NCBI GenBank assembly: GCA_013214065.1
Contig: JABSPK010000005.1
Span: 186,001-250,000 of the forward strand
From: Flavobacteriaceae bacterium
GTDB lineage: Bacteria > Bacteroidota > Bacteroidia > Flavobacteriales > Flavobacteriaceae
Direction of reading: 5' to 3'
Length of the DNA: 64,000 nucleotides
Positions 1-64,000 of the stretch are shown piece after piece; within the stretch, counting starts at the first letter, position 1, and every line of letters begins with the position of its first letter. The position numbers and the translations under genes are program-made. Under the pieces are notes generated by a model. It did not search any database. It saw only the letters and a list, made by a program, of their open reading frames with translations, and had not been told where the DNA came from.

Positions 1-2729
1 TAATATTGCCCTTCTTTTTCAAAGACCGTCACGGTTTCGGTCTGCCCGTTTTCATCGAAATCAGCGTATAACAGTTTAAGGGGATAACGCTTTGACGCTT
101 TGAATTTACTATTCGTACCCCAGTTCCCCAAGAGGTAATCGGTATCACCGTCACCATCGATGTCAAAGGGATGGATACCCTGCCATAGCCCGTTTAACCG
201 CAAGTCGGAAGTTTCTTTGAACGTTCCTTGCAGGTTTTTTAAGAAAAGCGGTGACATCCATTCCCCTACGATAATCAGATCTGTGGTGCCGTCCTTATCG
301 AAATCGTCCCAGAGCGCATCGGTGACCATGCCCAGTCGTTCCGATTCGATTTTTTGGTGGATGCTGAACCGACCTTCGTCGTTTCGCAACAGATATGAGG
401 GTGTTTTTTGTCCGAATTTACCAGTGGCTGAATGACAACCGATAAAAAGGTCTTGATCGCCGTCCCCATCAAAATCAAAGGCCTTCACTACGGAAACGTT
501 TTCAAAATATTCGGGAATTTCCTGTTTGGTGAAGGAGCTGTCTTGACCTTGATAATAGGAATCGATCAGTGCGCGGGCTTTTCCGAAAAAGTCGGATCCG
601 CCGGTACCGATGAACAGGTCATTACGGCCATCACCGTTCAAATCGGTGATCAGGGCCGCCACTTCTTCCTTGATCGAATCGTTGGCCATAGCCGTTATTT
701 TGGAACGAACGTAGCTTGAATCGGCCTGTAAATAGATCTGGGAGGGCTTGAACTTAGATCCCCCGAAGAAGAGATCTTCTTTGCCATCACCGTTCAAATC
801 GCCATAGGCCACGGCAGGCCCCCTATCGGAGACTTGATATGGAATCAGTTTTTCGCGATTGAAGTGTGAATAGTTGTCTTCTTCGTGTCGAAAATCAATT
901 CCAAGATCATTTTGCACCAGTTCGAACATGGGCGATTTCGGATTTGTTTTGGCCTCAAGCGGCGCACTGCCTTGAGGATCAAGGGTCAGGGTCTGGTTCG
1001 TTTCAAGCTCTCGAAGGACTTTGAAGGTATTGTCGGGCCAAATGATCTTGAGGGAGTCGATTTGATCGGTGCGACCTAACCCAAAATGGATCATGGGTTC
1101 GGAAGTAGCTTGAAAACCGCGGCTTGGAAACAACTCCTTGAACTGTACCCCATCGTCAGCGTAAGCGAAAACCTTGGTGCCGATCCCGAAAGTGTTCGGC
1201 GCCTTATAATTGAACCGCAACTTCAGGTAATTGGCCTTTTCATTGGTTTTGTTGACATAAAGGGTTGGTGTCCGATTCAAATTGTTCGCAATCAAATCGA
1301 TATCACCGTCGCCATCAAGGTCACCCATGGCCGTAGCCCCCGATAGTAAGGTGTCTTTTTTGATCCAGGCATCGCTCATATCGCTGAACGCGAATCCTTT
1401 TTCACCCTTGAACACATAGTTGTGTACATTACCCGCGGGCATTAGCTCAAGGGCTTGTTGGTCGACCAACTTCGTATTGCTGATTTTATTCTTGATTTGC
1501 TCGCTTGAGACGAATTTGATGAAATCGAGGTCGTTGGGGCGTTTCGGAATGCCATTGGAAACAAAAAGGTCTTGTTGGCCATCTTGATCATAATCGCCGA
1601 AAAGGGCACTCCAGCTCCAGTCTGTCGCGGCTACCCCGCTCATGAGCGCCGTTTCCATAAACCGGCCATCCGGTTGGTTGACGAACAACATGTTTCGGGT
1701 GAATTGATAATGGTATCCGTAGCGCTCTATACGCAATTTTTGGGTTTGGATGTTATCATCACCTTCCGATGACTTTAATGCGATTTCCGATTCGGGCAGC
1801 ATGTCCAACGAAATAAGATCGGGCAAACCATCATTGTTGATGTCGGCCACGTCGTTACCCATTGAAAACCGGCTCGTATGGCCGAAATGGTCGCGAAGGC
1901 CCTCGGTAAACGTGCCATCGCCATTGTTGACATAGTAATAATCGTCTTCGTGGAAGTCATTGCCGACGTAGATGTCGGGATCGCCATCTTGATCGAAGTC
2001 CGAAATAGCCAGTCCAAGTCCGTAGCTGTTGATACCCCCGAAAATTCCGGCCGCCTCACTGACGTCGACGAATTTCCCGTTATCGTTGCGAAGTAATTTA
2101 TCGCCGGTTTCATAATTCCGGTCCAAACGGAGGTCGGCGTGGCCAAAAGAGTTCTGGGTATGTACGGCGTGGTTCAAAAGGTACATGTCGAGATCCCCAT
2201 CGAGGTCATAGTCGAAGAAAGCGGCATTGGAACTGTACGAATCGAAGTCCAACCCATACGTAGCGGCACTCTCGGTAAAGGTGCCGTCACCATTGTTGAT
2301 ATACAATTCGTTAAAACCGTTGAAGCCATTGATACCCACAACGGCACAGACATAGATATCAAGCCATCCATCGCCGTTGACGTCGGCCATGGTGCTGCCG
2401 GTATTCCAACTGGCGTTGCCGGCCACTCCCGCCGAATCCGTTATATCCTCAAATTGCAACCCGCCTTTATTGAGATAGAGTTTGTTCTTGACTTGATTGC
2501 CGGAGAAGAAGACATCGGGGAGGCCATCATTATTGATATCACCCAGGGCGATGCCCCCGCCATTATAGAAGTATAAGTAATCCAAAATGTTCAAGTCATC
2601 GGATTCCGTTAGGTCGTTCGAAAACGCGATTCCGGTTTCATCGGATTCCGGGGTGCTGAACAACGTTCCTTCCTTTTTGCAATTCAAAAAGAGGATGCCA
2701 AGGGCCAGAATGAGGGTGCATCTATTCAT
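1..2729 (-). CDS. FG-GAP/VCBS repeat lipoprotein with ASPIC/UnbV domain (partial, C-terminus outside window)
   Basis: The frame is open from an ATG at 2727-2729 to the window edge, giving about 909 residues of a protein that should reach about 1100 by comparison with its two neighbours. It starts with a lipoprotein signal, MNRCTLILALGILFLNC, with Cys17 followed by KKEG, a flavobacterial surface-export type signature. The body is a series of calcium-loop repeats of the form DxNxDGxxD, typical of FG-GAP/VCBS beta-propellers. A WPDNTFKVL segment near 1050-1030 marks the ASPIC/UnbV domain that splits the repeats into two propellers. It overlaps the upstream paralogue by 8 bp and is the last visible gene of a three-gene unit. 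Such proteins are frequent next to SusCD pairs in Bacteroidota, but their biochemical role is not established; a surface glycan-binding or scaffolding role is inference. Confidence 0.88.
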   Translation of the reverse strand, partial: MNRCTLILALGILFLNCKKEGTLFSTPESDETGIAFSNDLTESDDLNILDYLYFYNGGGIALGDINNDGLPDVFFSGNQVKNKLYLNKGGLQFEDITDSAGVAGNASWNTGSTMADVNGDGWLDIYVCAVVGINGFNGFNELYINNGDGTFTESAATYGLDFDSYSSNAAFFDYDLDGDLDMYLLNHAVHTQNSFGHADLRLDRNYETGDKLLRNDNGKFVDVSEAAGIFGGINSYGLGLAISDFDQDGDPDIYVGNDFHEDDYYYVNNGDGTFTEGLRDHFGHTSRFSMGNDVADINNDGLPDLISLDMLPESEIALKSSEGDDNIQTQKLRIERYGYHYQFTRNMLFVNQPDGRFMETALMSGVAATDWSWSALFGDYDQDGQQDLFVSNGIPKRPNDLDFIKFVSSEQIKNKISNTKLVDQQALELMPAGNVHNYVFKGEKGFAFSDMSDAWIKKDTLLSGATAMGDLDGDGDIDLIANNLNRTPTLYVNKTNEKANYLKLRFNYKAPNTFGIGTKVFAYADDGVQFKELFPSRGFQATSEPMIHFGLGRTDQIDSLKIIWPDNTFKVLRELETNQTLTLDPQGSAPLEAKTNPKSPMFELVQNDLGIDFRHEEDNYSHFNREKLIPYQVSDRGPAVAYGDLNGDGKEDLFFGGSKFKPSQIYLQADSSYVRSKITAMANDSIKEEVAALITDLNGDGRNDLFIGTGGSDFFGKARALIDSYYQGQDSSFTKQEIPEYFENVSVVKAFDFDGDGDQDLFIGCHSATGKFGQKTPSYLLRNDEGRFSIHQKIESERLGMVTDALWDDFDKDGTTDLIIVGEWMSPLFLKNLQGTFKETSDLRLNGLWQGIHPFDIDGDGDTDYLLGNWGTNSKFKASKRYPLKLLYADFDENGQTETVTVFEKEGQY

Positions 2730-5700
2730 TGAAACTGTATACGCGTGGGGTCTTATCGTTTATGGCCGCGATAAGGAACTGGCGTCCTGATCGATCTTTG
2801 AAGGTTTTAAGGTATTTTACTTCTTCCTTGATGGCAAAGCCACTTTTGCCATATTCCTGCCAGGTGAAACCCATCTTACCATCCCCTAGCAACACATTTC
2901 CGAAACTTGCATCCAGTCTCGAGAATTGTGGTTTGAATTCAAAATTGTTTCCTGCCAGGATGAGATCCAGGTTTCCATCCCCATTCAAATCCTTGCAGCT
3001 TACATCGCACACACAAGAAAACTGAACCCGTGGGGGTAAGGGTTTGATACTGAAATTTCCTCCTCCGTTATTAATGGCGATGACCGATTTCGAAGTGATG
3101 GCCGTTTTGACTATGGAATTGTCCAATACGTTCTTAGGGAATAGTTCGTCTATGGTACGTGAGGCATAATCGGAAGCCTTGAGGTTTTCCTTCTTCAACG
3201 AAACCAGTTGATTGGTGACTTCTTTTTTCTGGTGGATCGGATAGTCTTTGCCTTGATCGGAAATGGTCACGATCTGTTCGATGGTACCGTTGTTATCGAA
3301 GTCATTGATCCAAATTTTCATGATTTGATCGTCCGTAGGGCGGTAATGTAGGTTTTCCCCTTGATTCCCTAATATCAAGTCCATATCACCATCGTTGTCC
3401 AAATCGGCGGTTTCGACGGTATTCCACCATCCTGTGAGGCTATCGAGCGATGAAGGGATTTTCGCCAGTCTTCGACCGGTGTTCTTGTAAATTTTCGGGC
3501 TGTCCCATTCTGAGGTGACCAAAAGGTCTTCTTTATCGTCACCATCGATATCGACCCATATCGAACCGGTCACCATGCCGGCATTTTTCAAATCATAGGC
3601 CAATCGTTCGGTGGCATCGACGAATTCGCCGTTGCCTTTATTTTCCAAAAAGAGATGGTCTGGCGAAACACCATAGACCCCAACGACACTTCGTGAGCCG
3701 ATAAACACATCGATATCCCCGTCTTTATCGAAATCGGATGGTGAAATTGTAGCGATGTTCTTAAAAGTGGCCGGCAATTTGGTCGTTGCTTTCGAAAAGT
3801 TGCCCTTGCCATCGTTCAGATACAATCGCGGCACATATGCTTTTTGCTTGTTGACGTTATTACCCCCTGAACCGACCATGAGGTCTTGATCACCATCGCC
3901 GTCAGCATCGAAAAAAGCTGCTGAAACGTCTTCAAAAGGGGCGTCGTCTTCAAAAACCTGTGCAGGTTTTGGCCGCAGTTTTCCATTGCCGGAATGTTTA
4001 TAGACCATGGCCGACTGGTTATGGGCGCCACCTATGAACACATCTTCATGCCCGTCGCCATCGATATCGGCAATGGCCAGGGCAGGACCTTCTTGTGACA
4101 ATTTTTTGTAGATAAGGCCCTCGTAGTCGAAATCATTGTAATTGTCTTCTTGATGGGCGTAGAGGTTTGGGCTGGTTAGTTCACTTAGATAGGTCTCGCT
4201 TATTTCATTATTCGATATCACATAGGTTTCGCGGGCTGTGGCTTGATCAACGGTCAACACTTGGTTTGCCTGTACATCAACCAATATTTGCGTCTTGTCA
4301 TTTGGCCAAACCACACGGATGGAGTCCAACTTGGTGCTGGCACCCAGACCGAGGGTCATCGTATAATCAATGGAAGATTGGAACCCCCTTGAAGGAACCA
4401 ATTCTTGGTGTACGATATTGCCATCGAAATAAAATGTCGCCGAGGCACCAACGGCAAAACGATTTTGCCCCTCACCCGTGAATTTCAATTGCAGGTAATT
4501 GTGGTCGCGTTGCGATTCGGTGTTGTTTCGATATAAAAAGGTCTCGGTGTTCACATTATTGATCACTAGGTCGAGGTCACCATCGTTGTCGAGGTCACCA
4601 TATGCCGCCCCATTCGATCGGGTAGGTAAATCAAAGCCCCAGGCTTCGTTCGCTTTGTCAAAAGTAATGTCACCGTTATTCCTGTAAGCGTAGTTGGGTT
4701 GGGGTTTGATGGGCATTTTGGCAATAATGGAATCAATGGATTCCTTGCGCCCGGTCAATGCCATTTTTTGAATGATCTCATTCGCGAAGAAGTCGACGAA
4801 ATCTAGATCGGTCAGGTCGTGATTGATCCCATTGGTGACGAAAATATCTTTAAGTCCGTCATTGTCCATGTCGAAAATGAGCCCGGCCCAGCTCCAATCC
4901 GTAGCGTCGATACCACTGTAATAGGCCACTTCGGAAAAGGTGCCGTTACCGTTGTTCAATTGCAGCGTATTTTGGATGTATTGCTGATAAAAGTCCTTAC
5001 TTCGTTTGAGTTCAAAAACATTGTACCCTTCGAACTCCATGACCGATTTCACGCGCTGTTCCGGTTCAGGGAGCATGTCGGTGATGAAGATGTCGTTGTT
5101 TCCGTCGTTGTTGATATCGGCAATGTCGATACCCATGGCCGAAAGGCTAAGGTGCGAGGTGTAATCTTTGATCTCTTCGGTAAACGTACCGTCTTTTTGG
5201 TTGATATAGAGGTAATCACGCTCGTAAAAATCATTGGAAACATAGATGTCAGGATATTGGTCTTTGTTGATGTCAGTGACCAAAACACCAAGGCCGAACC
5301 CTATGAGACTGCCATAGATGCCCGCTTCTTCACTGACATCGGTGAAAGTGCCATTGTCGTTTCGCAATAACATGTCGCCCACTCCTTTGAAGATATCCGG
5401 AACCCCTTCCCAATCCTGGGCACGGACCTCCCGTTGTTCGGCATAGCCCAGGCTACTCACCGGAATATTGCTATTGTTCAGGATATAGGCGTCGAGATCA
5501 CCGTCTTTATCATAGTCAAAGAACGAAGCGTGGGTTGAAAAACCGGTCTTGGCCAAATTGAATTCATGTGCCCTTTCGGTAAAGGTGAGGTCGCCGTTAT
5601 TGATGTAGAGATCGTTATCGTGATTGTTGCCTTCCAAATTACCGGCGTTACTCACATAGATATCCAAAAGGCCATCTGCGTTGATATCGGCCATGGTCAC

Positions 5701-6063
5701 TCCTGTCGACCAAGGTTTGTTGCCCTCGATACCGGCACTTTTCGAGATGTCTTCGAATTGGAGGTTGCCCTTGTTCAAATACAATTTATTCGGCTGCATG
5801 TTACCGGTAAGGTAGATGTCAGGCAGGCCGTCATTGTTAATATCCCCAATGGCTACACCACCGCCGTTATAAAAATTACGGTATTTGAAAATGTTGAAAT
5901 TCTTTTGGTTTTCAACGGCATTGACGAAGTCGATACCCGATTCTTCGGGAGATAATAAGGTGAACAAGGTATCTTCCTGCTCTTGCCCTTCGGTTTTTTC
6001 GTTGTCGGTACAGGCACTGAATACGAGTAGTGCCCCTATCAATATTTTGTGATATACCCTCAT
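2722..6063 (-). CDS. FG-GAP/VCBS repeat lipoprotein with ASPIC/UnbV domain, 1113 aa
   Basis: A full-length paralogue of the flanking genes. The signal peptide ends in VFSAC (Cys18), followed by TDNEKTE, so an outer-surface lipoprotein is likely. I count 14 calcium-loop motifs such as DINNDGLPD, DYDKDGDLD and DIDGDGHED, seven or so on each side of a central ASPIC/UnbV segment with VVWPNDK near residue 590. One repeat has lost its Gly (DINKDQYPD) and another reads DIDGDDKED. The start ATG overlaps the stop of the upstream gene by 4 bp (ATGA), so translational coupling is likely. The tail contains two close Cys (SCVCDVSC) near residue 1030 that could form a disulfide. Family membership is certain; function is unknown. 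Confidence 0.9.
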   Translation of the reverse strand: MRVYHKILIGALLVFSACTDNEKTEGQEQEDTLFTLLSPEESGIDFVNAVENQKNFNIFKYRNFYNGGGVAIGDINNDGLPDIYLTGNMQPNKLYLNKGNLQFEDISKSAGIEGNKPWSTGVTMADINADGLLDIYVSNAGNLEGNNHDNDLYINNGDLTFTERAHEFNLAKTGFSTHASFFDYDKDGDLDAYILNNSNIPVSSLGYAEQREVRAQDWEGVPDIFKGVGDMLLRNDNGTFTDVSEEAGIYGSLIGFGLGVLVTDINKDQYPDIYVSNDFYERDYLYINQKDGTFTEEIKDYTSHLSLSAMGIDIADINNDGNNDIFITDMLPEPEQRVKSVMEFEGYNVFELKRSKDFYQQYIQNTLQLNNGNGTFSEVAYYSGIDATDWSWAGLIFDMDNDGLKDIFVTNGINHDLTDLDFVDFFANEIIQKMALTGRKESIDSIIAKMPIKPQPNYAYRNNGDITFDKANEAWGFDLPTRSNGAAYGDLDNDGDLDLVINNVNTETFLYRNNTESQRDHNYLQLKFTGEGQNRFAVGASATFYFDGNIVHQELVPSRGFQSSIDYTMTLGLGASTKLDSIRVVWPNDKTQILVDVQANQVLTVDQATARETYVISNNEISETYLSELTSPNLYAHQEDNYNDFDYEGLIYKKLSQEGPALAIADIDGDGHEDVFIGGAHNQSAMVYKHSGNGKLRPKPAQVFEDDAPFEDVSAAFFDADGDGDQDLMVGSGGNNVNKQKAYVPRLYLNDGKGNFSKATTKLPATFKNIATISPSDFDKDGDIDVFIGSRSVVGVYGVSPDHLFLENKGNGEFVDATERLAYDLKNAGMVTGSIWVDIDGDDKEDLLVTSEWDSPKIYKNTGRRLAKIPSSLDSLTGWWNTVETADLDNDGDMDLILGNQGENLHYRPTDDQIMKIWINDFDNNGTIEQIVTISDQGKDYPIHQKKEVTNQLVSLKKENLKASDYASRTIDELFPKNVLDNSIVKTAITSKSVIAINNGGGNFSIKPLPPRVQFSCVCDVSCKDLNGDGNLDLILAGNNFEFKPQFSRLDASFGNVLLGDGKMGFTWQEYGKSGFAIKEEVKYLKTFKDRSGRQFLIAAINDKTPRVYSFNE

Positions 6064-9000
6064 TGTTTTGGGATTGGATTTGCTAGAATAATCGGTGTTT
6101 CATTGTTTCGCGCAACTAGGAATTGGTCGGTTCCGTTAAGCTTGATTTTTTCAATATCGCGAACCGCCCCGGAAACCAATGGGCCATAGTTTTCGGCCCA
6201 AACCATATTGCCATCGCCATCGTTCAATAGCACAATACCGTGCAAGGCGTCTAATCTACCTAGTTGTGTACTTATTTCATAGTCATTCCCCATAATTAAC
6301 AAATCATTGTAGCCGTCTTTATTAAAATCATGGGGCATCACGGCCCTAACGGACGACGATTGACATATTTTGGGTAATGGAATGGTCGTAAACGTGCCGT
6401 CGCCGTTGTTCATTATGCGACTACTGTTCAGTTCGAAAACCATTTTCCTGTCGGCGCTTTTGAGGTCTTCCGGGTCGAATAGTTCCGTTAGGCCGGCCTT
6501 TGAAAAGGAGGCATAGGAAAGGAATTTTTTGTTTAGATACGGCATTTGCTTGCTGAGCTCGTCTTTTGATGCGAAAGAGGTCTCCTCGCCTTGGTAAAAA
6601 TAGGTAACCAAGGGTTCTATGGAACCGTTGTTGTCAAAATCGTTCCTGTAGAGGGTTATGGGTTCCGTTTCAGAGGCTTTAAATTTGGTGTTCAAACCCC
6701 AATTACCGACTACGAAGTCCAAGTCGCCATCCCCATCGAAATCATCAGCGCGAACGCAGTTCCACCATCCGTTGCTTTTTTCCAAGCCGTTAGTGGTTTG
6801 CAATTCAAAACCTTGGCCATTGTAGAGGAATATCGAAATGGGCATCCAGTGCCCCACAACGATCAAATCGTCGAATCCGTTTCCGTCCAAATCCACGGAA
6901 ACAACATCTTTGACATTGCCCAAATATTCGAATTCGGGGGCGATACTATGCGTGGTATCAATGAACGATCCCGAACCATTATTATCAAAAACGTACTGTC
7001 TGGCACTAACCCCGAACTCATGGGGTACGGCGTCGGCCGTCATAATAAGATCTTCATCACCATCTTGGTCAAAATCCAAAGCAAGAACCTTAGAGGCATT
7101 GAGGGCCACACCCTCGAATTGTACGGAATCGCGTTCAAGTCGGCCTCCATTGTTGATATAAAGCCTAGGCTTCAGGGCCTTTCCCTTTTTAAACTCATTA
7201 CCGCCGCTGGTGACCAAAAGATCGAGGTCACCATCATTGTCGGCATCGAAAAAGGTATGCCCGGTATCTTCATTGATGGCATCCCGATTGAAGAGTTCGT
7301 CTTGGACGCTTTTGAAGGTGCCGTCCGTCTGTTGCACAAAAAGGCCGGAAGCTTGGGTTTTCGCCCCTCCTATAAAGAAATCGTCAAGACCATCTTGATT
7401 GATATCGGCCACTGAAATATTCGGCCCTTCATTGGAATAGGCAAAGGGGACCAAGGGTTCTCTATCGAAATCCAACGAACTCGCGTCACGATGCACAAAG
7501 GAGTATAGGCTATCATTTGGCACCTCTGCGGCCATTCGCCCTTGAAAAGGGGTGGCCATGGCATCGTTTTTCGTTAGTTCGAGCACTTGGTCGATTTTAG
7601 GATCCTTGATGCTTTTCCTGTGGCCATTCGGCCAAATAATCGCGAGTGAATCGATAGCCTTATCTCCAATTCCGAAATGGACTTCATCGGATACGGCCGA
7701 CAGGTAGCCCGTGGTATGCGATACTTGTTCGAAAAGAACCTCATCACCGGCATAAGCATAAATCTTGGTGCCCAAAGTAACAGGGTTGTCACTGGAACCC
7801 TTTAATCGAAGCTTAAGGTAGTGCCCTCCGGTCGTGTTGTTTTGTAATACGGTCGCCACTTGGTCTACATTGTTAACGACCAGATCGAGATCGCCATCGT
7901 TATCGAGGTCGGCATACACACAGCCATTGCTGAAACTTGGGCGCTTCCCGATCCATGGGGCAGTCATATCGGCAAACGTCAAATCGCCATTATTCTTGAA
8001 GATGTAGTTGGTCGTTTTCTTTTGCGGGAGTTCTTCGATCAGGGGCATGTCTTCGGTAGACATTCCTGCATCAATACGTTGCTGGATGTTGTCATTGGCG
8101 ATAAAATTGACAAAATCCATATCGTTGGTGGCGCCTTTGATCCCATTGCTGATAAAAAGGTCTTTGTATCCGTCGTTATCAAAATCGGCGCTCAAAACCC
8201 CCCATGACCATTCGGTTGCTGAAATACCCGACAAATTCGAAACTTCAGCGAATTGAGTATTACCCAAATTAAGGTGTAGGGTGTTCTGCATGTATTGCGG
8301 GGCATAGCCGTTCTTCAGGTAGTTTTGATAAATCGGATAAGCGAATTCAACACCGGAAGTTTTGAAAGAGGCCAACTCTTCAGGAAGCATGTCGAGTGAG
8401 ACCATGTCGAGTGCGCCGTCGTTGTTGATATCTGCCATGCCATTGCCCATAGAATAGTGGGTTGTATGCCCGAGACTTTCCGGCCGTGTCGATATGATAT
8501 CAATGAAGGTGCCATCTTGCTGGTTGATATAGAGGTAGTCATTTTCAAAAAAATCGTTGCCAACGTATAGGTCGGGGTAGCCATCGTTATTGACATCCCC
8601 AACGGATACACCAAGGCCATAACCGATTTTACCTTGAAAAATCCCAGCTTTTTCGCTGATATCGATATATTGGCCGTTTTGGTTTTCAAAGAGGACATCA
8701 CCAGAAAGGGGATCGTATCTTTTTCGTTTGACCCCTTTGCCATAGTTGCTGTTGGGATGAACCGAATGGTTCAAAAGGAACATGTCGAGGTCGCCATCCA
8801 AATCGTAGTCAAAGAAGGCCGCTTGCGTACTTAATCCGGAAAAATCAAGTCCGAAGTCGGCGGCTACCTCCTTAAATTGGGGTATGCCCTGGTCGTTCGG
8901 ACCTTGGTTCAGGTAAAGTAGGTTTTTGCCTTGCAAGGTGCGATATCCGGATGCTTTGCAGACGTAGATGTCTTTCCATCCATCCCCATTGATATCCACA

Positions 9001-9344
9001 TGGGTGACGCCGGTGGTCCATCCCTCGGCATTTGAAATGCCCGCGGCATTGGTTATGTTCTCAAATTGGAACCCTCCTTTGTTAAGGTATAGTGCATCGG
9101 CTACCTGGTTGCCGGTAAAATAGAGATCGGTCAAACCGTCATTGTTGAAATCCACTGCTGCTACTCCCGCACCGTTGTAATAATAGAGGTAGTTCAGAAT
9201 ATTGAGTTCGGGAGAATCGTTGAGTTGATTGGTGAAGGTAATGCCCGAATGCCCAGACGAAACTTCGGTAAAAAGCGTCGGCTCTTTTTTACATGATATC
9301 CCTAAAAGAAAGACAGAAAACAAAACCCCAAAAAACCTTTTCAT
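6060..9344 (-). CDS. FG-GAP/VCBS repeat lipoprotein with ASPIC/UnbV domain, 1094 aa
   Basis: First gene of the three-paralogue unit. The lipoprotein signal is MKRFFGVLFSVFLLGISC (Cys18) followed by KKEP. There are 14 DxDxDG-type calcium loops (for example DINGDGWKD, DYDLDGDLD, DFDGDGDLD) in two blocks separated by an ASPIC/UnbV domain around residues 510-600 (IIWPNGH). The start ATG at 9342-9344 is preceded by AGGAG, an unusually Shine-Dalgarno-like leader for a Bacteroidota gene. A terminator at 9487-9517 separates this unit from the SusCD genes upstream, so it probably has its own promoter in 9345-9486, where TATCTTTA on the minus strand is a weak -7 match. The position next to SusCD suggests a role at the cell surface in glucan capture; this is inference only. 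Confidence 0.9.
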   Translation of the reverse strand: MKRFFGVLFSVFLLGISCKKEPTLFTEVSSGHSGITFTNQLNDSPELNILNYLYYYNGAGVAAVDFNNDGLTDLYFTGNQVADALYLNKGGFQFENITNAAGISNAEGWTTGVTHVDINGDGWKDIYVCKASGYRTLQGKNLLYLNQGPNDQGIPQFKEVAADFGLDFSGLSTQAAFFDYDLDGDLDMFLLNHSVHPNSNYGKGVKRKRYDPLSGDVLFENQNGQYIDISEKAGIFQGKIGYGLGVSVGDVNNDGYPDLYVGNDFFENDYLYINQQDGTFIDIISTRPESLGHTTHYSMGNGMADINNDGALDMVSLDMLPEELASFKTSGVEFAYPIYQNYLKNGYAPQYMQNTLHLNLGNTQFAEVSNLSGISATEWSWGVLSADFDNDGYKDLFISNGIKGATNDMDFVNFIANDNIQQRIDAGMSTEDMPLIEELPQKKTTNYIFKNNGDLTFADMTAPWIGKRPSFSNGCVYADLDNDGDLDLVVNNVDQVATVLQNNTTGGHYLKLRLKGSSDNPVTLGTKIYAYAGDEVLFEQVSHTTGYLSAVSDEVHFGIGDKAIDSLAIIWPNGHRKSIKDPKIDQVLELTKNDAMATPFQGRMAAEVPNDSLYSFVHRDASSLDFDREPLVPFAYSNEGPNISVADINQDGLDDFFIGGAKTQASGLFVQQTDGTFKSVQDELFNRDAINEDTGHTFFDADNDGDLDLLVTSGGNEFKKGKALKPRLYINNGGRLERDSVQFEGVALNASKVLALDFDQDGDEDLIMTADAVPHEFGVSARQYVFDNNGSGSFIDTTHSIAPEFEYLGNVKDVVSVDLDGNGFDDLIVVGHWMPISIFLYNGQGFELQTTNGLEKSNGWWNCVRADDFDGDGDLDFVVGNWGLNTKFKASETEPITLYRNDFDNNGSIEPLVTYFYQGEETSFASKDELSKQMPYLNKKFLSYASFSKAGLTELFDPEDLKSADRKMVFELNSSRIMNNGDGTFTTIPLPKICQSSSVRAVMPHDFNKDGYNDLLIMGNDYEISTQLGRLDALHGIVLLNDGDGNMVWAENYGPLVSGAVRDIEKIKLNGTDQFLVARNNETPIILANPIPKQ

Positions 9345-9486
9345 ATGTCTCCTAAAACAAGAGCGGCAAGATAATTAAACTTAATAGAACAATAAAGATA
9401 CCTTATGGTAAAATTGGTGTTTACTAGATGGTAGTAAGGAAAATGCGTTGCGTTGAAAAACAGGATTTTGCCGGCTTGATGAAAAT

Positions 9487-9517
9487 AAAAAACCCGCTCA
9501 TTGAGCGGGCTTTTTTT
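9487..9517 (-). terminator. Rho-independent terminator after susD
   Basis: The hairpin core CCCGCTCATTGAGCGGG (9493-9509) is flanked by an A-run on one side and a T-run on the other, so it can act on either strand. On the minus strand it sits about 20 bp after the SusD stop codon and should end the SusC-SusD transcript before the VCBS gene at 9344. Confidence 0.85.
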
Positions 9518-9537
9518 ATGTGTAGTTGCTTTCTGGA

Positions 9538-11100
9538 TTAGTAACCAGGATTCTGTACCAAGTTAGGGTTAGAAAGCAATGCATTCGTTGGAATCGGGAA
9601 CAAGTTTTTAGTCTCGTCACCAACAGATCCAGCATCTTTAAATTCCCAATCTCTGGTGAATTGTCCGAAACGAACCATATCGGTTCTACGAATCTGCTCT
9701 TTGTACAACTCACGGCCTCTTTCAGCAAGGATATCGGCCTCAGTCACACTACCAAGTGGGGTAGCACCACGAATCACACGTAGTTCATTGACCATTGCGG
9801 TAGCGTCCATTCCACTTCGCATCATGGCCTCAGCCTTCATCAAGTGGGCATCGGCATAACGCAAGATGATTTCGTGAGCGGTAAAGGAACCGTTAACAGG
9901 GTGGTACTTGATCGTACGGATACCCGTTCTTTCATTGTTACCGACCAAGCCAGGGAATTCACGAGTGAAAACCAATGGGTTACCAGGTCTGTCATTCAAG
10001 GCCGTACCGTCAGCGCTGTACATCTGACCTACCAAGAAACCGTAACCGATACCTAGGGTGCCGTCGATATTTCCATCAGCAGGGTTTGGAACGAAACCTC
10101 TTCTTTCTTCCTGACCAGAACCTGCTCGGTTAGAGTTGGGATCTCCTTCGAACAAATCGTAGAATTCAGAAAGGGTAGAGAAACCATTCCATCCACCACC
10201 TCCGTTATCAGGAGCAACGATGTTGTAGTGCATACCGTTCCAGATACGGTTTCCGACACCAGTTGGCAACCACCAGATGGTTTCAGAATCGGCATCTTGG
10301 GTAAAGATGTCGAAGAAACCTGACTGAAGCGCGTATCCGTCAGCAGCAATAGCATCGACCAAAGAAATAACTTCGGCCATATCCCCTGAATCGGCAGTAC
10401 CAGATCCATTGTAGATATGGGCATTCAACAACACACGTGCCTTCAAGTGACGTGCAGCTGCTTTACTAGCCCTGCTCTGATTGTCAACATCACCGGCGGC
10501 GACCGTTGGCAAACCAGCAATTGCAACATCCAAATCGGCCAATACATCGGCCAAAGCTTCAGAACGTGTGCGAATAACCGGGTCGATTTCAGGACCTTCG
10601 TCCGGAGCACGGAAAGGAACCTGACCGTACATATCCATGATAATCCAAGTGGCCCAAGCCCTTAGGAAGCTTGCATCGGCTACTTCAGCAGCAGAAGCGT
10701 TACTTCTTGGGTCAATAATCTCAGAGGCCAAGAAAATCGATTGGTTCCAGTTGTTCCATACATTCAAAATGTACTGGTGTGATGGTGACCACGTATGACT
10801 ATGGAGTGTTCTCCAAATTCCGTTATCACCCCAGTCAGTACCCCTTGTAGGCACAAGAAGTTCATCAGACGCAACTTCTTGAAGTGCGTGGTAGTTCGCT
10901 TGATCTCCTAATCTATTGAACCCGTTGTACACGTTGTCGATGGAAGCCGATACGTTTTCTACACCGTTAAAAATACCACCTGATGCGGTATCCTCATCGA
11001 TGATCGAATCGGATTCTTCAATCTCCAAATCAGTACAAGAGATCGCAAAGCCCGCACATACAGCGGAAAGCAAAATTAATTTGAATTGATTTCTTTTCAT
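9538..11100 (-). CDS. SusD/RagB family nutrient-binding outer membrane lipoprotein
   Basis: A 520-residue SusD-like protein that caps the SusC channel and binds glycan at the cell surface. The N-terminus MKRNQFKLILLSAVCAGFAI leads to a lipobox Cys at 22 followed by TDLEIEESD, an acidic surface-export motif. The interior carries TPR-type segments (ASFLRAWATWIIMDMYGQVP) and the C-terminal SusD signature (RGRELYKEQIRRTDMVRFG), ending NPGY. I chose the ATG at 11098-11100 over an in-frame TTG three codons upstream because the signal peptide then starts with MKR. It follows susC by 18 bp. The neighbouring GH65 and GH13 genes suggest malto-oligosaccharides or another alpha-glucan as ligand. Confidence 0.94.
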   Translation of the reverse strand: MKRNQFKLILLSAVCAGFAISCTDLEIEESDSIIDEDTASGGIFNGVENVSASIDNVYNGFNRLGDQANYHALQEVASDELLVPTRGTDWGDNGIWRTLHSHTWSPSHQYILNVWNNWNQSIFLASEIIDPRSNASAAEVADASFLRAWATWIIMDMYGQVPFRAPDEGPEIDPVIRTRSEALADVLADLDVAIAGLPTVAAGDVDNQSRASKAAARHLKARVLLNAHIYNGSGTADSGDMAEVISLVDAIAADGYALQSGFFDIFTQDADSETIWWLPTGVGNRIWNGMHYNIVAPDNGGGGWNGFSTLSEFYDLFEGDPNSNRAGSGQEERRGFVPNPADGNIDGTLGIGYGFLVGQMYSADGTALNDRPGNPLVFTREFPGLVGNNERTGIRTIKYHPVNGSFTAHEIILRYADAHLMKAEAMMRSGMDATAMVNELRVIRGATPLGSVTEADILAERGRELYKEQIRRTDMVRFGQFTRDWEFKDAGSVGDETKNLFPIPTNALLSNPNLVQNPGY

Positions 11101-11118
11101 TTTATACAATTTTTTTAA

Positions 11119-14100
11119 TTAGAAAGTGGCGTTTAAACCAAAGGTAACCGTGGTAGGTCTTGGGAAAGCCGTGTAGTCGATACCAGCAGTTGGAAGACCG
11201 TTCAAAAGGTCGAAACCACTAGGTTGTACACTAACTTCAGGATCAAGACCGCTGTAGTCGGTGATCAAGAACAAGTTCTGTCCTGTAAGGGATAATCTCA
11301 AGCTCTTGAACAAACCTTCTCCATTTAGAGGCACATTGTACCCAATGGTTGCGTTTTGTAGACGAATAAAGTCACCGTCTTCCAAAAATCTTGTTGAAAC
11401 TTCAGCAGCAGCGTTACCAGCTTCACCACTAGTCAATACATCAGGAGTAACGTTTCGACCGTTGGCAATGGAACCTGCGGTGAAGAATGCATTACGAGTG
11501 TTGTTGTACACAGAGAACCCGAATTGACCGGCCAAATAAGCAGAGAAGTCCCAGTTCTTGTATGAAACGTTGGTTGAGAAACCGGCGTTCACATCTGGAA
11601 GGGCATCTTCGCCTACAAATTGCTGAACGTCACCAATTGGCTGACCGTTAGCATCGAATCCTTGGAAATCCCTAAGGAAATATGAGAATAGTGGTTGATC
11701 ACCTGCCAAAATCTGGGCGAAGGCCAATGAAAGCCCTTGACCGCGGATCGTACCGGCTGGAATCTGACCACCGAAATCCTCAAGGATGTTGTCGTTGTAT
11801 GCAATGTTGAAGGAAGCACTCCAGTTCAACTCTTCTGATTGTACCAAGTCATACGCCAAAGCGAATTCAATACCTTGGTTTACCACTGTAGCGTCCAAAT
11901 TCTGGAAGAAGAAAGGCTGTGGAGAAGGCTGTGCTGCTGGAATACTCAAAAGAAGGTCGGAAGTTTCCTTACGGTAAACATCGATCGAACCGGACAACCT
12001 GTCGTTGTTGAATCCGAAATCAATACCTACACCATAAGAAAGCGTTTCTTCCCATTTCAATTCGTTGTTTACGAAAGAGACCACTTGGGTTCCAGGAGGG
12101 TTGATAGTACCGTCGTTACCGATTCCGGTTCCACCGAAACGCTCACGACGCACGAAGTTACCGAATCCTAGACCTTCTTGGTTACCGGTGATACCACCAC
12201 CAACTCTAAGTTTCAAGGTAGAGATCGCATCGCCGATGAAATCCTCTTCCCCGATCTGCCATGCGAAGGCACCGGATGGGAAGTAACCGTATTGGTTGTC
12301 AGGACCGAAACGAGAAGAACCATCCGCCCTGATCGTACCTGTAAACAAGTACTTTCCGGCAATGCTATAGTTTACACGTCCGAAGAACGATTGCAATTCA
12401 TCAGTGAAATCAAAAGTGTCGGTGAAAATCGCACGAACATCGATAATCGATGGGGCGATATTATCGGTAGCTGCTTCTGGGAACAAACGGTTCACAAAGA
12501 CCTGTGGGGCATTCGTACCAAGACCATATTGTTGGTAGCTACCATCGATAGTTGCTTCGATAGTGTTGGCCGATCTTTCAAGATCATCACCCATTTGCGT
12601 CAGGTTGTTGGTGCTAAAGCCCCAACCTTGAACATTACGCCCATCTCTTGAGAAATCTTGGAAAGAGTAACCGACCAAAACATCCAATGAAGAATTTTCA
12701 AATTCTTTGTTGTAGTTCAAAGTGGCTTCCAAAAGACGGTTTTCAACGTTGATATCGTTTACCGCACCACGTCCGTTACCGGCAGTACCGTTAGAGAAAC
12801 CGATTACATCCCTATTAATGGCCGATTTACGTGTAGATTCAGAAACGTCATAACCTACGGTTACTTTACCTTTCAACTCTGGAGTAAAGGCATACTCAGC
12901 AGAGAAGTTTCCTAAGAAACGGTTGGTGAATGCCGTACTTTGTGTAGTTTCAAGAAGGTTTGCAGGGTTCAACAAGCCTCCCGTGTCGAAATTCGCCCTG
13001 TTCGGCCAAGTCGGGTTGGCTGAATAGGCGGCACCTAATAAATCCCCTTGGAAACCGGCACTACCACTTAAAGGAGCTGATTCATCGTTTACACGGGAAA
13101 CGGTTCCTTGCAAGCTCAACGTCAATTTGTCATCCAAAAAGCGATGTGACCAGTTTGTACGGCCAGTAATCCTTTCCAAAGAAGAATTTTCGATGACACC
13201 GAATTGCTTTCCGTATCCGAAGGTGGCCCGGATGTTCCCTTTTCCGTAGTTCTTAGACCAAGACAAGTTTTGGTTTTGAGAGGCTACCGTACGAGTAACG
13301 ACGTCTTGCCAGTTCGTGTTCGAACCTGCATCACGTTCCGATACGTTTCCACCGAATTGATCGATAGCGGCCAAATACTCGTCCCTATCCAACAAATCGT
13401 AGCTGTTGCCTGGAGTAGAAATACTCAATGAAGAAGAGAATTCAAAAACTCCTGCTGAACCGGCTTTACCACTTTTAGTAGTAATAATCACAACACCATT
13501 CGCACCCCTAGAACCATAGATGGCCGTAGCAGAGGCATCTTTCAAGACACTGATGCTTTCGATATCGGCTGGGTTCAAGAAATTCAATGGGTTTCTGGAA
13601 GCGGCAGATCCAAGACCTAGGTTCTGACCGTTCGCTGAAGTATCGTCTCCGGCCAATGGCACCCCATCGACAACGAACAACGGGTTGTTGTTCGAACGGA
13701 CGGAGTTCGTACCCCTAATCCTCAATTCGATACCCGCACCAGGTTCACCACTGGTCTGTGTAATCTGTACACCCGCGGTTTTACCTTGGATCAACTGCTC
13801 GGGTGAGGCAATGACACCACCGTTGAAATCCTCCGAGGTAACCGCCGCAACGGCACCTGTAGCATCCTTAACGGTCGTTGTACCATAACCGATGATTACC
13901 ACCTCATCAAGCGCTTGGGCATCTTCTTGCAAGACGACATTGACGGTTGATTGCCCTGTGTAGGCAACCTCTTGAGTCGCAAACCCAATGTAGCTGAATA
14001 CCAAAACGGAGCCATCGGTAACGTTGTTCAAGGTGTAGTTACCATCGAAATCCGTCTGGGTACCATTGGTGGTACCCTTGACAAGAACACTAGCTCCTGG

Positions 14101-14211
14101 CAAAGGGCCTGTGGCATCAGAAACCGTACCTGATACCGTCTGGGCTTGAACCGTATTGAAACATACAAATGCCCCAAGAAGCAACAAGCCTTTAAGTAGC
14201 GTAATCTTCAT
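11119..14211 (-). CDS. SusC/RagA family TonB-linked outer membrane transporter
   Basis: A 1030-residue TonB-dependent transporter that imports oligosaccharides into the periplasm as partner of the SusD lipoprotein. The order is: signal peptide ending TVQAQ (about 1-24), carboxypeptidase-regulatory-like beta-sandwich (about 25-105, VSGTVSDATGPLPGASVLV), TonB plug (about 110-225, DEVVIIGYGTTTVKDATG and an RIRGTNSVRSNNNPLFVVDG segment), then a 22-strand barrel ending in Phe (GLNATF). It lies upstream of susD with 18 bp between them and is divergent from the LacI-type regulator. There is no SusE/SusF-like gene after susD; the three VCBS lipoproteins occupy that place instead. Maltodextrin as substrate is inferred from context. 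Confidence 0.95.
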   Translation of the reverse strand: MKITLLKGLLLLGAFVCFNTVQAQTVSGTVSDATGPLPGASVLVKGTTNGTQTDFDGNYTLNNVTDGSVLVFSYIGFATQEVAYTGQSTVNVVLQEDAQALDEVVIIGYGTTTVKDATGAVAAVTSEDFNGGVIASPEQLIQGKTAGVQITQTSGEPGAGIELRIRGTNSVRSNNNPLFVVDGVPLAGDDTSANGQNLGLGSAASRNPLNFLNPADIESISVLKDASATAIYGSRGANGVVIITTKSGKAGSAGVFEFSSSLSISTPGNSYDLLDRDEYLAAIDQFGGNVSERDAGSNTNWQDVVTRTVASQNQNLSWSKNYGKGNIRATFGYGKQFGVIENSSLERITGRTNWSHRFLDDKLTLSLQGTVSRVNDESAPLSGSAGFQGDLLGAAYSANPTWPNRANFDTGGLLNPANLLETTQSTAFTNRFLGNFSAEYAFTPELKGKVTVGYDVSESTRKSAINRDVIGFSNGTAGNGRGAVNDINVENRLLEATLNYNKEFENSSLDVLVGYSFQDFSRDGRNVQGWGFSTNNLTQMGDDLERSANTIEATIDGSYQQYGLGTNAPQVFVNRLFPEAATDNIAPSIIDVRAIFTDTFDFTDELQSFFGRVNYSIAGKYLFTGTIRADGSSRFGPDNQYGYFPSGAFAWQIGEEDFIGDAISTLKLRVGGGITGNQEGLGFGNFVRRERFGGTGIGNDGTINPPGTQVVSFVNNELKWEETLSYGVGIDFGFNNDRLSGSIDVYRKETSDLLLSIPAAQPSPQPFFFQNLDATVVNQGIEFALAYDLVQSEELNWSASFNIAYNDNILEDFGGQIPAGTIRGQGLSLAFAQILAGDQPLFSYFLRDFQGFDANGQPIGDVQQFVGEDALPDVNAGFSTNVSYKNWDFSAYLAGQFGFSVYNNTRNAFFTAGSIANGRNVTPDVLTSGEAGNAAAEVSTRFLEDGDFIRLQNATIGYNVPLNGEGLFKSLRLSLTGQNLFLITDYSGLDPEVSVQPSGFDLLNGLPTAGIDYTAFPRPTTVTFGLNATF

Positions 14212-14251
14212 AGATAATTAATTTTAAGTTTAGTTAATTTAAATTCAAGCG

Positions 14252-14259
14252 TTAAACAT
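14252..14259 (-). promoter_or_regulatory. Candidate -7 promoter element of susC
   Basis: On the minus strand the sequence reads TATGTTTA, seven of eight bases of the Bacteroidota -7 consensus TAnnTTTG, about 40 bp upstream of the susC ATG. I see no clear TTTG at the expected -33 position, so the promoter may depend on an activator. The LacI-type palindrome at 14305-14322 lies about 46 bp further upstream. Confidence 0.35.
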
Positions 14260-14304
14260 ATGTAAAAAATGTGTTAAATGCCCGATAGCACTGGCCTTCA
14301 AAAC

Positions 14305-14322
14305 CACGAAAACGGTTTCGTG
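14305..14322. promoter_or_regulatory. LacI-family operator palindrome
   Basis: CACGAAAACGGTTTCGTG is an 18-bp inverted repeat in which only the base pair next to the central CG is unmatched. The A/T-rich arms around a central CG step are typical of LacI/GalR-family operators. It sits in the divergent gap between susC and the LacI-type gene, 94 bp from the susC start and 249 bp from the regulator start, so it is the likely binding site of that regulator. Its position upstream of the candidate susC -7 element would fit activation, or release from repression, by a malto-oligosaccharide signal; this is inference. Confidence 0.75.
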
Positions 14323-14570
14323 TTAATAACTTTGAATTTATGCGGCTAACGTAATTCAACACATCTCAAATTATACATTTCGCAAAGAAATGCAGCGAAA
14401 TATATGAAATTTAACAAAATCGGGACAAATTTACCCTTTTTTATTTTGATGGGATTTTAGCATAAAATTCACGATCCATAGCCCACAAACTGTTAAAAAA
14501 AGGAGCCGTATTTTCGCATTTGACATTATTGGTTACCTTCATTCAATTATCGACTTGACGACCACAGACC

Positions 14571-15593
14571 ATGCTTAGGCAAAAAATCACTCTAAAACAC
14601 ATTGCGAAAGAACTTGAAGTTTCCATTTCAACCGTATCCAAAGCCCTCAAGAACAGTGAGGAAATAAGCCGTGATACCAAGGAAAAAATCCAGGCTTTCG
14701 CAAAGTTATACAACTACAAGCCGAACAACATCGCTATTAGTTTGAAGAACAAGCGTACGAAGAACATCGGGGTCATCATTCCGAACATCGTGCATCATTT
14801 CTTCACCACGGTGGTGCGAGGTATCGAGAAATTGGCGAATTCCAAGGGCTATAATGTGATCGTTTGCCTATCCGATGAGTCATTCGATAAAGAGGTCATC
14901 AATATGGAGATGCTCGCCAATGGTAGCATTGATGGGTTTATCATGTCGTTATCGTCAGGCACCCAAGAGCAAAACGATTACAACCACCTTAAGGAAGTGA
15001 CCGAGCAAGGTATCCCCCTTGTTTTGTTCGATAGGGTGACCAGTGAGATATCGTGTGACAAAGTGGTTATCGATGATTTACTAGGGGCCTTTTTGGCTAC
15101 CAAAAAATTGATTGATGGCGGTCGAAAGAAGATCGCCTTGATCACTACCAAAGATTACCTCAGTGTAAGCAAGTCGCGAACCGATGGCTATTGTAAGGCT
15201 TTGATGGAAAATGGCATGGAAGTGAAGGAAGACTTGATCTTGAAAATGGATTCCATGGATGTGGATGAATCGATCATCCAAGAGTTTTTGGAAAAAGCCC
15301 GTCCCGATGCCGTGCTCTCGGTCAATGAGATATTCGCGATATGTGCCATGCGCGTTGCGACCGAAAGAGGGTTAAAGATTCCCGAAGATGTCTCTTTTAT
15401 CGGATTCACCGATGGCCTTCTCTCGAAATATGCCATCCCTAGTTTGACGGCCATTGCCCAGCATGGCGAGAAGATGGGTCAAATCGCCGCCGAAATGTTG
15501 ATTGACAAAGTCGAAAACGAAGATGACGACCCGAGTTTCGTCACAAAAATTTTAGAGCCTACTTTGATTGAACGGGACTCTACATTTAATTAA
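14571..15593 (+). CDS. LacI/GalR family transcriptional regulator
   Basis: A 340-residue regulator of usual family length. Residues 1-50 form the LacI helix-turn-helix (ITLKHIAKELEVSISTVSKA), followed by the hinge helix that inserts into the central CG of the operator. Residues about 60-335 are the periplasmic-binding-protein-like effector domain (NIGVIIPNIVHHFFTTVVRG, then DVSFIGFTDG). It is the first gene of a plus-strand unit with GH65 and GH13, divergent from susC. Together these suggest that it controls the alpha-glucan locus, with maltose or a maltodextrin as effector. The palindrome at 14305-14322 is the probable target; autoregulation is possible but no second site was seen near its own start. 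Confidence 0.94.
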   Translation: MLRQKITLKHIAKELEVSISTVSKALKNSEEISRDTKEKIQAFAKLYNYKPNNIAISLKNKRTKNIGVIIPNIVHHFFTTVVRGIEKLANSKGYNVIVCLSDESFDKEVINMEMLANGSIDGFIMSLSSGTQEQNDYNHLKEVTEQGIPLVLFDRVTSEISCDKVVIDDLLGAFLATKKLIDGGRKKIALITTKDYLSVSKSRTDGYCKALMENGMEVKEDLILKMDSMDVDESIIQEFLEKARPDAVLSVNEIFAICAMRVATERGLKIPEDVSFIGFTDGLLSKYAIPSLTAIAQHGEKMGQIAAEMLIDKVENEDDDPSFVTKILEPTLIERDSTFN

Positions 15594-15658
15594 GTTTGTG
15601 TAGTACGGAACGTACGACAACCGAAAGCAACTTTCTTATAACCTACAACCGAATTTCA

Positions 15659-17962
15659 ATGAACCAGGATTATATCAAACCAAACGAATGGTCGATCATC
15701 GAAGAAGGATTCGATGCCGAACTCGTAAAATCTTCAGAAAGCCTTTTCAGCATCGGAAACGGTGCCATGGGGCAGCGTGCGAATTTTGAAGAGGATTATT
15801 CAGGCGAAACCTTTCAAGGCAGTTATATAGCAGGGGTGTATTACCCGGATAAGACCAGGGTAGGATGGTGGAAGAACGGATATCCTGAATATTTCGCCAA
15901 AGTACTGAATGCACCGAACTGGATCGGGATCTCGATTTCGGTCGATGGTGAAACCTTGGATTTGAACCAATGCGAGTCCGTGACCGGTTTCAGAAGGGAA
16001 CTCAATATGAAAGAAGGTTGGTATGCCCGGAGTTTCGAGGCGCAACTTCAGAATGGCTGCAAAGTAAGGGTAGAGGTGCTGCGCTTTCTTAGCTTGGATT
16101 TCGACGAGGTGGGTGCTATTGAATATAAACTTCAATTGCTCGAAGGGGATGCCGAGGTGCGCATGATGCCCTATTTGGATAGTGGCATCACCAATGAAGA
16201 CAGCAATTGGGACGATAAATTCTGGAATACCACCGAGGTCAGTATGGCGGGTAACCGGGCCTTTATCGAGGCCCACACCATGAAAACGAATTTCGCGACC
16301 TGTACCTTTATGGACGCCCAGGCGTTCCATGGCAGTGCAGCGATCGCCAAGGCCGATGAGTCATCGACCGAAACCAAGGTTTCTTTTGCGTTTGGCCAGC
16401 AACTCCAAGCCGGTGAAACGATGACCTTGTACAAATATGCGGGGTATACCGTTTCTAGAAACCACGCCCCGAATACTTTGGTCAAGGCCGCGAATCAAGC
16501 CCTTGATAACGCCATCGGATTGGGCTTCGAGGCCTTACTCGATAGACAGCGCGATTCGTGGGCCGCGATTTGGAACATGAGTGATATCACCATTTCGGGG
16601 GATGTAAAGGCACAACAGGGGATCCGATTCAATATTTTTCAGTTGAACCAAACCTATTTGGGAAAAGACTCCAGACTCAATATCGGTCCTAAAGGCTTTA
16701 CCGGAGAAAAATACGGAGGGAGCACTTACTGGGATACCGAGGCCTACTGCTTGCCGTTCTATATGACCACCAAAAACCAAACGGTAGCCAGGAATTTGTT
16801 GAAATACCGTTATGACCATCTTGAGAAAGCGATCGAGAATGCAAAGAAACTTGGGTTTTCGAACGGGGCGGCTTTGTACCCCATGGTGACCATGAATGGT
16901 GAGGAATGCCACAACGAATGGGAAATCACCTTTGAGGAAATCCACCGGAACAGTGCCATTGCCTTCGCCATTTTCAACTACTATCGATTTACAGGCGATT
17001 ACACCTACATTCCTGAAATGGGTTTGGAAGTGTTGATCGGAATAGCGCGTTTCTGGCATCAACGGGCGAACTATTCGAGCAAAAAGAAAAAGTATGTCAT
17101 CTTAGGGGTTACCGGTCCGAATGAATACGAAAACAATGTGAACAACAACTGGTATACGAATTATTCGGCCAAGTGGTGTATCACCTATGCACTGGAGCAG
17201 CTACAAAAAGTTAAGGACGGTTACCCTGAAGATTATCAGCGCATCATCGGCATAACGAAGTTGACCGATGCCGAAACCGAGCAATGGGCCGAGGTAGCCG
17301 AAAACATGTTTTTCCCATATTCCAAAAAATTGGGGCTCTATCTACAGCAAGATGGGTTCTTGGACAAAGACCTGGTCAAGGTCGCCGATCTGAACAAATC
17401 GGAACGGCCATTGAACCAAAAGTGGAGTTGGGACCGCATCTTGAGATCACCCTACATCAAACAGGCCGATGTGCTGCAATGTTTTTATTTCTTCGAAGAT
17501 CATTTTTCGACGGAAGAACTGGAGCGGCACTTCGATTTTTATGAGCCCTTTACCGTGCACGAATCATCGCTTTCGCCCTGTGTACATAGCATCCAAGCCG
17601 CAAAATTAGGGAGGATGGACCAAGCGTACACGTTTTACCTTCGTACCTCGCGGCTTGATTTGGACGACTACAACAAGGAGGTCGAAGAAGGCTTGCACAT
17701 CACTTCAATGGCCGGCACATGGATGAGTATCGTGGAAGGATTCGGTGGAATGAGGGTTATCGAAGACAAACTTTCATTTAGTCCGCAGATACCACAACAA
17801 TGGAAGGCGTACAGTTTCAAGGTCAATTTCCGTGATCGCATCATTAAAATCAGTATCGATGCCAAGGGGTCGAATTATGAATTGATGGGCAAAGAGGAAA
17901 TGTCGATACGGGTGAACGGTAAAAAAGTGGTCTTGCGACCGAATGAGACCGTCTCCGCCTGA
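15659..17962 (+). CDS. GH65 family disaccharide phosphorylase (maltose phosphorylase-like)
   Basis: A 767-residue cytoplasmic glycoside hydrolase family 65 enzyme, without signal peptide. Enzymes of this family mostly split alpha-linked glucose disaccharides with phosphate, giving beta-glucose 1-phosphate and glucose. The general-acid Glu is E489 in GPNEYENNVNNNWYTN, and the GEKYGGSTYWDTEAY segment is typical of the (alpha/alpha)6 barrel. I place the start at the ATG at 15659; an in-frame TTG at 15596 would add 21 residues with no family support. It lies 65 bp after the regulator and 22 bp before the amylase. Maltose is the most likely substrate given the SusCD and GH13 genes, but kojibiose or trehalose cannot be excluded. 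No beta-phosphoglucomutase gene is present nearby to use the product. Confidence 0.92.
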   Translation: MNQDYIKPNEWSIIEEGFDAELVKSSESLFSIGNGAMGQRANFEEDYSGETFQGSYIAGVYYPDKTRVGWWKNGYPEYFAKVLNAPNWIGISISVDGETLDLNQCESVTGFRRELNMKEGWYARSFEAQLQNGCKVRVEVLRFLSLDFDEVGAIEYKLQLLEGDAEVRMMPYLDSGITNEDSNWDDKFWNTTEVSMAGNRAFIEAHTMKTNFATCTFMDAQAFHGSAAIAKADESSTETKVSFAFGQQLQAGETMTLYKYAGYTVSRNHAPNTLVKAANQALDNAIGLGFEALLDRQRDSWAAIWNMSDITISGDVKAQQGIRFNIFQLNQTYLGKDSRLNIGPKGFTGEKYGGSTYWDTEAYCLPFYMTTKNQTVARNLLKYRYDHLEKAIENAKKLGFSNGAALYPMVTMNGEECHNEWEITFEEIHRNSAIAFAIFNYYRFTGDYTYIPEMGLEVLIGIARFWHQRANYSSKKKKYVILGVTGPNEYENNVNNNWYTNYSAKWCITYALEQLQKVKDGYPEDYQRIIGITKLTDAETEQWAEVAENMFFPYSKKLGLYLQQDGFLDKDLVKVADLNKSERPLNQKWSWDRILRSPYIKQADVLQCFYFFEDHFSTEELERHFDFYEPFTVHESSLSPCVHSIQAAKLGRMDQAYTFYLRTSRLDLDDYNKEVEEGLHITSMAGTWMSIVEGFGGMRVIEDKLSFSPQIPQQWKAYSFKVNFRDRIIKISIDAKGSNYELMGKEEMSIRVNGKKVVLRPNETVSA

Positions 17963-17984
17963 TCGGAACGAATACTGAAACACT

Positions 17985-19877
17985 ATGGTAGGTCGATTTG
18001 AAATTGGGGCATGTGTAGCGATAGCGGTGTTGCTTTTGTTGACATCATGTACGGATAAAAAAGAATCTTCCACCAAAACCACGGTTGAAACTATGCAACG
18101 AATGGAAAATAAGGCAGTGGTATACCAGGTATTTACCCGATTGTTCGGCAATACCAATACCACCAATAAGCCTTGGGGTACCCTAGAGGAGAATGGAGTA
18201 GGTAAGTTTGCCGATTTTGATGAAACGGCATTGGAAGAGATCAAGAAGCTTGGGGTAACCCATATCTGGTATACCGGGGTGCCGCATCATGCGGTAATCA
18301 ATGATTATACCGCCTATGGCATTTCAAATGACGATCCCGATGTGGTGAAAGGAAGGGCAGGATCCCCCTATGCCGTTAAAGACTATTACAATGTCAATCC
18401 GGATTTGGCAGTGGATCCCGCAAAGCGATTGGAGGAATTCGAAGCCTTGATCGGCCGAACCCACAGCATCGGGCTGAAAGTGATCATCGATATCGTACCG
18501 AACCATGTCGCCAGGAATTATGAAGGGATAACCAATCCGGAAGGGGTTTCCGATTTTGGATCAAGGGATGATATCGGTTTGGAGTACCATAAGGACAATA
18601 ACTTTTACTACGTGCCCGATACGCCGTTTGAATTGCCCGACTGGCAAGAGGGGTACCGCCCCCTTGGAGGTGATGAAAACACCTTGGCGGATGGCAAGTT
18701 CGTCGAAGTACCGGCAAAATGGACAGGCAACGGATCGCGATTGGCAAAACCCAACTTCAACGATTGGTATGAGACCGTTAAGGTGAATTATGGAGTCAGG
18801 CCCGATGGTACGATCGATTTCGATAGCCTTCCCGATAGCTATGCCGAAAAAGGCCCCAAGGCCCATTCGGAATTTTGGGAAAATAAGACGTTGCCCGATT
18901 CTTGGATGAAGTTTCGCGATATCGCCTTGTATTGGTTGGATAAGGGTGTGGACGGATTTCGATTCGATATGGCCGAAATGGTCCCCGTGGAATTTTGGAG
19001 TTTTCTGAACTCGTCCATCAAAATGAAGAATCCGGATGCCTTCCTATTGGCGGAGGTCTACAATCCCGCATTGTATCGTGATTACATCCACAAGGGCAAG
19101 ATGGATTACCTCTACGATAAAGTCGAGCTTTACGATAGCTTAAAACATATTATGAAAGGATACGGGTGGACCGACCACATCCACACCGTGCAATCGGGGA
19201 TGCAAGACATCGAACATCATATGCTGCATTTTCTGGAGAACCACGATGAGCAACGTATCGCGAGTCCTGATTTTGCCGGTCAAGCCGAAATCGGTAAACC
19301 GGCAATGGTCGTTTCCGCTACAATCAGCACATCACCTACCATGATATATTTCGGACAGGAAGTCGGCGAAGATGGTTCTGAGCACGCCGGTTTCGGAAGT
19401 CCGACACGAACATCGATATTCGATTATATCGGAGTGCCCGCGCATCAACGTTGGATGAACGACAAAAAATTCGATGGTGGCCAGTTGACTATAGAAGAAC
19501 GGGAGTTGCGTGATTTTTACCGAAGATTACTGAATTTCACCATCAACAGTAGTGCCCTGATGGGGCCTTACCAAGAAATCCATTTCTACAACAAGGAACA
19601 TACCGAAGGATATGACCACAGGGTGTTCACCTTTGTACGATGGTCGGATGAAGAGCGCCTGATCATCGTATCGAATTTCGATTCTGAGCGCTCGTATTCC
19701 CTTGATTTGAAGTTGCCCGAAGCCGTGGTGTCGGCATGGGAGCTTGAGGAAGGGGCACATGATTTGATCGAAGCACTTTATGGCAAGGATGTTCCTGATT
19801 TGAAGGTCAATGACGGGGTAGGTAGCGTCAACATTTCTTTAGCGCCCTTAGAATCGATGATCCTTTCTTTGCAATAA
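17985..19877 (+). CDS. GH13 alpha-amylase family lipoprotein (SusG-like)
   Basis: A 630-residue lipoprotein of the alpha-amylase family. The signal peptide ends at Cys22 (LLLLTSC) followed by TDKKE, which predicts an outer-surface location. All conserved GH13 regions are present: DIVPNHV (N173-H174), GFRFDMAE with nucleophile D328, AEVY with acid/base E357, and ENHDEQ with D421. A C-terminal beta domain (about 540-630) ends the protein. It is the third gene of the LacI-GH65-GH13 unit. It probably cleaves starch-like glucans at the surface to feed the SusCD transporter. The exact specificity (alpha-amylase versus neopullulanase-like) cannot be read from the sequence. Confidence 0.93.
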   Translation: MVGRFEIGACVAIAVLLLLTSCTDKKESSTKTTVETMQRMENKAVVYQVFTRLFGNTNTTNKPWGTLEENGVGKFADFDETALEEIKKLGVTHIWYTGVPHHAVINDYTAYGISNDDPDVVKGRAGSPYAVKDYYNVNPDLAVDPAKRLEEFEALIGRTHSIGLKVIIDIVPNHVARNYEGITNPEGVSDFGSRDDIGLEYHKDNNFYYVPDTPFELPDWQEGYRPLGGDENTLADGKFVEVPAKWTGNGSRLAKPNFNDWYETVKVNYGVRPDGTIDFDSLPDSYAEKGPKAHSEFWENKTLPDSWMKFRDIALYWLDKGVDGFRFDMAEMVPVEFWSFLNSSIKMKNPDAFLLAEVYNPALYRDYIHKGKMDYLYDKVELYDSLKHIMKGYGWTDHIHTVQSGMQDIEHHMLHFLENHDEQRIASPDFAGQAEIGKPAMVVSATISTSPTMIYFGQEVGEDGSEHAGFGSPTRTSIFDYIGVPAHQRWMNDKKFDGGQLTIEERELRDFYRRLLNFTINSSALMGPYQEIHFYNKEHTEGYDHRVFTFVRWSDEERLIIVSNFDSERSYSLDLKLPEAVVSAWELEEGAHDLIEALYGKDVPDLKVNDGVGSVNISLAPLESMILSLQ

Positions 19878-19880
19878 AAG

Positions 19881-19911
19881 AAAAACGGACCGAAACCCAA
19901 GTTTCGATCCG
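19881..19911 (-). terminator. Rho-independent terminator (minus strand)
   Basis: CGGACCGAAAC (19886-19896), loop CCAA and GTTTCGATCCG (19901-19911) form an 11-bp stem with one C-A mismatch. On the minus strand it is followed by TTTTTCTTTT, so it is a good terminator for the small membrane protein gene ending at 19936. On the plus strand it follows the GH13 stop by a few bases but lacks a T-run. Confidence 0.75.
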
Positions 19912-19935
19912 CCTTCCGTCAAGTTGGTCAGCTAG

Positions 19936-20355
19936 TTAGCTTTTCGGGCTGGTCGCTTTGTACATCATCGCAATGACGACCCCTGCAACCGCATAGTAGA
20001 CAATCTCAAGAACCGCATCGATCAAGTAACCGTTCAAGGCCATTAGGTTAGCCGTGGCGTATTGGATCATCCAAATCCCCAATCCTACGAATACCCCGAA
20101 CCATAGTCCGAATTCAGCCCCTTCTTTGGCACTGTGGTGCCCTCGACTCCATTTGCTGTACAGGGTGCACATGGCAAAGGCCTGAAATAGGTTTCCGATG
20201 ATAATGAACATGAAATCAGGTGGGTCCTTCATAACGTCCGAAATCACGTATCCTTCGAAGAGATCCGCTGTCGCTACCCCCCAAATGAGGTATCCCAAGA
20301 GGAACATGACCACAGTGGTCACGAGGGTAGCCAAAAGATTTTGTTTTGAAAACAT
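19936..20355 (-). CDS. Small integral membrane protein, four predicted TM helices
   Basis: A 139-residue hydrophobic protein that I cannot assign to a named family with certainty. It has four hydrophobic segments, near residues 8-28, 48-65, 82-105 and 110-132, with a short polar loop containing SKWSRGHHSAKEG between the second and third. The shape recalls the small DUF1761-like membrane proteins, but this is only a resemblance. It has its own terminator at 19881-19911 and is divergent from the glycerophosphodiesterase gene with a 171-bp gap, so it is probably transcribed alone. Confidence 0.75.
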   Translation of the reverse strand: MFSKQNLLATLVTTVVMFLLGYLIWGVATADLFEGYVISDVMKDPPDFMFIIIGNLFQAFAMCTLYSKWSRGHHSAKEGAEFGLWFGVFVGLGIWMIQYATANLMALNGYLIDAVLEIVYYAVAGVVIAMMYKATSPKS

Positions 20356-20526
20356 ACGATTTAGTTTTGTTGGTTAAAAAATCTTGACAATATAGTAAAA
20401 AAATTGTCAAATCATTAAAATATAGCATCTTATATTGAAGATATGATAATTTAGGATTCAAAAAAAGGCGTAGCGAATGTGTCCCTTCCATGGCGGATAT
20501 TCAGCAGCAAGTTGTATTTTTAAGCC

Positions 20527-21294
20527 ATGGAGCACTACATAAAGAACATGAAGGTTTTTGTGGCATTATTCGCAATTTTAATCAGCACAGCCTGCACTAT
20601 GGATCAAGAAACCACATTGGTCATCGGTCATCGTGGCGCGATGGGATATGAAACGGAAAACACCTTGGCCTCCATTCAAAAAGCGATGGATCTCGGGGTA
20701 GATATGATCGAGATCGATGTCTTCAAAATAAAAAGCGGGGAAATCGTCGTTTTCCATGATGAGACCCTTGAACGTCTTTCCAATGCAGGAGGTCCTATTG
20801 AAGATTATTATATCACCGATTTAAAACAGGTGGTGTTGAACGGCAATCACCAGATACCGATGCTTCAAGAGGTCTTGCGCTTGATCGACAACAAGGTAGC
20901 CTTGAATATCGAGCTCAAAGGGGCCGAAACAGCCGATCGGGTCAATTTCATTATGGATTATTACATCAAACAACGCGGGTGGTCGGCGTCCAATTTCGTG
21001 ATATCCAGTTTCAATTGGGACGAATTGCGACGTATCCGCGAGTTGAATAAAGAAGTAGCCATTGCCGTATTGACCGAAAAGAATCCCTTAGAGGCCATTC
21101 CGGTTGCTGAGGAATTGGGTGCGGTGGCCATCAATCCGTATTTTAAAAGCCTTACTGAAACCAATATCAAAGCGATCCATAAGGCGGGATTCAAAATCTA
21201 CACCTATACCGTTAACGAGCCTGAAGATTTACAGAAAATGCTCGACTTCGGGGTCGATGGTATTTTTACCAATTATCCAGATCGGATCCAATAA
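20527..21294 (+). CDS. Glycerophosphodiester phosphodiesterase, lipoprotein
   Basis: A 255-residue GDPD-family enzyme that hydrolyses glycerophosphodiesters to glycerol 3-phosphate and an alcohol. The catalytic elements are visible: H35-R36 in GHRGAMG, E44 in ETENT, E62 and D64 in IEIDV, and H77 in VFHDE. The N-terminus is a lipoprotein signal (ILISTAC, Cys23), so it should sit in the periplasm or on the outer membrane. An internal ATG at 20548 would give an equally good, shorter signal peptide. Its stop overlaps the next start (TAATG). The nearby glpF and glpK genes suggest that the glycerol moiety of scavenged phospholipid headgroups is reused. Confidence 0.93.
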   Translation: MEHYIKNMKVFVALFAILISTACTMDQETTLVIGHRGAMGYETENTLASIQKAMDLGVDMIEIDVFKIKSGEIVVFHDETLERLSNAGGPIEDYYITDLKQVVLNGNHQIPMLQEVLRLIDNKVALNIELKGAETADRVNFIMDYYIKQRGWSASNFVISSFNWDELRRIRELNKEVAIAVLTEKNPLEAIPVAEELGAVAINPYFKSLTETNIKAIHKAGFKIYTYTVNEPEDLQKMLDFGVDGIFTNYPDRIQ

Positions 21295-22562
21295 TGTTCG
21301 ATGTCATCATCATCGGTGGTGGCGCGGCGGGATACTACACCGCCATTCAGATCGGGCTACGTAGGCCAAACTTGAAGGTGGCGATTTTCGAAAGGGGAAA
21401 AAGTGTGCTTTCAAAAGTCAAGGTTTCGGGCGGAGGCCGCTGTAACGTCACCCACGCCGCTTTTGACCCCAAAGAGCTCGCAACCCATTATCCACGCGGT
21501 GAAAAGGAACTTTTGGGCCCTTTCCATAATCATGCACCTGGCGATGTTATGGAATTCTTCAACGAACGGGGTGTGGCCTTGAAGGTAGAATCCGACGGAC
21601 GTATTTTTCCGGTAAGCGATAGCTCGCAAACGATCATCGATTGTTTTGAATCCGAGGTAGAACGCCTAGGCGTCACCGTCCTTAAAAACAATCCGGTCAA
21701 GGCTTTGGAGCCTGTCGAAGGCGGTCATTGGAACGTCACAACGAAAAACAAGCATTATGTTGGCAAACGTGTGGTGGTCGCCACCGGAAGCAACCCGAAA
21801 GTTTGGCAAATGCTTGGTCGATTGGGCCACCAAATCGTGGATGCGGTTCCTTCATTGTTCACTTTCAATATCGATGATCCAAGGATCAATGGACTACAAG
21901 GGCTGAGCACCGAGGCCTCGGTAGCCGTACTACCCAAAAAGCACTACGACTCGAAAATCGTCATCCAGTTGAAGAGCGCCGTAAAAAATGAGCCGGTTTT
22001 AGAAGCCGATGGCCCTTTGCTGATCACCCATTGGGGATTGAGTGGCCCTGCGATTCTTAAATTATCCGCATGGGGAGCCCGCTTACTTCATGAGTATCGC
22101 TATCATTTTAAGATCATGGTCAACTGGGTACCCGAATACACAACGGGATCCGTCGAGGGATTCTTGATGGAAGTAAAACAAATGGATGCCAAACGGACCG
22201 TGGTCAAGACAAAGTTATTCGATCTTCCCAGCCGGCTATGGATCGCTTTGGTCAAGGCGGCCGACATTCCTAAGGATATGAAGTGGGCCGATATTCCGAA
22301 ACCCATGCTTCAAGCATTGGCAGTACAGTTGACACAGTGTGTTTTTAAAGTTACCGGCAAAAGCACCTTTAAGGAGGAGTTCGTAACGGCAGGCGGCGTC
22401 GACTTAAAGGAAGTGAATTTCAAGACCTTCGAAAGCAAACTACTGCCCGACCTTTATTTGGCCGGAGAAGTGCTTAATGTCGATGCCATTACAGGAGGCT
22501 TCAATTTCCAAAACGCATGGACCGGGGCCTATCTCATTGCCCAGGCTATCGCCGAAAAATAG
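21294..22562 (+). CDS. HI0933/BaiN-type FAD-dependent oxidoreductase
   Basis: A 422-residue flavoprotein of the HI0933 (YhiN/BaiN/RdsA) family. The FAD-binding Rossmann motif IIIGGGAAGYYTAIQ is at the N-terminus, followed by the family signature VKVSGGGRCNVTH around residue 45. The C-terminus carries GEVLNVDAITGGFNFQNAW, also diagnostic. The cellular role of this family is poorly defined; some gut homologues act in bile-acid metabolism. It overlaps the diesterase stop by 1 bp and ends only 1 bp from the convergent glpF stop. A link to glycerol metabolism is suggested only by position. Confidence 0.9.
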   Translation: MFDVIIIGGGAAGYYTAIQIGLRRPNLKVAIFERGKSVLSKVKVSGGGRCNVTHAAFDPKELATHYPRGEKELLGPFHNHAPGDVMEFFNERGVALKVESDGRIFPVSDSSQTIIDCFESEVERLGVTVLKNNPVKALEPVEGGHWNVTTKNKHYVGKRVVVATGSNPKVWQMLGRLGHQIVDAVPSLFTFNIDDPRINGLQGLSTEASVAVLPKKHYDSKIVIQLKSAVKNEPVLEADGPLLITHWGLSGPAILKLSAWGARLLHEYRYHFKIMVNWVPEYTTGSVEGFLMEVKQMDAKRTVVKTKLFDLPSRLWIALVKAADIPKDMKWADIPKPMLQALAVQLTQCVFKVTGKSTFKEEFVTAGGVDLKEVNFKTFESKLLPDLYLAGEVLNVDAITGGFNFQNAWTGAYLIAQAIAEK

Positions 22563-22563
22563 C

Positions 22564-23292
22564 TTAAAGTAAGGTGTTCGCCAATAAGGCTGCAACGAGT
22601 CCCCCCGCTATCGGGGCGAGTACCGGAATCCATGCATACCCCCAGTCATTCGAGGCTTTTTGTTTGATGGGGACCAGGGCATGGATCAAACGCGGACCGA
22701 GATCCCTTGCCGGATTTATGGCGTAGCCCGTGGTGCCGCCCAAGCAAAGCCCGATGACCCACACCAAAAGGGCGACCGGTAGGGCACCCAATGATCCCAA
22801 ACCGATGATCGTGTTGCTTTCATTCAAGGTAGCATCGGTAAAAAAGAGGATGGTAAAAACCAAAACAAAGGTGCCTACCATTTCTGAGAGGAAGTTCAAG
22901 GGGGTATGTTTTATGGCAGGGGCGGTACAAAATACCCCCCGTTTGGTCGGCCCATCTTCGGTGGCATCGAAATGCTTTTTGTTCAAGAGCCACACCAAGA
23001 ACGCCCCCAACATCGCACCCAACATTTGGCCTCCCAGGTATTGTGGTATATCATAAATAGAAAATTCACCGGCCATGGCCAGCGCTAGGGTGACCGCCGG
23101 ATTGATATGCGCCCCACTATACGGTCCTGCGACAACGACCCCTACGTAAACCGCCAAGGCCCATCCGGTGGTAATCACTACCCAACCCGAACCGGACCCA
23201 TAGGTTTTGTTCAGTGAAACATTGGCGTTGACCCCACACCCTAAAAGAATTAGTAAAAAGGTGCCGATCAGTTCTGCGATAAATGGTGTCAT
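22564..23292 (-). CDS. glpF: Glycerol uptake facilitator (aquaglyceroporin, MIP family)
   Basis: A 242-residue six-helix channel of the major intrinsic protein family. Both half-helix pore motifs are present: SGAHINPAVTLA in the first half and INPARDLGPR in the second. The Asp after the second NPA box (NPARD) is the hallmark of glycerol-conducting GlpF rather than water-only aquaporins. It follows glpK by 18 bp and is surely co-transcribed. Its stop codon lies 1 bp from the stop of the convergent flavoprotein gene. Confidence 0.95.
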   Translation of the reverse strand: MTPFIAELIGTFLLILLGCGVNANVSLNKTYGSGSGWVVITTGWALAVYVGVVVAGPYSGAHINPAVTLALAMAGEFSIYDIPQYLGGQMLGAMLGAFLVWLLNKKHFDATEDGPTKRGVFCTAPAIKHTPLNFLSEMVGTFVLVFTILFFTDATLNESNTIIGLGSLGALPVALLVWVIGLCLGGTTGYAINPARDLGPRLIHALVPIKQKASNDWGYAWIPVLAPIAGGLVAALLANTLL

Positions 23293-23310
23293 GGTTGGTC
23301 TTGAAAAGGA

Positions 23311-24807
23311 TTAGTCGTTTTTGCTCCAATATTCCAAAGCGTTGATGGCCCGATACCAGCCTTTGATGGCCGTTTCGATCGATTCACGCTCTTGGGTGGG
23401 TTTGAAATGGACATCCGATTTCCAAATGTCCTGTATTTCTTCTTGGCTCTCCCAGAATCCGACCGCCAATCCGGCAAGATAAGCGGCTCCCATCACGGTG
23501 GTTTCTACGATTTCAGGTCGGATCGCGACCGTATCCAGCACATCGGCCTGGAATTGCATCAGCATATCGTTCACCGTTGCACCACCATCGACACGGAGTT
23601 CTTTGATCGAAATCCCTGAATCAGCTTCCATGGCCTTTAAGATATCCATGGTCTGAAAAGCGATGGATTCCAAGGCGGCCCTTGCGACATGGGCATCGGT
23701 ACTGCCCCGGGTAAGCCCGAAAAGGGTGCCCTGTGCATGTTGGTTCCAATGGGGTGCCCCCAACCCGGCAAAGGCAGGAACGAAATAGACCCCCTCGGAA
23801 CTGGGTACGGACCCAGCCAATGTTTCGACCTCTGAGGAGGTTTTGATGATCTTTAAACTGTCGCGAAGCCATTGTACCACGGCTCCGGCGATAAAGATGC
23901 TCCCCTCAAGGGCGTAGGTGGTCTTCCCATTGATCTTCCAAGCGACGGTAGTCAATAAATTGTTTTTGGAAACGATCGGTTTCTCCCCGATGTTCATCAA
24001 CATGAAGCAACCCGTACCGTAGGTATTTTTGACCATGCCTTGATTGGTGCACATCTGTCCGAACAAGGCGGCCTGTTGATCACCGGCTATACCGGCAATC
24101 GGGATTTTCGATGCGAAGAAATTCGGGCTAGTATGCCCGTAGACCTCACTTGATTGACGTACCTCGGGCAACATGCTTTTTGGTATGGTGAACAAATCGA
24201 GCAGTTCGTCATCCCACTTCATGGTATTGATGTTAAAGATCAACGAACGGCATGCATTGGTGACGTCGGTAATATGCAGGTCTCCTTCGGTCATCTTCCA
24301 AATCAACCAAGAATCGATCGTTCCCCAAGCCAATTCGCCATTTTCAGCGCGTTCGCGCATACCTTCCACATGGTCAAGGATCCATTTTACTTTGGTGGCC
24401 GAAAAATAGGCGTCGATCACCAATCCGGTTTTTTCCCGGATCAAATCGGCCTTGCCGGCCGCTTTGAGTTCATCACAAAAAGTCGCGGTGCGTTTATCTT
24501 GCCAAACGATGGCATGGTAGACCGGCTCTCCGGTTTTTCGATCCCAAACCACGGCCGTCTCCCTTTGGTTGGTGATTCCGATAGCGGCAATTTGCTCGCC
24601 CTTGATCCCAGCTTTGGTCACCGCTTCAGCCGCCATACCCGCCTGGGTAGACCATATTTCGGTAGCATCATGCTCTACCCAACCCGGCTTGGGAAAAATT
24701 TGGGTGAATTCTTTTTGGGCCACCGAAACGATCGTGCCCGCCTTGTCGAATACAACTGCCCTCGAACTCGTAGTGCCCTGATCTAAGGCAAGAATGTACT
24801 TTGTCAT
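23311..24807 (-). CDS. glpK: Glycerol kinase
   Basis: A 498-residue FGGY-family kinase that phosphorylates glycerol to sn-glycerol 3-phosphate. The N-terminus [17 protein letters not shown] is the phosphate-1 motif, the glycerol-binding WVEHD and GITNQRET segments follow, and the C-terminal half contains [16 protein letters not shown] and [14 protein letters not shown]. The length is normal. It is the first gene of the glpKF unit. A TACTTTAG sequence on the minus strand about 45 bp upstream is a partial -7 match. No glpD lies in the window, so the next catabolic step is encoded elsewhere. Confidence 0.97.
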
Positions 24808-24883
24808 TGCATGGATTTTGGAAATGGAATTTACTAAATAATTTGTGTAGCTTGGCTAAAGTAATCGAATAAAGACTTAAAAT

Positions 24884-25423
24884 TTGGAGACCTATATCGC
24901 CTTTCTCCGAGGAATCAATGTTGGGGGTCAGAAGAAGATAAAAATGGCCGAGTTGAAAGCCTGTCTCGAAGGAGGTGTCATTGAAGGGTTGCAAACCTAT
25001 ATCCAGAGTGGCAACTTGGTATTCAAAAGCGAATTGGCCCACAGCGCTCCGCTAGCCAACGAAATCAAGGATAAGATCTTGGATCGTTATGGGTTTGAGG
25101 TGCCTGTTTTGGTCATGACTCTGGGCCATTTGCAGGCGATCCATTCGAACAACCCCTATTTAGGTACAGCGGATGGGCGCCAGCTCTATTTTGTATTATT
25201 GGCTGAAGCAGGGGCACCCGATCGGGTCAAGGCCTTTGAACAAATGCATTTCGAAAATGAGGAATTCGAAGTAACCGATCACTGTGTGTATTTGAACTGC
25301 CTTGCCGGCTATGGCAAAGCCAAACTGAGCAATAACCTTGTCGAGCGTAAACTGGGAGTGGCCGCAACGGCAAGAAACTTGAAGACCATTGAAAAAATGA
25401 TCGCCTTGGCCGCTGACCCATGA
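24884..25423 (+). CDS. DUF1697 family protein, TTG start
   Basis: A 179-residue protein of the DUF1697 family, recognised from its N-terminus METYIAFLRGINVGGQKKI, a position-conserved signature. Function is unknown. The start is TTG at 24884-24886: an in-frame TAA lies two codons upstream (24878-24880), there is no ATG in between, and homologues begin at this residue. The gene is divergent from glpK with a 76-bp gap and ends 2 bp from the convergent TspO gene. Confidence 0.85.
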   Translation: METYIAFLRGINVGGQKKIKMAELKACLEGGVIEGLQTYIQSGNLVFKSELAHSAPLANEIKDKILDRYGFEVPVLVMTLGHLQAIHSNNPYLGTADGRQLYFVLLAEAGAPDRVKAFEQMHFENEEFEVTDHCVYLNCLAGYGKAKLSNNLVERKLGVAATARNLKTIEKMIALAADP

Positions 25424-25425
25424 AT

Positions 25426-25899
25426 TCAATTCAATTGCCAGATCTTAAAGTTGAGTAAGGTAGCGAAACCGACCCAAAGTAGATAGGGCACCATCAATAT
25501 GGCGGCGGTCTTGCTTACCACTCGAAACCATCGAATGGTCAGTACGATGAGTACCAACAGCACTACGATTACGAACAGTGCGGCCAAAGGATTCTTGAAT
25601 CCGAAGAAAACGATACTCCATAAGGCATTCAACAATAACTGAAAGCCGAAATGGTACAAGGCGGTTTTAACCCAAATGTGGTAAAATCCCTTGCCCCAAA
25701 CAATTCCCGCGGCGATCCCCATCAGCACATACAACACCGTCCAAACAGGGGCGAATAGCCAATTGGGCGGATTGAAACTGGGTTTGTTCAAGGTCAAGTA
25801 CCAGTCGTTGACCGAACTTTGGGTAGCAAAGCTGGACAAAAAACCGATGAGCAAACAAACGGCAACGGTGATGAAGATTTTAAGGACTTTGCGGTTCAT
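25426..25899 (-). CDS. tspO: TspO/MBR family membrane protein
   Basis: A 157-residue five-helix membrane protein of the TspO/peripheral benzodiazepine receptor family, which binds porphyrins and related ligands. The conserved features are the LNKPSFNPPNWLFAPVW segment (residues about 40-57), the ALWSIVFFG helix and the final LLWVGFATLLNFKIWQLN. I place the start at the ATG at 25897-25899; an open frame continues 61 codons upstream, but that extension is hydrophilic, runs into the divergent mvaD gene and has no family support. It is divergent from mvaD with an 88-bp gap. TspO genes often neighbour mevalonate or carotenoid genes in flavobacteria, consistent with this context. Confidence 0.92.
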   Translation of the reverse strand: MNRKVLKIFITVAVCLLIGFLSSFATQSSVNDWYLTLNKPSFNPPNWLFAPVWTVLYVLMGIAAGIVWGKGFYHIWVKTALYHFGFQLLLNALWSIVFFGFKNPLAALFVIVVLLVLIVLTIRWFRVVSKTAAILMVPYLLWVGFATLLNFKIWQLN

Positions 25900-25987
25900 G
25901 GTGGTACAATTCCTACTAAAATAACAATTTATTTGAACCATGGGTTTTACTACCCAACATCCAGTATCTTTGATCAAAATTCGTTTG

Positions 25988-27070
25988 ATGACCGAAAAGG
26001 ATTTTGTTCCTAAGCAATTGGATACGCTCCCTGAATCAGGAAGCATCGGTTGGAAAGCCCCTAGTAATATCGCTTTGGTCAAGTATTGGGGGAAGAAGGC
26101 CGGTCAGATTCCGGCCAACCCTTCCATCAGTTTTACCCTTGACGCCTGTGCGACCCGAACGACCATGCAATTCGAGCGTCTATCGGAACCGGCAGCTGAG
26201 GTCGATTTCGATTTCCGTTTTGAAGGCCGGTCCAAACCCGCATTCAAACCAAAGATCCAGACTTTCTTCGAAAGAATTCTTCCGTTTGCCCCTTTCCTTA
26301 AGGGGTATCGGTTCATTATAGATAGCAGTAATTCGTTTCCCCATAGCAGTGGAATCGCTTCTTCGGCCAGTGGTATGGCTGCATTGGCGCTATGCATATT
26401 GGAAATCGAAAAACTTACTGACACCTCGCTTTCTCAGGACTATCTGTTGAAAAAAGCTTCTTTTTTGGCCCGATTGGGGTCAGGTAGTGCTTGCCGAAGT
26501 ATTGAGGGTGGACTTGTACAATGGGGGGCACATCAAGAAATCGAAGCCAGTTCCGACTTGTACGGGATCCACTATCCTTACGAAGTCCATAAAAGTTTTG
26601 AGCGTTATCACGATACGATATTATTGATCCACAAAGGGCAGAAGACAGTCAGCAGCTCGGTGGGTCATGGTTTGATGAACGGGCATCCTTTTGCAGCGCG
26701 TAGGTTTGACCAAGCCCATGAAAACCTCGTGCGTTTAAGGGGAATCCTTAAAAACGGGGCCCTTGATGAATTTATTGAAGTGGTTGAAAGCGAGGCGCTT
26801 ACCCTGCATGCGATGATGATGACCGGTAGTCCTTATTTTATGCTGATGCTGCCAAACACCCTTGAGGTCATCCATAAGATTTGGGATTTCAGGAAAGTCA
26901 CAGGCGTACCGATTTGCTTCACCTTGGATGCCGGGGCCAACGTGCACCTGCTGTATCCTGAAGCGGTTAAGGAAAAAGCCATTCAATTTATTCAGGATGA
27001 ATTGGTTGCATACTGCGAAAACGGACATTATATTTGCGACAGGGTTGGAACAGGGGCTTCCAAACTGTAA
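25988..27070 (+). CDS. mvaD: Diphosphomevalonate decarboxylase
   Basis: A 360-residue GHMP-superfamily enzyme that converts mevalonate 5-diphosphate to isopentenyl diphosphate with ATP. Diagnostic segments are APSNIALVKYWGK near the N-terminus, SSNSFPHSSGIASSASGMAA (the phosphate-binding loop region) and GSGSACRSIEGGLVQW. The start is the ATG at 25988; an upstream ATG at 25940 would add 16 residues that overlap the promoter region. It heads the isoprenoid block with a GHMP kinase and a UbiA protein downstream; a separate promoter precedes the next gene. Confidence 0.94.
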   Translation: MTEKDFVPKQLDTLPESGSIGWKAPSNIALVKYWGKKAGQIPANPSISFTLDACATRTTMQFERLSEPAAEVDFDFRFEGRSKPAFKPKIQTFFERILPFAPFLKGYRFIIDSSNSFPHSSGIASSASGMAALALCILEIEKLTDTSLSQDYLLKKASFLARLGSGSACRSIEGGLVQWGAHQEIEASSDLYGIHYPYEVHKSFERYHDTILLIHKGQKTVSSSVGHGLMNGHPFAARRFDQAHENLVRLRGILKNGALDEFIEVVESEALTLHAMMMTGSPYFMLMLPNTLEVIHKIWDFRKVTGVPICFTLDAGANVHLLYPEAVKEKAIQFIQDELVAYCENGHYICDRVGTGASKL

Positions 27071-27138
27071 TTTTTGTATAATTATTCTTACAAATTTACG
27101 TTGCTGTAGGGGGTTGATTCACAAAGAACTCCCAATAA

Positions 27139-27170
27139 TTTGATAGCCTGCCCCGGTTTGTTTACTTTTA
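27139..27170 (+). promoter_or_regulatory. Promoter of the GHMP kinase-UbiA-nitrilase unit
   Basis: TTTG at 27139-27142 and TACTTTTA at 27163-27170 are separated by 20 bp, close to the Bacteroidota consensus TTTG-N19-TAnnTTTG. Transcription would begin near 27177, which argues for translation from the ATG at 27196 rather than the one at 27178. Confidence 0.6.
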
Positions 27171-27195
27171 TTGAAATATGGTTGAACAATATAAT

Positions 27196-28128
27196 ATGAA
27201 AGGCCCACTTTTTTATTCAAAGATCCTTCTCTTCGGAGAATATGGAATCATTAAGGATTCGAAGGGACTTTCCATTCCATATAACTTCTTCAAAGGTGCG
27301 TTGAAGACCACCGACACTTTGGAGGGCACTGCAAAAGCATCGAATGAAGGATTAAAGGCCTTTGCCGATTATTTGGCCACCGTGCAGCAGGAAGGCGTCG
27401 CTAGTTTTGACTTGCAAAGCCTCCGCGACGATATCGCCAATGGCATGTATTTCGATAGTTCGATACCACAAGGCTATGGAATCGGAAGTAGTGGGGCCTT
27501 GGTCGCTGCCATTTACGATAAATATGCCCATGACAAGATTACCGTTCTTGAAAACCTGACCCGCGATAAATTGCTGACTTTAAAAACGGTTTTCGGTAAA
27601 ATGGAATCTTTTTTCCATGGTAAATCCTCAGGCTTGGATCCCTTGAACAGTTATTTGAGTCTGCCGATTTTGATCAATTCAAAAGATAATATCGAATCGA
27701 CCAGCCTTCCTTCGCAGAATAAAGAAGGTAAGGGTGCGGTGTTCTTGTTGGATAGCGGTATGACCGGCGAAACTGCCCCTATGGTACAATTGTTCATGGA
27801 GAAGATGAAGCATGAAGGGTTTCGTAAGGTCATCAAAGAAAAGTTCATCAAACATACCGATGCCTGCGTCGATCACTTTTTGAATGGTGATATCAAATCG
27901 TTGTTCGGTCACGTCAAGCAACTTTCGCATGTGGTCTTAGATCATTTCAAACCGATGATTCCATCCCAGTTCCACCAACTCTGGCAGAAAGGGATCGAAA
28001 CCAACGATTACTATTTAAAACTTTGCGGTTCGGGGGGTGGTGGCTATATCTTGGGCTTTACCGAAGATATCGACCGTGCCCAAAAAGCCTTGGATGGCCA
28101 CAAGCTTGAAGTGGTCTACAACTTCTAG
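27196..28128 (+). CDS. GHMP kinase, mevalonate kinase-like (GYDIA type)
   Basis: A 310-residue kinase of the GHMP superfamily, most likely mevalonate kinase of the Bacteroidota type. The N-terminus MKGPLFYSKILLFGEYGIIK contains the GEYG variant of the usual GEH motif, and IPQGYGIGSSGALVAAIYD is the phosphate-binding loop. The C-terminal glycine-rich motif is LKLCGSGGGGYILGF. I chose the ATG at 27196; the ATG at 27178 would start at or next to the predicted transcription start. It stands between mvaD and a UbiA prenyltransferase, which supports a mevalonate-pathway role. Mevalonate versus phosphomevalonate as substrate cannot be settled from sequence. Confidence 0.88.
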   Translation: MKGPLFYSKILLFGEYGIIKDSKGLSIPYNFFKGALKTTDTLEGTAKASNEGLKAFADYLATVQQEGVASFDLQSLRDDIANGMYFDSSIPQGYGIGSSGALVAAIYDKYAHDKITVLENLTRDKLLTLKTVFGKMESFFHGKSSGLDPLNSYLSLPILINSKDNIESTSLPSQNKEGKGAVFLLDSGMTGETAPMVQLFMEKMKHEGFRKVIKEKFIKHTDACVDHFLNGDIKSLFGHVKQLSHVVLDHFKPMIPSQFHQLWQKGIETNDYYLKLCGSGGGGYILGFTEDIDRAQKALDGHKLEVVYNF

Positions 28129-28138
28129 CATTCCTCGC

Positions 28139-29044
28139 ATGTTTAGCCGAAAGAATAAACTCTTGCTTTTCAAGCTCTTGAGTCTATTCTCTGTGGTTAG
28201 GGGATACAACATCCTGATGATCATCCTCGCCCAATATCTGGCTTCCATTTACATTCTCGCACCTGATTGGCCCCTTCGAAAAGTGGTTTTGGACGGCAAC
28301 CTTTTTCTTATTGTCACTGCCTCGGCCATGGTCATCGCCGCAGGGTATATCATCAACAATTTCTATGATGCGGAAAAGGACTTGATCAATAAACCTACCA
28401 AAAGCATGTTAGACCGATTGGTGAGTCAACAGTTCAAGTTGACGACCTATTTCGTTTTGAATTTTTTGGCGGTTTTCGCGGCGAGTTACATTTCGTTTCG
28501 AGCGGTGTTTTTCTTTTCGGCCTATATTTTCGGTATTTGGATCTATTCGCATCGGTTGAAGCGATTACCGGGAATCGGTAATTTGATCTCGGCCACCTTG
28601 GCGATCGCCCCGTTTTTCGTGGTTTTCGTTTACTACGGAAATTTCGAGACCGTCATTTTCGTTCATGCGCTATACCTGTTTTTATTGATCTTGTCACGAG
28701 AGATCATCAAGGATATGGAAAGTATGGCCGGCGATATCGCTCAAGGATATGGTACCCTGCCGATCATGCTTGGGGCGCGAATGGCCAAATCATTGGTCGC
28801 CCTATTGATCGCCTTGACCTTGGTGCCGACCTATCTTTTGATCTATGTCTTTGATGTGGGGTATATGACCTTCTACTTCATCGCCTCGGGGATCTTGTTG
28901 ATCGTGTTCTTGGTGTTGCTCTATCGTTCGGGTGCCAAAATGCATTATGTAGGCCTGCACAACATCTTAAAGTTCATCATTATCGCGGGTGTTTTCAGTA
29001 TCTTGTTGATCGACTTGGATGTTGTTTTAAATCGAATTCTATGA
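28139..29044 (+). CDS. UbiA-family prenyltransferase (geranylgeranylglycerol-phosphate transferase-like)
   Basis: A 301-residue polytopic enzyme that transfers an isoprenoid chain to an acceptor. The first Asp-rich motif is N74-x2-x-D77-x3-D81 (NNFYDAEKD), the second is D192 to D199 (DMESMAGD), both on the cytoplasmic side between about eight to nine TM helices. Flavobacterial homologues near mevalonate genes are usually annotated as geranylgeranylglycerol-phosphate geranylgeranyltransferase. The start is the ATG at 28139, 10 bp after the kinase stop; the longer open frame from 28037 overlaps the kinase gene. Its stop overlaps the nitrilase start by 4 bp. Confidence 0.87.
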   Translation: MFSRKNKLLLFKLLSLFSVVRGYNILMIILAQYLASIYILAPDWPLRKVVLDGNLFLIVTASAMVIAAGYIINNFYDAEKDLINKPTKSMLDRLVSQQFKLTTYFVLNFLAVFAASYISFRAVFFFSAYIFGIWIYSHRLKRLPGIGNLISATLAIAPFFVVFVYYGNFETVIFVHALYLFLLILSREIIKDMESMAGDIAQGYGTLPIMLGARMAKSLVALLIALTLVPTYLLIYVFDVGYMTFYFIASGILLIVFLVLLYRSGAKMHYVGLHNILKFIIIAGVFSILLIDLDVVLNRIL

Positions 29045-29994
29045 CAGAAGCAAGGCTGAAAGTGGCCATGGCACAAATCGCCCCGGTTTGGTTGGACAAG
29101 GAAGCCACGATTAAAAAAATCGAATCGAATATCAACGCTGCGGCCGTCGAAAAAGCCGAGCTCATCGTTTTCGGTGAAGCACTATTGCCAGGCTACCCGT
29201 TTTGGCTGGCCTATACCGATGGAGCTGCGTGGAATTTGGAGGTCAATAAAGAGTTACATGCGCATTACATACGCAACGCGATAGCGATCGAAGCCGGTGA
29301 TTTGGATTCGATCTGTGCCTTGGCAGCAGCACACCAAATGGCCATTTATCTTGGTATTATGGAGAAACCTGTGGATCGTGGGGGGCATAGCCTGTACGCT
29401 TCCCTTGTGTACATCGACCCGGAAGGAAAGATATGCTCGGTCCATCGCAAACTGCAACCCACCTATGATGAGCGGTTGACCTGGGCGCCTGGCGACGGCC
29501 ATGGGCTGCGGGTGCATCCTTTGAAGCGCTTTACCGTGGGGGGGTTGAATTGTTGGGAGAATTGGATGCCTTTACCACGTGCCGCCTTATATGGTCAAGG
29601 GGAGAACTTGCACATCGCGGTCTGGCCCGGCAACTTGAACAATACCAAAGACATTACCCGGTTTATCGCCAGGGAAAGCCGCAGTTTCGTGATATCGGTC
29701 TCATCAATGATGGAGCACGGTGATTTTCCTGAACATACGCCCCATTTGAACAAAATCCTGGACAAGGCCCCCAAAGTTTTGGCCAATGGGGGTTCTTGTA
29801 TCGCAGGCCCCGATGGGGAGTGGGTCGTGGAACCCGTGGTGGGTAAAGAAGGCCTCATCTTTCAAGAATTGGACTTTAACCGCGTGCTCGAAGAACGACA
29901 AAATTTCGATCCCGTGGGCCACTATTCAAGACCGGACGTAACCAAATTGACGGTTAATCGCGAACGGCAATCGACTCTATCCTTAGAAGGATAA
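29041..29994 (+). CDS. Nitrilase-family carbon-nitrogen hydrolase
   Basis: A 317-residue member of the nitrilase branch of the carbon-nitrogen hydrolase superfamily; it should hydrolyse a nitrile to a carboxylic acid and ammonia. The catalytic triad is E46 (VFGEALLPGYPFW), K137 (HRKLQPTYDERL) and C171 (GGLNCWENWMPL); the CWENW signature is that of true nitrilases rather than amidases. The protein is cytoplasmic. The 4-bp ATGA overlap with the UbiA gene implies translational coupling, an unusual neighbour for an isoprenoid enzyme. The stop lies 3 bp from that of the convergent S9 peptidase gene. The natural substrate is unknown. Confidence 0.9.
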   Translation: MTEARLKVAMAQIAPVWLDKEATIKKIESNINAAAVEKAELIVFGEALLPGYPFWLAYTDGAAWNLEVNKELHAHYIRNAIAIEAGDLDSICALAAAHQMAIYLGIMEKPVDRGGHSLYASLVYIDPEGKICSVHRKLQPTYDERLTWAPGDGHGLRVHPLKRFTVGGLNCWENWMPLPRAALYGQGENLHIAVWPGNLNNTKDITRFIARESRSFVISVSSMMEHGDFPEHTPHLNKILDKAPKVLANGGSCIAGPDGEWVVEPVVGKEGLIFQELDFNRVLEERQNFDPVGHYSRPDVTKLTVNRERQSTLSLEG

Positions 29995-29997
29995 CGC

Positions 29998-32802
29998 TTA
30001 CTCGTCAAGTAATTCATACCCTTTTAGAATGCCTTTTTCGATAGGGGGCAAGCCGCGGTCCATCCATGAGGGTTTACCCGCACCTTTTAGATAATGGTCG
30101 AAATACTGGGCCATACGGATACTGAAATCCTTTCGATTTTGCAATTTCAGGGGCCAATGGGGTTCCCCATTGTAGTTCAAAAACCATGAGGGTTTCCCCA
30201 AACGTCTCAGACTTACGAAAAATTCGATGCCCTGATACCAGGGCACATGGCCGTCGGCGTCATTGTGCATGATCAATAACGGGGTGTTGATCTTGTCGAT
30301 ATTGAAAATCGGTGAATTCTCGATATAGCGTTGAGGATATTCCCAAGGCGTGCCACCAATGCGACTTTGGGTATGTTCGTATTGGAATTGTCGACTCAAC
30401 CCGGTCCACCAACGGATTCCACCGTAGGCGCTGATCATATTCGGTACGGGGGCTCCTGATTCCGCCGCTTTGAAAATATCGGTTCGCGTGACCAAATAGG
30501 CGATTTGGTAACCTCCCCAGCTGTGGCCTTGAACCCCGATACGTTCGCGGTCGATAAAGCCCTTTTCCAAGAGGGAAGTGATTCCTGGGATCACACAATT
30601 GTAGGCACTTTCACCGGGGTAGCCGATGCGGTAGTGTACATCGGGATTGAAGATCACATACCCCTTGCTGGCATACAGACTGTAATTAATGGTCGATCGT
30701 TCGGCTCTTGGATGCCGGTGCCGGTGTATCCCATCCGAACTTTTTTCATAAAAGTTGACCAAAAGGGGGTATTTTTTGTTCGGGTCAAAGTCTTGGGGTT
30801 TGACCAACATTCCTTGTAATTTCTTGCCGTCCAATGATATCCAATCCACCAATTCAATGGTCCCCCAATTGTATTCCTCTTGTTGTGGATTGGCATCACT
30901 TACTTGGATCGGACGTTTGAAATCCAACGTACTCAGGTAAAGGTCAGGAAAGGTTTCGAAGGATTGTTTGGTATACATGACCCGATCGGCCAGTTTGGCT
31001 TTGATCGGCCTCGAAAATCGATATGGAGCCGTCACCAATGGGGTCATCTTTCCATTGGAAGCATTTAGGGATACATAACCCCCGTTCTTGGTGGTTTCGT
31101 TGAAACTGCTGAGCAGCACCGGGTTATTCAAATCGATCGCTAGCTCTTCCGGATCGAGATCCAGATACCGATATACGGTTTTTGAAGGACGGCCATTGGT
31201 CAGCCGTTCTTTTTGTCCGGTTTCGGGCTGTATTTTCCAGATGTCGTAGCGATCATAGATCAAGAGGTGCCCATCTTCCTTGGTCCACCCGGCCACACCA
31301 TAGGGATAGGGATAGTTCGGATAGTCGTTTTCCTCGCTATATCCGACGATTCCCTTGCTTAAAGCGTGGTATTCGCCAGAGCGCATGCCGTAGGTAAACC
31401 AAGTGCTATCGATGCGGCTATAGCCAAAGGCATAACGCCCCTTCGGGCTCAATTGCATGCGGGGTGCTTTTTTGAACTCATGAAGGCTGGCCCCTGATTT
31501 TACATCGATGACTCTGTAGTCGTAGTACCTTCGGGCGGTCCATTGGCTAGAGAGGGCATAGGGCATTCCGTTGCGGATCAGGGCAAGATCGGCATCCCCT
31601 TTATCCCCTAAGTCGGTTTCATAATAATCGGCATTGGCCAAAGGAACGATCTTTTGTTCCGAAAGGTCATAGACCGAAGTGTAGGCCCGTATCGAGTCGT
31701 TTTTCAACTGTAGTTCCTGCACGGTGTAGAGACGGGGTTCATCATAGGTCCATACTTCCACATTGACGATTTCATCATCCAACAAAGCGGTATCTTTCTC
31801 GATTGGGGGTGTGGCCAGACCGAAGTACAATTTCGATTCATCTTCGGAAAAATGGACGGTTCCGTTTTTTGAGACCACGTACCCTTTGGGTGCACTCGGG
31901 TTGTCAAGCAGCTTGGTTGTGGAACCCTCCTCTTGCCATAGGTGCAATTCGTAGGGTCGTAGCTGTACTTTGGTGGTGTCGCTATCACTGATGAAGCCGA
32001 GTTTGGTTCCAGTAGCGCTGAATTTCAATTGATGGTATTTGGTCTTACGACCGCTGTGTACGGTTGTGGTCGCTCCGGTTTCCATATTCCTAACCTTGAC
32101 TTCGGTTAGACTATCGAGTACTGTGCCAGTGGTGATATAGGCAAGCCATTTTCCTTTTTTAGCAAAGGTGAAATCGGTAACGAAAGGTATGGTGTCTTCA
32201 TTTTGGGTCTTCAAGTCATGCAGTACAAGGTGGTAACCGGTCTTTTTGCCCACTTTTTTAGCTTTCTTTTTCTTTTTGGCAGATTCTTCTTTGGCAATCG
32301 AGTCTTGTTCTTTCCCGTTTTCTTTCGCTTTCGGTTTCTTCTTGATTTCTTCCAATTGATAGGCCAGATAGCCCGACCATTCCTCGGGGAGTCTATAGGA
32401 TTTGATGTTCTCGATTTTCGTCAATGAGCCATCCTTTAAGTTCAGGATACCAAGGGAATCCTTAGGAAGGTCTTTCTTCTTCACCTTTCTCCTTTTCATG
32501 GCATCAACGCTATCCTTCCAGGCCTTGATGGTAAAAACGGCATAATTCGAATCGTAGCTAAACTGTCCTTTTTGACCTCTGGGATAGCGGAGAATGACGT
32601 TCCCTTTGGTATCAAGTATGCTTAAGCTGTGGTCTTTTTCGCCCTGTTCAAGGCTGTAAAGTACATAGGAGCCGTTTGGTGATAAGGCTTCACCTTCGAT
32701 GGTGCGCCAACGGTCGTAATCGCTGTGGTCAAGTACCTTTTTTTGGGCCAATGACAATAAGGGAAGGCAGACAAAGATCAGGAAGAGATGTCGGGTTTTC
32801 AT
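29998..32802 (-). CDS. S9 family prolyl oligopeptidase-type serine peptidase, exported
   Basis: A 934-residue exported peptidase. A signal peptide (MKTRHLFLIFVCLPLLSLAQ) is followed by a beta-propeller region and a C-terminal alpha/beta hydrolase. The catalytic triad is S761 (GHSWGGY), D850 (NDADGHVPW) and H882 (GEPHWPL). The start is the ATG at 32800-32802; the open frame runs 19 codons further to 32859 but without a signal-like sequence. Unusual is a Lys-rich low-complexity insert at about residues 145-195, with the run KKKKKAKKVGKK. It is convergent with the nitrilase gene and divergent from the pseudouridine synthase gene. It probably degrades peptides in the periplasm. Confidence 0.92.
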   Translation of the reverse strand: MKTRHLFLIFVCLPLLSLAQKKVLDHSDYDRWRTIEGEALSPNGSYVLYSLEQGEKDHSLSILDTKGNVILRYPRGQKGQFSYDSNYAVFTIKAWKDSVDAMKRRKVKKKDLPKDSLGILNLKDGSLTKIENIKSYRLPEEWSGYLAYQLEEIKKKPKAKENGKEQDSIAKEESAKKKKKAKKVGKKTGYHLVLHDLKTQNEDTIPFVTDFTFAKKGKWLAYITTGTVLDSLTEVKVRNMETGATTTVHSGRKTKYHQLKFSATGTKLGFISDSDTTKVQLRPYELHLWQEEGSTTKLLDNPSAPKGYVVSKNGTVHFSEDESKLYFGLATPPIEKDTALLDDEIVNVEVWTYDEPRLYTVQELQLKNDSIRAYTSVYDLSEQKIVPLANADYYETDLGDKGDADLALIRNGMPYALSSQWTARRYYDYRVIDVKSGASLHEFKKAPRMQLSPKGRYAFGYSRIDSTWFTYGMRSGEYHALSKGIVGYSEENDYPNYPYPYGVAGWTKEDGHLLIYDRYDIWKIQPETGQKERLTNGRPSKTVYRYLDLDPEELAIDLNNPVLLSSFNETTKNGGYVSLNASNGKMTPLVTAPYRFSRPIKAKLADRVMYTKQSFETFPDLYLSTLDFKRPIQVSDANPQQEEYNWGTIELVDWISLDGKKLQGMLVKPQDFDPNKKYPLLVNFYEKSSDGIHRHRHPRAERSTINYSLYASKGYVIFNPDVHYRIGYPGESAYNCVIPGITSLLEKGFIDRERIGVQGHSWGGYQIAYLVTRTDIFKAAESGAPVPNMISAYGGIRWWTGLSRQFQYEHTQSRIGGTPWEYPQRYIENSPIFNIDKINTPLLIMHNDADGHVPWYQGIEFFVSLRRLGKPSWFLNYNGEPHWPLKLQNRKDFSIRMAQYFDHYLKGAGKPSWMDRGLPPIEKGILKGYELLDE

Positions 32803-32900
32803 TTCAAGTGGATTAGTCCCTATAAATATAGCGCATTCAAGGTAGTTTATTCCAGTCAATAACGCCTGAAAATGGTGGTGTCCGTTCCGTTGGGTTTATG

Positions 32901-32908
32901 TACATTTG
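32901..32908 (+). promoter_or_regulatory. -7 element before the pseudouridine synthase gene
   Basis: TACATTTG matches the Bacteroidota -7 consensus TAnnTTTG in every fixed base. It ends 17 bp before the ATG at 32926. The expected -33 TTTG is not obvious; GTG or TTG triplets lie at 32879 and 32890. Confidence 0.55.
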
Positions 32909-32925
32909 CGCAAAATTTATGACTG

Positions 32926-33786
32926 ATGGCGAAATCAGACAATAGCCGCAAACCTTCGAACCGACGCGGCGGAAACTTCAAGAAGGGCAATCAACAAAAA
33001 GGAAGCTTTGCCGAACGCGCCCGTGAACAGGTGCGTGCCAAGAAAAGCGGCGGCTCGAAACCGAAAAAAGATCCAGACCTGATCCGTTTGAACAAGTACA
33101 TCGCCAATGCGGGTATTTGTTCACGACGTGAGGCGGACACCTATATTGCCGCTGGCAACGTAAGCGTGAACGGTGAGGTGATTACGGAGATGGGCTTTAA
33201 GGTCAAAAGAGGCGATGATGTCCGTTTCGATGGGCGTCGTTTGAACCCGGAGAAAAAAGAGTATGTGTTGTTGAACAAGCCGAAGAACTTCATCACCACC
33301 ACAAATGATGAAAAAGGCCGACGCACCGTGATGGAGCTTATCTCAAGCGCATCCAACAACCGCCTGTATCCTGTGGGCCGTTTGGATCGTGCAACCACCG
33401 GACTCTTGCTTTTTACCAACGACGGGGATTTGGCCAAACGCTTGACGCATCCAAAACACGGGGTACGTAAAATGTACCATGTGCACTTGGACAAAAACCT
33501 CAAATCATCGGATTTACAGAAAATCGGGGAGGGCATTACCCTTGACGACGGCGAAGTTCAAGTCGATGAGATTAGTTATGTTCAAGGCGCCCCCAAGAAG
33601 GAAATCGGGGTCGTGATCCATTCAGGACGTAATCGGATCGTAAGACGCATCTTCGAGCATCTGGGTTATGATGTGGTCAAATTGGACCGTGTGGTCTTTG
33701 CCGGTCTTACCAAAAAAGACCTACCCCGCGGTCACTGGCGTTTTCTCACCGAGCAGGAGGTTATCAATTTAGGGATGATCCGCTAG
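32926..33786 (+). CDS. rluB: 23S rRNA pseudouridine synthase, RsuA/RluB family
   Basis: A 286-residue rRNA-modifying enzyme. Residues 1-55 are a basic, Lys/Arg/Gly-rich tail (for example RRGGNFKKGNQQKG) common in Bacteroidota RluB proteins. An S4 RNA-binding domain follows (about 55-105, RLNKYIANAGICSRREAD), then the catalytic domain with VGRLDRATTGLLLFTNDG, where the Asp is the catalytic residue. RluB modifies U2605 (E. coli numbering) of 23S rRNA; the choice of RluB over RluE or RluF rests on overall form and is moderately sure. A perfect -7 element lies just upstream. The stop is 2 bp from that of the convergent cupin gene. Confidence 0.9.
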   Translation: MAKSDNSRKPSNRRGGNFKKGNQQKGSFAERAREQVRAKKSGGSKPKKDPDLIRLNKYIANAGICSRREADTYIAAGNVSVNGEVITEMGFKVKRGDDVRFDGRRLNPEKKEYVLLNKPKNFITTTNDEKGRRTVMELISSASNNRLYPVGRLDRATTGLLLFTNDGDLAKRLTHPKHGVRKMYHVHLDKNLKSSDLQKIGEGITLDDGEVQVDEISYVQGAPKKEIGVVIHSGRNRIVRRIFEHLGYDVVKLDRVVFAGLTKKDLPRGHWRFLTEQEVINLGMIR

Positions 33787-33788
33787 GG

Positions 33789-34334
33789 TTAGGATTCACT
33801 TTCATAGATATCGAACTCCGCTGAAATCGCCTTCATCAATTGGGCGTCCTCGAAATCTTGATCGGAGAGGGTCGATAACTTTTTCAAATAGCGGTCGAAC
33901 TGCCCTTTGTGGAAAATGGTGAGCATCTTTCCCCCTTCCTTACATCGAGCGGCATGCCAAACATTGGGGGGTACGGTGACCGTATCACCCGGTTTAGCGA
34001 TGATGGTCTCCTCATCGAAGATCAGCTCTACCTCACCTTCAAGAATGTAGAATACCTCGGTCATGATCTTGTGGTGGTGTCTCCCTAAATAGAAACCGGG
34101 TTTCAAGCGGTCTTCAACGAAACTCAAACTTCCATTGGTATGGTCCGATGAGAGTTTGACGAAACAATGATCTTGGGAATAGTCGTAATTCTCGCCTTTG
34201 CCGTTGCGAATGATTTCTTTGGAATCTATAAGATGGTTTTTAGTTATTGTGATAGGCGCGTGATACTTCGAAACTGTCTTCGAACCAATTCCACAAAATG
34301 ACCTTACCGTCTTTGACTTTGACCCGCAACGCAT
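33789..34334 (-). CDS. Cupin domain protein, start uncertain
   Basis: A single-domain cupin. The core is clear: GFYLGRHHHKIMTEVFYILEG (metal-binding His and Glu), then KPGDTVTVPPNVWHAA with the second motif and its His. Function is unknown. The start is a problem: after the stop of the upstream SnoaL-like gene at 34240 there is no ATG or GTG before the conserved core. In-frame ATGs exist only inside the upstream gene, at 34334 (used here, 95-bp overlap) and 34346. The true start may instead be a rare codon such as ATT or ATA close to 34245-34210, coupled to the upstream stop. The domain call is secure, the coordinates of the 5' end are not. Confidence 0.65.
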   Translation of the reverse strand: MRCGSKSKTVRSFCGIGSKTVSKYHAPITITKNHLIDSKEIIRNGKGENYDYSQDHCFVKLSSDHTNGSLSFVEDRLKPGFYLGRHHHKIMTEVFYILEGEVELIFDEETIIAKPGDTVTVPPNVWHAARCKEGGKMLTIFHKGQFDRYLKKLSTLSDQDFEDAQLMKAISAEFDIYESES

Positions 34335-34770
34335 AGGTGAATTCATTGGTCTCTTGGCCCGAATGGGTTAAAAGCCCCTTCATTTGCCCGAAATACGCAG
34401 CCGTATCGCCGCTGGCGAAACCATCGGTCGGTTCCCATTTCAAGGTTTTGAAATTTTCTCCGAATACCGGAAGGAAATCCTTTAAAATGGATTCTTTTCC
34501 GTACCATGGTCCGATCCAGGGCAGGCTTTTGTCGCCGGAATTCTGCCAGACCATATCATCGTGCATCAAACCGATCATGGTCTTCATATCACCTTTGCCC
34601 ATGGCGCCCATAAAAGCATTGGCGACATCCATGGTCGATTGCGAAATATCGGCAGTGGTTTCGGTTAATGCTGTTTCTTGAGGTTCGGGCGTTGGTTCTT
34701 TAGGGGTTTTCTCAGCACAACCGATTGGGAGTAACATGCCGAACAAAACGAAAGTTGCAAGTCTTTTCAT
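34240..34770 (-). CDS. SnoaL/NTF2-like lipoprotein
   Basis: A 176-residue lipoprotein with an NTF2-like (SnoaL-type, ketosteroid-isomerase fold) domain. The signal peptide ends at Cys18 (LLPIGC), followed by a Pro/Glu/Thr-rich linker (about 19-45). The NTF2 domain spans about 48-172 with MGAMGKGDMKTMIGLMHDDM and VWQNSG. Enzymatic activity cannot be inferred. Its coding frame overlaps the possible start region of the downstream cupin gene. A cluster of inverted repeats lies just upstream (34791-34819). Confidence 0.85.
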   Translation of the reverse strand: MKRLATFVLFGMLLPIGCAEKTPKEPTPEPQETALTETTADISQSTMDVANAFMGAMGKGDMKTMIGLMHDDMVWQNSGDKSLPWIGPWYGKESILKDFLPVFGENFKTLKWEPTDGFASGDTAAYFGQMKGLLTHSGQETNEFTYALRVKVKDGKVILWNWFEDSFEVSRAYHNN

Positions 34771-34790
34771 ACGAATGGTTTTGTGTTTTA

Positions 34791-34819
34791 ATCCATTATG
34801 GATGGGATTTCATCCATCC
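34791..34819. repeat. Overlapping inverted repeats upstream of the SnoaL-like gene
   Basis: ATCCATTATGGAT (34791-34803) is a perfect 6+1+6 palindrome; it overlaps GGATGG-N8-CCATCC (34800-34819). They lie 20-50 bp upstream of the SnoaL-like start and downstream of an AraC-type gene, the right place for an operator. Neither hairpin is followed by a T-run, so a terminator is unlikely. Confidence 0.45.
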
Positions 34820-34888
34820 CGACAAAAATAAATCGAACGGAATTCCATTGGTGGTAAATACTAGCCGATATAGGGTAAAAATCGGAAA

Positions 34889-35767
34889 CTAGTTCGTTTT
34901 CAGCTGTTTCTGAAAAGCTTTAGGTGAAATACCGGTGCGCTTTCTGAAAAACTTGAAAAAATTGGTCGGTTCATCGAAACCCGAGCGGTAGGCGATTTCG
35001 GTCATCGTAAGTTTGGAATTCGCCAAAAGCCGTTTGATCCGCAGGATCAAGATTTCATCGATAAAGGCCTTGGTGTTCTTTCCGATTATTTTTCGCGTAA
35101 CATTGTTCAAAGTTTTGGTACTCACACCTAGGGTAGTGGCGTAATACGTAACACTTTTTTGTTCAAAGCATTCATTTTCAATTCGTTCTTGAAGTTCAAT
35201 GAACTTCAAAATGGCAGTGTCATTCGAAAGTTGGCGGTATTGTACCGATTTGATGCGATACAGCTTGAGTACGATGAGCTGCACTAGATTTCGAACGATT
35301 TCCGTAGCCTGTGTATCGGTGTTCCACAGTTCTTCCCCAATATGCCCGATAAAGCCCGAAAGGGTCTCGAACTCGGCTGTGGTCAATTGTAGTTTTGGGG
35401 AGCCCAGAAGCTCATTGAACAATTGAAATAAGCGGTAATTTTCGTTTCGACTTGAAAATCTCACGGCGAAGTCTTCGGTAAAAATCAGAATCTTGCCTTT
35501 TGCGTTGGATTTATGAAACCGGTGTACCGTGTGTTTTCGCATGCAGAAGACCGTACCCTGTTCATACCGATGGTCTTTATAGTTGATGCTATGGGTACCG
35601 GTACCTTCATCAATAAATAGCAATACATAAAAGCCAAGTTTGTGATGATCGAATTGATCGTGGTCTTTTGGCTGCAGTTGTAGGACCTTTTGCAAGGAAA
35701 CCAGATCGATGTGACTGGTTTTATCTCGCGGATGGGCAAACTCGATTTCCTTGATCGACGGTTGCAT
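34889..35767 (-). CDS. AraC family transcriptional regulator with cupin-like sensor domain
   Basis: A 292-residue regulator. Residues about 20-110 form the AraC-type cupin ligand domain (LLFIDEGTGTHSINYKDH, then MRKHTVHRF). The C-terminal 100 residues hold two helix-turn-helix motifs, the second in LTMTEIAYRSGFDEPTNFFK and the KRTGISPKAFQKQ tail. It lies 84 bp downstream of the X-Pro peptidase gene on the same strand and upstream of the SnoaL-like and cupin genes, which it might control; the palindromes at 34791-34819 are a possible site. The ligand is unknown. Confidence 0.92.
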   Translation of the reverse strand: MQPSIKEIEFAHPRDKTSHIDLVSLQKVLQLQPKDHDQFDHHKLGFYVLLFIDEGTGTHSINYKDHRYEQGTVFCMRKHTVHRFHKSNAKGKILIFTEDFAVRFSSRNENYRLFQLFNELLGSPKLQLTTAEFETLSGFIGHIGEELWNTDTQATEIVRNLVQLIVLKLYRIKSVQYRQLSNDTAILKFIELQERIENECFEQKSVTYYATTLGVSTKTLNNVTRKIIGKNTKAFIDEILILRIKRLLANSKLTMTEIAYRSGFDEPTNFFKFFRKRTGISPKAFQKQLKTN

Positions 35768-35851
35768 TTTCTTCGTCGGTTTTATTCACCTGTTCGGTGG
35801 TGTCGGACGGATAGTTTCGAAAACCGTGTCTATCTCCAACACCCTTTCCCT

Positions 35852-37690
35852 TTACTCATTTTTGAAAGCTTGTTCCAATTCTTGACTACCTCCGACCACG
35901 GGTAGGCTTAATTCGGTACCGCTGAGATCAACGGTTAGCTCGGTGCCAGGTTCTGGCCAAAGGGTGAATTCGCGATCACTTGAGAAAACCATCAATGCGA
36001 TCTGTTGTCCTTTGGGGATGATTTGATCATCGGGCATCAAGTCAAAGCTTAACTCATAGAACCGGCCGGGTTCGAGTGGTTCACTTTCGCTTAAAGAGCG
36101 ATGGTTTTGGGGATCGGCCCAACCCCGGGTAATGATGTTGTCGGTGATCTTGGCCCTTTTTCCTGCTTTCCAAGGTAGCGAAACCAACCATACCGAAAGA
36201 TTGGCTGCCGCTTTGCTGCTCGCCAAGCGAATGCTGACACGCGGCACCCCGGAAATATGCACGTCTGTTGAGAGTACCGGACTCACATAGAGCAACCGAT
36301 GATCGGTCACTTCGGCCTGTGCTAGGGCAGCTCCGGAAAACGAGTAATTATCACTGATTTTTTCGGAAATCCTTTCTTCGCTCTTCGTCAGTTGCAATTG
36401 CCCTAATGCTGGAGCCCCCGCGTGAGGGTATAAAGTTACCTGGGCTGCATCTGGATTGGGATATTCAGGATAGGGGGTCGGCTCTTGCGGGGAGTCGTTT
36501 TCGCGAACGATCCACGCCTTGGGATCCTTTTCCACCCCATTTTCGACGCCGTGGAGGTAGCGGGTAAACCAGCGGTTCATCATGGAGAGCGGAGGGGGGC
36601 CTCCATGGCCGTTCTGATGGTAAAAGATTTGGCTAGGGATGCCTTTTTCCACGGCCGCTTTGTAAATACGGTAACTGTGTTCGGGCATGACGTTCCAGTC
36701 GTTGAAGCCATGTGACATCAACAACGCGGCTTTCATGGGTCCCATTTCGTTCAAATAATCCCGGCCGGCCCAGAAGTCATTGTAATCACCGGTAATGCGG
36801 TCCATGCCTTGTTTCATTTCACCGTCCCGAACCGTTTTGTTGTTGTATGGCCTTTTCGATTCGTCACCACTATGGATGAAATCGTAAAGGACATCGATAT
36901 CCTCACCCAAATACCCGCCAGGAGAACGAACCAGTCCGTTTGAACGATAATAGTGGTAGTAAGAGGTGTTCGGGGCGATGGGTATGATCGCTTCCAAGCC
37001 CTTGACGCCCGTTGTTGCCGCGGCAAGGGGAATGGTGCCATTATATGAGGTGCCGGTCATGCCCACCTTTCCGGTCGACCAATAAGCCTTGACTTCTTCA
37101 TTGCCATCGCTTGATGTATATCCTTTGGCCCGTCCACAGAGCCAATCGATGACCGCCTTTGGGGCCAACGACTCGTTGTCACCCCCGACCGTTGGAGATC
37201 CCTGCGAGAGTCCGGTACCTGGAGAAGAGGAGTGTACCACGATATACCCTCGGGGCACCCAAGTGTTGATGTGGGAGTTTGAAATGATCGGCCGTTTTCC
37301 GGTGCGCTTGACTTCTGGATGCAAGCGTTCTTTCGCGGTTTCACCCAATTCGTGTTTGACATCCCAAAACAAGCCCTCAACGAAGGGCGCTACCCCGGCG
37401 AAATACGGGCTCGAAACGTAGATGATCGGTAATTTCAGACCTTCCGTTTCGGTTTGCGAAGGTCGGGTTACTGAAACGTGCATTCGGTCCGGTTTCCCAT
37501 CCCCATCGGTATCGAACCCCGTGGCGACCCAAAGGTCATGTCGGATCCATTGACTGGCATCTTCGAACCCAGGAACCACCTGGGCCTCACCATCTTTGAA
37601 AACAGGAACGGTTTTTTCTTGATTTTGTCCATTGAGGACTGCAACGCCTAGGCTAAAACAAACGAATAGGAGGAGGGAGTTTTTCATCAT
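35852..37690 (-). CDS. X-Pro dipeptidyl-peptidase (S15 family), exported
   Basis: A 612-residue exported serine peptidase that should remove Xaa-Pro dipeptides from peptide N-termini. A signal peptide (about 1-22, ending NGQ) is followed by the alpha/beta hydrolase domain. The nucleophile is S215 in GMTGTSYNG; a substrate-cap region and GFNDWNVMPEHSY follow, the latter with the catalytic Asp, and HQNGHGGPP with the catalytic His. The last 200 residues form the jelly-roll PepX C-terminal domain. The start has two adjacent Met codons; either is possible. It lies 36 bp after the mutarotase-fold gene and may be co-transcribed with it. Confidence 0.92.
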   Translation of the reverse strand: MMKNSLLLFVCFSLGVAVLNGQNQEKTVPVFKDGEAQVVPGFEDASQWIRHDLWVATGFDTDGDGKPDRMHVSVTRPSQTETEGLKLPIIYVSSPYFAGVAPFVEGLFWDVKHELGETAKERLHPEVKRTGKRPIISNSHINTWVPRGYIVVHSSSPGTGLSQGSPTVGGDNESLAPKAVIDWLCGRAKGYTSSDGNEEVKAYWSTGKVGMTGTSYNGTIPLAAATTGVKGLEAIIPIAPNTSYYHYYRSNGLVRSPGGYLGEDIDVLYDFIHSGDESKRPYNNKTVRDGEMKQGMDRITGDYNDFWAGRDYLNEMGPMKAALLMSHGFNDWNVMPEHSYRIYKAAVEKGIPSQIFYHQNGHGGPPPLSMMNRWFTRYLHGVENGVEKDPKAWIVRENDSPQEPTPYPEYPNPDAAQVTLYPHAGAPALGQLQLTKSEERISEKISDNYSFSGAALAQAEVTDHRLLYVSPVLSTDVHISGVPRVSIRLASSKAAANLSVWLVSLPWKAGKRAKITDNIITRGWADPQNHRSLSESEPLEPGRFYELSFDLMPDDQIIPKGQQIALMVFSSDREFTLWPEPGTELTVDLSGTELSLPVVGGSQELEQAFKNE

Positions 37691-37726
37691 GTTCTAAATG
37701 TACTAAAAAGAGCGGAGGGCACCGTT

Positions 37727-38611
37727 TTAGTCCTCCTTTTCGATTCGATAGTTACGTGACCATGTGGCGCTTTCCCCATGACCTAAGTCAATGGTTTTGA
37801 ATAGTTCGGGACTGATTACATGCCGCCATCCCCAGAGGTTGACCTTGTCGGTTTTGAAATCACCCTGTTCGCGTACCCGTAATTTAAATTGGGGGTAGTA
37901 CAATACCCAGGCTGCATTTACCTGACCGGTTCCGTTCAAATGGTCAACGAAGAATTGCTGATGCGGTCTGTCTTCGCAACACAGCCCATGGTCCGTAAAT
38001 CTGATTTTTCCTTCCGGGTTCACGGTTTCTTGAAAACGCTCTGGTCGAAGCGCGAAGGGAAATTCCAGACAAGGCAATTGTGGCCCGGCACCCCATTGCA
38101 GGGCGAAAAAATTGTGCACATATTCGGAAGTCATTATGCGTTGTTCCCCTGTATTTTCGAGAACGTAGCTGATCGAAAAACCCTGCTCTTCCAATGCAAT
38201 GGTTTTGGTCAAAAGGTATCCATAACCATTCACCATTTTCCCTTTACATTGAAAAGTCAGTGTTTCTTTATGGCGTTCCATTTCAAAGTTGGCGGGTTCA
38301 ATGGTATACGGTTTGTCAAAGGCGTAGGGCCCATCCTCCTTCTTCAAAAGCCCTACCCCGATTTTATGGAACCAGCCCCCAGGGGCTGTGGCCTCGAAAC
38401 CCAAAGCCCTCTCAATACCGAATTCATTGTAGAGGCCTTTTCCATGCAGGGCATCGTTTTGAAGTTCGGGTTTTTCATCAACGGTCAGCACCATACCCCT
38501 GTAGGTTACCGAACTGATTTTTCCGGTTTGATCAAACCGGGCGGCCTTATAGTTTTCGAATGGAAGGTCGATTCGAAGGATGAGGTCGTCGTTCTGTAGG
38601 ATTTCAGCCAT
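37727..38611 (-). CDS. Galactose-mutarotase-fold protein of unknown function
   Basis: A 294-residue cytoplasmic protein with the look of an aldose 1-epimerase/galactose mutarotase-like beta-sandwich: it begins NDDLILRIDLPFENYKAARF and has the beta-rich KGLYNEFGIERALGFEATAPGG region. Catalytic His residues of true mutarotases are not clear to me, so I do not assign activity. It is followed by the X-Pro peptidase gene after 36 bp and preceded by an AraC-type gene after 26 bp, so all three may share a transcript. A sugar-binding or sugar-isomerising role is inference from fold resemblance. Confidence 0.7.
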   Translation of the reverse strand: MAEILQNDDLILRIDLPFENYKAARFDQTGKISSVTYRGMVLTVDEKPELQNDALHGKGLYNEFGIERALGFEATAPGGWFHKIGVGLLKKEDGPYAFDKPYTIEPANFEMERHKETLTFQCKGKMVNGYGYLLTKTIALEEQGFSISYVLENTGEQRIMTSEYVHNFFALQWGAGPQLPCLEFPFALRPERFQETVNPEGKIRFTDHGLCCEDRPHQQFFVDHLNGTGQVNAAWVLYYPQFKLRVREQGDFKTDKVNLWGWRHVISPELFKTIDLGHGESATWSRNYRIEKED

Positions 38612-38637
38612 GCCCCAAGTTACTAAGAATGCCTGGG

Positions 38638-39552
38638 TCAGTTTAACTGCTGCCTGAATTCATTGGGGCTCATGGCCGTCTTCTTCTTGAAGATCGTACT
38701 GAAGTACTGAGGGTATTCGAACCCTAAAGAATAGGCGATTTCACTTGCACTGGCCGTCGAATTCAAAAGTTGGTTCTTGGCCCGTGCGATCAGGAATTGA
38801 TGGATGTGGTCTTGGGTGCTTTGACCGGTTTCCTTTCGCAGCAGATCACTTAGGTATTTCGGTGACATGTTCAGGGCTTCACCGCAATACTTAACGGTTG
38901 GAATTCCGAATTCCAGCTGTTTTCCGTCTTTGTAATAGGCTTTTAACAATAGCTCGAAATCGCTGGCCACATCTTGGTTGAGGTTGGTCCTTGTATAAAA
39001 CTGCCGGTCGTAGAAACGGACGCTGTAATTCAATAATAGTTCGAGATTCGACACTATTAGGGTTTGACTATGGGCATCGATATTGGTATGGAGCTCTTTA
39101 TCGATTTTACCGACGATTTCCGTTACCGTTTTACGCTCGTCCTCTGAAAGATGCAAGGCCTCGTTGGAGGTATAGCTGAAAAAGGAATAACCGTCCATTT
39201 TTTTGCCCAATTCCGATTTACGGAGTAGGTCGGGATGGAAAACCAAAGTCCAGCCATACTTTTCCTTGGGGCGATAGCCTTTTTCAAATTCCAATACCTG
39301 ACCTGGGGCGGTGAAGACCATGGTCCCCTCCTCATAGTCATAAGAATTACGTCCATAATTTGAAATCGTGAAGGGGCAATTACCTTTCAAACTGACTTGA
39401 TAAAGGTCGATAGCATACCGGATACCGTCCACTTCGAATCGCTCGATTTTGTCATCGATATTAAAGATCGAAATCAAGGGGTGTTTGGGTTTGTCAAGGC
39501 CCAGAAACCCATGGATTTGGGCAATGCTTTCGACACGGACGATCTCTTTCAT
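38638..39552 (-). CDS. AraC family transcriptional regulator
   Basis: A 304-residue regulator with an N-terminal ligand domain (about 20-170) and the AraC DNA-binding domain at the C-terminus (LNMSPKYLSDLLRKETGQST, then ASEIAYSLGFEYPQYFSTIF). I use the ATG at 39550-39552; an in-frame TTG three codons upstream is less likely. It lies 57 bp after the SDR gene on the same strand, a pairing that often reflects control of the reductase or of the downstream mutarotase-fold gene. The inducer is unknown. Confidence 0.9.
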   Translation of the reverse strand: MKEIVRVESIAQIHGFLGLDKPKHPLISIFNIDDKIERFEVDGIRYAIDLYQVSLKGNCPFTISNYGRNSYDYEEGTMVFTAPGQVLEFEKGYRPKEKYGWTLVFHPDLLRKSELGKKMDGYSFFSYTSNEALHLSEDERKTVTEIVGKIDKELHTNIDAHSQTLIVSNLELLLNYSVRFYDRQFYTRTNLNQDVASDFELLLKAYYKDGKQLEFGIPTVKYCGEALNMSPKYLSDLLRKETGQSTQDHIHQFLIARAKNQLLNSTASASEIAYSLGFEYPQYFSTIFKKKTAMSPNEFRQQLN

Positions 39553-39609
39553 ACTATTCAAAGTTTTGCCTATCCAATATACGGAATTTGCCTTTTCGCA
39601 TCTCCTTAC

Positions 39610-40389
39610 TTAGTTTACTTCCTGCATTTTCCGTACCTGTTTTAGTTGGACTTTCAATGGGGTAAAGGGCAGCATGCCGATCATGAGTTTCTGTGAAAAA
39701 GTCAATCCCGAAACCACGTTTAGTTTCCCATCGAGCATTCCTGCATACCCATCTTCGGCAACGCTTCGTGCTGAAACCGCTTTTTCGAACAGATCGGTTT
39801 GTTCCATATCGGCGGTCTTCGCAAATTCGGTCTCCGTTGCCCCTGGCATGAGCGTCGTAAAGGTGATATTGGTATTGTGCAGTTCTTCGGCCACCGCATT
39901 ACCCAAGAAGTTCACGTAAGATTTGGTGGCAAAATAGATGGCCTGCAGCGGCCCAGGCATGTAAGAGGCGGTCGAAGAGGTGTTCAAAATTTTTCCATTG
40001 TTTCGAGCGACCATTTCCGGTAAGAAGAGATGCATCAACTCCGTTAAGGCCACCATGTTCAATTGGATCATTTGGAGTTGGCGCTCCCAGGCCAGTTCAT
40101 AGAACTTGCCCCGAAGTCCGAACCCTGCATTATTGATCAGGTAATCGACTTGGATTCCGCTTGCCTTCACTTCTTCAAAAAGGGCTTTGGCCGCACCTGG
40201 GGTGCTGAGGTCTTTGACGATAGGTGTTACTTGAATGCCATGTTTCTTTTCCAACTCCTGCTTTAAGGTAGTCAATTTATCGACCCTACGGGCCACTACG
40301 ATGAGGTCACCCCCATTTTCGGCGTGTATGGTTGCCAATTCCTTGCCGATACCACTACTTGCGCCTGTAATCAATGCTGTCGTATTCAT
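39610..40389 (-). CDS. Short-chain dehydrogenase/reductase
   Basis: A 259-residue classical SDR. The cofactor motif TGASSGIGKELA is at residues 8-19, NNAG at about 90, the catalytic Ser in LNTSSTASYM and the YxxxK motif in YFATKSYV. The Arg-rich stretch after the second strand (VVARRVDKL) suggests NADP(H). The substrate is unknown. The last 30 residues are hydrophobic and basic, as in the DltE-like subgroup. It is upstream of an AraC-type gene by 57 bp. Confidence 0.9.
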   Translation of the reverse strand: MNTTALITGASSGIGKELATIHAENGGDLIVVARRVDKLTTLKQELEKKHGIQVTPIVKDLSTPGAAKALFEEVKASGIQVDYLINNAGFGLRGKFYELAWERQLQMIQLNMVALTELMHLFLPEMVARNNGKILNTSSTASYMPGPLQAIYFATKSYVNFLGNAVAEELHNTNITFTTLMPGATETEFAKTADMEQTDLFEKAVSARSVAEDGYAGMLDGKLNVVSGLTFSQKLMIGMLPFTPLKVQLKQVRKMQEVN

Positions 40390-40492
40390 TTGTTTAAGAT
40401 TTATACGACAAAATTAGGGTGGGTAGGCAAGGAGGATGTATTCGAATTGCCGATTGTTGTATACTTTTTTCAGGAAGGGTGCGTCAAGGGAC

Positions 40493-40888
40493 TTACAAGG
40501 TTTCGACCAATTGGATGTAATTGTGACAGGTATCGTTGAACACTGCGATCTTCACCGTACCCATAACAGTAGGTTCGACACTGAATTCGACACCCATGCC
40601 GGTTAGACGTTCGTATTCTTCCTCAACACTGTCAACATCGAACTGGGTCCAGGGAATACCGGCTTCGAAAATCGCGTCTTGAAATACTTTGGAGGGTTCA
40701 AAGTGTACCGGGGCAGGTTCGAGCAATATTTGGGTGCCGTCTTGTTCGTCTTTGGGAACGACCGTGATCCATCGACTGGTTTCACTGATCGGGGCATCCA
40801 TTTTTTTCACGAAGCCTAGGACTTCCGTGTAGAATTTCAGCGCTTTTTCTTGATCCCTTACGGGAATGCTCAATACAGATACTCTCAT
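40493..40888 (-). CDS. VOC family (glyoxalase-like) protein
   Basis: A 131-residue protein of the vicinal oxygen chelate superfamily with the typical two beta-alpha-beta-beta-beta units: VSVLSIPVRDQEKALKFYTE at the start and DVDSVEEEYERLTGMGVEFS in the second half, ending DTCHNYIQLVE with the metal-ligand Glu. Such proteins act as glyoxalases, dioxygenases or resistance proteins; no substrate can be assigned. The gene lies 33 bp after a short AraC-type gene and is probably co-transcribed with it. Confidence 0.88.
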   Translation of the reverse strand: MRVSVLSIPVRDQEKALKFYTEVLGFVKKMDAPISETSRWITVVPKDEQDGTQILLEPAPVHFEPSKVFQDAIFEAGIPWTQFDVDSVEEEYERLTGMGVEFSVEPTVMGTVKIAVFNDTCHNYIQLVETL

Positions 40889-40921
40889 ATGGTTTCCATT
40901 TAGAAGGTTGCTCGAAGATGC

Positions 40922-41323
40922 TTATTCTTTCGATTCCTTGCTTCTTGAAAGTTGCTCTTTTTGGTATTTCGCGGGGGAAACCCCATTTCGTGTCTTGAAC
41001 AGGCTGCTGAACGAGCCCAAGCTTTCAAACCCCACTGCAAAACAGGTTTCAGTGACCGAAGTACCCTGTTGCAACAATTCTTTTGATCTTTTCAAGCGTA
41101 CATCGGTCAGGTATTGTTTGGGGGTTTGGCCGTAGTATTGTTTGAAAAGGCGCAACAAATGGAATTTCGAAACAAAGTGATGCTGTGCTAAACGATCTAA
41201 ATTCAGGTCGAGGTCAAAATGGGCGTCGATATCCTTCCGTAGGGCGATGACGGTGTCCAACTGATTTTGATTGGCATAGATACGCGCCTTGATTTCCGCT
41301 ATTTTGGATTGGTAATGGTTCAT
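40922..41323 (-). CDS. Short AraC family regulator (DNA-binding domain only)
   Basis: A 133-residue protein that consists only of the two AraC helix-turn-helix motifs: LDRLAQHHFVSKFHLLRLFK and SVTETCFAVGFESLGSFSSL, with the family tail NGVSPAKYQ. There is no N-terminal ligand domain, as in MarA/SoxS-type proteins and many flavobacterial AraC proteins that sit next to VOC genes. The adjacent VOC gene 33 bp downstream is its probable target or partner. Confidence 0.9.
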   Translation of the reverse strand: MNHYQSKIAEIKARIYANQNQLDTVIALRKDIDAHFDLDLNLDRLAQHHFVSKFHLLRLFKQYYGQTPKQYLTDVRLKRSKELLQQGTSVTETCFAVGFESLGSFSSLFKTRNGVSPAKYQKEQLSRSKESKE

Positions 41324-41400
41324 TGTATCCTCACAGTGGGTGGTAGTAAGATACTAAAATTGAAAACAGCAAGCTCGTTCCGGTATGTAAATGCAATGGG

Positions 41401-41982
41401 TTAGGGTTGGAGTACCTGCTTATGCCATTGACCATCTCGAAACTCGTAGTGATGCCTTTGGTGGAAGCGACTTTCCTTGAATTGCATAAGTTCCACACGA
41501 ACAGGCCTTATGGCATACCCTCCCCAGTGATCAGGTCTTTGGATGGATTTTTGTGAATCGGCCTGGGCTATCGTTTGCTGTTCCAAATCAAAGAGGTCCG
41601 TCGCGACCTGACCTTGCCGGCTAATCGAAGCGACGGCCTTCGCCAAGGTATTCCTTTCTTCGAAATACCGGTCCGCTTCCGAATCGGTTATTTTTTCAGC
41701 CAAGCCTTGAATTCGAACTTGTCTTTTCGTTGCTGTCCACCAAAACGTAAGGGCCACTTTGGGAATGGATTCGATCTCGATTCCTTTTCGGGAGGTCAAG
41801 GGGCCCGTTACGATCAGTTTGTCATCGATGATTTCTTTCAAAGAAACAAAACGGGCATTGGGAAAACCATCCGTACCCATAGTCGACATACATACCGCTG
41901 TTGGGATATCGACTTTTGATTGTCTTTTTTCCGCTTCAAACCATTGCTTGAAAAGGGTCATGGGGTGCGCGATATCCATCAT
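41401..41982 (-). CDS. pdxH: Pyridoxamine 5'-phosphate oxidase-type flavoprotein
   Basis: A 193-residue FMN enzyme of the PdxH family that oxidises pyridoxamine or pyridoxine 5'-phosphate to PLP. Visible motifs are MSTMGTDGFPNARFVSLKEI near the N-terminus, FWWTATKRQVRIQG in the FMN site and the C-terminal dimerisation segment RPDHWGGYAIRPVRVELMQF. The Arg-x-His substrate pair appears as SRFHQRHHYEF rather than the usual RLHDR, so divergence at the active site is possible. It begins 9 bp after the argH stop and may be the last gene of the arginine operon, whose ArgD needs PLP. Confidence 0.85.
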   Translation of the reverse strand: MMDIAHPMTLFKQWFEAEKRQSKVDIPTAVCMSTMGTDGFPNARFVSLKEIIDDKLIVTGPLTSRKGIEIESIPKVALTFWWTATKRQVRIQGLAEKITDSEADRYFEERNTLAKAVASISRQGQVATDLFDLEQQTIAQADSQKSIQRPDHWGGYAIRPVRVELMQFKESRFHQRHHYEFRDGQWHKQVLQP

Positions 41983-41991
41983 AGCCCGAAA

Positions 41992-43272
41992 TTAATAAAG
42001 CTGTGCCATTTTGGCCTTGATTTCCTCCAAGCACAAATTCCCGATACTTCCTTCATGGGTATGTTGGCTGTCTTTTTTCGGACGGAAATTCCCGTTCTCA
42101 ATGGCCTTGCCCATGGTCTTATAGGCATCCCTAAAGGGCATGCCGTTCTTCACCATTTCGTTCAAAGTGTCGACACTGAACAAATAATCGTACTTCGGGT
42201 CTTTTAGGATCTCGGGGTTCACTTTGATTTCTTTCAAACTGAACACCAACATTTCAAGGCAGGCCTTGATATCCTGAACGGCGACGATGATGCCTTCTTT
42301 GACCATTTGCATGTCACGGTGGTACCCGCTTGGTAGGTTGTTGGTTAACAAGGCCAGTTCGTTGGGTAGGGCCTGGATCTTGTTGCATTTCGCGCGGATG
42401 AGCTCAAAAACGTCAGGATTCTTTTTGTGCGGCATGATACTACTACCGGTGGTCAGCTCGTTGGGGAACGAAATGAAATCGAAATTTTGACTCATGTAAA
42501 GGGTGATGTCCATGGCCATTTTTGATAGGGTAGCAGCAATGCTCGACAGACCGAAGGCAGCGGACTTTTCAACTTTTCCCCTACCCATTTGGGCCGCTAC
42601 CACATTGTATTTCAAGGTCTCGAAACCCATGGCTTCGGTGGTCATCTTTCGATCGATCGGAAATGAGGAGCCATAACCCGCGGCACTTCCCAAGGGGTTT
42701 TGGTCCGTTACTTTTTGCGCGGCCTTGAGCAGGTATAGATCATCGATCAGACTTTCGGCATAGGCCGAGAACCACAGCCCGAAAGAAGATGGCATGGCGA
42801 TCTGTAAATGGGTGTAGCCCGGCAACAACACTTTTTGGTGTTTTTTAGCCAGTTTCAACAACAAGCCGAAGAGGGTATGAACCGAGTCACCGATCTCGCT
42901 TAGTTCGGCTTTTAAATAAAGTTGCATGGCCACCAAAACCTGATCGTTGCGGGATCTCGCGGTATGGATCTTCTTGCCGGCATCCCCTAACTTTTTGGTC
43001 AGTAGGTATTCGATTTTGGAATGCATGTCCTCAAAATCGGCCTCGATGGTAAATTCGCCTTTCTCAATGCTTTTGGCGATCAGATCCAATTCCTTGACCA
43101 GTGCTACGGCTTCATCGGAGTCGATAAGGCCGACGGCTCCAAGCATTTGGGCATGTGCTTTTGATGCAATGACATCGTATTTGGCAAGTACGAGATCGAG
43201 TTGACGGTCATTGCCGACCGTAAAATGATCGATTTTTTTATCCGTACTAAATCCTTTATCCCAGAGTTTCAT
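41992..43272 (-). CDS. argH: Argininosuccinate lyase
   Basis: A 426-residue member of the fumarase/aspartase superfamily, last step of arginine synthesis (argininosuccinate to arginine and fumarate). It is recognised by the signature loop GSSIMPHKKNPDVFE, which carries the catalytic Ser, by HTARSRNDQVLVAMQLYL and by LPGYTHLQIAMPSSFGLWF. The length is slightly short for the family (usually about 460). It follows the NAD(P)-binding gene by 25 bp. Confidence 0.96.
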   Translation of the reverse strand: MKLWDKGFSTDKKIDHFTVGNDRQLDLVLAKYDVIASKAHAQMLGAVGLIDSDEAVALVKELDLIAKSIEKGEFTIEADFEDMHSKIEYLLTKKLGDAGKKIHTARSRNDQVLVAMQLYLKAELSEIGDSVHTLFGLLLKLAKKHQKVLLPGYTHLQIAMPSSFGLWFSAYAESLIDDLYLLKAAQKVTDQNPLGSAAGYGSSFPIDRKMTTEAMGFETLKYNVVAAQMGRGKVEKSAAFGLSSIAATLSKMAMDITLYMSQNFDFISFPNELTTGSSIMPHKKNPDVFELIRAKCNKIQALPNELALLTNNLPSGYHRDMQMVKEGIIVAVQDIKACLEMLVFSLKEIKVNPEILKDPKYDYLFSVDTLNEMVKNGMPFRDAYKTMGKAIENGNFRPKKDSQHTHEGSIGNLCLEEIKAKMAQLY

Positions 43273-43297
43273 GTTCGTTTGTTTATTGATGCGGTTG

Positions 43298-43954
43298 TTA
43301 TTTTTTTGAAATCACCACTTTTTTGTGGATCAATGCTTCATTTTCGATACAGCTTACCAAGTACTTCGCTAGAGTGGCCCTACTTATGGTCAGTTGTGGT
43401 TTTGGTGTGTTGGCAAAGGACTCTTGCACCAGTTGCAATGCGGGGCTATTGGTCAGTCCTACGGGGCGCACGATCGTCCAAGCTGCGGCTGAGTTCTCGA
43501 GGATTGTCTCTTGGCGTTCATGGTCGGCGTAGGCCGGCCCGATGTTACTCTTATCGATCAACAAGCGAAACCAAAAAGGAAGGTCTTTTTTCGTTTCATG
43601 AACCCCCCAGGCCGAACAGCTAATGATACGTTCAGTACCGGAATCGCTTGCGATGCGGGTCACCCTATGCATCGCATCGGAAATCAGGTTTTCAGGCGCC
43701 CGCAAGGGAGCCCAAGGGAAATCATTCGTACGCGATACATTCAAGATGTTGATCAGGGCGCTACAGCCCTCCATCAGTTTTTCCAAGGTGTTGCTATCGT
43801 TGGGAACACCTTCGACAAGCGTCAATCCCTTTGTCGGAACAAGTTGTGATCGGTCGCGCACCAAACAGTTGACTTCATACCCTTTTTCGAGGGCGATATC
43901 AACCACCAGTTTACCCGTTCTCCCCGTACCGCCTAAAACCGCAATTTTCATCAT
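43298..43954 (-). CDS. NAD(P)-binding Rossmann-fold protein (atypical SDR, NmrA/SDR_a5-like)
   Basis: A 218-residue atypical short-chain dehydrogenase. The dinucleotide motif AVLGGTGRTGKLVVDIALEK is at the N-terminus, followed by NCLVRDRSQL at the end of the second strand. It lacks a classical YxxxK catalytic pair in the expected place, as is usual for NAD(P)H-sensing NmrA-like members. It separates argE from argH: 68 bp after argE and 25 bp before argH. No arginine enzyme of this kind is known, so it is either an insertion into the operon or a redox-sensing accessory. Confidence 0.85.
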   Translation of the reverse strand: MMKIAVLGGTGRTGKLVVDIALEKGYEVNCLVRDRSQLVPTKGLTLVEGVPNDSNTLEKLMEGCSALINILNVSRTNDFPWAPLRAPENLISDAMHRVTRIASDSGTERIISCSAWGVHETKKDLPFWFRLLIDKSNIGPAYADHERQETILENSAAAWTIVRPVGLTNSPALQLVQESFANTPKPQLTISRATLAKYLVSCIENEALIHKKVVISKK

Positions 43955-44022
43955 TGATAAAGGTGTAGTTTACTGAGGTTTTTCAATAGCCCCAATTCAT
44001 ATCGTTGATAGCTCCCATAAGC

Positions 44023-45096
44023 TCAACGGGTCAAAAACGGTTCAAGCATATCGATATAGATGCCAACGGCCTCTTTCACTTCGTCAACGAAAATGAACTC
44101 ATTGGCCGAATGTGATCTTGGGCTATGACCCGGTCCCATTTTCAATGATTGACAACTTAATTCCGCTTGGTCCGATAGGGTAGGCGATCCGTAGGTTTCC
44201 CTACCCAGGGCGATTCCCGATTGTACCAATGGATGTTCTTTGGCAATGGAAGAACTACCTAAGTTGAGTGAACGTGGTCGTAATTCGCAGGGGGCCTCTT
44301 CTTGTAAGATCGCATTGATCTCTTCATTCGAATAGCAATCGTTCACCCGGGTATCGATAACCAAATCAACATGGGCCGGTACTACATTGTGTTGACTGCC
44401 GGCACTGATTTGGGTTACGGTCATCTTCACTGGTCCCAATACTTCGGATACTTTTTCAAAACGATAATTTTTGAACCATTCCAAGACCTCAATGGTGTTG
44501 TAAATGGAATTGTTGTCGTTGGGATGGGCGGCATGTGACGGAGTACCCGATATCTTTCCTTCAAACACGACCAATCCTTTTTCGGCAATGGCCAATTGCA
44601 TTTGCGTCGGTTCGCCGACGATGGCCACATCGATTTCGGGTAGGATGGGCAACAAGGCCGATATGCTTTTGTCACCGGCGTCCTCTTCTTCGGCCGTGGC
44701 ACTCATGATGATGTTGTAGTTCAAGTCGTCCCGGTCGTAAAAATGGACGAAAGTGGCCAATAAGGAACAGAGGGCCCCTCCGGCATCGTTACTACCCAAA
44801 CCATACAACTTCCCATCTTCGATATGGGGATGGAACGGGTCTTTGGTATACCCCGAATTCGGCTTGACGGTATCGTGATGGGAGTTCAACAACAGGTTCG
44901 GTTTGTTTTCATCATAATGCTTGTTGAAGGCATAAATGTTATTGTATTGCCTTTTCGTAACCACGCCATACCCCTTTAACCAGGCATCGATGGCCGCCGC
45001 TGTTTCGTCTTCTTCCTCAGAAAAGGAAGGTATTGCGATCAACTGCTGTAATAATTGCAAGGCCGCTTCGGCCAAGTGCTTTCTATCCGTTGTCAT
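44023..45096 (-). CDS. argE: M20 family N-acyl-ornithine/N-acyl-citrulline deacylase (ArgE-like)
   Basis: A 357-residue zinc metallohydrolase of the M20 family. The metal and catalytic residues can be seen in LLNSHHDTVKP (His and Asp), GSNDAGGALCSL (bridging Asp), SATAEEEDAG (catalytic Glu and metal Glu) and GPGHSPRSHSANEF near the C-terminus. It should release the acyl group (acetyl or succinyl) from the ornithine or citrulline intermediate. In the Bacteroidota pathway with N-succinylornithine transcarbamylase the natural substrate is the acylcitrulline. It overlaps argB by 4 bp. Confidence 0.9.
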   Translation of the reverse strand: MTTDRKHLAEAALQLLQQLIAIPSFSEEEDETAAAIDAWLKGYGVVTKRQYNNIYAFNKHYDENKPNLLLNSHHDTVKPNSGYTKDPFHPHIEDGKLYGLGSNDAGGALCSLLATFVHFYDRDDLNYNIIMSATAEEEDAGDKSISALLPILPEIDVAIVGEPTQMQLAIAEKGLVVFEGKISGTPSHAAHPNDNNSIYNTIEVLEWFKNYRFEKVSEVLGPVKMTVTQISAGSQHNVVPAHVDLVIDTRVNDCYSNEEINAILQEEAPCELRPRSLNLGSSSIAKEHPLVQSGIALGRETYGSPTLSDQAELSCQSLKMGPGHSPRSHSANEFIFVDEVKEAVGIYIDMLEPFLTR

Positions 45097-45872
45097 AGTA
45101 CGAGACTTGTATAACTAGTATGTTCGTTTTTAAAAAGGCCCAGGTTTCCGATCCGCACTTCCGAGACCCCCCGATGCAAGGCTTGGAAACAGTTATGGAG
45201 CTTGGGTAACATCCCATCGGCAAAGATACCTGCTGCTTTCAGGCTTTCATAAGAATCCGAATCGATTTTCGGTATGACCGAATCGGGATCTTCCATGCTG
45301 CGCAACACCCCGTTCCATTCAAAACAGTAGTTCAATACCACATCGAAGTATTCACTAAGACTGATGGCGAGTTCGGCAGCGATGGTATCGGCATTGGTGT
45401 TGAGCAATTGGCCTTGTCCGTCATGGGTCAAGGCACAGAACACCGGAGTGAGTCCGGCTGTCAATATGGTGTTGAGCATCGGGGCGTTGACCCTGTTTAC
45501 ATCACCAGCGAAACCGTAATCCACCTCCTTCACCGGCCGTTTGTGGGCCATAATACTGTTGGCATCGGCCCCGCTCATTCCCAAGGCATTAACCCCTAAC
45601 GCCTGTAGTTTGGCGACTAGGTTTTTATTGACCAATCCGCCATAAACCATGGTGACTACCTCCAAGGTGGGGGCATCGGTCACCCTTCTTCCTTGGGTCA
45701 TTACCGGGGTGATGTCCAATTGTTCCAAAACGGAGGAAGCCTTTTTACCCCCTCCATGAACGATGATCTTCGGCCCATGAAGTGCGGCGATCCCTTTCAG
45801 AAATGGCATGAGCTGCCCTTCGTTTTCGATAAGGTTGCCCCCGATTTTTAAGATGTTGAGTCGTGGTTTCAT
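45093..45872 (-). CDS. argB: N-acetylglutamate (N-acylglutamate) kinase
   Basis: A 259-residue amino acid kinase, second step of arginine synthesis. The N-terminus LNILKIGGNLIENEG and IIVHGGGKKASSVLE form the phosphate-binding region; TQGRRVTDAPTLEVVTMVYG and the GMSGADANSI loop contact the acyl-glutamate. The short length, without an N-terminal arginine-sensing helix, suggests that it is not inhibited through the hexameric arginine mechanism. It overlaps argE by 4 bp and follows argF' by 4 bp. Confidence 0.94.
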   Translation of the reverse strand: MKPRLNILKIGGNLIENEGQLMPFLKGIAALHGPKIIVHGGGKKASSVLEQLDITPVMTQGRRVTDAPTLEVVTMVYGGLVNKNLVAKLQALGVNALGMSGADANSIMAHKRPVKEVDYGFAGDVNRVNAPMLNTILTAGLTPVFCALTHDGQGQLLNTNADTIAAELAISLSEYFDVVLNYCFEWNGVLRSMEDPDSVIPKIDSDSYESLKAAGIFADGMLPKLHNCFQALHRGVSEVRIGNLGLFKNEHTSYTSLVL

Positions 45873-45876
45873 CGTG

Positions 45877-46812
45877 TCAGTGTTCCAATAACCGTTTCAA
45901 AACGTATTGTGCCGCATAGGTCCTATTATTGGCTTGTTCAATGACCAAGCTTTGAGGCCCGTCCAACACCGCATCTTCGACGACAACGTTACGTCGCACA
46001 GGCAGACAGTGCATGAATTGCGCCTCTCCCAGATTTTTTTGGGTCATCATCCACTTTGGGTCTTGTGACAGCACCTTTCCATAGTCGGTGTACGAGCTCC
46101 AATTTTTGACGTAAACAAAATTCGCATTTTCCAGGGCTTTTTCCTGCTCGTAAACGATTTTGCACCCTTTTGTGATTTTTGGATCCAACTCATATCCTTT
46201 TGGGTGGGTAATTATGAATTCCGCCTGTTGTGATTGCATCATGGTGACAAAGGAATTCGCCACGGCATGGGGCAATGCCCTTGGGTGCGGGGCCCAAGAG
46301 AGGACCACTTTCGGTCGGGTGTTTTGTTGGTGTTCGGCCATGGTTATGGCATCGGCCAAGGCCTGTAGTGGGTGGGCTATCGAACTTTCCATATTTACGA
46401 TCGGCACCTTGGCATGGGCTTTAAATCCATTCAAGACCATTTCTGCCTCATCGCTTGCTTTGTCGACCAAACCGGCGAAGGCCCTTATGGCGATGATATC
46501 GGCGTATTGCGATACCACTTGTGCGGCTTCTTTGATGTGTTCGGCCTTACCACCGTCCATGATGGTTCCGTCTTCATATTCCAGTTGCCAACCTTCGCTT
46601 CCAAAATTCATGATCATCACCTGTAGTCCCAATTGCTGGGCCGCTTTTTGGGTGCTTAAACGTGTTCGGAGGCTGTTGTTGAAGAACAAGAGACAGATGG
46701 TTTTCCCGCTTCCCAATGCCTGATGGGACATTGGGTCTTTTTTAAGGGCGATCGCTTCTGAAACAGCCTGTTTCAAGTCACCCAAATCGTAAATCGAAAG
46801 GTAGTGTTTCAT
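45877..46812 (-). CDS. argF': N-acyl-L-ornithine carbamoyltransferase, Bacteroidota (succinylornithine) type
   Basis: A 311-residue transcarbamylase of the variant group that uses N-succinyl- or N-acetyl-ornithine instead of ornithine. The carbamoyl-phosphate motif reads FFNNSLRTRLST instead of FxxxSTRTR, and the WAPHPRALPHAVANSF and HCLPVRRN segments match the N-succinylornithine transcarbamylase described from Bacteroides fragilis. Residue 90, reported as Pro in the succinyl enzyme and Glu in the acetyl enzyme (position from memory), is Ala here (MDGGKAEHIKEA). Substrate preference is therefore not certain. It overlaps argD by 4 bp. Confidence 0.9.
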   Translation of the reverse strand: MKHYLSIYDLGDLKQAVSEAIALKKDPMSHQALGSGKTICLLFFNNSLRTRLSTQKAAQQLGLQVMIMNFGSEGWQLEYEDGTIMDGGKAEHIKEAAQVVSQYADIIAIRAFAGLVDKASDEAEMVLNGFKAHAKVPIVNMESSIAHPLQALADAITMAEHQQNTRPKVVLSWAPHPRALPHAVANSFVTMMQSQQAEFIITHPKGYELDPKITKGCKIVYEQEKALENANFVYVKNWSSYTDYGKVLSQDPKWMMTQKNLGEAQFMHCLPVRRNVVVEDAVLDGPQSLVIEQANNRTYAAQYVLKRLLEH

Positions 46813-47936
46813 GATAAGGTATTTTTCAGTCCATTGAAAAAGGTATCGATTTCGGTTTCGGTGATGTTCAAGGCAGGTAAGAACCGTAGTAATTTTTTAT
46901 TCGCCGATCCCCCGGTGAACATCCGTTGTTTATGGATGAGCGCCTTTCGCAGCTCGGCCACCTCGAAATCGAATTCCAATCCCAACATCAAGCCGCGTCC
47001 TTTGACTTTGGTCACTTCCGGTATTTCTTGGGCCTTCGCTATAAAATAAGTACCCATCTTAGCGGCCTGAGCAACCAGTCCCTCTTCTTGAATTACCTCG
47101 AGAACGGCTAGGGTCGCGGCGCAAGCCAAATGATTGCCTCCGAAAGTGGTACCCAAGAGCCCGTAAGAAGCCTTCAAGGAATTATGTATGAGCACTCCCC
47201 CGACCGGGAAGCCGTTGCCCATACCCTTGGCTATCGAAATGATGCCCGGCTCGACCCCATGATGTTGAAACGCGAAAAAACGACCGCTTCTTCCAAAGCC
47301 CGATTGTACTTCATCAGCGATCAAGACCACTTGATGTCGCTGGCACTGTTCGGCAACATAGGCATAAAATTCCGTGGTGGGTTCGTCCAAACCGCCGACC
47401 CCTTGAATGGCTTCGAGAATGACCGCACAATGTTCGTTTTTCGCAATACATCGTTCAAATGAGGCAAAATCGTTCAATGGCAAGAAATCTACTTGTTGTT
47501 GTTGGTTCAAGGGAGCATTGATCCTCGGATTATCGGTAGTTGCAACCGCTGCCGATGTACGCCCGTGAAAGCTGTTATAAAAAGCGATAACCTTGGCTTT
47601 GCCGGTATGGAAAGAAGCCAGTTTTAAGGCATTTTCATTCGCCTCGGCCCCAGAATTGCATAAAAACAGTTGGTAGTCTTCGCATCCGGAAGCCGCACCG
47701 AGGACTTCGCCCAATTGTTGCTGTAAAGGATTTTGTACCGAGTTGCTGTAGAAACCGATCCGGTCCAATTGGTCTTTGAGTCGTTTTACGTAATGCGGAT
47801 GTCCATGTCCGATTGAGATCACGGCATGCCCACCATAAAAATCGAGGTAGTCATTGCCCTGGTCATCGGTGACGGTCATCCCTTTTGCGGTGACCGGGGT
47901 AACATCATAAAGTGGATATACATCGAAGAGTTTCAT
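46809..47936 (-). CDS. argD: Acetylornithine/succinylornithine aminotransferase
   Basis: A 375-residue class III PLP aminotransferase. It has LDFYGGHAVISIGHGHPHYV at the N-terminus, FLCNSGAEANENALKLA for phosphate binding, FHGRTSAAVA, the cofactor Asp in LIADEVQSGFGRSG and the Schiff-base Lys in SIAKGMGNGFPVGG. It converts N-acylglutamate semialdehyde to N-acylornithine. It overlaps proC by 1 bp and argF' by 4 bp, in an evidently coupled operon. Confidence 0.94.
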   Translation of the reverse strand: MKLFDVYPLYDVTPVTAKGMTVTDDQGNDYLDFYGGHAVISIGHGHPHYVKRLKDQLDRIGFYSNSVQNPLQQQLGEVLGAASGCEDYQLFLCNSGAEANENALKLASFHTGKAKVIAFYNSFHGRTSAAVATTDNPRINAPLNQQQQVDFLPLNDFASFERCIAKNEHCAVILEAIQGVGGLDEPTTEFYAYVAEQCQRHQVVLIADEVQSGFGRSGRFFAFQHHGVEPGIISIAKGMGNGFPVGGVLIHNSLKASYGLLGTTFGGNHLACAATLAVLEVIQEEGLVAQAAKMGTYFIAKAQEIPEVTKVKGRGLMLGLEFDFEVAELRKALIHKQRMFTGGSANKKLLRFLPALNITETEIDTFFNGLKNTLS

Positions 47937-48733
47937 CAGGCGTCTTTTTTGATGTCGTTGATTTTTTTGAAAGAGGTCACGATACCTTGAATAAGGGAAG
48001 AGCTCAACCCTTGGTGCTCCATTTCGTTCAAGCCTTCAATGGTACATCCCTTCGGTGTGGTCACACGATCGATTTCCTCTTCGGGATGGCTCCCTGATTC
48101 GATCAAAAGGCTTGCCGCACCATTGCAGGTGTGCATGGCCAATTCTTGGGCTTCTTTGGCATCGAAGCCGAGTTGGATGGCGCCTTGGGTCGTGGCACGG
48201 ATGAGGCGCATCCAAAAAGCTACGCCACTGGCACAGATGACCGTGGCGGCCTGCATCTGCTCTTCCGGTATTTCAAGCGAATGCCCCATTCGGTTGAAAA
48301 TGGCCTTGGCCAGATCAATGCGCTTGGCTCCAAGAACGTTCGCGCAGATACAGGTCATGCTCTTACCCACCGAGATCGCAGTGTTCGGCATGCTTCTGAT
48401 GACATAATTATCGGCCCCGATGATCGCCTCGATTTTGGCGATGCTAAAACCGGTAATCGTACTGATGACCACATGTTTTTCGGTCAATAGGTCTTTGATA
48501 TCATACAAAATGGCTTCGAAATGACCCGGTTGCACGGCGAATATCAAAATGTCCGATTCCGAAACGGCCGCTCTGTTATCGGCGGTAACCGTGACATTGC
48601 CGTATTTTTCAAAATGGGCGATTTGTTTTGTATTCCGTTTGGTCAGGTACATGCTGGTCGCCCCATTGCTATGCAATATTCCTTTAGCAATACTAAGGCC
48701 CAGATTTCCCGCTCCGATGATGGCTACTTTCAT
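47936..48733 (-). CDS. proC: Pyrroline-5-carboxylate reductase
   Basis: A 265-residue NAD(P)H-dependent reductase, last step of proline synthesis. The Rossmann motif VAIIGAGNLGLSIAKGIL is at the N-terminus; VIRSMPNTAISVGKSMT and GVAFWMRLIRATTQGAIQLG in the dimer domain are diagnostic, with DRVTTPKGCTIEGL at the C-terminus. Its position between argC and argD is a known flavobacterial arrangement and ties proline to arginine and ornithine synthesis. It lies 10 bp after argC. Confidence 0.94.
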   Translation of the reverse strand: MKVAIIGAGNLGLSIAKGILHSNGATSMYLTKRNTKQIAHFEKYGNVTVTADNRAAVSESDILIFAVQPGHFEAILYDIKDLLTEKHVVISTITGFSIAKIEAIIGADNYVIRSMPNTAISVGKSMTCICANVLGAKRIDLAKAIFNRMGHSLEIPEEQMQAATVICASGVAFWMRLIRATTQGAIQLGFDAKEAQELAMHTCNGAASLLIESGSHPEEEIDRVTTPKGCTIEGLNEMEHQGLSSSLIQGIVTSFKKINDIKKDA

Positions 48734-48743
48734 AAGTTCTTTT

Positions 48744-49718
48744 TTAAAAAACGCCTGCTTTTAGTTGAAGGCCCAAGGTTTCCTCAAGGCCGAAAATCAA
48801 ATTCATATTCTGTACGGCCTGACCTGAAGCCCCTTTTAAGAGGTTGTCGATGGCCGAGGTGACCAAGAGCAGTTCTTCATGCTGGTGGATATGAATATGG
48901 CACTGGTTGGTATTGACCACTTGCTTCAGGTGAATGGGTTCTTCACTTACATGGGTGAACGCGGCATGGCCATAAAACGTTCTGTAGAGGTCGCGCACTG
49001 TTTCGATGGTGCCATTAAAATGGGTATAGGCCGTTGCTAAAATACCTCGGGTAAAATTGCCTCGATTCGGAAGGAACAGGAGTTTCCCTATGGGGTTGCC
49101 AAAGGATTCCAAACTTTCCCCGATTTCCCCTAAATGTTGATGGGTGAAGGGCTTGTACCAGCTTATGTTGTTGTTGCGCCAACTAAAATGCCCCGTTGCA
49201 CTCGGGCTAATACCCGCCCCGGTGCTGCCCGTCGTGGCGTTGACGTGTACTTCGTTTTGTAGCAGTCCCGCTTCGGCCAATGGTAACAAGGCCAATTCGA
49301 TGGCCGTCGCAAAACAACCGGGATTGGCAATGGTGTCTGCACTTTCGATTCGGTTCCGGTTCAATTCGGGCAAGCCGTATACGAATTCACGGTCCTTCCA
49401 TGTCGCATCACCTGCCAATCTAAAATCGTTGCTCAGGTCGATGATTTTTGTGGATGTGGAAAATGCGTGTTCATTTAGGAATTTGGTCGAATTACCATGG
49501 CCCAAACACAAGAAAACCACGTCTACGGAAGTATTGACCGTATCTGAAAATTCCAATACCGTTTGGCCCAATAGATCAGGGTGTGCACTGGTTAGGGGTT
49601 TTCCTGCCTTGGTGGTACTAAATACGAAGTCGATGGTGAGCGCCGGATGCTGAAGCAACAACCGGATGAGTTCGCCCCCGGTATACCCTGATCCCCCTAT
49701 GATGCCTGCTTTAATCAT
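48744..49718 (-). CDS. argC: N-acetyl-gamma-glutamyl-phosphate reductase
   Basis: A 324-residue semialdehyde dehydrogenase-type enzyme, third step of arginine synthesis. The N-terminus AGIIGGSGYTGGELIRLLLQ is the NADP site with the ArgC-specific SGYTG, and ANPGCFATAIELALLPL holds the catalytic Cys. The middle contains NATTGSTGAGISPSATGHFS and the conserved HQHLGEI. It overlaps argG by 8 bp. Confidence 0.95.
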   Translation of the reverse strand: MIKAGIIGGSGYTGGELIRLLLQHPALTIDFVFSTTKAGKPLTSAHPDLLGQTVLEFSDTVNTSVDVVFLCLGHGNSTKFLNEHAFSTSTKIIDLSNDFRLAGDATWKDREFVYGLPELNRNRIESADTIANPGCFATAIELALLPLAEAGLLQNEVHVNATTGSTGAGISPSATGHFSWRNNNISWYKPFTHQHLGEIGESLESFGNPIGKLLFLPNRGNFTRGILATAYTHFNGTIETVRDLYRTFYGHAAFTHVSEEPIHLKQVVNTNQCHIHIHQHEELLLVTSAIDNLLKGASGQAVQNMNLIFGLEETLGLQLKAGVF

Positions 49719-50901
49719 GGTCTTGGTTTACATGGTTCGCGATTTTCCCTGAATTGGATAAGATCTTGATAAAGCCTTTGGCATCATCGGCAGACCATCC
49801 TTTGTTCATCTCCCCGTAACTGCCGAACGAAGCGTTCATTAAATCGTGGGGAGAGGCGATACCGTTGAGGTCGAATCGGTAAGGGTGCAAGGTCACGAAA
49901 ACATCACCGCTCACGTTCCGTTGCGTATCCGACAAAAAGGCCTCGATATTCCGCATCACCTCATCGAGATAGTTGCCTTCATGCAGGAGCATCCCATAAA
50001 AGTTCGCCAATTGTTCTTTTTGGTATTGCTGCCATTTGCTCAGCGTGTGTTTTTCCAAAAGATGGTGCGCTTTCAATATGATCAAAGGTGCCGCCGCTTC
50101 GAAACCGACACGTCCTTTGATACCGATGATGGTGTCCCCAACATGGATATCCCTTCCAATAGCGTATTTAGAGGCTATCGCTTGTAGCTTTTCGATGTTG
50201 GTGACCGCCTTGTCGGCGATACCGTCCAATGCAACCAGCTCCCCTTTTTCGAAGGTCAACTTGACTTCTTTCGGCAGTTTGTTTTCAAGCTGACTGGGGT
50301 AAGCCGATTCGGGAAGTGGAAGGTGGGAAGTCAGCGTCTCGTCTCCGCCTACCGAAGTACCCCATAACCCCCGGTTGATCGAGTACTTCGCTTTCTCCCA
50401 TGGATAGTCGATACCCTCGGCTTGGAGGTACGCTATTTCCGCTTCGCGTGAGAGTTTATGGTCACGGATCGGGGTGATGATCTCGATTTCCGGGGCCAAG
50501 GTCTGGAAGATCATATCGAACCGCACTTGATCGTTTCCGGCTCCGGTGCTTCCGTGGGCAATGTACTGGGCTCCGATTTTTTTGGCATGGGTTACGATTT
50601 CTACCGCCTGCACGATCCGTTCGGCGCTGACTGAAAGGGGGTAGCTGTTATTTCGGAGCACATTACCGAAGATGAGGTATTTGACTACTTTGTCATAAAA
50701 GGATTGCACGGCGTCCAAAGAGGTATAGCTGCTGGCCCCTAAGGTCAAGGCTTTTTCTTTGATGGCTTCGATTTCCGCAGCGGAGAATCCGCCGGTATTC
50801 ACGCTTACCGCGTGTACCTCGTAGCCTTTCTCCTGCGAAAGGTATTTGGCGCAATAGGAGGTGTCAAGTCCACCACTATAGGCTAGAACCAGTTTTTTCA
50901 T
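49711..50901 (-). CDS. argG: Argininosuccinate synthase
   Basis: A 396-residue ATP-dependent ligase that joins citrulline and aspartate. The pyrophosphatase loop LAYSGGLDTSYCAKYL is at the N-terminus; IAHGSTGAGNDQVRFD and WEKAKYSINRGLWGTSVGG further identify it. It is the second gene of the operon, overlapping the GNAT gene by 26 bp and argC by 8 bp, so all these genes are translated from one message. Confidence 0.96.
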   Translation of the reverse strand: MKKLVLAYSGGLDTSYCAKYLSQEKGYEVHAVSVNTGGFSAAEIEAIKEKALTLGASSYTSLDAVQSFYDKVVKYLIFGNVLRNNSYPLSVSAERIVQAVEIVTHAKKIGAQYIAHGSTGAGNDQVRFDMIFQTLAPEIEIITPIRDHKLSREAEIAYLQAEGIDYPWEKAKYSINRGLWGTSVGGDETLTSHLPLPESAYPSQLENKLPKEVKLTFEKGELVALDGIADKAVTNIEKLQAIASKYAIGRDIHVGDTIIGIKGRVGFEAAAPLIILKAHHLLEKHTLSKWQQYQKEQLANFYGMLLHEGNYLDEVMRNIEAFLSDTQRNVSGDVFVTLHPYRFDLNGIASPHDLMNASFGSYGEMNKGWSADDAKGFIKILSNSGKIANHVNQDHD

Positions 50902-51508
50902 TGGTTTTTTTCTTTAAGAATAATTGTTCTTTAATGCTTTTCAGGCGCTTGAAGGCCTTGTTATTGAGTTTCTTAGGTTGCTCTTCGGTAGCGGGATCAT
51001 ATAGCATCCCGGTACACAGGCACATTTTTCGTTCCGTCCGGGTGAGGATGTCGAAGTTTTTGCAGGTCTGGCAGCCTTTCCAAAAATCGGGATCGTCGGT
51101 CAATTCGGAAAAAGTCACGGGCCGATAGCCAAGGCCGTAATTCATCTTCATAACGGCCAAGCCCGTAGTGATCCCAAATATTTTAGCGTCTGGGAATTTT
51201 TCTCGAGACAGTTCGAAAATCCGTTTTTTGATCTGCTTGGCCAAACCCAAACCTCGGTAGTCTGGGTGCACGATAAGGCCTGAATTGGCTACGAAGTCCT
51301 TTTGACCCCAGACCTCGATGTAACAAAAGCCGGCGAATTTCTCACCATCAAGCGCGATGATGGCATTGCCGTTCTGTAAACGTTGTACGATATACTCCGG
51401 CGTACGTTGTGCGATACCGGTACCCCTGACCTTGGCCGAATCGGTAATGGTATCACTGATGACCTGGGCGTACTTATAATGTGATTCGTTAGCAACAAGT
51501 ATTTGCAT
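50876..51508 (-). CDS. GNAT family N-acyltransferase, candidate N-acylglutamate synthase
   Basis: A 210-residue GNAT protein, first gene of the arginine operon. The acyl-CoA site is V80-HPDYRGLGLAKQI (R85-G88), followed by GITTGLAVMKMNYGLGYRPV. After the GNAT core come four Cys, C146, C149 (CQTC) and C163, C165 (CLC), which could hold a zinc ion; the last 40 residues are very basic. The operon has no other argA or argJ, so this is the best candidate for making N-acetyl- or N-succinylglutamate. That assignment is inference from context; the family and the Cys are seen directly. Confidence 0.85.
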   Translation of the reverse strand: MQILVANESHYKYAQVISDTITDSAKVRGTGIAQRTPEYIVQRLQNGNAIIALDGEKFAGFCYIEVWGQKDFVANSGLIVHPDYRGLGLAKQIKKRIFELSREKFPDAKIFGITTGLAVMKMNYGLGYRPVTFSELTDDPDFWKGCQTCKNFDILTRTERKMCLCTGMLYDPATEEQPKKLNNKAFKRLKSIKEQLFLKKKTNEKTGSSL

Positions 51509-51690
51509 TGCTATGGCTTAAAATGGAAAAAACGTTGGAAACTCTCTTTGGAAGGGGGAATGGACTCACCTAATCCCCATAGTTAGCGCGCACCCTTACG
51601 GGCGACGGCGCACGACAAACGGACGTACAGGGGCAGGAGTGCCCAAAACAGAGAATATGTAAGTGTGTCCGTTCATATGAGGTAAATGTA
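51509..51690 (-). promoter_or_regulatory. Leader region of the arginine operon with hairpins and a -7 candidate
   Basis: A candidate -7 element, TACATTTA on the minus strand (51683-51690), is followed by an untranslated leader of about 175 nt before the GNAT start. The middle is GC-rich and can fold: GGGCA-N4-TGCCC (51631-51644), GCGC-N-CCC-N4-GGG-N-GCGC (about 51587-51612) and GGGGA-N14-TCCCC (about 51555-51578). Three stems in a short stretch suggest a regulatory RNA or attenuator controlling the operon. I do not recognise a named RNA family and see no leader peptide rich in Arg. Confidence 0.4.
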
Positions 51691-51721
51691 CAAATTTCTG
51701 AAAACGGGCCGCGGTTTCCCC

Positions 51722-53074
51722 TTACTTTTTACGAATCAGGCCTAAATTGTTATGATTTTTGTGGATTTCATAACTCAAATACCCAAATACGGCAAGATAT
51801 TCAAGCCCCAATAGCCAGAGGTTTTCCTTGAAATCAGTTTGCGAATAGGCGTAATAGCTCAACATTACGGTAGCTGTCCACACCATAACGACCCGATATT
51901 TGGTGAACAGACCCAAAAACAACAAGAACACCAAGTACCACGGGTGAACGGTTGAGGAAAGGGCATAGTAAAGCCCTAAAATGAGGAACATTGATCCGAA
52001 AATCGCTTTTAGGTCACGGTGGGGTTTGAAAAATGTGAGCAACGCCACGACCAAAGGGATGTAAAGTTTGAGTAAAAAACCATATTCTTTGATTAATACC
52101 CAAGGTTTGACCTCATAGCGTATCAGGGCGATTTTTTTGACCAGATTATAAATACCCGCGTTGAATTCGAAATTGGAAAACCACAGGCCTATGGTCTGCC
52201 CATAGTGCTCGGCCAGGCTAGGACTATAGAAAGGAAGCACCATAACCGAACCACCAATACCTACCATGGTATAAAACGCCATGCTTTTCTTAAATCCGAG
52301 ATAGGGGAGAAAGAGCGGTAAGAACAAGATCGGGACCAGTTTCAGAAAGATGGAGGCCGCATATACGGGCCCGGCAAACCAAAGTTTTCCTTTAGCGACG
52401 AGATACATGGCCCAAACAAAGAAAAATAGCATTACCCCTTCAAAATGGAGATTGCCCGTCAACTCAATGACCACCAGCGGGTTAAGGAAATACCAAAAAA
52501 CCATCCCTTCGTCCATTTCAAGATGGGCTAGCAATTTCTTCCCGAACAATACGATGCCAAGATCTGCCAAAATAATGCAGATGCGCATCCATACCACTCC
52601 CGCCAGGGTAGAACCCATGCCCAAGAAAGCGCTCAAGGCGAAGAGCAGTTGGTTCATCGGAGGGTAGTTGCTGTAGTGCCGTGCACTCAAGGCACCCATA
52701 CCTTGATGGAGTTCATTCGCGTTGGGTAGGCTGAAATTCGGATCGACCAACAATTCATCGGGAGTAAACGAATAGGGGTTCATGCCTTGGGCGATGAGTT
52801 CACCATCCCATAGAAACCGGTAAAAATCTTGTGAAAGGTTGGGTTCGGTCCAGAGAAAAACCAGTCGAATCAGTACCCCTGCAACCAACAGGAATTTGAA
52901 ATTCCAAGCCTGTAACCGGACCAGTTTGATATAAAGGAAAAAGAGGGCGCCGTAGAGCGAAATCAGTTTTGGGAAGTCCTCACGCTGTAAATCAAATGCG
53001 AAAACCCCATAGAACACCAAACTCCCCAAAAACAATAGGATGGGGATTCTGTGCAGTTTCCAGTATGCGAACAT
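51722..53074 (-). CDS. GT-C fold membrane glycosyltransferase (MptB/PIG-M/GT87-like)
   Basis: A 450-residue protein with about ten to twelve TM helices. The first large loop carries SQDFYRFLWDGELIAQGMNP (D83 as the likely catalytic acid), the pattern of polyprenyl-phosphate-mannose-dependent GT-C mannosyltransferases. It would transfer a sugar from a prenyl-phosphate donor on the outer face of the inner membrane. It lies 6 bp after the CslA-like gene and closes the six-gene unit. A DPM1-like synthase two genes upstream could provide the donor. The sugar is not proven. Confidence 0.8.
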   Translation of the reverse strand: MFAYWKLHRIPILLFLGSLVFYGVFAFDLQREDFPKLISLYGALFFLYIKLVRLQAWNFKFLLVAGVLIRLVFLWTEPNLSQDFYRFLWDGELIAQGMNPYSFTPDELLVDPNFSLPNANELHQGMGALSARHYSNYPPMNQLLFALSAFLGMGSTLAGVVWMRICIILADLGIVLFGKKLLAHLEMDEGMVFWYFLNPLVVIELTGNLHFEGVMLFFFVWAMYLVAKGKLWFAGPVYAASIFLKLVPILFLPLFLPYLGFKKSMAFYTMVGIGGSVMVLPFYSPSLAEHYGQTIGLWFSNFEFNAGIYNLVKKIALIRYEVKPWVLIKEYGFLLKLYIPLVVALLTFFKPHRDLKAIFGSMFLILGLYYALSSTVHPWYLVFLLFLGLFTKYRVVMVWTATVMLSYYAYSQTDFKENLWLLGLEYLAVFGYLSYEIHKNHNNLGLIRKK

Positions 53075-53080
53075 CTTGAA

Positions 53081-54565
53081 TTACGCCTTGGCGACCAAAG
53101 ATTTAAAGAAGACGAAACCGAAGCCCAAGAACAACATCAAGTGAAACGGGAACAATCCAAAATCATTTAAAGGTACCGCACTGTACATGCCGAAGAGGAA
53201 GTACAACATAAAAGCGAACTCAACGATCATGTTCGGTGATAGCTTTTTAGTGATGTACTTGTTGCCTTTCCAACTATCCGTCAAACTGTTGATGTTGAAT
53301 TTCGGGGTACGAACGAATTCACTTCGCTTGCCCAAATGCCCTTCAAGAACGGCGATGGTGTTGTGGAATGAAAGCCCGAGTGCCACTGAGAAGAACGTAA
53401 AGAACAGTTTGATATAATCGACGAACTTATCGAATCCGCTTCCTTGGATGCTTTTAAACGTATACCAATAGCAGAAGAACAGGATGATGGTACTAACGAT
53501 GAAAAAGCTGGTGACCTCGAACACCCACGCCAAATGGCCGAAAGTGTTTTTGATGTACAACATCGGAATACTCAAGACGGCTACCATGAATACGCAGAGG
53601 AACATGGAACTGTTCAAAAGGTGCATTACCCCATGGAACTTGGTCTTGAAATCGATGTTCTTCGCCGTGACCACGCTCCAAACCGTTTTTCTGAAGTTCT
53701 CGGCACCACCCTTGTTCCAACGGAACTGCTGTGAACGCGCGGCACTCATCACTACTGGAAGTTCGGCGGGGGTCTCCACATCTTCGAGATATTTGAATTT
53801 CCAATTCTTCAACTGGGCCCTGTAACTTAAGTCAAGATCTTCGGTGAGCGTATCACCTTCCCAGTTTCCGGCATCGATAATGCATTGCTTGCGCCATATG
53901 CCTGCGGTACCGTTGAAATTGATGAAATGTCCACGTGAATTCCTGCCAACCTGTTCCAAGGTAAAGTGTGCATCAAGGGCGAATGCCTGGATGCGCGTCA
54001 AGGTGGAGTAATCGCGGTTGATATGGCCCCAACGGGTCTGTACCACCCCGATCTCACCATCCTTGAAATAAGGTACGGTTTTTTTCAACCAATCGCTCTC
54101 CGGAAGGAAATCGGCATCAAAGATGGCGACGAACTCCCCTTTGGCGATGGCCAAGCCTTCTTTGAGGGCGCCGGCCTTGAAACCTTGACGGTTCTCACGT
54201 CGGATATGTTTGATGTCCAATCCGGTGGCTTGGAGTTCTTCGATGCGTTGTGCGGTATCGACAACGGAATCATCGGTGGAATCATCCAATACCTGGATTT
54301 CGAGTTTGCTTTTTGGGTATTCTATTTTGGAGATGTTCTCCAATAAACGTTCCATCACGTACTCCTCATTGTAAATTGGAAGCTGGATGGTTACATGCGG
54401 TATTTCTTTCGGGTCAAGTAAATTGAACTTGGGAGCTTCTTGGTTTTTTCTTTTGTTGGTGAGGTAGTTGACCAAGAGGTTCAACTGCGCCAAGCTGTAC
54501 ATAAAGATGAGTATCAAAGCGATGCTGTAAACAACGATGATGATCCAAGATATAGTCAGTCCCAT
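53081..54565 (-). CDS. Processive family 2 glycosyltransferase (CslA/cellulose synthase-like)
   Basis: A 494-residue inner-membrane glycosyltransferase. One TM helix (about 5-30) precedes the cytoplasmic GT2 domain with all motifs of processive synthases: D94-D95, FDADF (D150 and D152), TEDLD (T241-E242-D243) and QQFRW (Q280-W283). Four or more TM helices follow (about 315-490). The layout resembles glucomannan/mannan synthases (CslA) and other CESA-like proteins. It is 6 bp after the DPM1-like gene and 6 bp before the GT-C gene, a tight functional unit for polysaccharide assembly. Product not determinable from sequence; mannan is suggested by the divergent GH113 gene. Confidence 0.88.
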   Translation of the reverse strand: MGLTISWIIIVVYSIALILIFMYSLAQLNLLVNYLTNKRKNQEAPKFNLLDPKEIPHVTIQLPIYNEEYVMERLLENISKIEYPKSKLEIQVLDDSTDDSVVDTAQRIEELQATGLDIKHIRRENRQGFKAGALKEGLAIAKGEFVAIFDADFLPESDWLKKTVPYFKDGEIGVVQTRWGHINRDYSTLTRIQAFALDAHFTLEQVGRNSRGHFINFNGTAGIWRKQCIIDAGNWEGDTLTEDLDLSYRAQLKNWKFKYLEDVETPAELPVVMSAARSQQFRWNKGGAENFRKTVWSVVTAKNIDFKTKFHGVMHLLNSSMFLCVFMVAVLSIPMLYIKNTFGHLAWVFEVTSFFIVSTIILFFCYWYTFKSIQGSGFDKFVDYIKLFFTFFSVALGLSFHNTIAVLEGHLGKRSEFVRTPKFNINSLTDSWKGNKYITKKLSPNMIVEFAFMLYFLFGMYSAVPLNDFGLFPFHLMLFLGFGFVFFKSLVAKA

Positions 54566-54571
54566 GGTTAG

Positions 54572-55264
54572 TTATTTTTTTAAGCTGTATTTAAAGATCC
54601 AACCTAAAATTTTCACGCCTGCAAATATAGTACCTTTTACCGTACCAGACACTTTAGAGACACCAATTCTTCTTTTGTAACGCACTGGTACTTCGGTATA
54701 TGCCATTTTTTTTCTCAAAACTTTAAGCTGCATTTCGACGGTCCATCCATAGGTCTTGTCTTCCATCGCCAATTCTTTGAGTTTTTCGTATTTAATGGCC
54801 CTAAATGGTCCTAAATCCGTAAAACTGGCCCTAAAAAACAGCCGCATCAAAAAAGTGGCCAATTGGTTACCGAAAACTTGCTGCGGGGTCATCGAACCCA
54901 GTTCACGCAATGCTTTTTTTCGGGCACCAACGACGAAATCGATGTCCTCGTTCAAAATGGGTGCTACGATTTGATCCAGTTCTTCCGGATAATCGGAATA
55001 GTCACCATCAATAAATACGATGATTTCGGGCGATTTGGATTGTTGGGCGACATAATCAAGTCCTTTCAGGCATGCGAAACCATAGCCCTTGCGTTCTTCA
55101 AGAAGCACTGTGGCCCCAGCTGCGGCCGCGTTTTTCGCAGTGTCGTCGGTCGATCCGTTATTGACCACGATCACTTCCGTGACCGTACTCGGTAGTTCCC
55201 TGATCACGTTGCCAATGGAGTCTCCTTCATTGAATGCTGGAATGATAACTTTGATGTCGGCCAT
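54572..55264 (-). CDS. DPM1-like GT2, polyprenyl-phosphate sugar synthase
   Basis: A 230-residue soluble GT-A enzyme of the dolichyl-phosphate mannose/glucose synthase type. It has VIIPAFNEGDSIGNVIREL at the N-terminus, the metal-binding DGDYSDYPEEL (D86, D88) and a C-terminal VRYKRRIGVSKVSGTVKG typical of DPM1-like proteins. There are no strong TM helices; the C-terminal helix (about 205-230) may lie on the membrane. It would form the lipid-linked sugar for the GT-C enzyme downstream. It follows the MORN-repeat gene by 50 bp. Confidence 0.87.
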   Translation of the reverse strand: MADIKVIIPAFNEGDSIGNVIRELPSTVTEVIVVNNGSTDDTAKNAAAAGATVLLEERKGYGFACLKGLDYVAQQSKSPEIIVFIDGDYSDYPEELDQIVAPILNEDIDFVVGARKKALRELGSMTPQQVFGNQLATFLMRLFFRASFTDLGPFRAIKYEKLKELAMEDKTYGWTVEMQLKVLRKKMAYTEVPVRYKRRIGVSKVSGTVKGTIFAGVKILGWIFKYSLKK

Positions 55265-55314
55265 TACTTGAGATCAGAAAGTTTGTTCTCTTTCTTAAAG
55301 CTGGCAAAGCTAAA

Positions 55315-55728
55315 CTATTCTTTGACTTTTTTGCCATTTTCGAAGCGTTCCGCCGAGATCAATTCCTCGTCGACATATTTGAGACAGTAGCCGTTTTTGA
55401 TCCCGTCTTGGAGTTGGCATTTGTGATTGATCTTTCCGTTCTCATCGTAGAACAACCACCATTTGACTTTTTCACCCATGGAGAAATGCCCTTCCATCTC
55501 GAGTTTGCCCACTTCATTGTACACGTACCAATAGCCTTCTTTTTGGTTCTTTCGGTAGGAACCTTTGGCCATAAGCTGCCCGTTGGGCCAATAGTACTTC
55601 CAATACTTTTCCTTCACGCCCTTGTACTTCCATCCTTCGGCCTTCAAATTTCCATTGTCATGGTATTCCTTATGGTACATGGAAAATACCAGACTAAGCA
55701 ATACGAGTATCGAGGCAAGGGGTTTCAA
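55315..55728 (-). CDS. Secreted MORN/YwqK-like repeat protein, TTG start
   Basis: A 137-residue protein with signal peptide (MKPLASILVLLSLVFS) and about four repeats of the form YxxNGxLxxxGxxxxxxxxGxW (for example YWPNGQLMAKGSYRKNQKEG), as in MORN or YwqK-antitoxin-like proteins. The start is TTG at 55726-55728: the in-frame stop of the upstream gene is only four codons before it, and the next ATG lies inside the repeats. It stands between the polyferredoxin and the glycosyltransferases, 12 bp after the former. YwqK annotation as an antitoxin is weak; no toxin gene is near. Confidence 0.78.
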   Translation of the reverse strand: MKPLASILVLLSLVFSMYHKEYHDNGNLKAEGWKYKGVKEKYWKYYWPNGQLMAKGSYRKNQKEGYWYVYNEVGKLEMEGHFSMGEKVKWWLFYDENGKINHKCQLQDGIKNGYCLKYVDEELISAERFENGKKVKE

Positions 55729-55740
55729 CGTTTCAACGGA

Positions 55741-57345
55741 TTATTTTTGGTTGACCAATTGCATCAAATCGACATCATTGCCCAAAAGCACTTGGTTGCT
55801 GTCGATCCGGCCTTGCAACGGACCGTTTTCCAATTTCAATACCCCACGCGGACAGACTGCCGAGCAGATACCACAACCCACGCAACTTGAACGTACGATG
55901 TTCTCTCCTTTTTGGGCATAGGCCCTGACGTCGATCCCCATCTCGCAATAAGTCGAGCAATTGCCACAAGAGATGCATTGTCCGCCGTTGGTCGTAATCC
56001 TAAATCTTGAGAACAGCCGCTGTTGAAAGCCCAAAATAGCCGCCATAGGACATCCGAAACGACACCATACGCGATTGCCGAATATGGGGTAGAACCCAGT
56101 TCCGATTACACCGGAGAAAATACTTCCGATTAAAAAGGAGTACGATTTTCGTAGGGTTTCCGATTTGAAAAGAAACACATTGCCTTCGCCACTGAAAAAG
56201 TGGATGCCGATCAAGACCATGATGATGGTGAAGTAGCCGACGGCCCCATATCGGGCATCTTTTTGTAGTTGTTCCCTTTTGAACAGCATCACCCAAGCGA
56301 ATACGGCCGTCAACAATACGGCCACACCGATCAAAAAGGTACTTTTGGTCAACCAGTACTTACTGGTGTCGGTTCCTAAATACGAATAGATGACGGCGGT
56401 GGTCATCAAGGTGACAAAAACGACAACGCTATGTACGACCCAGCGTTCGACCCGCCAAGCCTTGACGCTCTTATCGCTTAATTGGCGAAAGGCGTCACCA
56501 GCGGTTTCTGCCAAGCCACCACAACCACAGACCCACGAACAATACCAACGTTTCCCGAAACGGTAAGTGAGGATGGGGCTGATCACGAATATGGTCACCA
56601 CCCCGAAAATGAGCATGGCGAACCCGATATCACCCGAACTTAAAAAGCCTTTGATCCGATACCCCTCGAAATTGTAATAGTTCAAGGGCCACATGTTCTT
56701 GAGGTCATAGTAGGGAAGACTGCCCCCGTTTAACAAAGAACTCCCGTTCAGGCGTGCCATCAATTCAGGGATGATGAACGCAAAGGCGGTTTGAAAGAAC
56801 ATCACACTGAACGTTCTAATGCGTTCGTAACGATTGTGTCTGTATTTCCAAAGGAACTTGATACCGAAGGCCAATATCGCCACGGTATACAAGGTGCCGT
56901 AAACGAACCATTGGCTGGCGGGGTTTCCACTCAGGGTCCTACTCAATGGATCGAAAAGTCCGATGACCCCTTTGTTGTTCCCGTCTTTGATCAAACCTAG
57001 GTACTCGGGATAAAAATATAGGATGATGTAGAAGCCGGTTAAAGCGATTCCGGCAATCCACCCCCAGAAGCCTTTGCTGGAAATCGATTTGAACCAGACC
57101 CCATCGTTTTTGATGCCAGGGGCTTTGTTGCTGTAGGCGTCCCAGGCGAACCAAACGGTACCCAGGGTAATGGCCGACAGCGATAGGCTGAGCCAAAATC
57201 CCTTATTGGGAAAATCAACATTGAAAGCGGCCAGAACAATAATCGCCATGCCCGTCATACCGATCAAAGTGGCGATTTTTTGGTTTCTGCTCAAGCTCGT
57301 TGGCGGTTGCCCGGTGAGGGCCATACTTCTATCGTAAGTGCTCAT
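55741..57345 (-). CDS. NapH/CcoG-like membrane polyferredoxin
   Basis: A 534-residue protein with about nine TM helices and two [4Fe-4S] ferredoxin motifs at the C-terminus: C457/C460/C463/C467 and C488/C491/C494/C498. Two more Cys groups lie at the membrane face, C269-x3-C273-x-C275 (WYCSWVCGCGG) and C428-x3-C432 (WCRFGCP), the hallmark of the NapH/NosR/CcoG group. Such proteins move electrons between cytoplasmic donors and the membrane or periplasm. Its ATG overlaps the stop of the FAD/NAD oxidoreductase by 4 bp, so that enzyme is the likely electron donor. Confidence 0.9.
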   Translation of the reverse strand: MSTYDRSMALTGQPPTSLSRNQKIATLIGMTGMAIIVLAAFNVDFPNKGFWLSLSLSAITLGTVWFAWDAYSNKAPGIKNDGVWFKSISSKGFWGWIAGIALTGFYIILYFYPEYLGLIKDGNNKGVIGLFDPLSRTLSGNPASQWFVYGTLYTVAILAFGIKFLWKYRHNRYERIRTFSVMFFQTAFAFIIPELMARLNGSSLLNGGSLPYYDLKNMWPLNYYNFEGYRIKGFLSSGDIGFAMLIFGVVTIFVISPILTYRFGKRWYCSWVCGCGGLAETAGDAFRQLSDKSVKAWRVERWVVHSVVVFVTLMTTAVIYSYLGTDTSKYWLTKSTFLIGVAVLLTAVFAWVMLFKREQLQKDARYGAVGYFTIIMVLIGIHFFSGEGNVFLFKSETLRKSYSFLIGSIFSGVIGTGFYPIFGNRVWCRFGCPMAAILGFQQRLFSRFRITTNGGQCISCGNCSTYCEMGIDVRAYAQKGENIVRSSCVGCGICSAVCPRGVLKLENGPLQGRIDSNQVLLGNDVDLMQLVNQK

Positions 57346-58694
57346 GGTTGGATGCGTTGGAAAATTCGTTGAATGCTTTTCTTTTTCAAGGCTATGGATT
57401 TGTTGAAATCGCTATTGTATTTCGAAACGATTTCCGATTCGTGGTGTTTGTAAAATTCCGGATCGAAATTGGCATCGGCCAAATGCTCCATGACGAAATC
57501 GACAGCGCGTTCTTCACTGAGCCAGCGATCGAAAATTTCATGACGCATGCGGATTCCGAAGGTGTTGATGCCCAAAAACTTTTGGTTCGTCCCATCAAAG
57601 GCTACTGTCAAACATATTTTTTCGGAAGGATGCCTCCAATGGAAATGGGTCTCATTCTCTTTCATGCCCCGTTCGCTGAACACCCAACCGTAGGTTTGGT
57701 ATTCGATATCCAGGAATTTGGCCGAGTTGAACCAATGTCCGGGTTTGTATTCGATACGGTTGCCACAGATGGTCTGGGCCACGGTTTCACCCATCATCCT
57801 ACCGGTATACCAAACGGCTTCGATCGGCCTTCGGTTGCCAATGGCTTCATGCTGCTCGGCACAATCACCGATGGCATACACATCAGGGATATTGGTCTCG
57901 AGGTAACGGTTCACCTTGACCCCCCTGCCCAGTTCAATGGGACTTGATTTCAAAAAGTCGACATTCGGACTCACTCCTGCGGTCAAACCCACCATCTCAC
58001 AGGCGATGGTTTCCCCTTTATCGGTAGTCACGGCCTTCACCTTTCCTTGTTCATCCGGAACGATCTCAACCAGATTGGTGGCCAACTTTAGATCGATGTG
58101 GTGCTCTTCGATATGCTCGTTGATCATTTGGGATTCTCCGGATGGGAGCACCCCGTTCCAGAAACTGTTTTCGCGAACCAGAAAAGTAACCGGGATATCA
58201 CGGCTTCGTAGCATCTCTGCAAGCTCGATTCCGATGAGCCCACCACCGACGATGACCGCCCTCTTGCAGCGGTCTTTATTCGGGGCATTGACTTCGAGCA
58301 GGTCTAGATCTTGTTTGGAATACAATCCTTGTACCCCATGTAGATCCTGCCCCGGCCAGCCGAATTTATTCGGTTTGGATCCCGTGGCGATGATCAATTT
58401 GTCATAATTCAAGGCTCGGGAACCATCAAGGAGTAATTGCTTTTTTTCGGTATCTACCTGCGAGACAAAAGCACGCACCAGTTCGATACGGTTTTTGTTC
58501 CAAAACCAATCTTCATAGGGTTGTATGTGTTCGAATTTCATATGGCCCATGTACACGTACATCAGTGCCGTTCTTGAGAAAAAGTAGTCGGTCTCGGCAG
58601 AAACGATGATGATCCGCTTATCAGAGTGTTTGCGCATATGTCGTGCCGCGGAAACCCCTGCAATGCCATTTCCTATGATAACGATTGTTTCCAT
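57342..58694 (-). CDS. FAD/NAD(P)-dependent oxidoreductase (NirB N-terminal/rubredoxin reductase-like)
   Basis: A 450-residue flavoprotein of the pyridine-nucleotide disulfide oxidoreductase class 2 type. The FAD motif IVIIGNGIAGVSAARHM is at the N-terminus; the NAD(P) motif AVIVGGGLIGIELAEMLR is near residue 145, and VYAIGDCAEQ near 290. The catalytic CxxC of disulfide reductases is absent, so it should donate electrons to another protein, most likely the polyferredoxin encoded next with a 4-bp overlap. It resembles the N-terminal part of assimilatory nitrite reductase large subunit, but no siroheme domain follows. It is the first gene of the six-gene unit. Confidence 0.88.
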   Translation of the reverse strand: METIVIIGNGIAGVSAARHMRKHSDKRIIIVSAETDYFFSRTALMYVYMGHMKFEHIQPYEDWFWNKNRIELVRAFVSQVDTEKKQLLLDGSRALNYDKLIIATGSKPNKFGWPGQDLHGVQGLYSKQDLDLLEVNAPNKDRCKRAVIVGGGLIGIELAEMLRSRDIPVTFLVRENSFWNGVLPSGESQMINEHIEEHHIDLKLATNLVEIVPDEQGKVKAVTTDKGETIACEMVGLTAGVSPNVDFLKSSPIELGRGVKVNRYLETNIPDVYAIGDCAEQHEAIGNRRPIEAVWYTGRMMGETVAQTICGNRIEYKPGHWFNSAKFLDIEYQTYGWVFSERGMKENETHFHWRHPSEKICLTVAFDGTNQKFLGINTFGIRMRHEIFDRWLSEERAVDFVMEHLADANFDPEFYKHHESEIVSKYNSDFNKSIALKKKSIQRIFQRIQP

Positions 58695-58930
58695 GTGAAT
58701 GAGTTGGTTGTGGGAAGTGTGTCGAACCTAAATATAGGAACTTAACAAACATGCATTATTTAGAAAGAATTTAAATTTATTCCCAACTGTAAGGAAACCC
58801 ACCCCCTTCCGTCCTCCTAACCGGTTGATTTGCAAAATCTTAAAATATTCATAAATCAGCCCCATCCTTGTAGGTTGTACGCACAAGCCCCGATTCAGGG
58901 AGCGATTACAACTGCTAAACAAATTGAAAA

Positions 58931-59653
58931 ATGAATACTAAAACTAGCCTTTTCGCAGCGCTGATTTGCTTGTTTTCCTATAGTTTGGGAGCGCAAGGTT
59001 TGGGGGAGTTTTTCTCCAAAACGGACGCTTTTATGGAAGCGTACGTAACCGACGGTAAAGTTGCCTACCAACGTCTGCATAATGATGCCACCGCCCTCGA
59101 TGCGGTCTTGGCCCTTGCCAAGGATATTCAGGTTGACAAGACCCATGCTGCAGACTACCAAGCGTTCTGGATCAATGCCTACAACCTTGCGGTGATCAAG
59201 GGTATCGTTTCGAATTACCCCATCAAGTCACCTCTTGACAAAGCCGGGTTTTTCGACAAAAAGACCTATTCGCTCGCGGGCAAAGAAATTACCTTGAACG
59301 ATATCGAAAACAAACTGCTACGGGGGAATTTCCCGACCGAGGCCAGGTTTCACTTTGTGTTGGTATGCGCCGGATTGGGGTGCCCACCTATAGTATCATA
59401 CGCCTATACCCCGGATCGGTTGGAAGATCAATTGCAGCAGCAGACCGTATCGGCCCTGAATGACCCCAACTTCATTAGGGTCAAAGGGAAAAAAGTACAG
59501 ATCAGTCAGCTATTCGAATGGTATAAAGGGGATTTTACCCAAAACGGAAAAAGCGAGCTTGACTTTATCAATGCCTATCGAAACGAAAAAATCGATGCCA
59601 AAGCGAAAGTCGGGTATTATGCCTACGACTGGCGTTTGAACGAAACCAAATAG
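58931..59653 (+). CDS. DUF547 family exported protein
   Basis: A 240-residue exported protein with signal peptide (ending SLGAQ, about 21). The DUF547 signature is clear: DYQAFWINAYNLAVIKGI, then RFHFVLVCAGLGCPPI with a conserved Cys pair region and the YTPDRLEDQL helix. Its fold is thought to be related to papain-like or transglutaminase folds, but its activity is unknown. It is divergent from the FAD oxidoreductase gene (236-bp gap) and 16 bp upstream of an outer-membrane barrel gene. DUF547 proteins often neighbour redox genes in Bacteroidota. Confidence 0.88.
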   Translation: MNTKTSLFAALICLFSYSLGAQGLGEFFSKTDAFMEAYVTDGKVAYQRLHNDATALDAVLALAKDIQVDKTHAADYQAFWINAYNLAVIKGIVSNYPIKSPLDKAGFFDKKTYSLAGKEITLNDIENKLLRGNFPTEARFHFVLVCAGLGCPPIVSYAYTPDRLEDQLQQQTVSALNDPNFIRVKGKKVQISQLFEWYKGDFTQNGKSELDFINAYRNEKIDAKAKVGYYAYDWRLNETK

Positions 59654-59669
59654 AACAACTCCCTAAAAA

Positions 59670-60563
59670 ATGTTTATGAAAATCAAGAAATACCATGTGG
59701 CCATGGCAGCATTGCTTTTGGCCATGACGAATGTGATCGCCCAAGATCAAGACGATGCGATCAACTCCCAGGCCGGGAGCAATATCCAAAACCTGACCCC
59801 ATCGAAATTGATCGGTAAAGGACAATGGGATATCAAATGGTTCAACAATCTCTACACCGAGACCGAGGATACCTTTAGTGGCGACATCCCAAGGAACGTT
59901 TTCTTTACTTCGACCCTCGATATTTTCACCGGGGTCGGTCAGAACCGCAGGGTCAATTTGGGGCTGCTGTTGGAATTCCGTTCCAATACGGTTGGTGGTC
60001 GTGGCCTTTTTGACTTTCTCTCTTTCGATGGGGAAGAAGGTAGTGCGCGCTCAGGTTTGACCTCTTTTGCGCCGGCGATCAAGTTCACCCCGTTTAAAAA
60101 CGTCAATAATTTTTCAGTACAGAGTGCCTTTTTCATTCCGTTGGTAGACAACGAAGTCGAAAACGGGGTCTTTTTGGATCAAAACGGATTCATATGGCAA
60201 AACCGGTTTTTTTATGATTATTCCTTTGCCCAAGGCAAGTGGCAATTATTTTCCGAACTGAATTCAGAGCTCAATTTCGGGGATCAAGACAAGAGTTTCG
60301 CGAACAACAGCTTGCGGTTGACACCCGGACTGTTCTTAAGTTATTTTCCGAGTTCGAAGTTCACCATACTCGGTCTGGTCCAACATTCCCAATTGCTCGA
60401 CCTTGGCAGCGATTTCAGTCAAAACTTCACCGCTTTGGGCGGTGGGGTCAAGTACCAGTTGACCGATGCACTGAACATCGAAGGGCTGTACACCAATTTC
60501 GTCAGGGGCAACGACACCGGTCTGGGCCAAACATTTAACATAGGTTTACGGGCGGTGTTCTAG
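59670..60563 (+). CDS. Outer membrane beta-barrel protein of unknown function
   Basis: A 297-residue protein with signal peptide (AMAALLLAMTNVIAQ, cleavage near 25). The rest is made of alternating amphipathic strands with aromatic girdles, for example WDIKWFNNLYTET and FFYDYSFAQGKWQLFSELN, and ends FNIGLRAVF with a C-terminal Phe, as expected for an outer-membrane barrel of about 12 strands. No family name is recognised. It is 16 bp after the DUF547 gene and probably in the same operon; two adjacent Met codons (59670, 59676) are possible starts. Confidence 0.8.
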   Translation: MFMKIKKYHVAMAALLLAMTNVIAQDQDDAINSQAGSNIQNLTPSKLIGKGQWDIKWFNNLYTETEDTFSGDIPRNVFFTSTLDIFTGVGQNRRVNLGLLLEFRSNTVGGRGLFDFLSFDGEEGSARSGLTSFAPAIKFTPFKNVNNFSVQSAFFIPLVDNEVENGVFLDQNGFIWQNRFFYDYSFAQGKWQLFSELNSELNFGDQDKSFANNSLRLTPGLFLSYFPSSKFTILGLVQHSQLLDLGSDFSQNFTALGGGVKYQLTDALNIEGLYTNFVRGNDTGLGQTFNIGLRAVF

Positions 60564-60605
60564 TTTTTTTTACCAAAAAAAGTATTTTAGTCCCAATCGT
60601 GGTAT

Positions 60606-61619
60606 ATGAACCGGTTGGGACTTTTCTTTTTATGCCTGTTGCAGCTTTCCTGCAGTAGCCAAACCATTTCGAAAATCAATGGGGTCAGTTTCGTGGGCTC
60701 TCGTGACAAGGCCTTGCAAAAACATATCGATCCAGTGGTCCGCGTCAATGCTTCGCATGCGGCGGTCATGCCTTTTGGTTTTTTACGAAACCTGTCAGAT
60801 CCAACGGTCATTTTCGATACCGAAAGACAGTGGTTCGGTGAGACAAGGGCCGGGGGCAAGCAGTATATCGCCATGCTTCGAAAGAATGGGATCAAGATCA
60901 TGTTGAAACCCCAGATTTGGGTATGGCGGGGCGAATTCACGGGCGATATCAAAATGGAAAAGGAATCGGATTGGGAGGAATTCGAGCGTACTTACGAAGA
61001 CTTTGCTTTGACCTATGCAAAACTGGCCGAGGAAACCCAGGCTGAGATTTATTGTATTGGCACCGAATTGGAGGATTTCGTTTCGGTCCGACCTGAATTT
61101 TGGAAACGACTCATCACCAAGATCAGGGCGGTCTATTCCGGTAAATTGACCTACGCGGCCAATTGGGATGAATATACCCGCACCCCTTTTTGGAAAGATC
61201 TGGACTATATCGGCGTCGACGCCTATTTCCCGCTTTCCGAAGCTAGAGACCCTACCAAGGACCAAATGAAAGCCGGTTGGCAAAAATGGAAAACGCGGCT
61301 TCAGGAATTGTCCGAATCGCATGGACGAATGGTGCTTTTTACCGAGTTCGGATACCGCAGTATGGACTATACCGCAAAAAAACCATGGTTGGTCGATCAG
61401 AACCAAATGCAGGTCAATCTGCAGGCCCAAGCTTCTGCCACGGCGGCCTTGTTCGAGGAATTTTGGATGGAAAATTGGTTCGCCGGTGGATTCGTTTGGA
61501 AATGGTTCATCCATCACGAAGATGTCGGTGGATTGGAAAATAACCGCTTCACCCCCCAAAATAAACCTGCTGAAAGTGTAATTCGTGACTTTTATGCCGA
61601 CTATAGGCTTGACGAATAA
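60606..61619 (+). CDS. GH113-like glycoside hydrolase lipoprotein
   Basis: A 337-residue lipoprotein with a TIM-barrel resembling glycoside hydrolase family 113, whose characterised members are beta-mannanases. The lipobox is LLQLSC (Cys16) followed by SSQT. Likely catalytic residues are E154 (YCIGTELEDF, acid/base) and E247 (VLFTEFGYRS, nucleophile). The substrate-facing motifs KPQIWVWRGE and VDAYFPL are as in GH113-like proteins. It sits 43 bp after the barrel gene and 10 bp before an Omp85 gene. Activity on a mannan-like polymer is inferred from family; the exact substrate is open. Confidence 0.83.
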   Translation: MNRLGLFFLCLLQLSCSSQTISKINGVSFVGSRDKALQKHIDPVVRVNASHAAVMPFGFLRNLSDPTVIFDTERQWFGETRAGGKQYIAMLRKNGIKIMLKPQIWVWRGEFTGDIKMEKESDWEEFERTYEDFALTYAKLAEETQAEIYCIGTELEDFVSVRPEFWKRLITKIRAVYSGKLTYAANWDEYTRTPFWKDLDYIGVDAYFPLSEARDPTKDQMKAGWQKWKTRLQELSESHGRMVLFTEFGYRSMDYTAKKPWLVDQNQMQVNLQAQASATAALFEEFWMENWFAGGFVWKWFIHHEDVGGLENNRFTPQNKPAESVIRDFYADYRLDE

Positions 61620-61628
61620 GACCGAGAA

Positions 61629-62894
61629 ATGGCACGTAATCATTGGTGCGTACTGATTTTATTGCTGTATGGCCTTTGTTACGGCCAAGAAGGGGTGGTC
61701 GTTGATGTCAAATTCCAAGGAAACAAAAAGACCCACACCGACTTTCTCAAGACACTCGCCAAACTAAAACCAGGTATGGCCCTTGACTCGGTCGCCATGC
61801 AAGAAGATATCCTTCGATTGCGACGGCTTCCTTCGGTATCGCATGCCTATTTCCAGGTGTTCGAAGCCAATGCGAGCGGTGAATACAATGTCTTTTACAA
61901 CATTGAGGAGAATTTCACACTGATCCCCTTCGCTAGTGTCTACACCTCGAACAACGATGAGTTCGCCTTTCGGGTCGGGCTACAGGAGTTTAATTTTTTG
62001 GGGAGGAACATCACACTTGGGGGGTTTTACCAATATGATATCTTCAATTCGTTCGGGGCGCATATCAGGGCACCCTACCTCTTCGGACCAAAATGGGGAT
62101 TGGCACTGAGTTACCAAGATCTGACTACCCAAGAGCCCGTTTTTTTGGATAACGGTACGGCCGATTACAAATACAACAACGAATCGATCGAATTGCTCGC
62201 CCTTTACGAATTCAACGCCAAGAACCGGATTGAATTCGGGATCAATTTCTTTACCGAGGACTACGAATACCTTTCGGGGAGTACCGATCCCGACGTGCCT
62301 TTGGCATTGAACGTCGACAAGTACCTGTTCAAGTTGATCTATAATTTTGACAACATCGAATACTACTACCAGTACCTCTCGGGTTTTCGCAGTATCCTGA
62401 ACTTACAGTATGTACAAAGTAGTGATACGCGGTTGCCTGAATTCGTCATCGGGTTCAATGATTTTTCCTATTTCAAACGTATCGGTGCGCGCGGTAATTG
62501 GGCTTCAAGGCTACGTCTGGGCCTTTCGAGTAATATAGACACCCCTTTCGCTCCCTTTGCGGTCGACAATAACCTCAATATCCGAGGGGTAGGCAATACC
62601 ATCGATCGCGGTACCGCGGCAATCGTATTGAACACGGAGTATCGGCATACCCTGGTCGATAAAGATTGGTTTGTGTTGCAAGGCAATGTCTTTATCGATG
62701 GAGGGAGCTGGCGCAATCCCGGAGGGGACTTGGGTGATTTCGGTGATAGCCAAAACCTGAGGGTCTATCCGGGTGTAGGTATCCGCTTTATCCATAAGCG
62801 TATCTTCAATGCCATCTTCAGGATCGACTACGGTCACGGCATCACCAACGATGCCACCCGAGGGGTTGTTTTTGGTATCGGACAATATTTCTAA
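61629..62894 (+). CDS. BamA/TamA (Omp85) family protein with a single POTRA domain
   Basis: A 421-residue outer-membrane protein. Signal peptide 1-20 (LLYGLCYG), one POTRA domain (about 22-98, VVDVKFQGNKKTHTDFLKT) and a 16-strand barrel (about 105-421). The conserved Omp85 loop reads LNIRGVGNT, equivalent to VRGF/Y, and the protein ends FGIGQYF. With one POTRA it is much smaller than BamA (five) and resembles two-partner-secretion or other accessory Omp85 proteins. It follows the GH113-like gene by 10 bp, which suggests that it inserts or exports a partner from this cluster. Confidence 0.87.
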   Translation: MARNHWCVLILLLYGLCYGQEGVVVDVKFQGNKKTHTDFLKTLAKLKPGMALDSVAMQEDILRLRRLPSVSHAYFQVFEANASGEYNVFYNIEENFTLIPFASVYTSNNDEFAFRVGLQEFNFLGRNITLGGFYQYDIFNSFGAHIRAPYLFGPKWGLALSYQDLTTQEPVFLDNGTADYKYNNESIELLALYEFNAKNRIEFGINFFTEDYEYLSGSTDPDVPLALNVDKYLFKLIYNFDNIEYYYQYLSGFRSILNLQYVQSSDTRLPEFVIGFNDFSYFKRIGARGNWASRLRLGLSSNIDTPFAPFAVDNNLNIRGVGNTIDRGTAAIVLNTEYRHTLVDKDWFVLQGNVFIDGGSWRNPGGDLGDFGDSQNLRVYPGVGIRFIHKRIFNAIFRIDYGHGITNDATRGVVFGIGQYF

Positions 62895-62921
62895 GCTCTT
62901 CTATACAATTTATCGATTTTT

Positions 62922-62952
62922 TTTGCATTTCATCGATTAGATACTATATTTG
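62922..62952 (+). promoter_or_regulatory. Perfect Bacteroidota promoter before the LysM gene
   Basis: TTTG at 62922-62925 and TATATTTG at 62945-62952 are separated by exactly 19 bp, a full match to TTTG-N19-TAnnTTTG. Transcription should start near 62959, leaving a short leader before the ATG at 62977. This gives the last gene of the cluster its own promoter. Confidence 0.8.
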
Positions 62953-62976
62953 TTGGTCCCACAGAGACATGAACTT

Positions 62977-63900
62977 ATGAAAAAAACGAATTTAATAGGC
63001 GTTTTTATGCTTTTATTCGCGGTTTTTACCACCGCCCAAGAGCAAGCGTATCCTGTAGCGGCCGAACAAGGTGATGGCATATTTTCCATCCTAAGAAAAC
63101 AAGGTCTTGACCCCGTCAAGTTCTATGCCCGGTTCGTAGCCTTGAACGAAAACAATCTTAAAAACGGCAGTGGGCTTTATCTTGGAAAAGAGTACCTCAT
63201 TCCGTACTCGGCGGATTCCTTTAAAGAGAAAGCCAAAAACGTGGTCACTTCAGATGATAGCGAATCGGCACTTTTTGATTTGGAATTGGCTTCGATCGCT
63301 CCAAAAAGCGAGCATTTGAAACACGCTGTGATCTACTTGATATCCAATACCAAAGGGACCGATAAAACCGGGGTATTGCAACGCCTGGGCAAGGAGATTA
63401 CAGTAACCCTGGCCCAAGAACTGATGGTTCATGGGGCCCAAGTCTATATCATCGACAACCCTGATAAGGAATCCGGCATTTCCGGATATGTCGATGCCGT
63501 GAATACCCGCTACCTGAAAAATCAGGGCAAGTACCAACGCCTGTTAATGATCAATTTGAACGAAGGAATGACCAAAAGCGGTTATTTCGATGTTTCGGTT
63601 TTCCATCACGACAACAACGAAGATGGAGAGCGCTTCGCCAAGAACATCCAACAAATATTGAACAAGCACCGTATCGAAAGTGATGCGCGCAAAGCCTACA
63701 CCGAAGTATTCACCGATAGCGAAAATCTCTTTTTGGCCAAGAATGTACTGCCCGCCATTACGCTCATAGATATTGGCAATTCAAAAGACCCTTCGATCGA
63801 AAGTAGGATTTCGATTCGTAACGATCAACAATTCATATCGGATATCATTGCCAATGGGGTGATGAACGACTACGCGAACTTAGCCGTGGAGACCAACTAA
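62977..63900 (+). CDS. Exported LysM-like protein with degenerate amidase-fold domain
   Basis: A 307-residue exported protein: signal peptide 1-20 (LLFAVFTTA), a LysM-like region (about 27-77, GDGIFSILRKQG and LYLGKEYLIP) and an N-acetylmuramoyl-L-alanine amidase (amidase_3)-like domain from about 115 to 305 (HAVIYLISNTKG, GKEITVTLAQELMVHGAQVY, LLMINLNEG). The zinc His residues of active amidases are missing: no His follows the first strand, and the usual SIHAN block reads MINLNEG. It is probably a peptidoglycan-binding pseudoenzyme. I use the ATG at 62977; an in-frame TTG at 62950 lies within the promoter. Confidence 0.75.
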   Translation: MKKTNLIGVFMLLFAVFTTAQEQAYPVAAEQGDGIFSILRKQGLDPVKFYARFVALNENNLKNGSGLYLGKEYLIPYSADSFKEKAKNVVTSDDSESALFDLELASIAPKSEHLKHAVIYLISNTKGTDKTGVLQRLGKEITVTLAQELMVHGAQVYIIDNPDKESGISGYVDAVNTRYLKNQGKYQRLLMINLNEGMTKSGYFDVSVFHHDNNEDGERFAKNIQQILNKHRIESDARKAYTEVFTDSENLFLAKNVLPAITLIDIGNSKDPSIESRISIRNDQQFISDIIANGVMNDYANLAVETN

Positions 63901-63923
63901 ACTTAGTCCCCCATTGTATTAAG

Positions 63924-63960
63924 GCCCTTTTCATTACCCCTAATGAACAGGGCTTTTCCT
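63924..63960 (+). terminator. Rho-independent terminator after the LysM gene
   Basis: GCCC (63924-63927) and TTCATT (63930-63935) pair with AATGAA (63942-63947) and GGGC (63950-63953), with a TT/CA internal position, followed by TTTTCCTT. It lies 23 bp after the stop codon and is well placed to end the plus-strand cluster. Confidence 0.75.
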
Positions 63961-64000
63961 TATCAACTCGCGCTTTAGGCCAGGATCTTTTTTTGATAAT

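Follow-up and report, generated by a model that had tools for sequence, protein, structure and literature searches.

Organization of the arginine locus

The window analysed here, a stretch of 64,000 nucleotides from a member of the Flavobacteriaceae, carries on its minus strand a run of genes for arginine synthesis that starts with a small acyltransferase of the GNAT type. In the order in which they are read the genes are:

50876..51508, minus strand: GNAT, 210 aa, ATG start; proposed glutamate N-acyltransferase of the ArgA2/BT3761 type with the four cysteines (Cys4) C146, C149, C163 and C165
49711..50901, minus strand: argG, argininosuccinate synthase; argininosuccinate synthase models rank first in NCBIfam (TIGR00032, 262.2 bits, below the cut-off of 268.2)
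48744..49718, minus strand: argC, N-acyl-gamma-glutamyl-phosphate reductase (TIGR01850, 310.6 bits, cut-off 233.6)
47936..48733, minus strand: proC, pyrroline-5-carboxylate reductase (TIGR00112, 220.7 bits, cut-off 196.75)
46809..47936, minus strand: argD-type aminotransferase (TIGR00707, 356.4 bits, below the cut-off of 410.05)
45877..46812, minus strand: N-acylornithine carbamoyltransferase of the succinylornithine type with Ala90 (PDB 1js1 from B. fragilis, E 1.5e-100)
45093..45872, minus strand: argB, N-acylglutamate kinase (TIGR00761, 176.5 bits, cut-off 151.3)
44023..45096, minus strand: M20 deacylase of the ArgE/DapE type (Peptidase_M20 over cut-off; TIGR01910, 121 bits, below the cut-off of 217.6)
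43298..43954, minus strand: NAD(P)H-binding protein (NAD_binding_10, 118 bits, cut-off 27.2)
41992..43272, minus strand: argH, argininosuccinate lyase (TIGR00838, 334.6 bits, cut-off 279.5)

The GNAT matches the Pfam models Acetyltransf_1 (29.9 bits, cut-off 20.7) and Acetyltransf_7 (27.6 bits, cut-off 27). Among the matches listed, its closest named relatives come from Allomuricauda, Croceivirga, Zobellia and Kriegella, with 81-86% identity. Since argG is located on the strand of the GNAT gene, the two reading frames overlap by 26 bp (50876-50901) at the 3' end of the GNAT gene, so that the ORF coordinates bear out the overlap described in the earlier note. The same note had placed the GNAT at the head of an arginine operon, and this fits the situation upstream, where the reading of the next gene on the same strand (51722..53074) ends at a distance of 213 bp. 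With argC, proC, argD, the carbamoyltransferase, argB, the deacylase and argH following downstream, the operon headed by the GNAT contains a candidate for each later step from glutamate to arginine. The M20 deacylase (44023..45096) is the probable N-acylcitrulline deacylase.

A gene on the plus strand at 50876-51508 was ruled out by the many stops in the plus-strand reading. No promoter-like site was detected on the minus strand between 51400 and 51800 (one site on the plus strand, 0.8 expected), the promoter and terminator scan gave no signal above chance, and a search of the whole window with Rfam at gathering thresholds gave no match. The NAD(P)H-binding protein, encoded at 43298-43954 between the deacylase and argH, has no known role in arginine synthesis. 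The position of proC also varies: in the window operon argC comes before it and argD after it, and in the Bacteroides-type operons of L211 and L212 it follows argD. The presence of proC in arginine operons ties proline to arginine synthesis.

Search for other enzymes forming acylglutamate in the source genome

The source genome has a size of 3.48 Mb in 24 contigs and is 99.3% complete. As the earlier reading of the GNAT as the missing synthase depended on a separate argA or argJ not being present elsewhere, the genome was searched for both. ArgJ (PF01960) was not detected at E values up to 10, with ten of the 14 control genomes positive. The model for the long form of ArgA, TIGR01890, gave nothing over its cut-off of 202.85 bits, the best match being argB with 46.6 bits; one of the 14 control genomes exceeded the cut-off, and the test covers the long form of ArgA and would miss a short-form NAGS. 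With no match to TIGR01890 at E values up to 1, the GNAT of 210 aa does not itself classify as a classical ArgA. The five proteins matching this model at E values up to 10 were rejected as a long-form ArgA encoded elsewhere in the genome, as they are argB and four GNATs. The NCBIfam matches of these four GNATs were all below threshold; RimI ranked first in three of them and the fourth had none. A second copy of the GNAT from the arginine operon was not found in the genome at E values up to 0.001. Within these limits the searches did not refute the earlier reading.

Structure prediction

Foldseek searches of the PDB with the first AlphaFold model of the GNAT returned 2r8v (NAGS of N. gonorrhoeae) and 5yo2 (Rv2747), followed by the unassigned GNAT PA2271, and the second model returned 5yo2, 2r8v and 5yge (ArgA with glutamate). 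Using VIA-align, the first model was superimposed on 2r8v with Z 17.5 (rmsd 2.7, 150 aligned) and on 5yge with Z 16.8 (rmsd 2.4, 139 aligned); N-terminal acetyltransferases come next from Z 16.4, and rows up to 1 apart count as tied. Scores in this comparison are high for GNATs in general, with 956 of 1000 chains at a Z of at least 8. Because the closest rows are tied and high scores extend across the superfamily, the predicted fold points to an NAGS but falls short of proof.

Distribution in Bacteroidota and proposed function

Sampling the phylum with 148 genomes revealed the GNAT in 61 and ArgJ in 63, and not a single genome contained both, compared with 26 expected if the two were independent. 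Much of this exclusion goes along with lineage; in family f21 the GNAT was found in 15 genomes and ArgJ in two (G108 and G119). An N-acylornithine-type carbamoyltransferase accompanies the GNAT in 61 of 61 genomes. A similar analysis of 346 genomes of the class revealed a carbamoyltransferase of the B. fragilis type in 124 (E up to 1e-60), the GNAT in 127 (E up to 1e-30) and both together in 123; the two genome lists were matched by eye, and genomes without a match were counted from the tallies. G251 contains the carbamoyltransferase without the GNAT, and G203, G367, G402 and G427 contain the GNAT without a match to the B. fragilis-type carbamoyltransferase.

The pairing with argG was analyzed in the blastp matches of at least 100 bits. 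These amount to 171 rows, 30 of which repeat the sample of 148 genomes, leaving 141 non-redundant sources. In 135 of the 141, argG lies no more than 400 bp downstream of the GNAT and shares its strand. The six exceptions comprise two loci at contig ends (L051, L061), two with argG at a distance of 0.6-0.7 kb (L065, L094), and G030 and G135, in which the GNAT lies outside the arginine operon. The GNATs of these last two genomes (L145 8468-9085 and L147 8751-9359) occur together with acetylornithine-type carbamoyltransferases in both genomes. In G023 the GNAT and ArgG form a natural fusion in one open frame (L141 6860-8749, equal to L027; 588 aa from the chosen Met).

The genome of the window encodes 22 GNATs over the Pfam cut-off, including the one from the arginine operon, and the substrates of GNATs are unpredictable from sequence. 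The GNAT could therefore acylate another target, e.g. a protein, and regulate the pathway, with another GNAT of the genome acting as the true synthase. The near-universal pairing with argG and the exclusion with ArgJ argue against such a role, as do the mutant fitness data for BT3761 given in part of PMC7311316, and we consider it very improbable.

In our view the GNAT is very probably the first enzyme of arginine synthesis and acylates L-glutamate, most likely with succinyl. The role as N-acylglutamate synthase is well supported by the operon context, by the absence of both ArgJ and a long-form ArgA over cut-off, by the exclusion with ArgJ, by the fold and by the matching Bacteroides-like operon. 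With an acyl-CoA as donor, the alpha-amino group of L-glutamate would receive the acyl group, for which succinyl is the likeliest candidate. As in known NAGS, the reaction presumably proceeds by direct attack within the cleft of the GNAT, and the four cysteines may hold a structural metal. ArgB, ArgC, ArgD, the succinylornithine-type carbamoyltransferase, the M20 deacylase, ArgG and ArgH of the operon would then complete the route. The function given in the earlier note, N-acylglutamate synthase and probably a succinylating one, is thus upheld by context, ArgJ exclusion, fold and the B. fragilis-like operon, whereas its novelty is not.

Diverged second copies of the GNAT were identified in four of the 346 class genomes (L256 6662-7207, L257 6579-7199, L258 6266-6829 and L259 6760-7380). 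They are 46-52% identical and keep the four cysteines. A gene for an ArgE-like deacylase adjoins three of the four, and no match to other arginine genes of the window was found within their stretches. Such a diverged GNAT and the ArgE-like deacylase are possibly an acylation and deacylation pair of another pathway.

Succinyl or acetyl as acyl group

The nature of the acyl group was approached through position 90 of the carbamoyltransferase. According to the sections of PMC7311316 on this enzyme, a residue change at this position switches the acyl specificity, and S, P, A or V are linked to a preference for succinyl; the structures PDB 2g7m and 2fg6 differ at the same position. Judged by this residue, Ala90 of the carbamoyltransferase in the operon favours succinyl-CoA as the donor. 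Across the 61 GNAT genomes, window included, position 90 is occupied by A (22 genomes), V (18), S (12), T (seven), I (one) or Q (one), i.e. S, A or V in 52 and T, I or Q in nine. Of 80 named loci (the best 80 of at least 593, nearly all of them Flavobacteriaceae by title), 71 have the carbamoyltransferase gene within reach, with S (43) or A (28) at this position. Glu at position 90 was found in none of the 61 GNAT genomes, hence there is no donor contrast among them. Ala90 is a weak pointer to the donor because Ala is also present in all 12 genomes with an acetylornithine-type carbamoyltransferase and no GNAT.

The same step with acetyl-CoA would make the GNAT an N-acetylglutamate synthase and the intermediates of the pathway acetylated. 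This reading agrees with the nearest solved folds, which are N-acetylglutamate synthases, and with the name N-acetylglutamate synthase that part of PMC5317091 gives, on unpublished data, to the family member of Caldithrix; residue 90, moreover, fails to separate the GNAT genomes from others. Against it stands the operon carbamoyltransferase, which is of the B. fragilis succinylornithine kind and has with Ala90 one of the residues associated with succinyl, and we regard acetyl-CoA as the unlikely donor. Among the open-licence PMC papers searched, no acyl donor assay for this GNAT family was found.

A conserved set of four cysteines

The GNAT has cysteines at positions 62, 146, 149, 163 and 165. 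The last four had been pointed out before as a possible zinc site and their positions were confirmed, C62 being additional. Every one of the 171 aligned rows, comprising 142 distinct sequences and 141 sources, has C at these four positions, so that the set is not due to chance. The four are also kept without exception in a second set of 19 rows, which adds 13 further genomes of the class (five rows repeat a genome), and in all four diverged paralogues, as read from the sequences. C62 is likewise invariant in the 171 rows, and in the 19 rows this position is C in eight, S in seven and T in four. A CxxC and a CxC motif with fixed spacing are typical of structural zinc. The conservation suggests a putative structural metal site, and a metal site in the GNAT is plausible.

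The two AlphaFold models share the GNAT core and diverge at residues 146-165. The first shows a helix at 152-157 and the second a hairpin (152-155/160-163) at low confidence, with a mean pLDDT of 56-69 per ten-residue block in this region. The first prediction gave one good model of five with a mean pLDDT of 86.5, the others ranging from 82.5 to 68.8. Alignment A4 comprised 59 of the 68 listed diverse named relatives. The disagreement of the models and the low pLDDT of the second would be compatible with a redox or disulfide site, or with a contribution to substrate binding, instead of a structural metal. The fixed spacing of CxxC and CxC in every row examined is what structural zinc typically looks like and speaks against these alternatives, which appear somewhat unlikely to us. 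A search of open-licence PMC papers found no report on the role of the four cysteines or on metal binding in this GNAT family, and no zinc-bearing GNAT was recognised among the Foldseek and VIA-align titles, which carries no weight as evidence. A four-cysteine site that is kept without exception in the rows examined is a loose end worth having.

A P-loop protein in arginine operons of other Bacteroidota

A distant, acetylornithine-type carbamoyltransferase (164-225 bits) was present in 14 of the 148 phylum genomes, 12 of which have neither the GNAT nor ArgJ. An unannotated P-loop protein with a length of about 350 aa came to light on inspection of the stretch that separates argG from argC in the operons of such genomes. 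At more than 490 bits it occurs in 13 of the 148 genomes, namely these 12 and G030, which carries both the GNAT and the P-loop protein; five further genomes of the sample gave weak matches of 64-80 bits. In family f27 the GNAT is found in G135 and the P-loop protein in G085. The class of G003 contains the P-loop protein in 45 of 146 genomes. Among the best 30 of these 45 genomes, 29 loci have the gene flanked by argG and argC, all on one strand; the remaining locus, L241, stops before argC would come into view. Coordinates of the gene are L184 11089-12183, L186 11408-12487 and L190 10797-11840; it is also present in L146, L189 and L226-L255.

No Pfam or NCBIfam model matched the P-loop protein over cut-off. 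DUF1611, a P-loop domain, gave a match below threshold, and a comparison with the PDB revealed nothing convincing (best E 0.055). One DUF1611 protein, DgcN, has D-glutamate N-acetyltransferase activity. A link of DgcN or DUF1611 to arginine synthesis was not found in open-licence PMC papers.

The swap of P-loop protein and GNAT in the same pathway suggests that the former is another N-acylglutamate synthase, i.e. a candidate of non-GNAT type that would replace the GNAT. It is possible, and we propose this tentatively, that in Bacteroidota arginine synthesis is started by three or more unrelated proteins that can stand in for one another: ArgJ, the GNAT with four cysteines and probably zinc, and the P-loop protein. 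If so, the P-loop protein, the other loose end of this analysis, would represent a novel class of glutamate N-acyltransferase outside the GNATs, and the several non-orthologous solutions known for this step would gain a further one.

Comparison with known systems

The earlier note had stated that the acyltransferase of the succinylated route was not clearly established. This is out of date, as PMC5317091, PMC7311316 and PMC9026213 assign it; the note described the state of knowledge of a 2015 review, in which glutamate succinylation still had no gene assigned to it (PMC4490483). According to the sections of PMC7311316 (2020) on B. thetaiotaomicron, this organism has no candidate for ArgA or ArgJ, genetic and mutant fitness data place BT3761 in arginine synthesis, and BT3761 is proposed as probably the N-succinylglutamate synthase; for Echinicola vietnamensis and a Pedobacter, similar behaviour is described for most candidate genes. 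The family was named ArgA2 in 2022 with the same proposed function, N-succinylglutamate synthase, and is described in part of PMC9026213 as present in all 194 Bacteroidetes genomes of the set without ArgA. The label 'BT3761' in a figure legend of PMC9765024 refers to another protein family and was set aside.

The window GNAT belongs to this BT3761 (ArgA2) family of Bacteroidetes; as the family already has an assignment, the finding lacks novelty. It adds a flavobacterium with a compact operon to the Bacteroidetes in which the enzyme was assigned before, and little changes thereby. BT3761 (Q8A1A5) is, as far as described in these sources, a GNAT encoded with arginine genes like that of the window. 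We infer the orthology of the two through G208 and G175 and not from the BT3761 sequence itself. The carbamoyltransferases of these genomes are 92% and 91% identical to 1js1 of B. fragilis, their operons have the order GNAT-argG-argC-argD-proC, and their GNATs are 60.3% and 56.5% identical to the window GNAT over the aligned part. In contrast to the Bacteroides type, the window operon has proC between argC and argD and includes the carbamoyltransferase and the deacylase.

Cabys_1732 of Caldithrix abyssi is the first gene of the arginine locus argAGCBEH, like the GNAT of the window, and part of PMC5317091 (2017) calls it an N-acetylglutamate synthase on unpublished results and reports its family as limited to Bacteroidetes and C. 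abyssi. BT3761 is given as over 50% identical to it in a section of PMC7311316. Cabys_1732, likened to the window GNAT by description, is assigned to acetyl and not to succinyl.

The NAT domain of ArgA/NAGS (2r8v) and Rv2747 (5yo2, 5yge) are the top PDB matches of both GNAT models. They share 14-15% identity with the GNAT, which does not have the amino-acid kinase domain of 2r8v, and they were missed by sequence, as phmmer against the PDB and a profile search put PA4794 first. The H-NAGS of Moritella, described in part of PMC4490483, joins a glutamate acyltransferase to the late arginine enzyme ArgH. The fusion protein of G023 differs from it in having ArgG instead of ArgH as partner, with the GNAT at the N-terminus, whereas in the window the GNAT gene overlaps argG without fusion.
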